Assembly: GCF_004309735.1 (NCBI RefSeq) | Contig: NZ_SIXC01000008.1 | Coordinates: 146,182-183,281, forward strand | Reading direction: 5' to 3' | From: Desulfovibrio legallii | GTDB taxonomy: Bacteria > Desulfobacterota > Desulfovibrionia > Desulfovibrionales > Desulfovibrionaceae | Length of the DNA: 37,100 nt | Shown here: positions 1 to 37,100 of the stretch, in pieces | Position numbering within the stretch: position 1 is the first letter of the stretch | How the letters are laid out: every line of letters begins with the position of its first letter | The notes under the pieces: generated by a model | Told to the model about the DNA's origin: nothing | Databases searched by the model: none | The model's input: the letters and a program-made list of their open reading frames with translations, nothing else | Program-made: the position numbers and the translations under genes

Positions 1-41
1 TCGATAACGGCTTGCAGCGCTTCAAGAGCGGTAGGTTCCAT
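1..41 (-). CDS. mazG: MazG-like nucleoside triphosphate pyrophosphohydrolase, N-terminal fragment
   Basis: Only the first 13 codons are in the window; they read MEPTALEALQAVI on the minus strand. The start ATG is preceded by a TAAGGATT ribosome-binding site. This short piece resembles the opening helix of MazG-type pyrophosphohydrolases, which hydrolyse NTPs to NMP plus pyrophosphate, and it follows cvpA by 21 bp on the same strand, which suggests one operon. Thirteen residues are too few for a firm family call, so the MazG name is a resemblance only. Confidence 0.4.
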   Translation of the reverse strand, partial: MEPTALEALQAVI

Positions 42-62
42 GAGCAATCCTTACGGCAGGGG

Positions 63-551
63 TTAGAGGCCCAGGCGGGCCAGCAGGTCTGGCGGCAGCC
101 AGCCGCGCACCTGGGCGATGAGCGCGTTGAAATACGGCAACGTCCGGGAATGTTGCATAAACGCCGCCTGGGCAAAAAATTTTTGCAACAGCAAAAGCGC
201 CAGAGCGCAGAGCAGGGTGCCCTTGGCCAGGCCCACGGCCCCGCCCGCCAGCTTATCCGCCCAGGCCACAAAGGAAAAGGAAAGGATTTTTTGCAGGATG
301 CGCGCCACCAGAGCCACGGCAATGAGCACGGCCAGAAAAATCAGCACGTAGGCCGCGATGCCCCGCCAGGAGGGATCGGCTATGGCCGTGAGGCGAGGGG
401 CCAGCAGGGCGTGGTAGTGGTGCGCGGCCCAAAAACCGCCCAAAAGCGCCACCAGACCCGCCACTTCGGCCACAAAACCCTGAAAAAAACCCCGCCCGGC
501 AAAGACCACCAGGGTGAGCACCACCAGAAGATCAAATACGTCCTGCCCCAT
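63..551 (-). CDS. cvpA: CvpA family inner-membrane protein
   Basis: A 162-residue protein starting MGQDVFDLLVVLTLVVFAGR. It has four hydrophobic segments (about residues 6-24, 27-46, 65-90 and 103-125) and the family pattern of a glycine near the end of helix 1 (GRGFFQGF) and ADKLAGGAVGLAKG before the last helix. CvpA proteins are small multi-pass membrane proteins, named for colicin V production in E. coli and linked to envelope stress tolerance; their biochemical activity is not established. The reading frame stays open upstream to 989, but that extension is proline/arginine-rich and crosses the homopolymer tract, so I chose the ATG at 551, which has a GAAGG site just upstream. The mazG-like gene follows 21 bp downstream. 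Confidence 0.85.
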   Translation of the reverse strand: MGQDVFDLLVVLTLVVFAGRGFFQGFVAEVAGLVALLGGFWAAHHYHALLAPRLTAIADPSWRGIAAYVLIFLAVLIAVALVARILQKILSFSFVAWADKLAGGAVGLAKGTLLCALALLLLQKFFAQAAFMQHSRTLPYFNALIAQVRGWLPPDLLARLGL

Positions 552-1145
552 GCCTTCGTTCTCCGTGGCCCGCGTTGGTCGGGCGCAGCCGGGACACGCC
601 CCGGCGCGACGCCTTGCGCGGTGGCTTGGAGCATAGCAGATGCGCGGACCGGGCACAATGCGCGGACAGGCCCGCCTTGTCCCGCCGCCCTGCCCCTTGG
701 CGTTGCCCTGCGCCGTTATGCGGTTGCCCTGTGCTGACCCCCACAACCCCTGCCCTGAGCTCCTTGCCTGTGCCGTTACGCCATTGCTCCTTGGGGGAAT
801 GCCCAGCATTTTATAGGGGGCAGATATTTTGCCTCGACGCCGTTGCCCCGCCTGGGGGTCGACATCTACAAAAGCAAAAAGCTTGCCTTGACGCCGGCGT
901 TGTTTTTTTTTGGGGGGGGGGGGGGGGGGGGGGGGTTTTTTTTCCCTGCGACGTGCTCCGCGCGGCGTGCGGGTCTGGCGCTCCTGCACGGACTTCTTCG
1001 GCCCCGCTCAGGGAAGGCCGACTTTGTTGGCGGCCCTTACCCATCGGATACGCCCAGCCCGGCGACGCTGCCTTGCGCATGGGCGGCGTCTGACATTGCC
1101 GCTACGGTCATCGCCTAAAAAAAATCGCAAAAAAACAAATATCGC
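552..1145. other. Intergenic region with T9-G24-T8 homopolymer tract
   Basis: No convincing gene is present in these 594 bases; open frames here are short, out of codon character and mutually overlapping. The region must hold the promoter for the minus-strand cvpA operon; a TATAAA at about 813-818 (read on the minus strand) is a possible -10 without a clear -35. At 903-943 there is an uninterrupted run of nine T, 24 G and eight T. CG-rich short repeats around 660-790 (variants of CCGTTA/TGCC) add to the low-complexity look. Confidence 0.6.
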
Positions 1146-1174
1146 TTGACAGCCTCTGGGGTAAGGGCTACATA
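1146..1174 (+). promoter_or_regulatory. Probable sigma-70-type promoter of the tRNA-fMet gene
   Basis: A perfect TTGACA box (1146-1151) is followed by a 17-bp spacer and TACATA (1169-1174), ending 33 bp before the tRNA. The -10 is a weak match, but the consensus -35, exact spacing and position just ahead of an initiator tRNA make it a reasonable call. A small GCAAC/GTTGC hairpin lies in the leader at about 1183-1199. Confidence 0.55.
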
Positions 1175-1207
1175 TCTTTTCTCGCAACGAGAAAGGTTGC
1201 GACATGG

Positions 1208-1284
<77 letters not shown>

Positions 1285-1292
1285 GATAATAC

Positions 1293-1327
1293 AAGCCCTT
1301 ACGGAGACGAGCCGTAAGGGCTTTTTC
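1293..1327 (+). terminator. Rho-independent terminator of tRNA-fMet
   Basis: A 12-bp perfect stem (AAGCCCTTACGG with CCGTAAGGGCTT) around a 7-nt loop, followed by a T-rich run, 9 bases after the tRNA CCA. It separates the tRNA transcript from the prophage that starts shortly downstream. Confidence 0.92.
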
Positions 1328-1460
1328 TGTTTTTCTAACCTATTTCTGACCAGGGAGACTAAACGCCCTACTCAGCAATGGGATCGCTCAAGCCCGGCAC
1401 TTGAGGTAGATATGTCACTACCTGGCTTGCGTGTTGTGCGAGTGTTGGTGTGAAGAGGCA

Positions 1461-1497
1461 GAAAAGGTGAGAATTACTGTCACGGAACTTGAGAACC
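1461..1497 (+). repeat. Candidate transposase-binding sites at the phage right end
   Basis: Two similar motifs, GAAAAGGTGAGAATT (1461-1475) and CGGAACTTGAGAACC, share a TGAGAA core and are spaced 22 bp apart, two helical turns. The first recurs in inverted orientation near the other prophage border. MuA-family transposases bind several roughly 22-bp sites at each phage end, so the placement fits. The assignment is inferred from position and repetition only. Confidence 0.4.
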
Positions 1498-1503
1498 ATG
1501 CCG

Positions 1504-1779
1504 TTACACCCCCAGCACCTTGAGGATGATGTCCGCCACACTCCCGTTGCCGTCCGTCTGCGCATTTGCCCACACATACAGCCGCTCCGCCTCGCCAATG
1601 GTCAGGTCCGTGTCTGTGGTGGTGGTGTCGTAAGTGCGCTCCCACTCCCCGGTATCCCGGTTGTATGCACCTGTGGACATATCGTCTGGACGGTCAGCAA
1701 TTGCTATGTCCGCCGCTGTACGGGGTCTGCTGCTCTGGTAGGTACTGCCGTTGGCGGCAAGCCAAGTTACAATCTGCAT
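1504..1779 (-). CDS. Small protein downstream of tail fibre, possible fibre accessory
   Basis: A 91-residue protein, the last gene of the phage late operon. Its AGGAG ribosome site overlaps the TAG stop of the tail fibre gene, so the two are translationally linked. The sequence is rich in Thr and Asp (TYDTTTTDTDLT at residues 49-60) with an acidic profile and no signal peptide or membrane segment. In many phages the gene next to the fibre encodes a fibre chaperone or attachment protein, and that is the only basis for the suggested role. I do not recognise a family. Confidence 0.7.
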   Translation of the reverse strand: MQIVTWLAANGSTYQSSRPRTAADIAIADRPDDMSTGAYNRDTGEWERTYDTTTTDTDLTIGEAERLYVWANAQTDGNGSVADIILKVLGV

Positions 1780-1788
1780 ATCGGACTC

Positions 1789-4700
1789 CTAGTAGCGTTT
1801 TTTGGCGACGATGTAGATGTTGGCGTTAATGGATGTATTGCTGATGGACGTGGTATTATGTCGTGCGGTATGTATCGACAAAAAACTGTTGGCCGTCTGT
1901 ATAATAACGGACTCCGGGCTTTGGTAGATAGTTTCGCCGCACCACACATTGCCTTCGGAGTAATAGTTTGAAGACTGACCAATAAACCGCCTCTTAACCT
2001 GATAGTCATTTTCTTCATCGACGAATCCACCTGCATCAAATGCCACGTTGGCGAATGGAAGCGGAATCTCAATCTCGTTGTTCACTGCCGCAAATATGGG
2101 GCCAATGCTGAACACGCTGCCTATACAATAGCTGGATACACTAAGCACCTGTGGCTTGCTGCCACGCATAGACAGAATTGCCCGAGTGCAGGTGTATCCA
2201 TAGTCCTTATACCATGTCACATCAGCCTTTGCAGGGAAATCAAGCCTGTAATACTGATATGCCGTAGGGTTGTCATAGGTGAATGTCTTGTAGGAAACCG
2301 CATCATAGACATTTGGTACTGTGAACTCGCTGTCGGAGAGGAATCCACCATCATCAACAAATGCCGTGCGGTCTATCAGGGTTGTCCATGTTGCGCCATC
2401 AACGCTACCGGACAGTGAGAATTTGCAGGGATAGGAGGTCCAGGAGAAGCCCGCACTCGGCCCAAGCAGTTGCATGCGGTCAAATGTCATGGGTTTGTCC
2501 AGTCGCCATTGCGCATAGTGTGCCACCGTAGCATCATTACCAGACACATAGGCGTTAACGCCAGAGTCCCCGAAATTGAACAGGCTGGCCGGGGTGCGGT
2601 TTGTATTGTGTGAGCTGTCTGTCAGGTAGCCCGCCGGGTCTACATACTTGGTGTGATTATTGAGATAGGTGCCAAGGGGCTGGTCCGTAAGCAGATGTTC
2701 GCGCCGGTCCGTATCCACATGCCCAATCGGCAACATGGGCGTATCCAGCCATGTCCGCGTGTCTGCCTGCCACTCTTTGACCACTCCGGCAGCGGCGTCA
2801 TACCACAATGTTTTGTGGGGGATATATGTTTTGTAGAAGGTCGGGGTCACGGTGTAATCAGCAGCCTTATACAATGCCGTTCCAAGGGTAAGCCTGAAGT
2901 TGTTGAGGTAGCCATACCAAGGCCAATCATTGGATGCAATTATCCTGCCTAACATCCAATAGCGATAATTGGGGTTGCCAATGGGGACATTGTTGTAAGC
3001 TCCAAGGCATACCCCATCAACATGAATATATACACATTCGTTGTGCATAGATACGGATACTGTGTGCCAATTATCATCATTAGCATTAAATGGTACATGA
3101 TACACAGGGGCGTTTGTTTTGGAAGTCCCCAAGTGCAGCGTCAGACATTTCCGGCGATTTCTGTAGACCAAGCGCCAGCCACGGTTCGTATATTCGCCAT
3201 TGTCAAATATGCAGTAATTCCCATCTGCCGTTGTATCCGCCGGGCCAGTCCATTTGAAGTCAACCTCTACAGTCATCTCGTTGCTGTACGGATGAGCATT
3301 TTTGGCGGGGAATGTAGTCAGGAGTGACGCTCCGGGGCTTATCCAGCCGGATGGCGACCCCGGAAAATAGTAGCTGCTGATTGCCCCACGAGGTTGCTCC
3401 GTAAGGCTTATCTGCACGTTAGCATTATTCACGGGGTAGTCCATGGACCCCATGTTGGATTCCGCCTTGGCCGCACCGGCCACCGTGTAGCGTGATTGCA
3501 GCAGGCCAAGGCACTCCGCCGAAATATCATGGACAGTGCCATAGTGCAGTTTGCGGGTATCCGTATACAAGTACGCCGCCTGCCCTGGCAGGGGCACAGC
3601 CTTGGTGCAATCCAGATTTGCGGGGAGGCTGCCCTCCGCCGTGGCAGGCACAAGATACATATAGTTGCGGGTCAGTTCGGTCAGCATTGTGCCGTCAAAC
3701 ACTACAGGGGTTGTCAGCCAGACGGCCTTGTCCACGGTGCGATTACTGACGGGGGATAGACCGCAAGCGATTGTGGCCGCAAACGGCTGTGCCTCACTGG
3801 CATACAGGGCCACGTCATACTTGTGCATACCGGGCAGCACCGCCTCGTAAAAGCGGATAACACCCAATGATAGATACGTGCCCCCCCAATTGGCGGTGAT
3901 GTTAAGCCGGATTCTGTCATATGCCTTGATGTTGTCAGCAAACCAGTACATGCGACCATACTGCATCAGGTTGTTTGAGGCTCCCCGCAGTTGGCGGTCT
4001 TCCGCCTCCGCATAGATGTTTTCCCACATGCCGATAGCAGTGTTCCAGCCTTGGAGTGCCCATGTTTTGGGGTAGAATGTCGGCTGGTTATCACGCGGAC
4101 ACAAAAACATGCCGGACAGTACGTGCGCGCCGTCAGCGAAATCATACTGCCACCAGCCGGACGGTACGGTTTTGGCTGTCAACCAGCCCTCCGACTGGTA
4201 GACGACCTGATTGCGCAGGGGCTTAGTAGCCGTATAGGCGGTGGAATATTCCGTGCTGGCGCTGACGGTGCCGCGCTTGGTGTTGTACACGCCATTTTCA
4301 TGCTGCATATCCAAAAACTCATGCCCCACCAGATACGCCGGATAACCGTCTTTTGTACGGCCAGACAGGACGGCGTTGCGCAGGCGCTGGGAGTTGCTGC
4401 CCTCCATGTCGGCTTGCCATGCGGTCAACCCGAGGGATTCCAGCGCGCCCGCCGGGGTGGACGCACCTGTGCCGCCATGGTCGATAGAGAGTGTACCGGA
4501 GGCAATCGCGGAGGCATCCACGCCCACGCTGTTGGCGGTGGGGTCTATGGTCAGGCCGGGGCCAGCGTTGAGGTCAAGGGTGCCGTCAGATTGCACGGAT
4601 AAGGCCGCGCCCGGCTTGACGCCGCCAATAAGATCCGGGCTTGCCGGGCCGTTGTTGCTGACGCCTTCGGCGCGCTGCGCCCAATATTTGGCATCGGCGG

Positions 4701-5232
4701 CGTGGTTGGCCGCCTGTGCCGCGTCGGCGCTGGCCTGTGCCGCCTCCGCCCCGGCGTTGTCTGCGCTTCCGGCGGCCGCCCCGGCGCTGGCTGCGGCCGC
4801 GTTGGCGTATCCCTGGGCATCGTCAACAACCGCAGTCAACACACCGAACATCGCCCCGGGATCAATGCTACCGTCGCTCGGTGCCAGCACCGCACGATCT
4901 ATCTGCTCGTCAAGCTCTTGTACCATGGCCGTGAGACGGTCGAAGTCCCGTTCTACCACGTCCGCAGGGAAGCGCCCGGCAACCGGATAGTCGCTTTCCT
5001 GCACGCGGGCGGTGCGCCTGCGGACAACCAGGGGCTTGCCCGCAGTCGGGGGCGTGGAGAAGGTCACGTGGTCATCGAAAACGGTGAAGGCCGTCAGCAA
5101 CGTTTCCGTCAGTCCGTCCACCTGCAGGCATTCCACATCGCCTTCGTCGAACACGGGAAAGGGAACGGAAAATTGCGTCTGCGTGCCGTCAGGCAGGTAT
5201 ACGACTTTTGTCGTCCGCATGGTGATGGTCAT
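1789..5232 (-). CDS. Tail fibre with T7-fibre-like N-terminus and lectin-like C-terminal domains
   Basis: A 1147-residue receptor-binding protein candidate. Residues 1-130 look like the T7 gp17 N-terminal anchoring domain (LPDGTQTQFSVPF, then FSTPPTAGKPLVVRRRT), which attaches fibres to short podoviral tails. An Ala-rich helical stretch follows at about 135-190. Residues of about 650-780 resemble a concanavalin A/LamG-like sandwich (DNWHTVSVSMHN and VYIHVDGVCLGAY), and about 905-1025 resembles a discoidin-like (F5/8) fold (FSLSGSVDGATWTTL). The ATG overlaps the stop of the previous gene (ATGA) and has an AAGGAGG site. The C-terminal two thirds are visibly poorer in GC than the N-terminus and the rest of the virion genes, which suggests exchange of the receptor-binding part. 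Domain names are by resemblance. Confidence 0.85.
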   Translation of the reverse strand: MTITMRTTKVVYLPDGTQTQFSVPFPVFDEGDVECLQVDGLTETLLTAFTVFDDHVTFSTPPTAGKPLVVRRRTARVQESDYPVAGRFPADVVERDFDRLTAMVQELDEQIDRAVLAPSDGSIDPGAMFGVLTAVVDDAQGYANAAAASAGAAAGSADNAGAEAAQASADAAQAANHAADAKYWAQRAEGVSNNGPASPDLIGGVKPGAALSVQSDGTLDLNAGPGLTIDPTANSVGVDASAIASGTLSIDHGGTGASTPAGALESLGLTAWQADMEGSNSQRLRNAVLSGRTKDGYPAYLVGHEFLDMQHENGVYNTKRGTVSASTEYSTAYTATKPLRNQVVYQSEGWLTAKTVPSGWWQYDFADGAHVLSGMFLCPRDNQPTFYPKTWALQGWNTAIGMWENIYAEAEDRQLRGASNNLMQYGRMYWFADNIKAYDRIRLNITANWGGTYLSLGVIRFYEAVLPGMHKYDVALYASEAQPFAATIACGLSPVSNRTVDKAVWLTTPVVFDGTMLTELTRNYMYLVPATAEGSLPANLDCTKAVPLPGQAAYLYTDTRKLHYGTVHDISAECLGLLQSRYTVAGAAKAESNMGSMDYPVNNANVQISLTEQPRGAISSYYFPGSPSGWISPGASLLTTFPAKNAHPYSNEMTVEVDFKWTGPADTTADGNYCIFDNGEYTNRGWRLVYRNRRKCLTLHLGTSKTNAPVYHVPFNANDDNWHTVSVSMHNECVYIHVDGVCLGAYNNVPIGNPNYRYWMLGRIIASNDWPWYGYLNNFRLTLGTALYKAADYTVTPTFYKTYIPHKTLWYDAAAGVVKEWQADTRTWLDTPMLPIGHVDTDRREHLLTDQPLGTYLNNHTKYVDPAGYLTDSSHNTNRTPASLFNFGDSGVNAYVSGNDATVAHYAQWRLDKPMTFDRMQLLGPSAGFSWTSYPCKFSLSGSVDGATWTTLIDRTAFVDDGGFLSDSEFTVPNVYDAVSYKTFTYDNPTAYQYYRLDFPAKADVTWYKDYGYTCTRAILSMRGSKPQVLSVSSYCIGSVFSIGPIFAAVNNEIEIPLPFANVAFDAGGFVDEENDYQVKRRFIGQSSNYYSEGNVWCGETIYQSPESVIIQTANSFLSIHTARHNTTSISNTSINANIYIVAKKRY

Positions 5233-7865
5233 CTGAAACCGCCTCCCTTCCTTATATATAGTGATGGCCTGAAGTACATGTCCTGCCCGTATTCCTTCTT
5301 CAGCCTGCGCTCGCTCCGGGCCAGCGTCCCTGGGCTGACCATTTCACGCAGGTGGTAAAAAACAAGCCAGTTCAGCGCCTCACGCGTGTACCACAGGTTG
5401 ACCATGGGCGCGGTGTCCATGCCCATGCGCAGCAGTTCTTCCCCGGCATCGCCAAAGTTGCCGCGCAGCGCGTAGCGCACGGCGTTGACGGGCTTTTCCA
5501 GGTCGCCCAGCGCGGGCCCGGCAAGCGCCCCGGCCACGCTGCCGCCCGTGCGGCTGGCCGCCGAAAAGAAAAAGTCGCCCAGTATACCGAGCCCGCCGCT
5601 CTGCATGGCCGCCGCGAACCATGTTTCCAAGCGGGCCGGATCCTTGGGGCCGCGCCCGCGCGACATATCCTTGAGTACGGAAGCGAGGTAACCGAACGTC
5701 ATCATGGCGATGCCAAAGCCAACGGCCCCGCCCACATCATAGCGTCCCTCGGCGGCAAGATCCGCCCGCTTCCAGCGTTTGCCGCCCATGATTCGCTGCA
5801 TGTACACGAAGGGGAAACTCTTGAACTGGGATGCAAAGCGCAAAAATTCGCCCAGCAGAGTCCCGGGCCGCGAGCCCTGCGTCATGAGGGCGCGCGTTTT
5901 TACGTCCGGTTCAAGTACGGAGCTTGTCGTTTCGTCCGTAATCATGCCCATAACCAGGCCCCGCAACTCGTTGCGCTTGCGGTCAAGCAGTCTGGCTTCC
6001 GCCGGTTCGGTAACGGAAACGTCGCCTTCCGCCGCCTTGCGTATCTCCGCTATTTCGTCGGTCAGGTGCGCACGCAGCGTCGCTTCCGGGATGTCGTCAG
6101 CCTTGCGCGGCACCAGCAGGGTGCGGCCGTCCGGGTGCTTTTCCGTCATCAGCCGCACAAGATCCCAGTTCGTTTCCGTTATGCCGTGGAATTGCAGTGT
6201 TGCCCGGCGCGTCTTGTCCACCTCGGCCCAAGGCTTTACGGTCGCCTCGCCCATGTGGCCGGAAAACCACATGGCATAGCCTGCTTTACCGACCTCGGTA
6301 ATATAGTTCAGGCCGCTCCAGCGAAAAAATCTGTCCTGCCACTTTGCCGCCACGGCGGGCAGGTCGTCGGCTTCGTTCCAGCGCAGGCGCATTTCGCCCA
6401 GGGTGTCGTCCAGCATAACGCCCATGTCGCGGCACAGGTTTTTTTTATTCTTGTCGCCGTAGCCCTGAAAATACTGCGCGACGCTCCGCGCCATGGCTTC
6501 GGGCCAGTTCAGGCCATGCACGCGCATGCCGGCGGCTTTTGTCGGGATGTCTGCCACGGCCGAAAGCGTTGCCCCTCCCAGTTTTCCCGTGCTTTCGATG
6601 GCGCGAATCACAGCGCAGGCCCGCGCAGCGCCCACGTTCACTGGCACGGATACCTGCCCCGAAAGCACGGCCCACCAGTTGCCGATGTTGTTGATGCCGG
6701 CCCCCTGGGCGAGGCCCTGCTTCAGGCGCGCCAGGGCCTTCATTTCCTTTCGGCCCGCCGTTCCCCCAGCTTCTGCCGCGCGCAGTTCGCGCGTTTCCTG
6801 CGCCATAAGGCTTTGCAGCATCATTTCCGGGTTGGTGCCCAGGCGTTCCATCAACGCCGTGCTGCGCGCCGCGGCGGAAAGATGGTCCACCACGCCGGTC
6901 AGCGCGCCGCCGCGCCCGTAGGCCGCCTGATATTCCATGTAGGCATCCGCGTCCTTGAAGTGCAGCACGCGGTGCCGCGCCACGCGGTCGGCCAGGCTGG
7001 CCGGGCCGGTGTGCTCGCCTTTTTCGGCGGCGGTCACGCGGTCCTTGCCCATCAAAATATTGTCCCGGGTCGCTGTCAAAAAATCCTGTATTTTCCTTTG
7101 CCCTTCGGGCGTGGCGGCGGCTGCGGCGTCCAGACCGAACGTTTTTTCCGTGTCCAGCCGCTCGCGGATAAAATCGATCCAGCGCGGCGCGGCCTTTGCG
7201 CCGCCCGAAGTCATTTTCCAGGCATCATGACTCTGCGGCATATAGCCCTCAAGCCTGCCGATGCTGGCTCCGGCCTCGTTCATGCGCAGCCGGGCCTTTT
7301 CCATGTGGCGCGAAAGCAGGTCGGCCACGGCACGGGCGTCAGCGTCGCCCGTGCTGTCCGGCGTAATGACCTCGCGCACCACATCCTTGCCGAAGCCCTC
7401 GTCCATCAGCAGCAGTTTGCGGGCCGGAACGCCGCGCGTCTCCAGCGCCTCAAGGTCGTTGATCAGTGCGCCCTGAAAGTCGCGCCGCAAGGCCGTGATG
7501 CTGTTGGCGATGCTGTTGCGCGCGCCCTCGAAGCGCTTGTTGCTGCCCACCATCAGCCCTTCCAGAAAATCGTAGGCCGTGCCGCCCTGTTCCTTGACGC
7601 GGGCCAGCCCGGATTCCAGCGCGTCGCGCCGCAGGGCGTTGACGGCGGCGCGCTTGCGGGCAATGGCCGCGGCTGCCGCCGCATCGTCCATGCGCACGGC
7701 CCAGGCCTTGGCGAGCGCCGCTTCCTCGCTGACTTCCGCGCCCCGCGCCACGGCCGCGCGCGCCAGGCGTTTGTCCTCAAACATGGCGCTGACGGCGGTT
7801 TCAGCCTCCGCTTTCGACAGTCCGCCCTTCATGGCGGCGGCGATGCAATCCTGTTTTGTCGCCAT
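5229..7865 (-). CDS. Large internal virion (ejection) protein, T7 gp16-like position
   Basis: An 878-residue, mostly helical protein directly before the tail fibre, the slot held by gp16 in T7. The N-terminal 115 residues are Ala/Arg/Lys-rich helices (MATKQDCIAAAMKGG, AAAAAAIARKRAAVNALRR). The C-terminal part has aromatic stretches and glycine-rich hydrophobic patches (AVGFGIAMMTFGYLASVL at about 720-737 and GGLGILGDFFFSAA at about 764-777) that could insert into membrane during DNA ejection. No lytic transglycosylase motif was recognised, unlike T7 gp16. A GGAGGG site precedes the start, and the TAG of the upstream gene lies inside the leader. The role as ejection protein is inferred from order, size and composition. 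Confidence 0.7.
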   Translation of the reverse strand: MATKQDCIAAAMKGGLSKAEAETAVSAMFEDKRLARAAVARGAEVSEEAALAKAWAVRMDDAAAAAAIARKRAAVNALRRDALESGLARVKEQGGTAYDFLEGLMVGSNKRFEGARNSIANSITALRRDFQGALINDLEALETRGVPARKLLLMDEGFGKDVVREVITPDSTGDADARAVADLLSRHMEKARLRMNEAGASIGRLEGYMPQSHDAWKMTSGGAKAAPRWIDFIRERLDTEKTFGLDAAAAATPEGQRKIQDFLTATRDNILMGKDRVTAAEKGEHTGPASLADRVARHRVLHFKDADAYMEYQAAYGRGGALTGVVDHLSAAARSTALMERLGTNPEMMLQSLMAQETRELRAAEAGGTAGRKEMKALARLKQGLAQGAGINNIGNWWAVLSGQVSVPVNVGAARACAVIRAIESTGKLGGATLSAVADIPTKAAGMRVHGLNWPEAMARSVAQYFQGYGDKNKKNLCRDMGVMLDDTLGEMRLRWNEADDLPAVAAKWQDRFFRWSGLNYITEVGKAGYAMWFSGHMGEATVKPWAEVDKTRRATLQFHGITETNWDLVRLMTEKHPDGRTLLVPRKADDIPEATLRAHLTDEIAEIRKAAEGDVSVTEPAEARLLDRKRNELRGLVMGMITDETTSSVLEPDVKTRALMTQGSRPGTLLGEFLRFASQFKSFPFVYMQRIMGGKRWKRADLAAEGRYDVGGAVGFGIAMMTFGYLASVLKDMSRGRGPKDPARLETWFAAAMQSGGLGILGDFFFSAASRTGGSVAGALAGPALGDLEKPVNAVRYALRGNFGDAGEELLRMGMDTAPMVNLWYTREALNWLVFYHLREMVSPGTLARSERRLKKEYGQDMYFRPSLYIRKGGGFR

Positions 7866-7868
7866 GGT

Positions 7869-9779
7869 CTATCCCTCCGCCCTTACAACGCATTCCAGAA
7901 TTTCCAAGCCCTTTTCCTCAATCCGTTTCACGGATGCCTCCGCATCGCGGGCCGCGTCCAGCTCCGCCATTTCTTCCAGTATGGGCAGGTTTCCGGAGCG
8001 TTCGCGCTCCGCGAGAAGCTTTTCTTCCATGCTCATGCCGTCCTTGCCGATGCCCTGTTCCCGCAGCAGGGCTTGCGCCGGACTCTCGCCCGCGGGGCGC
8101 GCGATGTCGGCCGGGGTCGGGGTGTATGTCTCCGGCGCGGCTACGGAGTAGTTGACGGGCGCGGCCGCGTCGTATATCATTTTTGTGTCCTGAAGAGCAG
8201 AAAGTCGTGCAGCTGCCAAAGGCGGCGAGGCCTCGCCGTCGACCGTATGGGGGATTGTGCGCCCCTCCTGGACATTTTTTGAAGACAGGCTCTTTCCGAG
8301 CCTGTCTTTTTTTTCGGGGTACAGACTCTTGACCACCGTTTCGCCGGTGGCGGGGTTGACGCTGATGAAGCCCACGTCGGCCATGTCGCCGCGCAGGCGC
8401 ACCAGCGCCTGAATGTGCGGAAACCGCGTCCCGGAGGCAAAATCCGCATCCCCGTGAAATACGGCCAGCAGCAGTTCCGCCAGTCGGTCGGCGCTCATGC
8501 CTTCCTGCAATATGCGCTTTTCGTACAGCTTGCGGGCAACGCGGGCCGGAATGATCAGGCTGTCGCCTTCTATAAGCGGCACGCCTTCCTCCGTGCGTAT
8601 GGCGTTGAGCGCTGCCCGGTAGTCCGGCCGCAGCGGGCCGAAGTCCACATCCGTATAGCTCCCGAACTCCAGAGCGTGCGCCAGGGCTTCCACGCGCAGC
8701 CGTCCCTCCACAGCGCCCCCCCGCAGCAGCGGCCCCACGTCCACGTCCCGGCCTGCGGCCACATCCCGCACGGCCCATTCAAAGGCCTGCAGCAGGTCGG
8801 CCCGGTCGCGTCCGTGGATATTCATGCGCACCCATGCCGCCGGGCTGACAAGCTCCCCGCCGGGGACGCGCGCGGCATCGCCGGAACGGTTTTCTTTCAG
8901 AGAAGTTGAGAAATCTTCGGAAAGAAACCGGTCGGGAACGGCGTCAAAACTGGCTTGCGGCGGGGCAGTACGCCCATCGGTGGGCACGTTGCCGCGCCGC
9001 CTCCCCGACAGATACCTGTGCAGTCCAGCCCCCGCAGCCCCCAGCAACCCGCCCAGCGCCGCACCCATGGCGGCGTCCAGCGACAGGTCGGAGAATCCCA
9101 GATCTTCGCCGCGCGCGCTCAAGGAGGGGAAAACGATAGCGTCGGTGGCCAGGGCTCCGGCCGCCCCTTCCACGGCACCGGCGCGCGCTCCGGCCAGCAG
9201 CGCCGTGCGCAGCCCGGCGTTGGCCGTCTTGCCTGCGGCCGCCAGCCCGCCTCCGAAGGGGATCAGGTTCACCGGGTCTGGCAAACCGCCCAGCATGCCC
9301 GCAAAAAATCCCGCCGCCTGACCGCCCAGGCCGTAATGCTCCGCGCCCGTGGTCAGCGTCACGTCCCGCGCCCGACGCTCGTCAAAATCTTCGGCGTAGA
9401 TGCGGGCGCGTTCTTCGGTAAAATTTTCGCGCCAGGCGATGCCCTTGCGGTAGTACCGGTTGTTTTCGTTCCAGTCCTCTTTTCCGATGAAGGCCGGGGC
9501 CGTGCCCTTCTGCGGCAGCAGCCTTTGCGGCACGGGCGCTCCGGCCCATTCTCCCGTCTCCGTCGCGGCTTCCGTCAGTGCGGGCGCATAGTCGCCGTAG
9601 GCCGCGCGCTCCGCGTCCTGTACGCGTTTTTCGGTCAGAACCACGCTGGCGGTGGTGTGGTCAAAACCTTCCGCCACATGTTCGCCCAGATACTGGCCAA
9701 AGGTCGGCTCCGGGGTCTGGAACCGCAGCACGGCGTCCGGCGTGCTCATAAAATCGCGGCGTACTCCTGGCAACAGCAT
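7869..9779 (-). CDS. Internal virion protein with glycine-rich hydrophobic core
   Basis: A 636-residue phage protein between two other large helical internal proteins. Residues of about 150-255 are glycine/alanine-rich and hydrophobic (GGQAAGFFAGMLGGLPDPV, AAMGAALGGLLGAAGAGL), a pattern common in podoviral ejection proteins that cross the cell envelope. The rest is charged and helical, ending in an acidic Glu-rich tail. The ATG overlaps the upstream stop (TGATG) and has a GGAGAG site 7 bases upstream; the later Met-11 has a less well placed site. The coding strand contains an A8 tract followed at once by a 10-bp hairpin at 8283-8314 (see findings). Function is inferred from context. Confidence 0.7.
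   Translation of the reverse strand: MLLPGVRRDFMSTPDAVLRFQTPEPTFGQYLGEHVAEGFDHTTASVVLTEKRVQDAERAAYGDYAPALTEAATETGEWAGAPVPQRLLPQKGTAPAFIGKEDWNENNRYYRKGIAWRENFTEERARIYAEDFDERRARDVTLTTGAEHYGLGGQAAGFFAGMLGGLPDPVNLIPFGGGLAAAGKTANAGLRTALLAGARAGAVEGAAGALATDAIVFPSLSARGEDLGFSDLSLDAAMGAALGGLLGAAGAGLHRYLSGRRRGNVPTDGRTAPPQASFDAVPDRFLSEDFSTSLKENRSGDAARVPGGELVSPAAWVRMNIHGRDRADLLQAFEWAVRDVAAGRDVDVGPLLRGGAVEGRLRVEALAHALEFGSYTDVDFGPLRPDYRAALNAIRTEEGVPLIEGDSLIIPARVARKLYEKRILQEGMSADRLAELLLAVFHGDADFASGTRFPHIQALVRLRGDMADVGFISVNPATGETVVKSLYPEKKDRLGKSLSSKNVQEGRTIPHTVDGEASPPLAAARLSALQDTKMIYDAAAPVNYSVAAPETYTPTPADIARPAGESPAQALLREQGIGKDGMSMEEKLLAERERSGNLPILEEMAELDAARDAEASVKRIEEKGLEILECVVRAEG
8283..8314 (+). terminator. 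Intrinsic terminator on the strand opposite an internal virion gene
   Basis: Read on the + strand, a perfect 10-bp stem (AGACAGGCTC with GAGCCTGTCT), a TTTCC loop and a run of eight T form a canonical Rho-independent terminator. It lies wholly inside the coding sequence of the 636-residue minus-strand protein, where it encodes KKDRLGKSLSSK. It would stop antisense transcription entering the late operon. On the sense strand the same bases form an A8 slippery tract followed by a hairpin. Confidence 0.6.
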
Positions 9780-11782
9780 CAGTCGCTCTCCATCAGGTTA
9801 TAGGCTCGGGGATCCCCGGCGCGTCGCACTATTTCGTCCCGGTGCAGGCGTTCCACTCCCTGCCCCGTGGCCGCGTCAACAAACAAAAAATACCCGTCAG
9901 CGTCGTAAACCCAGGTGCCGTTGCGCCACAGGCTTTGTTCTCTGAGGGCCTTTGTTCGGGCTTGCGGCGTCTTGCCGGTATTGATGGCGGAGAGGTGGTC
10001 GCGCACCACGGCGTCAAGTCCGGCCTCCAGCGCGCTTTCCTGATCTTTCGTCACAATTTTGCGGGGGGCCGCGATGGCGTAGCCAGGGCCTTCCAGCGTC
10101 CAGAATGCGTCGTCAAGCCCGGACGGATCGCCGCCCGCGGCCGCGTAGTGTTCCCAGGCCCTGGCGGTTTTGGTCGCAAAGGCCATCTGCGCGCCGCTGC
10201 GGTACATCACATCACCGGTATGGCGCAGGACGCGCAGCACGGGGCTGTTCGCGAGCTGGTCCTTCTGATCCTTCGACGGGCTGGGCAGATCCTTGTCCTT
10301 CGCTTCGGCGGCCAGCACCATGCGGGAAATCTGCGCGGGCGCGAGGGCATCCAGCACGGGGGCCACGGCCAGCAGGGCGCTGGGCAGCTTGGCCTGCTCC
10401 AGCACGGCGGGCAGATGCCTGCCGTATTGGGCCCGCAGTGTTTCCAGCATGCCGGCCTTTGCCGCCGCGTCCGTGCTCTGCGTCCAGCGGGCGTTCACAT
10501 CTGCCGCGTTTTCCGCCGTCATGGGGCGCGGCACAAAGCCGGGCACGCCTGCGCCCATGGCCTCCTGCTTCGCCATCAGCCTGGTGACGTTGGCTTCCGT
10601 GATTTGCTGCGGCGCTTCGCCCTGCAGGGCCTGCCCCATGGGATTTTTGAGGAACAGAGCGGCACGGTGCTGGTAAATATCCGTTCGGGTGGATATCTCC
10701 GCGTCGAGCTGGCGCATCTTTCGCGCGTCCGCCTCGGCTCCCTGGGTTTGCAGCGTCCGCAGTTCCGTATGCAGTCCGTTGATGCTCTCCGCCAGATCCG
10801 GCAGCGTCTGCGCGTTGCTTTCGCGTATGGCGACCTGGTTGTTTTCGTAGACGCTCGCGCGCCGCTCCAGAATTTCGGCCCGCTTGGCGTCGCCCAGGCG
10901 TCGCAGCTCGGATGCGGTTTTCATGAGGCTGGAGACATCTCCGGTCATTTTTGCCGTGTAGTCGTCATCCTCAATGGTGGACAGCAGTTCCGCCTTGCGC
11001 TCGTTGGCGGCCGCCCGCGCCTGCGCGGCATCGCTGCGCACATCGGCCTGATACCGCTTTTTCGCCTTGGCCTGCTGCGCGGGCGTGAGGCCCAGGGCTT
11101 CCATGCTGCCCATGGCCCGTCCCCGGTCCATGGCGTACATATTGTCAAAGGCCGTCAGCGACAGTTTTTCCCGCGCGTCGTGCAAGCGCGCCTTCGCTTC
11201 TTCGGGACGAAAAAGGCCTTGTCCCACGCCCATGGTAAATGCCTCTTCCAGTTGGCCTGCGGCGTCGCCAAAGGCCGCCGGGTCGCGCTCCAGTCCGTCG
11301 GTAATGCCCTGAATACGCTGTTCAAACATATCCTTGCCGTGCGCCAGCATCTGCCCATGCTCAAATCTGGAGGCACCGGCAAGCCCCTGTACGGCCCGGC
11401 CTTCGGCCCATCCGGTGAAAGCCCGCAACGCGTTGCCCGATCCGCCGTTCTCCCGCAACCAGGCGGCTGTTTCGTCCCGCGTTTCGCCGCTCCTTCCGGT
11501 AAAATCCCGCGTGAAGCCCCGCGCCTTTTCGCCGGTGCGGCTTGTTTCCGCCTCCGTGGAAAAGGCCGTCATGGCGTTTGTATAGCGGTTCTGCGCGTCC
11601 ACCAGCAGATCATGATCGCGCTGCTGCTGCATGACCAGCCCGCTGCGGACTATTGTCTGCATGCTCTGACCCAACGCTTGCCACGCTTCCGTCCCGGCGG
11701 ATGCGGCGGCCGCGCCCGGCGATGCCGCCGCTGGCAGGTTGGTAGCCAGGTAGGCGTATGGTCTTTCAGGAATCTTTACCAT
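9779..11782 (-). CDS. Helical internal virion protein (T7 gp15-like position)
   Basis: A 667-residue soluble protein, almost entirely predicted helix with many Gln, Ala, Arg and Glu residues and no membrane segment. It follows the gp14-like gene and precedes two more large internal proteins, matching the gp14-15-16 order of T7 core proteins that are ejected into the host with the genome. An AGGAC ribosome site precedes the ATG, and the stop overlaps the start of the next gene (TGATG). I see no enzyme motif. The role rests on position, length and coiled-coil character. Confidence 0.65.
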   Translation of the reverse strand: MVKIPERPYAYLATNLPAAASPGAAAASAGTEAWQALGQSMQTIVRSGLVMQQQRDHDLLVDAQNRYTNAMTAFSTEAETSRTGEKARGFTRDFTGRSGETRDETAAWLRENGGSGNALRAFTGWAEGRAVQGLAGASRFEHGQMLAHGKDMFEQRIQGITDGLERDPAAFGDAAGQLEEAFTMGVGQGLFRPEEAKARLHDAREKLSLTAFDNMYAMDRGRAMGSMEALGLTPAQQAKAKKRYQADVRSDAAQARAAANERKAELLSTIEDDDYTAKMTGDVSSLMKTASELRRLGDAKRAEILERRASVYENNQVAIRESNAQTLPDLAESINGLHTELRTLQTQGAEADARKMRQLDAEISTRTDIYQHRAALFLKNPMGQALQGEAPQQITEANVTRLMAKQEAMGAGVPGFVPRPMTAENAADVNARWTQSTDAAAKAGMLETLRAQYGRHLPAVLEQAKLPSALLAVAPVLDALAPAQISRMVLAAEAKDKDLPSPSKDQKDQLANSPVLRVLRHTGDVMYRSGAQMAFATKTARAWEHYAAAGGDPSGLDDAFWTLEGPGYAIAAPRKIVTKDQESALEAGLDAVVRDHLSAINTGKTPQARTKALREQSLWRNGTWVYDADGYFLFVDAATGQGVERLHRDEIVRRAGDPRAYNLMESD

Positions 11783-11794
11783 GTTCGGTCCTGA

Positions 11795-12325
11795 TTATTT
11801 CAAGGCTCCGGCAATGGAGGTGTTGAAGAGGTTCTTGCCAGCCGATGCCAAACCCGTGTTTGCCCCGCTGCCCAACAGCCCTTTGAAGACCCCGGCGTTG
11901 GCAATGCCCATGCCGAGGGCCCCGCCCATGCCGCCAAGGATGCTTCCCGTCGCGGAGCCCTGCGCCTGGTTCTTCACCGCAGCGGCCCGCTGCCGGGCGC
12001 TCCAGTTTTCCAGTTCCCCGCTGTACAGCAGCTGCATGGCGCTGACTTCGCCCTCGGCGTCCGTGGCGGCCAGCACGTCAAGCGGGCTGCCGCTGTTCAC
12101 GTCCACGCCGCTGGATCCATAGGCGGCGCGCTGCTGCGAGGCCAGCCGCCGGTACTTGTCCCGTTCCTGGGCCGCTTTGTTCTGCGCCTGCGCCAGAGCC
12201 GCGGAACCTTGCGCCTTGTAGGCGCTGGCCTGGGCGTCCGCCGCCTGACTGGCGGACCCGGCCTGCGCCAGGCCGCCAATCATGCTCACGGCCATGCCTG
12301 CCGCCAGTAATGCCGCGCTTGCCAT
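11795..12325 (-). CDS. gp14-like internal virion protein
   Basis: A 176-residue protein with a hydrophobic N-terminus (MASAALLAAGMAVSMIGGLA) and a central helical stretch YKAQGSAALAQAQNKAAQERDKYRRLASQQRA, here given in parts as the family hallmark: repeated Ala-Gln helices ending in QRAAYGSSGVD. A glycine-rich end (ILGGMGGALGMGIANAG) closes the protein. This pattern is typical of podoviral gp14-type core proteins, which insert in the outer membrane as the first ejected component. The start has a strong AAGGAGG site. It is the first of four genes in the T7-like internal-protein block. Confidence 0.75.
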   Translation of the reverse strand: MASAALLAAGMAVSMIGGLAQAGSASQAADAQASAYKAQGSAALAQAQNKAAQERDKYRRLASQQRAAYGSSGVDVNSGSPLDVLAATDAEGEVSAMQLLYSGELENWSARQRAAAVKNQAQGSATGSILGGMGGALGMGIANAGVFKGLLGSGANTGLASAGKNLFNTSIAGALK

Positions 12326-12385
12326 ACCGCCTCCTTAGAATATTGCGTTACACCTTCGTGGCGGGCGTCTACTTCCGCAGCCGCC

Positions 12386-12412
12386 AGAGCAAGTTCAAAG
12401 CGAACTTGCTCT
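12386..12412 (-). repeat. Perfect 11-bp hairpin at the stop codon of the nozzle gene
   Basis: AGAGCAAGTTC and GAACTTGCTCT form an uninterrupted 11-bp stem around a 5-nt loop, starting inside the TAG stop of the nozzle gene. No T-run follows on the minus strand, so it is not a standard terminator. It may stabilise the upstream mRNA end or be a processing site. Confidence 0.6.
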
Positions 12413-14918
12413 AATTGTTGATTGTGACTTCGGGAATGATCATGAGCAGGCTTACAGGCAATACCCCGTCTCCGTAGAACCTGACGCGCGTATCTTCGTT
12501 CCAGCCGCCGGGCAGGGGCAGCCGCACGCTGCCCGTAAACAACGGGGGCGGCGAATCCATGAAGTCCTGGCCGTCGCGGAAGCTGATGGTATAAGCGCTC
12601 CCGTTGCCCCCCGCCCGCGTGTAGGACACGCCGCCAGTCATGTAGAACCGGGCAATCACCGCGTTCACCAGGGCCTTTTTGCCCTGCATGGCCCCGCGCG
12701 GGCTGATGCCTTCGATGCGCATGGGCGCTACGATCCAGCGGTAGGGCAGACCGACCACGATATGTGATGCGGGGGCGTCCAGCGTAATGCTGCCGTTGTT
12801 CACCGCCAGCAGGGGATGTTCCGCGCCGTCGGCCAGTACGGCCACCGTATACCCCTCCAGATGTTCCAGCCCGTGCAGCGTCCGTACAGGCTCACCCGTG
12901 TAGAAAAGGCCGCAGTCCACATACATGGGCGGAACGGCGGACTCCGTCAGGGAGACCGTTTTTTCCGAAGAGAGAGGATCCCGGTATGCTTCTACCAGTG
13001 AAAACCGCACCATGCCGTTTTTGCCGCGCAGCGCGGCAACGTCCGTATCGTCTTCCGTCGTGTAGGGGCAGACCTCGGGGCACCAATTCAGCCCGCTTGC
13101 GTCCGCAATCTCGCTCAGGGGCTTTGAGGTAGGATGCCATATAATACTGATCCCGTTTTTACCGCGCCCGCCCGCGCCCGCGTCCGTTCCGTCCACCGGC
13201 CCGGCATCGCCCACGCCGCCTGCGCCGCCGTAGGCATTGCTCGAAGCGGCAAGGCCCTGATACACGGATTCACTGGTGACAGCGCACTGTCCCTGCCCGG
13301 TTGCTCCGGCTGCTCCCGGCGATCCGTCGCCGACGACGCCTCCGGCCACGCTCCGCCCAAGTATGGAGGTCGCGCCCCCGGGGTTGCCCAAGGCATCCCC
13401 CGGACCGGTGGGTTCGGCTCCCCCTTCGCCTACGGTAAAAGGAACGGGAACTCCGGCCGCAAGATACGCGTAAAACTGCAAGCGTTCCCCGGCCCCGCCG
13501 CCAGTCCCCCCATCGCCGCCGCGAGCGTCTGCAACGGCGTCCACGCCCGGATCCTGGCTGGCGCGCCAGCTTGTGACGGAAAATCCTTCGTTGGAAATAG
13601 CGCCGCTCGCGCCGCCGCCTACGATGTCAACGGCATAGGTGCCGTTTACCGAGGCGGCGAACGTTCCTGATTCCCTGAAATCGTGAGGAGGGCCGGAGTC
13701 GTTGTTGACGGATGCAACGGCCTGCACCCGGTCCCAGGGCGCGGCCATCATTTCGATGCACGGCCCGTTTCTGCGTTCCACCAGCAACCAGGTGGCCGTA
13801 TAACCATCCGCCGGGATGCAGCATACGGACCTGACAAGGCCCTTTGTCTCGAACCGGTGCCAGCCTACCACTTCCTGTTGCTTGAGCCATGTGCATCCGG
13901 CCATGGTGCCGTCCTGCATCACGCACCAGATGATGCCGTCCGGGTTCTGATAGTTGGCTATGGACACGATGCCCGGCTGCGTCAGATGCTCGGCCAGCAG
14001 GCTGAGGTCTTCCACGATGTGCGAATCGGACCCATAGTCGTAGGTAAGGCTATACAGCCGCCGGGAATCGGCGCTTACGGCCACGATGGAGGCTCCCACA
14101 GAAAGCGGCGTAACCGAGGTGCTGCCGTAGTTGCTGTTCAGCACGGCCTGTATGTTTTCCGGCGTCACGCTCCCGTTTCCGTCCCCGATGAGCCATTCTC
14201 CGCCGCCAGTCCCTGCGATAAGCCGCTTGCCAGGGACAAACCAAAGAATGTCGTTGACCTGTTCGCTGACCAGGCTGAAGGACATGGACGCGTCCTGCGT
14301 GTCCGAATCGTCTTCTTCCTGCGCCGTGGGGCCGCTGAAGTTCTGAAAATCGCCGGTACGGCTTGCCCATAGCTTGTTGGGTTTGCCGGGCACGCCGCCC
14401 AGCCACAGTCGCTGCTGAAAAAACGTGCCGCAGCCTGGCCATGTGTCGTCGCCCCATTCCGCAGGTTGCGCCGTAAATTGCACGACCTGCAGTTCAAACG
14501 TGTCCACGCCCGTGCGCATCAGCTTTCTGGGGGCCGTGGAAGCGCAAAACATATACATGACGTCCGCAGCCTGGCAGAAAGACAGGCCCATATGCTGCTC
14601 CACCGACCACGGCGTATTGATATCCTTGCCCGCCAGATAGCCGCCGTCCCGGAAAAACCGGATCTTGCCCGGGCACAGCTCCAGAACGTAGGCCTGCGTC
14701 GAACTGAAGACGAAGGGCAGCAGCCTGGAACGGGGAGACCCCGCCTGGGCCACATAGTATGTTCCCATGCGCCGTACGGCGGGGCCGTGCGGCATCAGCG
14801 ACATGTTCACAAGCTCGGAACAGGCGCTCCCATACTTGGCAAGATCCGCCCGCCCATACAGGCGCGGGCTCCATTCGCCGCCGGTAAAACTGGTAATAGC
14901 AGGGGTCGCGGTACTCAT
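12411..14918 (-). CDS. Tail tube nozzle protein (T7 gp12 / tail tubular protein B-like) with glycine-rich insert
   Basis: An 835-residue protein whose N-terminus (SFTGGEWSPRLYGRADLAKY, then VNMSLMPHGPAVRRMGTYYV) is the recognisable start of podoviral tail tubular protein B, which forms the tip of the short tail. A beta-propeller-like core continues to about residue 415. Residues of about 425-590 are then very glycine-rich with collagen-like steps (GSPGAAGATGQG) and GGGASGAISNEG, after which nozzle-like sequence resumes (VDCGLFYTGEPVRTLHGLEH and YRWIVAPMRIEG). The glycine-rich part looks like an inserted surface or adhesin-type domain. The gene follows the gp11-like adaptor by 37 bp. Confidence 0.85.
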   Translation of the reverse strand: MSTATPAITSFTGGEWSPRLYGRADLAKYGSACSELVNMSLMPHGPAVRRMGTYYVAQAGSPRSRLLPFVFSSTQAYVLELCPGKIRFFRDGGYLAGKDINTPWSVEQHMGLSFCQAADVMYMFCASTAPRKLMRTGVDTFELQVVQFTAQPAEWGDDTWPGCGTFFQQRLWLGGVPGKPNKLWASRTGDFQNFSGPTAQEEDDSDTQDASMSFSLVSEQVNDILWFVPGKRLIAGTGGGEWLIGDGNGSVTPENIQAVLNSNYGSTSVTPLSVGASIVAVSADSRRLYSLTYDYGSDSHIVEDLSLLAEHLTQPGIVSIANYQNPDGIIWCVMQDGTMAGCTWLKQQEVVGWHRFETKGLVRSVCCIPADGYTATWLLVERRNGPCIEMMAAPWDRVQAVASVNNDSGPPHDFRESGTFAASVNGTYAVDIVGGGASGAISNEGFSVTSWRASQDPGVDAVADARGGDGGTGGGAGERLQFYAYLAAGVPVPFTVGEGGAEPTGPGDALGNPGGATSILGRSVAGGVVGDGSPGAAGATGQGQCAVTSESVYQGLAASSNAYGGAGGVGDAGPVDGTDAGAGGRGKNGISIIWHPTSKPLSEIADASGLNWCPEVCPYTTEDDTDVAALRGKNGMVRFSLVEAYRDPLSSEKTVSLTESAVPPMYVDCGLFYTGEPVRTLHGLEHLEGYTVAVLADGAEHPLLAVNNGSITLDAPASHIVVGLPYRWIVAPMRIEGISPRGAMQGKKALVNAVIARFYMTGGVSYTRAGGNGSAYTISFRDGQDFMDSPPPLFTGSVRLPLPGGWNEDTRVRFYGDGVLPVSLLMIIPEVTINN

Positions 14919-14955
14919 TTTCAGCCTTTTTCTTCAGTTGCGATGCCGCCGGTTC

Positions 14956-15525
14956 CTAACCCATTTTGGCCGCCGCCCACTCCGAACGGCCCCACTGTGC
15001 GGGATCCTCCGCGTCCATGGCGTCCAGATGCCGGGAGTCACGCAACTTAAGCGCGTAGCGCTCTTCAAGGCCCTGCACAAGGGCTGTTGAGGCGCTGGAC
15101 GCAAAGGCCAGGGTTGCCGCCAGCTTCAGCGCCATGCACTGCACAAGCGCCGGGTCGTAGGACGCGGGATCTTCCAGCCGCCGCACATAGGCGATGGACA
15201 TTTGCGGCTCGTCGGCCAGCAGATGGGGTCCCTCCACGCGGCAGCGCGCGCCTTCCGGGCAGGTGGATACCAGGCGCAAAAAATCCGGCGGCAGCGCGTA
15301 GGAATATGCGAAGCCGAACGTCGGAACGGAGCCCGTTCGTATGAGGGCCGTGCGGGCACATGCGCACTTCCACACGTGCGACCGCAGCACTTCATCGCGC
15401 ACCATAGGCCACGCGCGGCGCACCCGCTCCGCCAGGGGGGAGGCCTGCGCCGCATCAGTCAGGGCTTCTTCGCCGATGTAGTCCAAAGCCAGGTTGAATA
15501 TGTGTATCAGCCCGTTGACCGCCAT
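14956..15525 (-). CDS. Head-to-tail adaptor (T7 gp11 / tail tubular protein A-like)
   Basis: A 189-residue protein with the features of podoviral gp11-type adaptors: an N-terminal helical core (ALDYIGEEALTDAAQASPLA, then VRDEVLRSHVWKCA), a central beta section (YALPPDFLRLVSTCPEG) with the usual PPDFLR step, and a C-terminal helical part with a conserved Ala-rich helix. The adaptor ring joins portal and nozzle. It sits between the capsid region and the nozzle gene, as in T7. The previous stop lies 7 bp before the start. Confidence 0.85.
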   Translation of the reverse strand: MAVNGLIHIFNLALDYIGEEALTDAAQASPLAERVRRAWPMVRDEVLRSHVWKCACARTALIRTGSVPTFGFAYSYALPPDFLRLVSTCPEGARCRVEGPHLLADEPQMSIAYVRRLEDPASYDPALVQCMALKLAATLAFASSASTALVQGLEERYALKLRDSRHLDAMDAEDPAQWGRSEWAAAKMG

Positions 15526-15531
15526 GGCCGC

Positions 15532-15807
15532 CTAGTCCTTCACCACTATCAGCCGCACGTCTTCGCGCGCCGCCAGAATGACCACGTCGCCGCTGCGCAT
15601 GCCGTAAGCCCGCCGCGCGTCGTCCCACCAGCCGGGACCGCAGGCGGGCGGCCAGTCGCCGTCGTGCGTGTACAGCCACAGCCCCCGCGCCGCCTGCCGC
15701 AGACAGTCACGGTTGAAGACCGCCGCGGCATCCGCCGTTTGGTCCGCAGCGGCAGCGGCAGCAACCGGAGAAGCGGGGATTTCAGTGTCGTTGTTCTTTT
15801 TGCTCAT
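15532..15807 (-). CDS. Small virion-region protein of unknown function
   Basis: A 91-residue protein with a low-complexity Ala-rich N-terminus (PVAAAAAADQTADAAA) and a compact Trp-rich C-terminal half (RGLWLYTHDGDWPPACG, GWWDDARRAYG). It has a GGAG site 7 bases before the ATG and is the first gene after the double terminator behind the capsid gene. The position suggests a small head or head-completion protein. I do not recognise a family. Confidence 0.65.
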   Translation of the reverse strand: MSKKNNDTEIPASPVAAAAAADQTADAAAVFNRDCLRQAARGLWLYTHDGDWPPACGPGWWDDARRAYGMRSGDVVILAAREDVRLIVVKD

Positions 15808-15868
15808 GTCTTGCTCCAGTTTTTAGGGCGCTTTCCGGCTGTTGCCAGTAAACTTGAGAATTGGAAGT

Positions 15869-15944
15869 AAAAAAACGCCCCCGTGTGAAAACAACATCTC
15901 ACACGGGGGCGTAAAAAAGCCGGGGCGATTCGCATCGCCCCGGC
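15869..15944 (-). terminator. Tandem Rho-independent terminators after the capsid gene
   Basis: On the minus strand two hairpins follow each other. The first (15919-15944) pairs GCCGGGGCGAT with ATCGCCCCGGC and is followed by six T. The second (15876-15911) has a 13-bp stem of CGCCCCCGTGTGA with its complement and is followed by seven T. They lie about 90 bp past the capsid stop and before the adaptor-side genes. No good new promoter was seen between them and the next gene at 15807, so the tail genes probably depend on read-through or antitermination. Confidence 0.9.
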
Positions 15945-16035
15945 CGGTTGTGTTGCACTAAACCTTTCGGAGTAATCTTCTTATGTGAAAACCGCGTTCC
16001 TAGTCAACCTCCCGGTCTCCGCCTCCGGGCGCTGC

Positions 16036-16893
16036 TTACGCTGCCTTCTTGTTGAGCGCGTTGATGCGCACCACGCCCAGGTCATCAATGCGCACGGCCC
16101 CTGCGCTGATCATGTTGTTGCAGAGATAGGCGACCTTTTCCGGCACATAGTTGATTTCGCTGACGACCCCCTGGCCGCCTTCGGCCAGGCCCAACGCTGT
16201 CTTGTGGAAGAGATAGCAGCCGGTATAGGCCGCCGCCGTGCCCGCGCCCGTAACCGGCAGGCCCGTGTGCATAAGCCAGATGATGTTCAGCCAGCGCTTG
16301 GCTTCGGTCCCGCGCAGCCAGACCGGCGCGTCCGTACCCACATAGTCGCTTTTGGCGAACTGGTCGATCAGCAACAGCTGGTTCCACTGTCGCGGCCCCA
16401 CCACGGCATAACGCTGCCCGTCGTCGGGCACCTCCCCTTCGTTGAACAGGGCAAAGGCGTCCATGACAAGATCGAGGGTCATTATGCCGGTGCCGTCGCC
16501 CATCACCTGCCCGGCGGGCAGGGCCGCCCCGGCGGCTCCAATGATCAGCGAGTCCACCTTGCGCCCGATGGCCGCGGCCCCGCTCCAGGTCAGGGCCCGG
16601 CGCTCGTCATGCTTGATCTTGTATTCATCCAGCTTGTCCACATAGTCCGGCGCGTACCAGTCTTCCAGCGTGGCCGTGGCCTGGCTGTGGTCCACATCCA
16701 TGGGCACCACGGCGGCGTGGCGGGTTTTCTGCGTGGCCTCGCCCTTGCCGATCTTCGTAAACTTGTCCGAACTGCCGACCACGCCGGGGCGCGTGCGCAC
16801 CAGGTTGCGCAGTTTGCTGGCCCCCTGCTGGTAGGCCATAAAAACTTCCGCTTCGTACTGCGTGACGAAGGCGGCGGAAACGTCGTTAGGCAT
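16036..16893 (-). CDS. Major capsid protein
   Basis: A 285-residue protein in the capsid slot of a T7-like gene order, directly downstream of the scaffold. The sequence matches the pattern of the podoviral capsid family with an N-terminal helix (FVTQYEAEVFMAYQQGASKL), a strand-rich section with TRHAAVVPMDVDHSQ, the EDWYAPDYVDKLDEYKIKHD spine-helix region and a late WLRGTEAKRWLNIIW P-domain-like stretch. A GGAG site lies 8 bases before the start. A 139-bp AT-richer gap upstream may contain its own promoter, and tandem terminators follow; together they would allow separate high expression. Confidence 0.85.
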   Translation of the reverse strand: MPNDVSAAFVTQYEAEVFMAYQQGASKLRNLVRTRPGVVGSSDKFTKIGKGEATQKTRHAAVVPMDVDHSQATATLEDWYAPDYVDKLDEYKIKHDERRALTWSGAAAIGRKVDSLIIGAAGAALPAGQVMGDGTGIMTLDLVMDAFALFNEGEVPDDGQRYAVVGPRQWNQLLLIDQFAKSDYVGTDAPVWLRGTEAKRWLNIIWLMHTGLPVTGAGTAAAYTGCYLFHKTALGLAEGGQGVVSEINYVPEKVAYLCNNMISAGAVRIDDLGVVRINALNKKAA

Positions 16894-17032
16894 ATTGCTT
16901 GCTCCAAGGTCTCGTCCGGCGTGGGAAAAATTCGCGTGGAATAGCCCCGTGCCGTCTGAAACGCTGTTTTATGCGTCATTTCATGGTTTAAAGATAAATA
17001 CCGGTTACAACCCGATTCTGCGCGATTTTTGA

Positions 17033-17890
17033 CTATTTCATGTGTACCCGTGCGGAGAGGGCTTCGGCCCGGCGCTGCGCCTCGGGATCATTGTTGCGGT
17101 ACGCCTCGCTGCCCACAACGCGCAGCAGTTCCTCGCGGGCCGCCGCCCCCATGGGCAGGGCCGCGCCTGCCGCCTTGCCCCCGCGCACGCTGTCCTCGCC
17201 CAGGGCCTCTCCCAGGGCGTGCGCCAGGCGCAGCACCAGCGGGTTGCCGGACAGTCCGGCCGCGTCCAGCTCGTCGCCCAGGCCAGCGGCCCTCGCGCCG
17301 CGCCGCGCCGTTTCAAGCCCGGTCTGGGCATTCTCTCCCCACAGTTCCGCCATCACCTTTTCCGGCGCGGCCACGGCGTCGGCGGCGCTTTTTGCGCCGA
17401 TATGCCGGGCCAGCAGCCCCCCGTAAAGTCCGAACAGCGTCTCGCTCTGCTTCTGGGTCAGGTCGCAACGCCGGGCGATGTCCGCAAACTGTTCCCGTTC
17501 CCCGCTGTCCGTCAGGTATTTGTTCACTGCGGCGGTCACGTCCGCGTCGGCGTCGTCGCCCGGGCCGTCGGGCGTCCATGTCTTCCCCGACCACGTTTCC
17601 GGCAGCTTGTAGCCGCTCTTGTCGTCGGGCCTGCCCAGGGCCTTCCAGGTCTTTTCCCAATCTTCGTCGCTGACCAGGCTTTCCGGTTTCGTGCCCCTGA
17701 CCGCCGCCAGTTCCGCGTCCATCCCCTTGAGCCTGGACACATCCGCCCAGAAAGCGGACGGCTCTTCGTAGCCTTGAGACAGGGATTCCAGCCCCTCCGG
17801 CAAAAATCCGAAAGGGTTCTGCGTTCCGTCCGCGCTTCCCCCGGCGGCAGCGCCGCCCCCGTTGTTGTTCTGCATTCCGTCGTCCGCCAT
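17033..17890 (-). CDS. Capsid scaffolding (assembly) protein
   Basis: A 285-residue acidic protein with a low-complexity Gly/Asn/Ala N-terminus and the typical scaffold segment SLVSDEDWEKTWKALGRPDD followed by SGYKLPE. The C-terminal half is helical and ends in a basic tail (AEALSARVHMK), the part that in T7 gp9-type scaffolds contacts the capsid. It lies between the Bbp19-like gene and the capsid gene. Scaffolds direct procapsid assembly and leave before maturation. A GAGGA ribosome site supports the start. Confidence 0.82.
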   Translation of the reverse strand: MADDGMQNNNGGGAAAGGSADGTQNPFGFLPEGLESLSQGYEEPSAFWADVSRLKGMDAELAAVRGTKPESLVSDEDWEKTWKALGRPDDKSGYKLPETWSGKTWTPDGPGDDADADVTAAVNKYLTDSGEREQFADIARRCDLTQKQSETLFGLYGGLLARHIGAKSAADAVAAPEKVMAELWGENAQTGLETARRGARAAGLGDELDAAGLSGNPLVLRLAHALGEALGEDSVRGGKAAGAALPMGAAAREELLRVVGSEAYRNNDPEAQRRAEALSARVHMK

Positions 17891-17952
17891 ATCGGTTCCT
17901 CATTGTTGCGTCGGCCGCGAGGGGGCTTCCCTCAATCGGTCGGCATCGCTGT

Positions 17953-18264
17953 TCATTCAAAGTTTCCCGGAATCGTGCCGTATATGTCTTCGCCGCGCCG
18001 TTCAGGGCGGCGTTCTTCCTTCAGGGCCATGCGCAGCAGTTCGAGCAGCACGCTGCGGCGGCCCTCGCGCCAGGCCATGTCCTTGGCGCTAAATGGCCCA
18101 TATTGTGGGCGCAGACAGTCCGAAAGCGTCCCCATGAGAGTTAATCCGTCTTCGCTGAAAACGATGCGCCTGACGGCGTTCTCGCGCGTTTTCGCATCGG
18201 GGCGCGGAGCCTCCCCGTGCAAGGCGTCGAACAGCCGCGCCCGCCAGTATGTCCTGTCGCTCAT
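17953..18264 (-). CDS. Bbp19-like small structural-region protein
   Basis: A 103-residue protein carrying the pattern of the small phage protein Bbp19 of Bordetella phage BPP-1: an N-terminal helical segment, FSEDGLTLMGTLSDCLRP, and then AWREGRRSVLLELLRMAL near the C-terminus. The function is not established in this family. The start overlaps the portal stop by 4 bp (ATGA), so the two are coupled. Its presence links the head module with BPP-1-type podophages. Confidence 0.7.
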   Translation of the reverse strand: MSDRTYWRARLFDALHGEAPRPDAKTRENAVRRIVFSEDGLTLMGTLSDCLRPQYGPFSAKDMAWREGRRSVLLELLRMALKEERRPERRGEDIYGTIPGNFE

Positions 18265-19964
18265 CTGCCTTTCTCCTGTTCCGTTGCGGCTGAAGCGAGG
18301 GCGGGCCCGGCCTGTTCGGCCATCCGCGCCAGCGCCGCCGTTTGCGCCTGTTGCGCGCGCTCCTGTCGGTTTTTTTGCACCTTGCGCTCGTCCAAAAGGT
18401 ATTTGCGCGGGTAGCCGAACAGCTCGCGACTGTCGCGGGCCGCCGAATTGAAATCAAAGTTGTCCATGATCGTGGGGTCCGCCTGCGTGAACCCCGCCAG
18501 ATACTGCAACGCCAGGCCGAACGCCTCCGCCGCGGACTGTCGCTGCGCCCGCGCCAGCGGCGAAACATAGCGCGCCCGCAGCTCACGCCCGGCCAGCCCA
18601 GGCGGCACGGCAAAGGCCCCGGCCCGCAGCAGCAGCATGAAGACCCTGTCCGTCAACGGCCCCAAAAATTCGCTTTCCAGCCGCCCCAGCACCGGTCCCA
18701 GCACAAGGTTCTGCTTGCGCTCGCGGGCCATCACCTCCGTGGCCGTCATCTGCGGGCCGCCCGCCATCTGTATGCGGTCGTTCAAAAATGCCCCGCGCAC
18801 GGCCCCGCGCCGTTTTTCCAGCACGGCCTCGGCCACGTCCAGGCGAAAATCCACAGGCAGCTGCATAAGCCCGCGCCCTTGCTGCAGCGCGTCCGGGCGG
18901 ACATAGGTTATGCCCCCGGCTCCTGAGCGTATGCGGCCCACCACGCTGTCGTCCGCCGCCAGCAGGGGCGGATCGGCCAGTTTCTCGGCCCCCACCAGCT
19001 GCGCCTGGGCCACGCGGTTCAGCACCCGCATGTCGGGCAAACACACATGCCCAGGGCCGCGCCCGTAGATTTCGCCGCTGCGCTTGCTCCAACGCGGGCA
19101 CATGTACGGCAGTTCGTCAAAGCCCCCGCGCGAAAGGCAATGCCCGCCTTCCGTCTCGTAATACAGCGAGGCAAAAGGTTTTTCCGCCTTGCCGCCCCGG
19201 TTGCGGGCAACGTCGCTCCGCACGCTTTCCGGCAGCCGTGAAAGCGGGCACACCAAGTGCGAAACGCCCACGCGCGCACCGGGGGCCGTGCCGTTCTCCA
19301 CCGCGTTCCGCACCTTTTCGGAAACAGCGTCCTTGCCGAATTCCTCAACCAGCGCGGCCGGGCTCATGTTCCAGCGCCGCAGCACCGAATCCACGCGGCC
19401 CCCCGCGTTTTCGTCCAGGGCGCACTGCGACGGGTTTATCGCCCGAAAACACGGCCGGTTCCCCCGGTCTTCAACCAGAAACACAGCCCAGCCAAAACAT
19501 GCCAGGTCAAGGTAAAACTGGTTCACTTCCTGATGAAAGCCCCCCTCGTGCGAGGCAAGCGCCGCCGTTACCGCCGCTTGCGCCGATTCCATGAAGGCGG
19601 AAATTTCCGCGTCATCCCGGTCGGCATCGCCATCCAGCTCAAGGCTCAGCCACTCCGTGGCCGGGTTGGTCAGCATGCCGTGCAGGGCCGCGGCCAGGGT
19701 CAGCGCAGCGTCTTCCGGCGTGGAATCCCATATTTTCTGCCGTCCGTCGTCGCCGGGCGAAGGCCCCATGCCGCCGAACCCGGCGCGATCCGGCGCGGCG
19801 TAACGCGCAATTTCGTCAAGCTGCGCGTTCACGGCAGTGCGGCTGTCCCACAGGGCGTTGCACCAGGTCAGCAGGGGAGCGGGCAGCGGCCCGCGCCTTT
19901 CCTCTGCCGTCGGGCTGGCGTCGCCCAGCTGATCCGGCGGGATATCGTTTCGTCCGCCGCGCAT
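18261..19964 (-). CDS. Portal protein (podoviral head-tail connector)
   Basis: A 567-residue protein of the T7/BPP-1-type portal family. Support comes from NALWDSRTAVNAQLDEIARY at residues of about 36-55, the LTNPATEWLSLEL step, the NPSQCALDENAGGRVDSV region, and the clear stem/crown motif TATEVMARERKQNLVLGPVL followed by LESEFLGPL. The portal forms the dodecameric ring at one capsid vertex through which DNA is packed and released. The C-terminal 40 residues are Gln/Ala/Arg-rich and helical. It is preceded by a small conserved protein and followed by the Bbp19-like gene with a 4-bp overlap. Confidence 0.9.
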   Translation of the reverse strand: MRGGRNDIPPDQLGDASPTAEERRGPLPAPLLTWCNALWDSRTAVNAQLDEIARYAAPDRAGFGGMGPSPGDDGRQKIWDSTPEDAALTLAAALHGMLTNPATEWLSLELDGDADRDDAEISAFMESAQAAVTAALASHEGGFHQEVNQFYLDLACFGWAVFLVEDRGNRPCFRAINPSQCALDENAGGRVDSVLRRWNMSPAALVEEFGKDAVSEKVRNAVENGTAPGARVGVSHLVCPLSRLPESVRSDVARNRGGKAEKPFASLYYETEGGHCLSRGGFDELPYMCPRWSKRSGEIYGRGPGHVCLPDMRVLNRVAQAQLVGAEKLADPPLLAADDSVVGRIRSGAGGITYVRPDALQQGRGLMQLPVDFRLDVAEAVLEKRRGAVRGAFLNDRIQMAGGPQMTATEVMARERKQNLVLGPVLGRLESEFLGPLTDRVFMLLLRAGAFAVPPGLAGRELRARYVSPLARAQRQSAAEAFGLALQYLAGFTQADPTIMDNFDFNSAARDSRELFGYPRKYLLDERKVQKNRQERAQQAQTAALARMAEQAGPALASAATEQEKGR

Positions 19965-19965
19965 C

Positions 19966-20193
19966 CTATTCCCCCAGCAGCTTCTTTTTCTTCAGGCCGC
20001 TTTCGTCGCCCTCGCTGCCGCCCAGAATGGTTCCGGCCATGCCCTTGTCCGCCAGCGCCGCGCGTTTTTGCCGCGCGGCCGTTTCCTTGGCCTTTCGTTC
20101 GGCTTCATAGTCCGGCACTTCGGGCATGGCCGGGGTTTCAACCTTGCCCCCGCCGCCGAACAGCGAACTTACCGCCTGTGCAACTCCGCCCAT
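19966..20193 (-). CDS. Small conserved podophage protein between terminase and portal
   Basis: A 75-residue protein: glycine-rich start (MGGVAQAVSSLFGGGGK), proline-containing linker, a charged helix (YEAERKAKETAARQKRAAL) and a tail with TILGG and KKKLLGE. Short proteins with the pattern of a charged helix, a TIL(T/G)G step and a terminal LLG are common at this position in podophages; the function is unknown. I chose Met at 20193 rather than the upstream ATG at 20220, because GGAGGT lies 7 bases before it. The portal start is 2 bp beyond the stop. Confidence 0.7.
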   Translation of the reverse strand: MGGVAQAVSSLFGGGGKVETPAMPEVPDYEAERKAKETAARQKRAALADKGMAGTILGGSEGDESGLKKKKLLGE

Positions 20194-20241
20194 GTCTTTT
20201 ACCTCCGTGAAAAGTCTCATTTTCGCTGCAAAAAAAATCGC

Positions 20242-21525
20242 TTATCCGCGCGAAAGAACTCCCGTCCTTTCCTGGCGCGGCTCCTGCCGCTCCGGCATCA
20301 TGCCCACCACCGCATAGCGAAAGGCGTCGGCCGCGTGGCTGGTCCAGTCGTGCACGGGCCTGCCGAACACATCCAGCCGTGCATTGAAGCTTTTGCGGTA
20401 CTGGCGCAGGGCCTTGATTCCCGGCGCGCAACGTCCGGCATCGAACACGCAGCGCGGCAATTGCCGACGCACCGCGTCCACGCCGTCAATGACGGGCAGG
20501 TTCCGGCAAACGGCAAAGCGTATTCCCATGTCCCGCGCGGTCTCGTACCGGCTCTTGCCCGTGCCCAGCTCACGCACCATGATATCGTGCGGGCCGATAT
20601 GCCGCCCGTAGGCGTAGCCCTTTTCCCGCAGCATCCGCGCGTAATGTTCCAACCCCTCGCCCGAGGCCTCGTAAAAATCCACAATCCGCCATGTGCCGGA
20701 GGGTTCCACCTGAAAAAACCAGATGGCCGTGGCGTCGTCCATGCCCAGATCCCAGGCCGTGTTGACGGGCAACTGCGCCGCGATCGGAACGGAGGTCACG
20801 CGGCCCAGCTGTTCCAGGGCGTCGATTTCCCGCGCCCAGTAGGCCCCGCGCACGGCGGCGGCAAAGGAACACTCGAATTCCTGCAGGTATTCCGCATCGC
20901 CCATGGAGGCACGCGCCTTTTCCAGCTCTTCCGGCGGCACATAGCCGGTTTTCGACGCCGGGTACACAAACAGCGCGCACTGTTCCGGTTCGGCCTGCGA
21001 AAGCTCCAGCGCCTCTTCGTACACGTCGTACAACAGGTTGTTCATGCCCTGCGGCGTGCCGGTGAACGCATAGCGCCCCTGCCTGTCCGCCAGCATGGGC
21101 CGGATGTTCAGCGTCCACACGCTGCGGCTGATGTTGGCCGCCTCGTCCAGCACCACATCATCGAGGTACTGGCCGCGCAGGGCGTCGGCGTTGTCCGCTC
21201 CATACAGCCGGATGCGCGCCCCGTTGCTGAAGTCCGCGCGCAGCTCCGTTTCGTTGAAGCGCACGCCCGGCAACACCCCGGCGTAGTATTTCAAAAAGTC
21301 CCAGGCCACGTCCTTGGCCTGCTTGAGAAACGGGGCCAGGTAGCCGCCGCGCCAGGCGCGGAGCGTGTTGCCGCGCAGCACCGCCGACCGTATGAGGTCG
21401 TTGACCATGCACACCGTTTTACCGAAACGCCGGTGCGTCAGCAGCACGGTCATGCGTTTGCGCCCGTCGTGCACGGCCTGCTGCAGGGGGCGGGGATGGT
21501 ACGGGATGATTATGCGTCCGTTCAT
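20242..21525 (-). CDS. Terminase large subunit
   Basis: A 427-residue packaging motor. The ATPase has Walker A THRRFGKT (residues 30-37), Walker B VVLDE with D127-E128, and the coupling motif FTGTPQG (154-160). The nuclease part starts at AWDLGMDDATAIWFF with D259 and D263/D264, and a late acidic residue lies in SHAADAFRYAV. It translocates DNA into the prohead and cuts it. The ATG overlaps the small-subunit stop (ATGA). Mu-type phages package by headful from a pac site, which would fit this enzyme, but the mechanism cannot be read from sequence alone. Confidence 0.93.
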   Translation of the reverse strand: MNGRIIIPYHPRPLQQAVHDGRKRMTVLLTHRRFGKTVCMVNDLIRSAVLRGNTLRAWRGGYLAPFLKQAKDVAWDFLKYYAGVLPGVRFNETELRADFSNGARIRLYGADNADALRGQYLDDVVLDEAANISRSVWTLNIRPMLADRQGRYAFTGTPQGMNNLLYDVYEEALELSQAEPEQCALFVYPASKTGYVPPEELEKARASMGDAEYLQEFECSFAAAVRGAYWAREIDALEQLGRVTSVPIAAQLPVNTAWDLGMDDATAIWFFQVEPSGTWRIVDFYEASGEGLEHYARMLREKGYAYGRHIGPHDIMVRELGTGKSRYETARDMGIRFAVCRNLPVIDGVDAVRRQLPRCVFDAGRCAPGIKALRQYRKSFNARLDVFGRPVHDWTSHAADAFRYAVVGMMPERQEPRQERTGVLSRG

Positions 21526-22181
21526 TGCCCGTCGCTCCAGGCCACCGTCACCGCGCCGTTGTCGGCGTTTTCTCCGCCGCGCAGTTCCGTCAGCAGGCGG
21601 CGCGATTCGTTCAGGTCTTTCATCAGCCGCAGAATGTTTTCGGGCGGGCAGGACAGCAGATCCGAAAGCCGCCGGTTGATCACGTCTTCCAGCAGCGCCG
21701 CGCGCTCTTCATCGTTGCGAGGCAGGTCTTGGGGCTTCACTGCCGGGGAGGTCACACCAGCGTTCTGCCGCGCGCCGGAAAGCCGCAGTTCGGCCAGCGC
21801 CCGGCGCTCCTTCCATTCCCGTTCCTTTTCCGCTTTGCGCAGGCGGCGATCCTTCTCGCGTTCCGCTCGCCGCAGCTCGTTTTCTTCCTGCAGCAGCGCC
21901 AGGCGTTCCAGCGCGGCGACGGCATAGGCATCCTGCGATTCGCCGGTTTCCAGCAGTTTTTTGAGCACCTGCGACCGCGCCAGCACACGGTCCACCCGCA
22001 GCGCGCTTTCTGTCTCGGCAATGCGCTCGCGCTTGCCGCGCCAGTCCATGCGGTCGGCCCAGCGCTTGAGGGTCGAGGCGGCCACGCCGGTTTTTTTCGC
22101 GACGGCGTCAAAACTCAACCGGTCAATGCAGTACAGATCCTGCGCTTCCCAGACCGTGCCCGGTTCGTGCTCGCGGCCCAT
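21522..22181 (-). CDS. Terminase small subunit-like HTH protein
   Basis: A 219-residue protein with an N-terminal helix-turn-helix (RLSFDAVAKKTGVAASTLKR, residues of about 21-40) followed by WADRMDWRGKRERIAE, a pattern shared by small terminase subunits and DUF1804-type proteins of Mu-like phages. The middle is a long charged coiled coil (LALLQEENELRRAEREKDRR onward), suited to ring assembly. It directly precedes and overlaps the large subunit. It would recognise the packaging site; the site itself was not identified. Confidence 0.75.
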   Translation of the reverse strand: MGREHEPGTVWEAQDLYCIDRLSFDAVAKKTGVAASTLKRWADRMDWRGKRERIAETESALRVDRVLARSQVLKKLLETGESQDAYAVAALERLALLQEENELRRAEREKDRRLRKAEKEREWKERRALAELRLSGARQNAGVTSPAVKPQDLPRNDEERAALLEDVINRRLSDLLSCPPENILRLMKDLNESRRLLTELRGGENADNGAVTVAWSDGQ

Positions 22182-22185
22182 GGCG

Positions 22186-22428
22186 TCAGCCTTCCAGATC
22201 CCGCGTCAATATATCCACCTTGCGGGCCAGGCCCTTCAATTCCGCAAGCCGCTCGTTCAGGGTGATCGCCAGCGTGACCACATGGTCACCGGCCAGTTCC
22301 CAGGCGTCCGCCGTCAGCGGCAGGGCCGCCCGCAGGCTGTCCCGCAGGGCGCATATCTCGGTTTCCACACATTTCAGGCGCACGCGGTAGTCCTCGCGCT
22401 CGCCGATTTTTGCATGACGTTCACTCAT
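22186..22428 (-). CDS. Small coiled-coil phage protein
   Basis: An 80-residue charged helical protein (VRLKCVETEICALRDSLRAA and LAITLNERLAELKGLARKVD). It overlaps the upstream membrane-protein gene by 8 bp and ends 4 bp before the small terminase gene. Its place corresponds to the small genes between lysis and terminase in Mu (gp25-gp26 region). No family was recognised. Confidence 0.6.
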   Translation of the reverse strand: MSERHAKIGEREDYRVRLKCVETEICALRDSLRAALPLTADAWELAGDHVVTLAITLNERLAELKGLARKVDILTRDLEG

Positions 22429-22837
22429 GACGCCGCCGCTCCGTTTCTATGATGGTGATCAGTCGCTCCAGGGCGCGGGTATTGTTGGTGACCAATGCCT
22501 GCAGGCTGTCCGTCATCCGTTCGTAGTTCTTCACAAGATCCACGTTCCGCTCGTAGAACCCCTTGACTTCAAGGTGCTTTGCCCCGATGTCGCGCAGCAT
22601 CCCCTGCGTGTCCTTGCGGTAGGCTTCCAGCGCCGCTTCGGATGCGGCATTGGCGCGTTCCTGCGCAAGCTCCGTCGCCAGCGCCTGCCGGTGCGTCAGC
22701 AGCAGCACGGTGATCAGCACGCAGGCTGGCCCGGCCAGGGCCAGGGCTATCAGGCCGGGAAGCCCCAGCCCCGCCAGCACGGATGCGATGGTCTGCACGG
22801 CGCGCACCAGGGCGTCCAGTTCTTCGGGATTAATCAT
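22421..22837 (-). CDS. Membrane-anchored coiled-coil protein (DUF2730-like position)
   Basis: A 138-residue protein with a long hydrophobic N-terminal segment (residues of about 16-48, SVLAGLGLPGLIALALAG then VLITVLLLT), which could span the membrane once or twice, followed by about 85 residues of charged coiled coil. Mu gp25-like (DUF2730) proteins have this make-up and occupy the same slot between lysis and terminase genes. It overlaps the o-spanin gene by 8 bp and the next gene by 8 bp. A holin-like role is possible, but the long cytoplasmic coil makes it less likely. Confidence 0.6.
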   Translation of the reverse strand: MINPEELDALVRAVQTIASVLAGLGLPGLIALALAGPACVLITVLLLTHRQALATELAQERANAASEAALEAYRKDTQGMLRDIGAKHLEVKGFYERNVDLVKNYERMTDSLQALVTNNTRALERLITIIETERRRHE

Positions 22838-23186
22838 CCGGGTTTTTCTCCAGCTGTTTTTCGTAGCAGTCCAGGGCCGCTTGCAGCCCCTTGATGTAGC
22901 GCCGCATCAGTTCGTCGCGGTATTTGAGTACGGTGTAGCCCTTGCCGCTTTCCAGAAACACGCCCTTGAGGGGCGGCAGCCGCGGCACGGCCGGGAGCGG
23001 GCATTTCTCCACATGCAGGATGATGGGCGCCGGGGTCCGCTCCTGAGAGGGGGACGGAGCGGACCCGGCGCAGCCGCCGACCAGAAGGAACATGACCAGC
23101 CCCACGCCGCCAATGGCGGCGGTATTGCTACAGGGGGCGGTCCAGGTCGGCGGCAAGCGCGTCGCGCGTTTTCGCGTCGGGAACAT
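22830..23186 (-). CDS. Rz1-like outer-membrane spanin lipoprotein
   Basis: A 118-residue protein with a basic start (MFPTRKRATR), a hydrophobic stretch and a lipobox LLVGGC with Cys-39, followed by a proline-rich section (PSPSQERTPAP, PLPAVPRLPPLK). This is the usual architecture of o-spanins, which join with the i-spanin to fuse inner and outer membranes at lysis. Its first 59 bp overlap the end of the Rz-like gene in another frame, as in many Rz/Rz1 pairs. The long n-region is unusual; translation could instead start at the GTG or ATG just before the hydrophobic stretch (about 23093-23102). Confidence 0.75.
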   Translation of the reverse strand: MFPTRKRATRLPPTWTAPCSNTAAIGGVGLVMFLLVGGCAGSAPSPSQERTPAPIILHVEKCPLPAVPRLPPLKGVFLESGKGYTVLKYRDELMRRYIKGLQAALDCYEKQLEKNPDD

Positions 23187-23508
23187 CTGTTTTCTCGCTT
23201 TCGGTCATGGGGCAGGCTTGCGCCCCGTTAAGTATCTGCGCCCATTTTTCGGCCATGGCCGTGCCTTCGGCCTCGCGGGCAAGGCAGGCGTCCGCTTCCA
23301 GGCGCAGCCCGGCGTTGCCCGCCTGCGCTTGTTCCGCGGCTTTTTTCCACGCGCGGGCATCGCCCGTGGCCACATCGCGCTGCAGCTCCGCCACGCCCAG
23401 TCGTGAGGTAAGGGCGGCGTTTTCCGAACGCATGTCTCTGATTTTAAGTGCCACCCCCCCCACAAAAAGGGCTATGGCCACCATGGCGATAAGCGCGCCC
23501 TTGTTCAT
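23128..23508 (-). CDS. Rz-like inner-membrane spanin
   Basis: A 126-residue protein with an N-terminal membrane anchor (MNKGALIAMVAIALFVGGVA) and a periplasmic coiled coil (NAALTSRLGVAELQRDVATG, KKAAEQAQAGNAGL), the signature layout of i-spanins. The ATG overlaps the stop of the previous membrane-protein gene (ATGA), and the frame upstream of it belongs to other genes. The C-terminus overlaps the o-spanin gene. Together with the muramidase it forms the lysis cassette. Confidence 0.75.
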   Translation of the reverse strand: MNKGALIAMVAIALFVGGVALKIRDMRSENAALTSRLGVAELQRDVATGDARAWKKAAEQAQAGNAGLRLEADACLAREAEGTAMAEKWAQILNGAQACPMTESEKTDVPDAKTRDALAADLDRPL

Positions 23509-23729
23509 CAGTCCCGCCTCCCGTATTCGAAAAAGCCCTGAAGCGCCTTGCCGCCCAGGGCGGCCATGAGCACTTCGGCTTCGTGCTGACCCAGGGGAAC
23601 GTAGCTGCCGGAGCGCACATTGCCCGCCACCCATACGCCCACCACGGCCACCACAACCACGGCTACCGCCAGCCGCATGCAGGACAGCGCCCCCACATCG
23701 TCGCGCAAAAACTCCCCCGGCCCGCTCAC
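23508..23729 (-). CDS. Small single-span membrane protein, candidate holin
   Basis: A 73-residue protein starting at a GTG that overlaps the stop of the muramidase gene (GTGA) with a GGGGT site upstream. It has one strongly hydrophobic helix (CMRLAVAVVVVAVVGVWVAG, residues 18-37) and a C-terminal amphipathic part (AEVLMAALGGKALQGFFEYG). Position between endolysin and spanins and the single helix fit a small holin or pinholin, but holins have no reliable sequence signature. The GTG start was chosen because it is the first start in frame after the muramidase and gives the coupled overlap. Confidence 0.6.
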   Translation of the reverse strand: MSGPGEFLRDDVGALSCMRLAVAVVVVAVVGVWVAGNVRSGSYVPLGQHEAEVLMAALGGKALQGFFEYGRRD

Positions 23730-24307
23730 GACAACACCCCAACAAACCGCCGCAAAGCCGTGCAGCGGTTCAGCCAGCCCTTCAGGAACGGCTGGAAGCT
23801 CGGCTTGCTGTAAACCAGATTTCGGTAAAACCGTTCGCGTTCCATGATCAGGCCCAGCGCCAGGGGCTTGCCCACGCCCAGCCGCAACGCTTCCCGCGTG
23901 GCCGAGCCAAACACGCCGTCTACCCGCAACGGCGCGGGGCCGGGCAGGCACTCGGCGTTGAAGGCCCGCTGCGCAATGCGCGCCGTCTGGGCCGGGCCGG
24001 TATTCACCATGCAGTCGTACACGACGTCGGCCATGATCTGCGGCAGTTCGCCCAGGCGATACACGTCCCAGAACTTCCGGCGGAACAAGTCCGCCGCCGT
24101 TTCCGGGGTCAGGGCGCGCACGTCGTCGGCGTCGATGTCGCCGTCGTGGTCGATGTCGCCGCATACGATCCCAAGGTCTTTCAGCCAGCGCAGGCTGACG
24201 CCGTAGTTGGTCAGGCCGCCCGGGTCGGCGGGGTGGTTGGTAAGGCCGCCTTCCCATTGGGCGGTGAACGCATGGGCCGTGGCGAAGTCGGCAAGAATGT
24301 TGGACAT
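23726..24307 (-). CDS. GH108-type muramidase endolysin with EF-hand-like loop
   Basis: A 193-residue peptidoglycan hydrolase of the glycosyl hydrolase 108 (ZliS-like) type. The catalytic Glu is E19 in AQWEGGLTNHPADPGGLTNY, and RKFWDVYRLGELP and a C-terminal putative peptidoglycan-binding part (RVDGVFGSATREAL) follow. It has no signal peptide, so release would need a holin. Inserted at residues 51-62 is DIDHDGDIDADD, which fits the 12-residue calcium-binding loop pattern D-x-D-x-D-G-x-I-x-x-x-D. Start at 24307 is set by GGAGG 7 bases upstream. It is the first gene after the Mor-side leader. Confidence 0.88.
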   Translation of the reverse strand: MSNILADFATAHAFTAQWEGGLTNHPADPGGLTNYGVSLRWLKDLGIVCGDIDHDGDIDADDVRALTPETAADLFRRKFWDVYRLGELPQIMADVVYDCMVNTGPAQTARIAQRAFNAECLPGPAPLRVDGVFGSATREALRLGVGKPLALGLIMERERFYRNLVYSKPSFQPFLKGWLNRCTALRRFVGVLS

Positions 24308-24411
24308 GACAAAGCCTCCGTACAGCTGTGATGCCATACGAAGGCCGGGCGCGCGGGGGCGGTGCGTGACGCCCCCGCGGATGGGGGGGCGTATTCTGTG
24401 TATACCGTTTT
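24308..24411 (-). promoter_or_regulatory. Leader and probable promoter of the late operon
   Basis: The 104-bp gap between the Mor-type gene and the muramidase gene is the only sizeable break before the lysis and virion genes. It contains an imperfect dyad, GCGTAT-7-ATACCG (about 24388-24407), and then a GC-rich hairpin pairing GCGGGGGCG with CGCCCCCGC (about 24352-24381) without a T-run. Mor-type activators bind dyads upstream of weak promoters in Mu, so the dyad is a plausible activator site. No clear -35/-10 pair was seen, which would fit an activator-dependent promoter. Confidence 0.4.
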
Positions 24412-24771
24412 TCAGAACAGTTTCAACTGCCGCGTTTTTTGCGGCCGCATGGAGGCCTTGACCACCTGCACATAGCGCCGCGTCACTCCAAGGGTCATGG
24501 CGATCTTGCACAGGCTTTCGCCCTGCTGCAGCAGGGCTATGATGTTTTTCTTTTTCACCTGCACGGGGGCGTCGCGCGGCAGGTCAATCTTCATGCCGCC
24601 ATATTCCCCGCACAGCGCCGCCAGCGCGTGCATGCCCAACAGTTTTTCCAGTTCATGCCCCGTGTAGGGGCGCTCCGGAACATACACGCGCGCGCCGCCA
24701 TACTTGTCCAGCAGGGCCCGGGCGGAAAAGTCGCCCAGAACCTGGTTTAATTCAGCCGCCGATACATACAT
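24412..24771 (-). CDS. Mor/C-type transcription activator
   Basis: A 119-residue protein of the Mor family. The dimerisation part has ELEKLLGMHALAALCGEYGG and the short strand MKIDLP (residues 60-65), followed by a basic segment and a C-terminal helix-turn-helix (GESLCKIAMTLGVTRRYVQV, residues of about 84-103). Mu Mor and C switch on middle and late genes. This single copy lies at the end of the early region, just ahead of the late genes, so it probably controls the lysis and morphogenesis operon. A GGAG site precedes the ATG and overlaps the GemA stop. Confidence 0.85.
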   Translation of the reverse strand: MYVSAAELNQVLGDFSARALLDKYGGARVYVPERPYTGHELEKLLGMHALAALCGEYGGMKIDLPRDAPVQVKKKNIIALLQQGESLCKIAMTLGVTRRYVQVVKASMRPQKTRQLKLF

Positions 24772-24775
24772 GGCG

Positions 24776-25246
24776 CTACTCCAGACCAGCCGCTTTTACG
24801 CGCTTTTGCAGGTCGACGATCAGCCGGGATATCTGCGCCCCGTCGGCCATCCACACAAAGCGCGCGCAGCCGAATGCCCGCTTGCAGCGGGTGTCCAGGC
24901 TGTTCATGGAATACCCAAGTTTGCGCCACAGGGCGGCGATCATGCGTTTTTCCGCCGCAAAGGGGCTGTTGGTCGGCACTTCAACCCAGTCTTCGCGGCT
25001 CAACGACTTGACGCCGGGATTGCGGCTTTTCTTCCCGGCGGTGAAGCGCGCGCCGTCCCGGGCCAGATCCTGCACCAGCGTGGCCAGCTGATGCATATTC
25101 AGATCCTTGCGGCTGTCCACGCCGAACGAGCTGCGCAGCCGCTCGCGCCACACGCCGTCATCGTCAAGACCGGGCAGCTGCTTGCGGGCTATCTCTATCT
25201 TGCGGTACAGCCCAAGACGCATGGGAGAGGTTTTCGATGTTTTCAT
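24776..25246 (-). CDS. gemA: GemA (Mu gp16-like) regulatory protein
   Basis: A 156-residue protein of the GemA/DUF1018 family: an N-terminal LYRKIEIARKQLPGLDDDGV motif with the family's LD-D-D step, then SSFGVDSRKDLNMHQLATLV, and a C-terminal KLGYSMNSLDTRCKRAFG. In Mu, GemA modulates host gene expression and DNA supercoiling. The start at Met 25246 is chosen because GAGGAG lies 7 bases upstream, in preference to the ATG at 25273. It is in the semi-early block with HU and Gam, as in Mu-like phages. Confidence 0.82.
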   Translation of the reverse strand: MKTSKTSPMRLGLYRKIEIARKQLPGLDDDGVWRERLRSSFGVDSRKDLNMHQLATLVQDLARDGARFTAGKKSRNPGVKSLSREDWVEVPTNSPFAAEKRMIAALWRKLGYSMNSLDTRCKRAFGCARFVWMADGAQISRLIVDLQKRVKAAGLE

Positions 25247-25315
25247 GGTTCGCTCCTCGGTTTGTTGCACCATGACGACCGCCCCATGCGGGGCAGATAT
25301 TGTCTATGCCCTTCT

Positions 25316-25543
25316 TCACATGCTCTCATGCTCAAGCAGCCTGCCCCCAGCATTCCAGCGCATGCGCAAATCCAACCTTTCAGCTTCATAAGCACGGCAT
25401 ACGGGCCAGGAGTAGGAGTCCATGCCGCCCAGGGCGTGCTGGCCAAGGCAAAACATGACAAAACGTCGTGCCATTGGGAGTTCAAGGAAGCGCAGGGCCG
25501 TCCCGCGCATAACCATACCCGCCATAGTCTTACTGTATTCCAT
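25316..25543 (-). CDS. Small early-region protein of unknown function
   Basis: A 75-residue basic protein (MEYSKTMAGMVMRGTALRFL..) with several Met and aromatic residues and no clear domain. GGGAG lies 7 bases before the ATG at 25543. The frame can also start at 25618 through a TAATG overlap with the preceding gene, but that extension crosses a hairpin and has a weak ribosome site. It sits between the 55-residue gene and gemA. Confidence 0.55.
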   Translation of the reverse strand: MEYSKTMAGMVMRGTALRFLELPMARRFVMFCLGQHALGGMDSYSWPVCRAYEAERLDLRMRWNAGGRLLEHESM

Positions 25544-25617
25544 CGTCTTCTCCCGTTGGCTGCTCGTCAGGCCGGAGCCGCCACGCCCCGGCGACCGCCC
25601 CGCAGGGCGGTTTCGCA

Positions 25618-25785
25618 TTAATCTTCAGAGTCCGGGGCGACGTTGGTCTCGCCCGTGAGCCACATGTGCATGTCCGTGATCCCTTGTTCGTAAGTCATTC
25701 CCGCGAACTTTGTGCCGTTATCTATGCCCTCGGCAGCCCAGTTCAGCACGCGATCTATTTCCTGCTGTGTGCGTACAATCGGCAT
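25618..25785 (-). CDS. 55-residue acidic phage protein
   Basis: A short gene, MPIVRTQQEIDRVLNWAAEG and on to a terminal PDSED, with GGGGGA 5 bases before its ATG and a TAA stop. Codon use is as in its neighbours, and the reading frame fits exactly between the HU gene and the next gene. The protein is acidic, with one probable helix (residues 7-20), and resembles no family I recognise. Operon position suggests a small early regulator or host-takeover peptide. Confidence 0.6.
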   Translation of the reverse strand: MPIVRTQQEIDRVLNWAAEGIDNGTKFAGMTYEQGITDMHMWLTGETNVAPDSED

Positions 25786-25810
25786 GGGTTCCCCCTAGTT
25801 GAGCGATTCC

Positions 25811-26068
25811 TTAAAAATCCTTGCTCAGGCTCACGCCCAGCGCCTGCCGGGCCGGGATGTCCACCGGCTCACCGGTGCGGGGGTTGCGCCCCGTGCGGGC
25901 GGCGCGTGCCTTTATCACCAGTTTGCCCACGCCGGGCAGGGGCACGGAACCGCCGCCCAGAAGTTCCGCGGCCACGATGTCGCCCAGCCGCTCCAGGCAT
26001 TCCCCGGCGTCTCCCACCGGCAGTTGCGTGGCTTCCGCATACAGTTTCACAAGTTCGGCCTTGGTCAT
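25811..26068 (-). CDS. HU-family DNA-binding protein
   Basis: An 85-residue HU/IHF-type protein. It starts MTKAELVKLYAEATQLPVGD and has the family core VPLPGVGKLVIKARAARTGR followed by NPRTGEPVDIPA, the flexible arm whose Arg/Pro intercalate into DNA. It is somewhat short at the C-terminus. In Mu, host HU and IHF assist transpososome assembly and enhancer action; a phage-encoded HU in the transposition operon could serve that role here. A GGAG site precedes the start. Confidence 0.92.
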   Translation of the reverse strand: MTKAELVKLYAEATQLPVGDAGECLERLGDIVAAELLGGGSVPLPGVGKLVIKARAARTGRNPRTGEPVDIPARQALGVSLSKDF

Positions 26069-26090
26069 GATGTCGCTCCGTAATGTTAGA

Positions 26091-26411
26091 TTAATGAACT
26101 GTTGCGCCTTGTTCTGCGTGTTCGTGCGCTTTACTGCAGGCGGCGTCCTTTGCCGTCTGTTCCCTGAGTTCTTTGACGTGTTTCAGCATTCTTTGGCAGG
26201 CAAATTCTATTTCTTCCCTGGAGATTCTTCCGTAGGCCTGATTACTGGAGTGCAACATACTGTCTGCGTCCTTGACTGTAACTGTCAGAATAAAGCCGTG
26301 GTTGGAGTCATCCCCCAGCATTTCATGCAGTTTGTTCAAGGCGCGTTTTTGCGCTTCCGCTACAGAGGGCCCTTGCACCACGGTAAGGTCAGAACTCTTT
26401 TCGTCTTTCAT
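26091..26411 (-). CDS. Early-region protein of unknown function, coupled to gam
   Basis: A 106-residue protein (MKDEKSSDLTVVQGPSVAEA..) whose ATG overlaps the gam stop (ATGA). Its middle has ALNKLHEMLGDDSNHGFILT and VTVKDADSML, then an amphipathic helical part (EEIEFACQRMLKHVKELREQ) with a His/Ala-rich end. No domain was recognised. The tight coupling suggests it is made together with Gam. Confidence 0.6.
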   Translation of the reverse strand: MKDEKSSDLTVVQGPSVAEAQKRALNKLHEMLGDDSNHGFILTVTVKDADSMLHSSNQAYGRISREEIEFACQRMLKHVKELREQTAKDAACSKAHEHAEQGATVH

Positions 26412-26950
26412 GACGCCCGCTCCAATGCTGCCGCGCCACTGCTGCCGCCGTCCGGCACGGAGTCCTTCTTGATTTCGATAAAGAACGCGTCCGCAGTGCG
26501 ACGCCGCAGCCCCACAAGTTCCAGCCGTTCGTCCGGCCATCCCAGAGCCGCTTCCTTGTTGATTTCCTCCTTCGTTCTGATGCCGTCTGTCAGATTGTAC
26601 TGACGCAGGCGCTCCAGCGTCATTTCCGGGGTTACGCCGTTGATCTGCACCACCTTTGTGCTGCAGCGGAAGCCAATCATGCCAAAGCCCATGTCCAGGC
26701 TTTTGGCGGTTCGGAACAGTTCCGCCCTGTTCAGCTTGGCATACACCGCCACGGCGTCGGCCAGTTCCTTGCGCCGGGCCGCCAGGGGGGCGCAGGCCTG
26801 GGCGGCCAAAGCCTTGGCGTTGTCAATGGCTTCCTGCATGTCCGCTTCCGCCGCGGCGATTTTGCGATCCAGCGCGGCCATTTCCGCCAGCGCGCCCTCG
26901 GCCTGGGCGCGGTCGACAACAATGTGCGGATTCGGTTTGAGGCGGGCCAC
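26408..26950 (-). CDS. gam: Mu Gam-like host-nuclease inhibitor
   Basis: A 180-residue Gam protein: an N-terminal helical coiled coil (ALAEMAALDRKIAAAEADMQ), followed by the Gam core GFGMIGFRCSTKVVQINGVT and a C-terminal LERLRQYNLTDGIRTKEEIN then GLRRRTADAFFIEIKK. Mu Gam is a Ku-related protein that binds double-strand DNA ends and protects them from RecBCD-type exonucleases. The start is a GTG that overlaps the previous TAG (TAGTG), with GGAG 6 bases upstream. Confidence 0.88.
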   Translation of the reverse strand: MARLKPNPHIVVDRAQAEGALAEMAALDRKIAAAEADMQEAIDNAKALAAQACAPLAARRKELADAVAVYAKLNRAELFRTAKSLDMGFGMIGFRCSTKVVQINGVTPEMTLERLRQYNLTDGIRTKEEINKEAALGWPDERLELVGLRRRTADAFFIEIKKDSVPDGGSSGAAALERAS

Positions 26951-27168
26951 TACAGGCTCCTCCCCATCTGGACGCAGTCCGCCGCGTCACGGCTGAAGGC
27001 TTCCACGCTCAACGGCGAGGGCAGCGACGTTTCCAGCTGTTGCGCCAGATCGGCCAAAGCCGCGAGGTTCCGGCGGCAGATGCGCAGTTTCTCCGCGTCG
27101 TCAGCGCTTACGCGGGGCAGCATCTCGCCCAGGGCGGTGTGAATGGACATGGCTTTTTCGTGCATCAT
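26950..27168 (-). CDS. Small early-region helical protein
   Basis: A 72-residue protein starting MMHEKAMSIHTALGEM, with a helical centre (DDAEKLRICRRNLAALADLA). GGAGG lies 9 bases upstream of the first ATG and overlaps the end of the winged-helix-like gene. No family recognised. It ends in the 1-bp overlap with gam. Confidence 0.55.
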   Translation of the reverse strand: MMHEKAMSIHTALGEMLPRVSADDAEKLRICRRNLAALADLAQQLETSLPSPLSVEAFSRDAADCVQMGRSL

Positions 27169-27172
27169 GGTC

Positions 27173-27793
27173 TTATTCCTCCATTTTTGTATTTGCGGTG
27201 CTGTCTTCATCCTCAAACCGCGTCCACAGCACGCCCAGGTGGGCGCGTATGCGCTCCCGCACGGCGGGCTGGTCCGGGTTTTGCGTCAGCATGCAGGTGA
27301 TCAGCCCAGCCGCCGCGGCCTTTTCCTGCTCATAGGGGTCCGGCAGGTCGCGCGGCGGCCAGGGCGTTTCCCGCTGCTCCCTGGCCTGCGAGGTGGTGCG
27401 GTACAGCAGCGTGTTGCCCTTGCGCCCGCAGCGGACCACAAAGCCCTCTTCTTCCAGCCAGGGCACATACCTGTCCGCCATGCTTCGGTCCGTTCTGGCC
27501 AGCCGGGCAACGTCGGCACGGCTCCAGCTCGGCGGCTGCGTGCGGATGATCCGCCACAGGCGGCGGTATGTTTCACCCTGGCGGCGCGGCGCTGCCCCGA
27601 TCCAGCGAAATTCGCCCCGGCCTGTCTTCTCCACCTCCGCCTGCTTGATCAGTTGCTCCAGGCGGCCGCGCAACACCTGCTTCTGGCTTTCGTTCGTCAG
27701 GCCGAATATGCCCGCCAGTTGCGGCACCGTGACCGGCGCTGCGCCAAAGGCCTTCAGCGCGGTGCGCAGTTGCGCCATGCTTTCGCTGCTCAT
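27173..27793 (-). CDS. Winged-helix-like early protein
   Basis: A 206-residue protein with two probable winged-helix segments: VTVPQLAGIFGLTNESQKQV with RLEQLIKQAEVEKTGRGEFR (about 20-65), and PSWSRADVARLARTDRSMAD with WLEEEGFVVRCGRKGNTLLY (about 88-135). It may bind DNA or act as an adaptor in transposition or regulation. The start at 27793 overlaps the stop of gene B (ATGA), and GGGGG precedes it. Similar proteins follow the B gene in some Mu-like phages, but I cannot name the family. Confidence 0.65.
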   Translation of the reverse strand: MSSESMAQLRTALKAFGAAPVTVPQLAGIFGLTNESQKQVLRGRLEQLIKQAEVEKTGRGEFRWIGAAPRRQGETYRRLWRIIRTQPPSWSRADVARLARTDRSMADRYVPWLEEEGFVVRCGRKGNTLLYRTTSQAREQRETPWPPRDLPDPYEQEKAAAAGLITCMLTQNPDQPAVRERIRAHLGVLWTRFEDEDSTANTKMEE

Positions 27794-28503
27794 GCCAGCC
27801 CCCACTTGCCCTTTTTGTGCTGTTGCAGGGTCGCCCGCGCCATATCGCCGCTGACCTCCCCGCTGCCCACGGCCCGCGCCGCCGATTCCAGCGACAGCAC
27901 GGCATTGTGTACCCGGCGGAAATTGCCCTTGGTCTGGGCATGCACCAAGGCGCAGGCTTCGGTTGACAGGCGCAGGTCCGCCGCTTCCATGGCGTACAGG
28001 GCCACGTCCGGCAGCGTAATTTTCTGAAAGGAAATGCGGAATTCATCGGGGATGCGGTCAATGATGCGGCTGCGCGCTTCAAGGCGCGAGGGCAGGCCCT
28101 GCTCGCCCAGCAAAATGACCGGGCAGCCCGTGAGGTCGTAGATGTCGCGCAAGTCTTCAATACGCCGCACGTCCAGGCGGTCGGCTTCATCCACAAAAAT
28201 GGGTTCCCTCGAATTTTCCAGAGCGTGGACGAGTTCCATCTTGCAGCGGTGCGCGCCGTAGGGGCGGCAGGCCTTGACCTCAAAGCACAGATCCTGCAAA
28301 AACCCGTGCTGCGTCACGCCTTCCAGGGCGCGCAGGTAGTAGCCCGCTTCCGCGTACAGCGCGCGGGCGGCCTCGGTTTTGCCGCACCCGGCTTCGCCCC
28401 ACACGGCAACCATGCCGGGGCGTCCCCGCTCCACGTCGCGAGCGTTGGCAACAACCTTCCTCAATTGTTGCACATTGCTTGTTTCTATGAATACCGTTTT
28501 CAT
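27790..28503 (-). CDS. Transposition protein B (MuB-like AAA+ ATPase)
   Basis: A 237-residue ATPase with Walker A GEAGCGKT (residues 36-43), Walker B PIFVDEAD with D105-E106, a sensor-type stretch CPVILLGEQGLPSRL and an arginine-rich SRIIDRIPDEFR. MuB-type proteins bind target DNA, give target immunity and stimulate transposase A. The N-terminal HTH region of MuB is missing, as in the shorter B proteins of B3-like phages. It overlaps transposase A by 4 bp and the next gene by 4 bp. Confidence 0.9.
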   Translation of the reverse strand: MKTVFIETSNVQQLRKVVANARDVERGRPGMVAVWGEAGCGKTEAARALYAEAGYYLRALEGVTQHGFLQDLCFEVKACRPYGAHRCKMELVHALENSREPIFVDEADRLDVRRIEDLRDIYDLTGCPVILLGEQGLPSRLEARSRIIDRIPDEFRISFQKITLPDVALYAMEAADLRLSTEACALVHAQTKGNFRRVHNAVLSLESAARAVGSGEVSGDMARATLQQHKKGKWGLA

Positions 28504-30698
28504 CCCGCTTGCTCCTTTGAAGGGGTGTCATACAGGCGCAGCAATTGTTCGTAGCGGCGTCCCGTGGTGGTCTGGTATTCCCTGCCTGCCTCATAGCTGG
28601 CCATGAAGGCGGCATCCGCCGCATTCAGGTCCATCCCGTCCTCATGACGCAGGCGGAAAAGGACATCGTATTTCTCAAGTTCACTGGAAAAATAGGCGGG
28701 CAGCGTGTAAACGGGGGCGGCTGACGCCTTGCGCCGTTCAAGCGCCGCCTGCACGGCTCCGTCGATGGCGCGGCGCTCCGCCTCGCTGACCTGGGGGGTG
28801 GACGCAGGCCCGATCCGATCGCGGCCGTTGGCATGGCCCGTGCCCTGAACCACTACCGGCTGGCGGCGTTGGGCCACTCCCCGCATGTAGGGCAGTTCCA
28901 GCAGGGTTTCGCCCGCCGCCCCCGAGATGCGTTCGGCCAGATCACGGGTCTGCTTGCGCAGCCTGGCGGCCTTTTTGTTGGCCTCGGAAATCCGCCGCAT
29001 GTCCGCGTCGTCGCCCAGCACGACGGCCAGGGGATTGACCGTTGCCACCGGGCGCGCCGTGCCCAGAAACCGCTGGCCGTCGTAAAGGTAGATTTCCCGC
29101 ATGTCCGCATAGCTGTAGTAGGCCGTCAGCGGTTTGTTGACGCCGTAGAGCGCGTCAGACTCGTATTCCAGCCCCAGCATGCGCACCCGGCAGCGCGATG
29201 GCGTGACCTCGCGCCGGTACAGGAACTGCCGTGCCAGGTCGGTCTTTTCCTCTTCGCTGAAGCCCGGCCCGCGCCCGGCGTCAAAGACATCCCAGGGGGT
29301 GGAGCCGGGGCGTGTCGGGTGCGGCTGCTGGGCCTTCCACCGGGCGTATTCCATGACCAGGCGCTGCACATCGGCCACCGTGGGCACATAGCCGCTTTGC
29401 TGCCGGGCCAGCCATGTTTCGTTGCGCCGCAGATGCGCGGGCTTGTCGGCGATGTCTCGCCCGACGTACGAATCCATGAGCACGGCGGCCTGCCGGTCAA
29501 AATCGCCCCACCAGCGTTCAATCACCTTGGTGCGCGCCTGATAGGGCGCGGAGTGCTGCACATGGATGCCCAGGCGCAGGTACAGGCCGTCAAACTCTTC
29601 CACGTCCGCGTCTTTGTTCTCGAAAAACTTGTTTTTGAAGGCCTGCCCGTTGTCGATGTACACGGCGCGCGGCCGCTTCCCGAGCTTGAGAATCGCCCGG
29701 TGCAGAGAAGAGGCGATGGCCTGCGTGTTTTCGCTGACCATGATTTCGAAGGAAAGAAACATGCCGCTGGCCCAGTCCAGCCAGCCCACCAGCGTCATGC
29801 GGCAGGGCTTGCCCGTATCCGGATTGATGACCGTGAAATTCATCTTGTGGCCGTCCGCCACCAGCACGTCGCCCGGCTCCAGAATGCGGCTGTCGCGCGT
29901 CATGTAGGGCAGCGCGTTGTCCGTGGTCGCTTTGTTCCCTTCGCGCATCCAGACGACCACGTCGTGGTGCAGGCTGTCGTAGCGCTTGAAAAACCGCATG
30001 ACGGAACTGTAAGAGGGGGCGGGCAGCCCCTGCTTTTCAAGGGCCGCGCCCGTGGCCATCCAGGCCAGATGCACGCTGGGCTTGCGGTCGTGCAGATAGG
30101 CCTTGAGAAACAGCGTTTCCGCCGCTTCGCCCAGTTGGCCCGCGCCCTTGGCCCCGCCCCGCGTCCATGCGCCGCGCCTGTCGGCCAGCGCGGCAAAGCC
30201 GTCCCCGTCGCGCACGGATTTTTCCCAGCGGTAGAGGGTCTTTTCGGACACAACGGGTACGGCTTCGTGTACCCATGCGGGCAGCAGCAGGCCCGCGTTG
30301 TAGGCAACCACAACGGCCTTTGAGGCTTCGCGGGCCGAACCGCCTTCGGCCTTTGCGCGCTCCATGCACGCGCGCCACTCAAGCACGATGCGATGCCGCG
30401 CGCGGGCCATGTCCAGTTTTTTGTCCGGCACGGCGGCAAGGGCCGCCGGTCTGGCGGCCGGGTTGGCGGCAGGCAGGGGCGCTTCCGCGCACGCAAGCGC
30501 CGCCTGCGTGGCCAGCGCCGCGCGGATGGCCTGCACCGTCTCGGCGGGCATGGACGACACAATCCACAGCTTGCCACCGCCGCGTCCCGCGCGGGGCAGA
30601 GATTGCCAGCTTTCGCGTTTGGCGCGGATCTGTATTGCTCGATCCGTAACTGCCAGCAGCGCAGCGATTGCTTGAGTGGAGTATGTTTCGGTAGCCAT
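28500..30698 (-). CDS. Transposase A (MuA-like DDE recombinase)
   Basis: A 732-residue transposase. The N-terminus has the Mu-type DNA-binding domain (YSTQAIAALLAVTDRAIQIR), then a second helical DNA-binding region (about 95-185, SEKTLYRWEKSVRDGDGFAA). The catalytic core shows the DDE triad as D282 in LVADGHKM, D349 in VYIDNGQAFKN and E394 in KVIERWWGDFD, with spacing close to MuA. A Mu-type C-terminal domain follows, and the tail may contact B. It cuts phage ends and joins them to target DNA for both integration and replication. Met at 30698 is preferred because GAGAAG is properly spaced for it and touches the alternative ATG at 30704. Confidence 0.93.
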   Translation of the reverse strand: MATETYSTQAIAALLAVTDRAIQIRAKRESWQSLPRAGRGGGKLWIVSSMPAETVQAIRAALATQAALACAEAPLPAANPAARPAALAAVPDKKLDMARARHRIVLEWRACMERAKAEGGSAREASKAVVVAYNAGLLLPAWVHEAVPVVSEKTLYRWEKSVRDGDGFAALADRRGAWTRGGAKGAGQLGEAAETLFLKAYLHDRKPSVHLAWMATGAALEKQGLPAPSYSSVMRFFKRYDSLHHDVVVWMREGNKATTDNALPYMTRDSRILEPGDVLVADGHKMNFTVINPDTGKPCRMTLVGWLDWASGMFLSFEIMVSENTQAIASSLHRAILKLGKRPRAVYIDNGQAFKNKFFENKDADVEEFDGLYLRLGIHVQHSAPYQARTKVIERWWGDFDRQAAVLMDSYVGRDIADKPAHLRRNETWLARQQSGYVPTVADVQRLVMEYARWKAQQPHPTRPGSTPWDVFDAGRGPGFSEEEKTDLARQFLYRREVTPSRCRVRMLGLEYESDALYGVNKPLTAYYSYADMREIYLYDGQRFLGTARPVATVNPLAVVLGDDADMRRISEANKKAARLRKQTRDLAERISGAAGETLLELPYMRGVAQRRQPVVVQGTGHANGRDRIGPASTPQVSEAERRAIDGAVQAALERRKASAAPVYTLPAYFSSELEKYDVLFRLRHEDGMDLNAADAAFMASYEAGREYQTTTGRRYEQLLRLYDTPSKEQAG

Positions 30699-30713
30699 CA
30701 GCATCTTCTCGAT

Positions 30714-30968
30714 TTATTGAGCGAGCCGTCGGGGGTCGCAAAGCTGGTTTTCCGAAACTCCGTGCTGACGAAACCAGTCAAGCACTTTGGGACTATGGAT
30801 TTCACCGTTCACCGTGCGGGCAACCGCAACCCCAGAAACTCCCAGCATGCGGCCAAGGGCCGCCATGGACGGCACCGCGTTCGCGTCCATCACTTCCCGC
30901 AAACGCCAGCGGTACTTGTATCGTTTAGCGCCCAACTCAAGGCGCTGTTGTGCCGTTGCTCGGCTCAT
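30714..30968 (-). CDS. HTH protein in Ner position
   Basis: An 84-residue protein with a basic N-terminus (LELGAKRYKYRWRLREVM) and a helix-turn-helix (SMAALGRMLGVSGVAVARTV, about 34-53) followed by HSPKVLDWFRQHGV. It sits directly before transposase A, where Mu has Ner, a negative regulator of early transcription, and probably has a similar job. It is not a clear sequence relative of Ner. The ATG overlaps the stop of the upstream gene (ATGA), with GGAGG upstream. Confidence 0.7.
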   Translation of the reverse strand: MSRATAQQRLELGAKRYKYRWRLREVMDANAVPSMAALGRMLGVSGVAVARTVNGEIHSPKVLDWFRQHGVSENQLCDPRRLAQ

Positions 30969-31411
30969 AGTTCTTCCTCCAGTTCTTTCATCAGACGCCG
31001 GGCTTTTTGAGCTTCCGCGTTTTTCTTCTTTGCGGTTACGGAGTGGCGGCCTATCTCCGCGTACAGGCGGTCTTCCGTGGTCATGATGTCCAGACCGACA
31101 GCGCGCAACATGGCGCGCAGATGGGCCGGGTTGTTGGTGGCCTTGTAGTAGGCCAGCAGCATCAGCACGGAGGGCGGACGGGAATCGTCCGAAGGGGATA
31201 AAATCTTGTGCAGCATCTCTTCGCTGATGCCGTGGGCGTTTCCACCCGTCAGTTTGATGCCGCTGGCCCGCGCTATCGCGTTCAACTTGTCCGGCAGTGC
31301 CTTGCGTCCCTCCCCCTCGGGCGCGCCAGCAATACCGCGCATTGCCGCCTTGATGGCGGGCAATGCTCCGGCAAGTTGGGCAATATCGTCTATGAGGGAA
31401 AGTTGGCGCAT
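30965..31411 (-). CDS. Early-operon protein of unknown function
   Basis: A 148-residue protein. A helical N-terminus (MRQLSLIDDIAQLAGALPAI) is followed by ALPDKLNAIARASGIKLTGG and SEEMLHKILSPSDDSRPP, which reads like a phage HTH-type regulatory segment, and a charged Lys/Glu-rich tail (KKKNAEAQKARRLMKELEEE). It could be a DNA-binding regulator. GGGTAAC precedes the ATG, which lies 5 bp after the previous gene. Confidence 0.6.
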   Translation of the reverse strand: MRQLSLIDDIAQLAGALPAIKAAMRGIAGAPEGEGRKALPDKLNAIARASGIKLTGGNAHGISEEMLHKILSPSDDSRPPSVLMLLAYYKATNNPAHLRAMLRAVGLDIMTTEDRLYAEIGRHSVTAKKKNAEAQKARRLMKELEEEL

Positions 31412-31416
31412 GGGCG

Positions 31417-31647
31417 TTACCCAATAGCTTTGGAGAGGTTGGACACGGATTCTTCAAGGGCAATCCTGCTATCCACTAAGCAGTTCAGCTTTTCTTCCAG
31501 CTCTTCCCCCTTGGCCGCCCCCCGTACCAGAGGGGACATATTCTCAAGAGCCGCATACGATTCGCTGATGCAGACCTTCATCAAATTGAGGGATTCCAAG
31601 AGCTGCACTTGGCACTTGGCAAGACCTTTTCTGCACGATGTCTTCAT
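31417..31647 (-). CDS. First gene of the early operon, small helical protein
   Basis: A 76-residue protein (MKTSCRKGLAKCQVQLLESL..) with Cys residues near the N-terminus and a helical remainder (EELEEKLNCLVDSRIALEES). GGAGGAAG lies just before the ATG. Its leader contains an imperfect 16-bp inverted repeat. Function unknown; as the first product after induction it could be a regulator. Confidence 0.55.
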   Translation of the reverse strand: MKTSCRKGLAKCQVQLLESLNLMKVCISESYAALENMSPLVRGAAKGEELEEKLNCLVDSRIALEESVSNLSKAIG

Positions 31648-31702
31648 CCCTTCCTCCGCTCGTCCAAAATTTGGTTTGGCCTGGACGTTGACCCTTAACG
31701 CG

Positions 31703-31746
31703 GCGGGCTGTTAGTTTCGTTTTGCGTGTAGAAATTAACCGCCCGC
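31703..31746 (-). repeat. Long inverted repeat in the early-operon leader
   Basis: GCGGGCTGTTAGTTTC (31703-31718) and GAAATTAACCGCCCGC (31731-31746) match as an inverted repeat at 14 of 16 positions around a 12-bp spacer. It lies between the probable early promoter and the first early gene. It could be a Ner-type operator or an RNA hairpin acting on early transcription. Confidence 0.55.
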
Positions 31747-31752
31747 AAGAAG

Positions 31753-31781
31753 AAAATAGGCTAAAATCAGAAGACAATCAA
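31753..31781 (-). promoter_or_regulatory. Candidate early (transposition-operon) promoter
   Basis: On the minus strand TTGATT (31781-31776) and TATTTT (31758-31753) are separated by 17 bp. One GCTAAAAT repeat lies inside the spacer and another touches the -35. An alternative TTGACA (31846-31841) lies upstream with a TAAAAT at a 20-bp spacing. The promoter is judged by eye only. Confidence 0.45.
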
Positions 31782-31822
31782 GCTAAAATGCAATTTCGAT
31801 CTTTAAAAAATATGATTTTAGC
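31760..31822. promoter_or_regulatory. Repressor operator array (three GCTAAAAT sites)
   Basis: GCTAAAAT occurs at 31760-31767 and 31782-31789, and inverted as ATTTTAGC at 31815-31822. Start-to-start distances are 22 and 33 bp, exact multiples of 11, so all three face the same side of the helix. They lie between the divergent repressor gene and the early operon and overlap the early promoter candidate, as expected for binding sites of the CI-like repressor. Confidence 0.6.
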
Positions 31823-31888
31823 ATAACTATTTAAACTTCTTGTCAATTCAAGCGAACTTAATTTCGGAGTTTCGCTTCGGAGTTTGAC

Positions 31889-32572
31889 ATGGAAAATGCG
31901 AAATCGTTTGACGCGCGTTTTGCGCGCATACTAGAGGCAGCTAAAGCCGCAAATGATTCGGATTTAGCAAGGATTCTCGGCATCCATCCATCTTCGGTCG
32001 GGGCCGCAAAAAAGCGGCAACAAATACCCACAGGATGGATAGAAAAGGTAGCTGAAGATTTTGGTGTCAGTGCAGACTGGCTTTTTTTTGGCGGTAAGCA
32101 TGGAAACAGCATAACGCCAAAATGCAAAATTATAACGCCAGAATGCGACGTTGAACTGAGACTAGTTCCGATGGCGGAGGCTCGTTTATCGGCGGGCAAT
32201 GGCAGCTTAGAAGTAAGTGGTAACCACGAACGGAGCTATGCCTTTCGTCTGGATTTCTTGCTGCGTAAGGGGAACCCGGATGCCATGGTGTTAATGCGCG
32301 TTGCGGGCGATAGCATGCAGCCAGAGATACTAGATGGCGATGTGGTGCTACTGGACCAAAGCAAGCTGGATATTATCCCTGGCCGGATTTTTGCTGTCGG
32401 TTTCGATGATTCTATTTACCTCAAGCGGATAGACAAACAGCCGGGTAAGGTGATTTTAAAGAGCGTTAACGAGGCTGCATATCCCCCTATTGAACTTGAT
32501 ATGCGCGGTGACATGGCGGAATTTTTCCGCGTAATAGGCAAGGTTGTCTGGAGCGGGCGCGAGTATCGCTGA
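31889..32572 (+). CDS. CI-type phage repressor with S24 (LexA-like) peptidase domain
   Basis: A 227-residue repressor. The N-terminal CI-type HTH covers about residues 5-68 (DSDLARILGIHPSSVGAAKK, then WIEKVAEDFGVSADWLFFGG). The C-terminal S24 domain has catalytic Ser-142 in GDSMQPEI and Lys-179 in SIYLKRI; a likely self-cleavage Ala-Gly lies at 102-103 (RLSAGNG). Such repressors keep lysogeny and are inactivated by RecA-stimulated self-cleavage after DNA damage, so this prophage is probably SOS-inducible, unlike Mu. It is divergent from the early operon. GGAG lies 6 bases before the ATG, inside a CGGAGTTT direct repeat. Confidence 0.92.
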   Translation: MENAKSFDARFARILEAAKAANDSDLARILGIHPSSVGAAKKRQQIPTGWIEKVAEDFGVSADWLFFGGKHGNSITPKCKIITPECDVELRLVPMAEARLSAGNGSLEVSGNHERSYAFRLDFLLRKGNPDAMVLMRVAGDSMQPEILDGDVVLLDQSKLDIIPGRIFAVGFDDSIYLKRIDKQPGKVILKSVNEAAYPPIELDMRGDMAEFFRVIGKVVWSGREYR

Positions 32573-32653
32573 CGTTCACTCTTCTGAAGTAAATCAGTTG
32601 TCGTTATATACTTTCTCTTTGCAGCGGATAAACAAAAAGGAGGTATCACTTCA

Positions 32654-33073
32654 ATGGGATTTTTACGCAACATGCTTAACAATTTTTCAATAAACAGATA
32701 CAGAAAGGAATTGCTGCAATTTATTGAAAATTTAAAAGTGATGAACTCTGATGAAATAGCGTTTCTCGTGTATTCATGTTGGAAAACTCAAGGCTTTTTC
32801 CTTTTGCGTGGAATAGACCTTCTAAGTCCATTTGAAATAGAAGCGGAAAAACCTGCATACTGCACAGAATTTGCCGACATAATAAGAATGCTGCAAAAGG
32901 AGCGTAAATTTGTAGCGGCTGGCGCTTGTATGCCATTCCTTCATACGTTGCGAGCTGCGCATTTTATAGAGCTACGCGGCTTATGCCGTGAAATGTGGGC
33001 AGAATTGGCGCGCGGAATGGACAATCCTACTGTTAGTAATTTTCCTGACGGTTTTACCCCACAACCTATTTAG
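32654..33073 (+). CDS. Lysogeny-side accessory protein of unknown function
   Basis: A 139-residue protein with a strong AAAGGAGGT ribosome site 9 bases upstream. It is helical with aromatic and Cys residues (EIAFLVYSCWKTQGFFLLRG, AAGACMPFLHTLRAAHFIEL) and has no signal peptide or recognised domain. It lies between the repressor and the phage end, on the same strand as the repressor and AT-rich, a place where temperate phages often keep lysogenic conversion or superinfection-exclusion genes. A TATATA at 32605-32610 could give it its own promoter. Confidence 0.65.
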   Translation: MGFLRNMLNNFSINRYRKELLQFIENLKVMNSDEIAFLVYSCWKTQGFFLLRGIDLLSPFEIEAEKPAYCTEFADIIRMLQKERKFVAAGACMPFLHTLRAAHFIELRGLCREMWAELARGMDNPTVSNFPDGFTPQPI

Positions 33074-33086
33074 TTGAGTAAAAAAA

Positions 33087-33145
33087 GTTCTCACCTTTGC
33101 TGAAAAAAAAGGGCCCAAACGGCCCCAAAATTCTCAACTACAAAA
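33087..33145 (-). repeat. Candidate transposase-binding sites at the phage left end
   Basis: On the minus strand GCAAAGGTGAGAACT (complement of about 33086-33100) and GTAGTTGAGAATT (complement of 33131-33143) share the TGAGAA core seen at the other border, 43 bp apart. The first differs from its counterpart at 1460-1474 by one or two bases. TAGTTGAG also occurs inverted at 33071-33078. These are candidate end sites, based on similarity and position. Confidence 0.4.
33103..33126 (-). terminator. Terminator facing the phage left end
   Basis: On the minus strand a GGGCC-GTTTG-GGCCC hairpin is followed by eight T. It ends transcripts arriving from the right flank and would shield the repressor region from antisense transcription. 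On the + strand it lacks a T-run, so it acts in one direction. Confidence 0.7.
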
Positions 33146-33281
33146 ATCGACGCTTCCAGCTTTTTTTCAAAGCCTTGACACCCCGCTTTCCCGCACCAGT
33201 CCTGTATCCGTAGCGCTTTCGTAGCGCTTCCGTCTTGCTCGATGCGCCTTTTCCGCCGTTCTCATCTTCTCTGCCTCCCCA
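33138..33281 (-). pseudogene. Minus-strand coding remnant with basic tail, cut at the IS junction
   Basis: On the minus strand a frame without start runs from the IS junction near 33281 to TAG at 33138 and encodes a strongly basic end (KTEALRKRYGYRTGAGKRG, then KALKKSWKRRFL). A second frame offers a complete 32-codon ORF (33265-33167, MRTAEKAHRARRKRYESATD..) with GGGAGG upstream. A T8 terminator follows both. I read it as the 3' end of a host gene whose front was lost where the IS3 fragment begins, but the small ORF cannot be excluded. Tandem GTAGCGCTT repeats lie at about 33209-33230. Confidence 0.35.
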
Positions 33282-33668
33282 TAGTTGGAAAGATTACGCC
33301 TTCAAGGGAGAAAGCCACAGCGGATAAAAGTTGATAATGGCCCGGAATTTAGTGGTAAGGCACTGGATGCCTGGGCATTTGAGCATGGCGTGGAGATAGA
33401 GTTTACTCGTCCGGGGAAACCCACGGATAACGGGCATATTGAAAGCTTCAACGGGAAATTCCGTGATGAATGCTTGAATCAGTATGTGTTTTCATCCGTA
33501 CATGATGCCCGTCAAACAGTTGAAGCCTGGAGACAGGACTATAACCAGCGGCGGCCACACAGCTCCTTGGGCTGGCTGACGCCAGAAGAATTTTGCCGAC
33601 AGAACAGAACCCATAACCCAACAGGAACCACTAACTTACAAGTGGGATACGCAATGGGGTAAGGTCAA
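33279..33668 (+). mobile_element. 5'-truncated IS3-family element
   Basis: The element keeps only the C-terminal part of its transposase and the right end. The right end is probably GGGGTAAGGTCA finishing at 33668; its complement begins TGACCTTACCCC, a typical IS3-family terminus. The left break lies just before the TTG at 33285, where a TAG closes the frame. The missing front half is not elsewhere in the window. Confidence 0.65.
33285..33662 (+). pseudogene. IS3-family transposase (OrfB), C-terminal fragment
   Basis: The 125 codons encode the end of an IS3-family DDE transposase: RIKVDNGPEFSGKALDAWAF with the second catalytic Asp, FTRPGKPTDNGHIESFNGKF with the catalytic Glu in HIESFNG, and the conserved end RRPHSSLGWLTPEEF. 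The wording is close to the IS407-type subgroup. The first catalytic Asp and the whole OrfA and OrfB front are missing, so it cannot be active. The TTG start is only the first possible codon after a TAG. Confidence 0.85.
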
Positions 33669-33849
33669 AACCATTTCCACTGTGCAAATGAAACACGCCC
33701 TACAAATATGGCTGTTCAATCTCTGATAAGGGCGTTGCCGTAGGGAAGACATGTTTCGTTGGGGGAGGAAGAAGACTCTGTCGGGAAGGCAGGGTTGAAA
33801 TTTGCAGCAAAGCGATGCACTGTGATGCAAATTAGCGCGGAGGCTTAGG

Positions 33850-34056
33850 ATGGCAACAAAATTTAGAATTACAATAAATCTTGACATTGATGAATATGAA
33901 GCCTTGCAACGAATATCTGAAAACACAGAACGTTCTTTAGCATGGTTAGGACGTCGAGCAATTTGCGATTATATCAATTTGCAATATGGGGACAATTCTT
34001 GCCAGCCAACAAAATCTAATCATACATTGCTTGCAGGAAGGCAAATCAAATCATGA
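33850..34056 (+). CDS. Ribbon-helix-helix (CopG/Arc-like) small protein
   Basis: A 68-residue protein whose first 47 residues fit a ribbon-helix-helix DNA-binding domain: strand KFRITINLDIDEYEAL, helix, turn around NTERSLAWLGRRAI and a second helix. GGAGG stands before the ATG. The stop overlaps the start of the DNA methyltransferase gene (ATGA), so it is the first gene of the R-M operon and probably regulates it, the role that HTH controller proteins take in many R-M systems. GC content is low, as in the rest of the operon. Confidence 0.7.
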   Translation: MATKFRITINLDIDEYEALQRISENTERSLAWLGRRAICDYINLQYGDNSCQPTKSNHTLLAGRQIKS

Positions 34057-34955
34057 AATACCTCGGCGGACAAATTTTTGAAGAAGACTGCATGACAGCG
34101 ATGTCTCGTTTAGATGATGCCTCTGTTGATATGATCCTTTGTGATTTGCCATATGGAACAACGCAGAATAAATGGGACAGTGTAATACAGCTTGATGAAC
34201 TGTGGAAGCAATACAAAAGAATAATAAAGCCAAAAGGTGTTATTGCTTTAACATCACAGGGGATATTTACGGCACGTTTAATTATTAGCAATGAATCCTG
34301 GTTTCGATATAAATTTGTTTGGGTAAAAAGCAAGTCCACAAACTTCTTGAATGCTCGAAAGCAACCTCTCCGACAGCATGAAGATATTTGTATTTTTTAT
34401 GGTAGCCAGCCGAACTATCGACCAGTGATGTCTAAGGGCGAGCCTTATGACAAAGGGACGCGCAAAGCACAGTACACTGGGAGTTACGGCGATTTTAAGC
34501 CTGTACATGTTAAGAGTGATGGAGAACGTTATCCGACTGACACTCTTTACTGTAAAACCGCTGAGAGTGAATCAGGCGGTAGAGTTTGGCATCCAACTCA
34601 AAAACCTGTTGCTTTAGGTCGATACCTCATCCGCATGTTTACAGGCGAAGGCGATGTTGTACTAGATAATGCCTTTGGAAGTGGAAGCTTCTTGGTGGCT
34701 GCTGCTCTAGAAGGACGCAAATTTATTGGAATTGAAAAGAATGAAGAGGTACACCTTTTTAAGGAAGAGCGAATTGATTATATACAGGTTGCAAAAAATA
34801 GATTACTTGAAGTAAAAAATTTATTTAAAGCAAGGCAACCACTTCCTCCTCTATTTTCAGCACTTCAACCTGCTGCCCGTGCGGGACAACCGAACAGGCG
34901 AGGCATGGTGGACGTGGATGCTGTAATCCTTGATAGCGAAAGGCGGGCTGTATGA
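34053..34955 (+). CDS. DNA methyltransferase, beta class (probably N6-adenine)
   Basis: A 300-residue methyltransferase. The catalytic motif IV DLPYGTTQNKWD (D31-G35) comes first and the SAM-binding motif I DNAFGSGSF (205-213) comes last, the order of the beta class; HPTQKPV at 180-186 is the usual step before motif I. DLPY replaces the more general DPPY but is common in this branch. The protein probably methylates adenine in the recognition site of the neighbouring nuclease-methylase. The C-terminal 40 residues (LQPAARAGQPNRRG) are divergent. It overlaps both neighbours by 4 bp. Confidence 0.88.
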   Translation: MKYLGGQIFEEDCMTAMSRLDDASVDMILCDLPYGTTQNKWDSVIQLDELWKQYKRIIKPKGVIALTSQGIFTARLIISNESWFRYKFVWVKSKSTNFLNARKQPLRQHEDICIFYGSQPNYRPVMSKGEPYDKGTRKAQYTGSYGDFKPVHVKSDGERYPTDTLYCKTAESESGGRVWHPTQKPVALGRYLIRMFTGEGDVVLDNAFGSGSFLVAAALEGRKFIGIEKNEEVHLFKEERIDYIQVAKNRLLEVKNLFKARQPLPPLFSALQPAARAGQPNRRGMVDVDAVILDSERRAV

Positions 34956-36988
34956 ACAGAGGAGTTGGATATAACGAGCGTTCATGGGCAATCGATCTAA
35001 TTGGTTGCCTTAAAAAGCTGTCTGCACAAGTAAATAGGGCAATCAAAGATGCCGGAGGAGAGCAAACGATTAGGCTCGAAGGTGGTAGCTTATTTCCAGA
35101 TGTGCTCCTTTTTGGTGACAGAGCTTCAGCCAGGATTTTGCAAGGCTGGGAGCTCAAGATGCCTGACACAAGCATTGGCGATATTGAGTTCCGACAAAAT
35201 GCAGAAACAAAAGCAAAAGCTCTTGGCTTAGATAGCTTTCTCCTTTGGAATGTGACACATGCCCATCTATATATCCGCGATGCCGCATCAAGCGAATTTG
35301 TTATTCATAAGCAGTGGAATGAGTTGGATGACATTGCTACGCGAGAAGGTGTTTTACAAAATCGGCATAGATGGGAATTTCTAGCAGAGAAAATTTTTAG
35401 TTATTTGAATGACATTTTTGATCGCGGTGAACTTGAAGGACGCCAATTTATTGATGCATATCGAAGTGGCGGCGTAACATCTCTGATATTATCAAATACG
35501 GCTCTTGTTGCTGAAGAATTGGAAGTTTCTGCTCGTCAAGATAGAATATTTCGAGCAGAAGTTATTCTTTGGTGGGACAGGTATAACTCTGAGTATCTTG
35601 TCAAAAAGCAATCAAAATGGGCCATTTTGGCCAGAGCAGTAATTTCAAATTGGATAGGGAAAATTTTATTTGCGCACATTCTTCGAGAAAGAGATGTAAG
35701 GGCGCGAAGGATTGCAGAACTTACAGAGGATATTTCGCCATGGGAAGCCTTAACCATTCTTCATAATATATCAGAAGAATGTAATTTTTGGACAATTTTT
35801 TCTGATAGTATCGGACTTAAATTTATCCCCGAACGTGTATGGGGGGAATTGAAACAATTTAATCACCTGCTTTCAGACCTTCGTCTTGGCTCAATTGATC
35901 AGGCTCAACTTTCACGGGTGCTAGAAGCTAATGCGGAAGTTGCCGTAAGAAAAATTAGAGGCCAATATCCAACTCCGCCTACACTCGCAGCTCTTCTGAT
36001 CAATCTTTGTGTGCATGATATTGTTAATGATAGGATTTTAGATCCATGCTGCGGAAGTGGAACTATTGCACGCGCAGCCATTGAACAAAAAATTTCAAAT
36101 AACGTTAGCCCTGATGTTACTGCAGCATCTGTTTTTGCTGGCGATTTTGATCCTCAGGCCGTTCAAATTTCAACTTTTTCGCTCGCAAATCCAAAGTTAA
36201 TGCACATTCCTCTACGCATCTTTAATAAAAATGCTTTTAGCTTAAATGAAAATACTGTATTAGAATTAAGGAACCCAACTAATGGAAGAAAATTTGAAGA
36301 AAAATTAGGAAAATTTCAGGCTATTGCTAGTAATTTACCTTTTGTTTCTCAGAATGGTCGTAAAACTTATAGTAAAGATATTGAGATTGTTACGGCCATG
36401 CTTGGTAAAGATGGAGAACGGTTTACTCAGCGCGCCGATGTAGCTGCATATCTACCTTTTTCATTATATCCTTTATTGGCAGATAGCGGACGCCTTGGGA
36501 TTATTATTACGAATGCATGGCTTGGTACAGATTGGGGAGATGACTTTTTTAATTTGCTTCGAAGATACTACAATTTAACTACGGTTATTACTTCTGGTGC
36601 TCATCGCTGGTTTAATAATAGTGATGTTGTCACTAATATCATTATTTTGGATAAAATTGAAAAAGGGAAAAATGCTGCTAATGCCGTAAAATTTGTAGTC
36701 CTGACACAGCCCTTGGATGAACTTACCAAAAAAGAAGATATAGAGTGCTTATCCGCACAAATAGAGTTGGGATCAGCACATAATGATGCCATGACAATTC
36801 GTTCAGTTGATATGAATAAACTTGCTCAATTTAGAACCCTTGGGCTAGGAGGGAATGCGCAGTTTGTTGACTGTGATTGGATTTTGGCAATGCCCCTAAA
36901 GCCACTGAAAGAAATCTTTAAGGTGAGACGTGGAGAACGGCGAGGGTTAAATGGTAATCCTCCCATTTTTAGGAGCACTTACAAGTAG
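34952..36988 (+). pseudogene. PD-(D/E)XK nuclease-N6-methylase fusion (Type IIG-like), 3' end lost to IS
   Basis: A 678-codon frame. The N-terminus has a PD-(D/E)XK nuclease signature, FPDVLLF with D50 and GWELKMPD with E67 and K69. A helical linker leads to a gamma-class-like methylase: motif X GQYPTP (337-342), motif I DPCCGSG (364-370) and motif IV NLPF (461-464) in place of NPPY/F. The frame reaches VRRGERRG (658-665), which in related enzymes opens the target-recognition region, and then runs into IS sequence from about codon 667 and stops in 11 foreign codons. Without the recognition domain the enzyme is probably inactive or non-specific. It overlaps the methyltransferase gene by 4 bp. 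Confidence 0.8.
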
Positions 36989-37100
36989 AGCCTAAGACAC
37001 CTGTGCGAGCTTCATGGCGGGAGTTATGCCGCCAATGCCCATGTTGGGGCGCTCGTTATTATAACTCCAGAGCCATTTGGTGGAAAAATCCTGTATTTCT
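36952..37100 (-). mobile_element. IS3-family element, right end (continues beyond window)
   Basis: The element reads inward on the minus strand and ends with an apparent terminus at about 36952, TGGTAATCCTCCC on the + strand, 40 bp past its transposase stop. It has inserted into the 3' part of the nuclease-methylase gene. It is a different subgroup from the fragment at 33.3-33.7 kb. The exact terminus is inferred from the TG start and from where methylase-like sequence ends. Confidence 0.6.
36992..37100 (-). CDS. IS3-family transposase (OrfB), C-terminal end (partial)
   Basis: The last 35 codons of an IS3-family transposase on the minus strand: EIQDFSTKWLWSYNNERPN, then GGITPAMKLAQVS and TAG. 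The (Y)NxxRPNM-GG-TP pattern is the usual end of this family's integrase core. The rest lies beyond the window, so intactness cannot be judged. Confidence 0.85.
   Translation of the reverse strand, partial: EIQDFSTKWLWSYNNERPNMGIGGITPAMKLAQVS

Follow-up and report, generated by a model that had tools for sequence, protein, structure and literature searches.

The terminator T-phi of phage T7 follows the capsid gene and precedes the adaptor and nozzle genes, in the interval from gene 10 to gene 11. It consists of a late-strand hairpin and the U-run behind it, and serves the phage's own polymerase. The T7 virion contains about 415 copies of the capsid protein against 12 of the adaptor and 6 of the nozzle. 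How a phage without its own polymerase obtains capsid proteins by the hundred but about a dozen tail proteins from one late operon is a question seldom raised beyond T7. One phage that bears on this question is the temperate podovirus epsilon15. It lacks PF00940, the profile of single-subunit RNA polymerases, and has an annotated terminator between its head genes and the gene that precedes the adaptor. Its GenBank record (NC_004775) annotates, as submitted by the depositor, a rho-independent terminator between gp9 and gp10, the adaptor being gp11, and a boundary hairpin of -18.8 kcal/mol was found in our gap scan.

The window studied here, i.e. the whole stretch of 37,100 nucleotides that was analysed, carries a prophage of Desulfovibrio legallii. 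Its late operon reads on the minus strand in the order terminase, portal, scaffold-sized gene, capsid, 91-aa ORF, adaptor, nozzle, internal virion proteins and fibre (Table 1). Upstream of this operon are the genes for a MuA-type transposase, an AAA ATPase, Gam, a HU-like protein, GemA, a Mor-family activator and a GH108 endolysin, and a CI/S24 repressor gene lies on the opposite strand. Since homologues of MuA, MuB (assigned by its place), Gam, GemA and Mor are combined with T7-like head and tail genes, the element can be described as a Mu-like prophage with a T7-like particle. A profile search for PF00940, with T7 as a positive control, found no single-subunit RNA polymerase in the host genome, in agreement with the sequence-only reading, which had seen no phage RNA polymerase gene. 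The Mor-family protein is a candidate activator of the late operon, which would then use the host RNA polymerase.

Table 1 Features of the prophage discussed in the text, with positions in the window
Feature	Positions	Strand	Matches and remarks
Nozzle / tail tubular B gene	12411..14918	(-)	phrog_376, E 2e-152
Adaptor / tail tubular A gene	14956..15525	(-)	phrog_394, E 2e-41
91-aa ORF	15532..15807	(-)	weak match (E 3e-4 to 9e-3) to the small gene between capsid and adaptor in relatives
228-nt gap, capsid stop to 91-aa ORF	15808..16035	(-)	fold z -7.0
T2 U-run, 7 U	15869..15875	(-)	
T2, second intrinsic terminator hairpin (predicted)	15876..15911	(-)	GC stem, 15-16 pairs, 6-nt loop
T1 U-run, 6 U	15913..15918	(-)	
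T1, first intrinsic terminator hairpin (predicted)	15919..15944	(-)	GC stem, 4-nt loop
Major capsid protein gene	16036..16893	(-)	PF19821, E 6e-65; phrog_3437; stop codon 16036-16038
Portal, start of the head module	18261..19964	(-)	PF12236
Mor-family transcription activator	24412..24771	(-)	PF08765, phrog_836
AAA ATPase	27790-28503		putative MuB, from gene place
Mu-type (MuA) transposase	28500..30704	(-)	phrog_310; PF09039, PF09299

A type II hammerhead ribozyme (RF02276, 73.5 bits, gathering threshold 37) is found in the Mu-like early operon at 25554-25618 (-), upstream of a small ORF and about 0.3 kb 5' of GemA. Directly behind the Mor-family gene, between it and the endolysin gene, a GC-rich hairpin (ACGCCCCCGCGG/GGGGGGGCGT, 24369-24392) has no U-run on the late strand, and neither does a near-perfect hairpin (AGAGCAAGTTC/GAACTTGCTCT, 12386-12412) between the nozzle gene and the next internal virion gene. 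On the plus strand, the stretch 8152-8309 holds a promoter-like match (TTGACG-17-TATCAT, 10/12) and, about 100 nt further on, a hairpin resembling a terminator with 8 T; both lie antisense within an internal virion protein gene and could specify a short antisense RNA. The host contig also bears a second nozzle homologue about 65 kb from the window (L326, an ORF of 828-829 aa, C8:70500-88000), which was set aside as a comparison locus for its different gene order and the lack of a strong terminator ahead of the nozzle homologue.

In the gap behind the capsid gene, two GC-rich hairpins, T1 and T2, follow each other, and on the transcribed strand a U-run comes immediately after each, as expected of intrinsic terminators. 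Their folding energies are -25.8 kcal/mol for T1 (closing pair counted) and -31.8 kcal/mol for T2 (closing A-U pair counted). A strict scan, in which the stem may hold at most one mismatch and a U-run is required, places them at the first two ranks of the whole window, both strands included. In that scan, scores of the d'Aubenton-Carafa type reach 39-50 for T1 and 35-47 for T2, varying with the stem cut, and the next-best score in the window is 15.8. When bulged hairpins are permitted and ranked by plain dG, T2 comes first and T1 fifth, with three bulged hairpins from coding sequences between them. Two strict-scan matches of -25 kcal/mol or lower were obtained in none of 200 dinucleotide shuffles of the window, and one such match in 3 of the 200. 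On the plus strand the U-tract of T1 is poor and that of T2 is absent, so the pair faces the late direction only. The two strong terminators claimed from the letters alone are confirmed, as predicted intrinsic terminators of the late strand behind the capsid gene.

The parallel drawn with T-phi holds by position, with the T7 record as control. Nevertheless, T-phi is a single terminator with a score of 3.0 against 35-50 for the pair of the window, and T7 possesses the PF00940 polymerase that is missing here. Furthermore, the adaptor and nozzle genes do lie behind the terminators, as the same reading had it, but the 91-aa ORF, which it did not mention, comes first, a difference from T7. The epsilon15 terminator also differs from the pair, being a single hairpin located after two further head-side genes.

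The explanation we favor, and consider reasonably probable, is that the pair acts as a tandem terminator between the head and tail genes, at which the host RNA polymerase mostly stops, and that its low read-through yields much head and little tail mRNA. Late transcription would start, probably with the help of the upstream Mor-family activator, and the host polymerase would traverse the terminase, portal and capsid genes. The majority of the polymerases would halt at T1 or T2, and a small read-through fraction would reach the 91-aa ORF and the adaptor, nozzle, internal virion and fibre genes. Capsid mRNA would be high and tail mRNA low, matching the needs of the virion, in the way of T-phi but with the host polymerase instead of a phage one. 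With a ratio of ~415:12:6, the T7 value, a read-through of a few per cent would be acceptable. Against this explanation, two strong serial terminators might stop nearly all polymerases and thereby starve the tail genes.

Relatives of the capsid gene are present in 61 of 288 genomes of the family (own genome counted) and in IMG/VR contigs. The 84 rows obtained include 7 copies of the locus itself and 11 repeats under other locus numbers, which leaves 66 distinct relatives, many of them lone head clusters with no adaptor following; L005 (81% over 104 residues) was left out because its sequence stops inside the capsid gene. The sequence-only reading had named the same gap in related prophages as a check. 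Taken literally, between the capsid stop and the next gene, this check goes against it: three of the 66 relatives have a hairpin with a U-run, in each case weak (L028, -13.6; L067, -10.2; L073, whose capsid gene is split), and the others have none. Read up to the adaptor, it turns out better in part, as a strong boundary hairpin appears in 10 of the 13 nearer relatives counted, mostly one small gene later, and is absent from L003, L075 and L076. These 13 were taken from 19 nearer relatives with an adaptor, after setting aside L105 (same hairpin as L104), L054 and L074 (small gene and adaptor in one open frame), L102 and L103 (about 2 kb between capsid and adaptor), and also L108. The hairpin is situated behind a small gene, in the short gap before the adaptor, in L078, L020, L024, L069, L070, L071, L072, L104 and L106. 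L077 is the only nearer relative that shares the arrangement of the window, with the hairpin before the small gene, but there it lacks a U-run. The 91-aa ORF weakly resembles this small gene, so that the element precedes the gene in both the window and L077, and it is doubled in the window. The pair lies one gene earlier than the hairpin of most nearer relatives, which also counts against the favored explanation. In-frame TAG codons in the capsid genes of relatives were considered and rejected, being the ordinary terminal stop.

Capsid identity to the window is 75% in L003, 63-64% in L075/L076, 63% in L077 and 64% in L078. The closest testable relative, L003, has no boundary hairpin, and the same is true of three of the five closest testable ones (L003, L075 and L076). 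The absence from these three, a further point against the favored explanation, implies that the boundary function is dispensable, and its absence from the closest one that the element is gained and lost. The nearest relative found in terms of whole architecture is the G027 prophage (L078), with the same gene order, a Mor homologue, a transposase 52% identical encoded ahead of its capsid gene, and the capsid identity given above. Unlike the window, it has one hairpin (-38.1) between the small gene and the adaptor, followed by CTTTGCC and no long U-run.

The gap behind the capsid gene is far longer in the window (228 nt) than in L003 (-4), L078 (8), L075/L076 (21) and L077 (97). It could thus be a small insertion, scar or body (moron-like, or a short RNA gene) with no role in the balance of head and tail, an idea that we find highly improbable. 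The phage collection contains nothing similar to its DNA, and the 79 genomes of the genus returned the gap itself and two short matches to the T1 palindrome. If it were a short RNA gene, the promoter-like TTGACT-16-CATAAG at 16007-15980, a weak match (9/12) upstream of T1, would be its start and T1/T2 its end. Yet the -10 box of this match has no T at position 6, the stretch upstream of T1 folds no better than its shuffles (z -0.46), and the terminators would act on late transcription even in an insertion. Given that z value, a put-like processive antitermination RNA or leader ahead of T1 was also rejected. No known RNA family was found at the gap, and the exact T1/T2 patterns occur among the viral contigs solely in IMGVR_UViG_2899437737_000004, a contig that matches the window at 100% in its capsid, portal and nozzle regions.

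Alternatively, the head operon could be ended completely by the pair, the tail operon having its own Mor-activated late promoter between T2 and the 91-aa ORF. Phage Mu has several activator-dependent late promoters. Here the upstream genes of the same strand include one for a Mor-family activator, serial terminators suggest a clean stop, and the 67 nt that separate T2 from the ORF offer room enough. Nevertheless, this scenario seems unlikely: a sequence scan of the stretch downstream of T2 (15808-15868) found no consensus promoter, with neither a -10 hexamer of 5/6 matches nor a sigma-70-type pair, and the gapless relatives L003, L075 and L076 leave no room for a promoter at this place. As Mor-type promoters need no -35 box, a Mor-dependent promoter could escape such a consensus scan.

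A gap-by-gap scan of 20 annotated phages of T7 architecture found a strong boundary hairpin in 16 of them: T7 (T-phi, the positive control), Hodr, MEP301, SI2, CKB-S2, D105, 1.179, Baldr, HTVC100P, Skadi-4, HTVC204P, HTVC035P, YeP5, TPWB-05, PfDIW6 and epsilon15. None was detected at the head/tail boundary of HTVC010P, ZCVPP1, ct8d5349 and BcepC6B; L161 was excluded from the 20 because its capsid gene could not be distinguished in the annotation. PF00940 is missing from 19 of these records, T7 alone having it. The hairpin comes immediately after the capsid gene in T7, the Vibrio phages, YeP5, HTVC100P and HTVC204P. Over 19 records (1.179 being dropped as a near copy of D105), folding is better in capsid-to-adaptor gaps than in the others (median z -3.03 vs -1.69, p 0.017); without T7 and three pelagiphages the comparison is not significant (p 0.12), and the boundary gaps of SI2, CKB-S2 and PfDIW6 barely exceed their own composition (z -0.2, -1.2 and -0.7). 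The Vibrio phages D105, 1.179 and CKB-S2 resemble the window in having a hairpin and a T-run directly behind a related capsid gene of the PF19821 type and no PF00940. They differ from it in that the hairpin is single and weaker (-14 to -16 kcal/mol) and no small gene precedes the adaptor, and they are not known to be prophages. U-runs that score as terminators (d above 0) are also present in D105, 1.179, MT838907, L104/L105 and L106.

The boundary was then considered in viral contigs, using the best 80 loci of the MEP301 type and the best 80 of the pelagiphage type among the matches listed; the adaptor was located in 77 of the former and the small gene that precedes it in 58 of the latter. Within these best 80 listed of each type, a hairpin of -12 kcal/mol or lower lies ahead of the adaptor in 75 of 77 MEP301-type contigs and ahead of the small gene in 51 of 58 pelagiphage-type contigs. 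Counting distinct gaps of at least 25 nt in the same best 80 listed, the figures are 56/58 and 37/37, against 98/580 and 20/370 for shuffles of those gaps, and the 70 nt upstream of the capsid gene reach this threshold in 0/59 and 0/53 cases. Stem sequences vary between groups while the place is constant (best 80 listed each). No consensus structure was obtained with MAFFT/RNAalifold over the MEP301-type gaps (56 distinct sequences from the best 80 listed), since stems from one group cannot be aligned by sequence with those from another; the MEP301-type hairpin counts are independent of that alignment. Compensatory changes occur at 3 of the 14 pairs in one pelagiphage group, where 97.6% of cells are paired, the structure being drawn from the same alignment. 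A conserved stem-loop between the head genes and the pre-adaptor small gene, seen in L154 (2337-2386), L155 (2339-2386), L165 (2340-2386) and the pelagiphage-type contigs, combines a covarying stem with a constant apical part, GAAAGCGAGAGTGGAA, and no U-run; a comparison of five loci with Rfam gave nothing convincing (E up to 1).

Good U-runs (at least 5 T of 8) are scarce in this sample, with 7/59 MEP301-type and 3/37 pelagiphage-type distinct gaps among the best 80 listed of each. Most boundary hairpins elsewhere therefore need not be terminators, and their recurrence across phages may speak for the hairpin rather than for termination. Alternatively, the boundary hairpins could act chiefly after transcription, by protecting the 3' end of processed capsid mRNA or by shielding the next gene's ribosome site, with termination as a secondary effect. 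The lack of a good U-run in most relatives (counted among the best 80 viral contigs listed of each type) points in this direction, as does the position of their hairpin, about 20 nt before the adaptor start and beside its ribosome site; the compensatory changes around the constant apical part of the pelagiphage stem do so too. Nevertheless, a pure stability element requires neither a U-run nor an orientation, whereas the hairpins of the window have perfect U-runs of 6 and 7 and face the late direction only, and we regard such a role as quite unlikely for them. As U-runs are mostly poor elsewhere, actual termination has good support in the window and in only a minority of the other phages. The shared trait may be an RNA structure with several modes of action, from mRNA protection to termination, the window standing at the terminator end.

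The frequency of strong hairpins at this boundary means that the tandem terminator of the window is an extreme case of a wider pattern rather than a one-off. It can be tentatively proposed that T7-architecture phages that depend on the host polymerase generally retain a switch-point of structured RNA between the head and tail genes, conserved in position and free to change in sequence, which would fix the proportion of head and tail expression with no dedicated polymerase. On this still doubtful proposal, its forms could range from the tandem terminators of the window, through the single ones of the Vibrio phages and epsilon15, to the hairpins without U-run of the MEP301 type and the pelagiphages. 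Phages of these types are among the most abundant in the sea and in fresh water. If the proposal is true, a single small RNA element, predictable in its place, would be open to testing, comparison and use in many phage groups. Its clearest form as a terminator would be that of the window, where Mu-like replication genes are combined with a T7-like particle. T7 was already known to have a terminator after its capsid gene, and one is annotated in epsilon15. The new points are the doubling of the terminator, its location before the small gene, its occurrence in a phage of Mu-like type and T7-like structure, and a count by which boundary hairpins are the usual state in such phages without a polymerase of their own. 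No account of this pattern was found in the literature searched, mostly non-subscription and including parts of PMC4802629 and PMC12724379. Overall, the sequence-only reading is partly supported.

T7-like head clusters, one and sometimes two per genome, are also found in 35 genomes of the genus g37 (which includes Pseudodesulfovibrio) and in many of g24 and g36. In the clusters read from these three genera the adaptor does not follow, and in L018 host genes do. In all seven head-cluster genomes tested, the nozzle gene is either 38-340 kb distant or located on a different contig, and in G231 (L328, L329) a separate nozzle gene stands beside fibre and structural genes. The splitting and wide sharing of these T7-like modules are suggestive of a domesticated gene transfer agent; one reported for D. 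desulfuricans is mentioned in PMC12724379.
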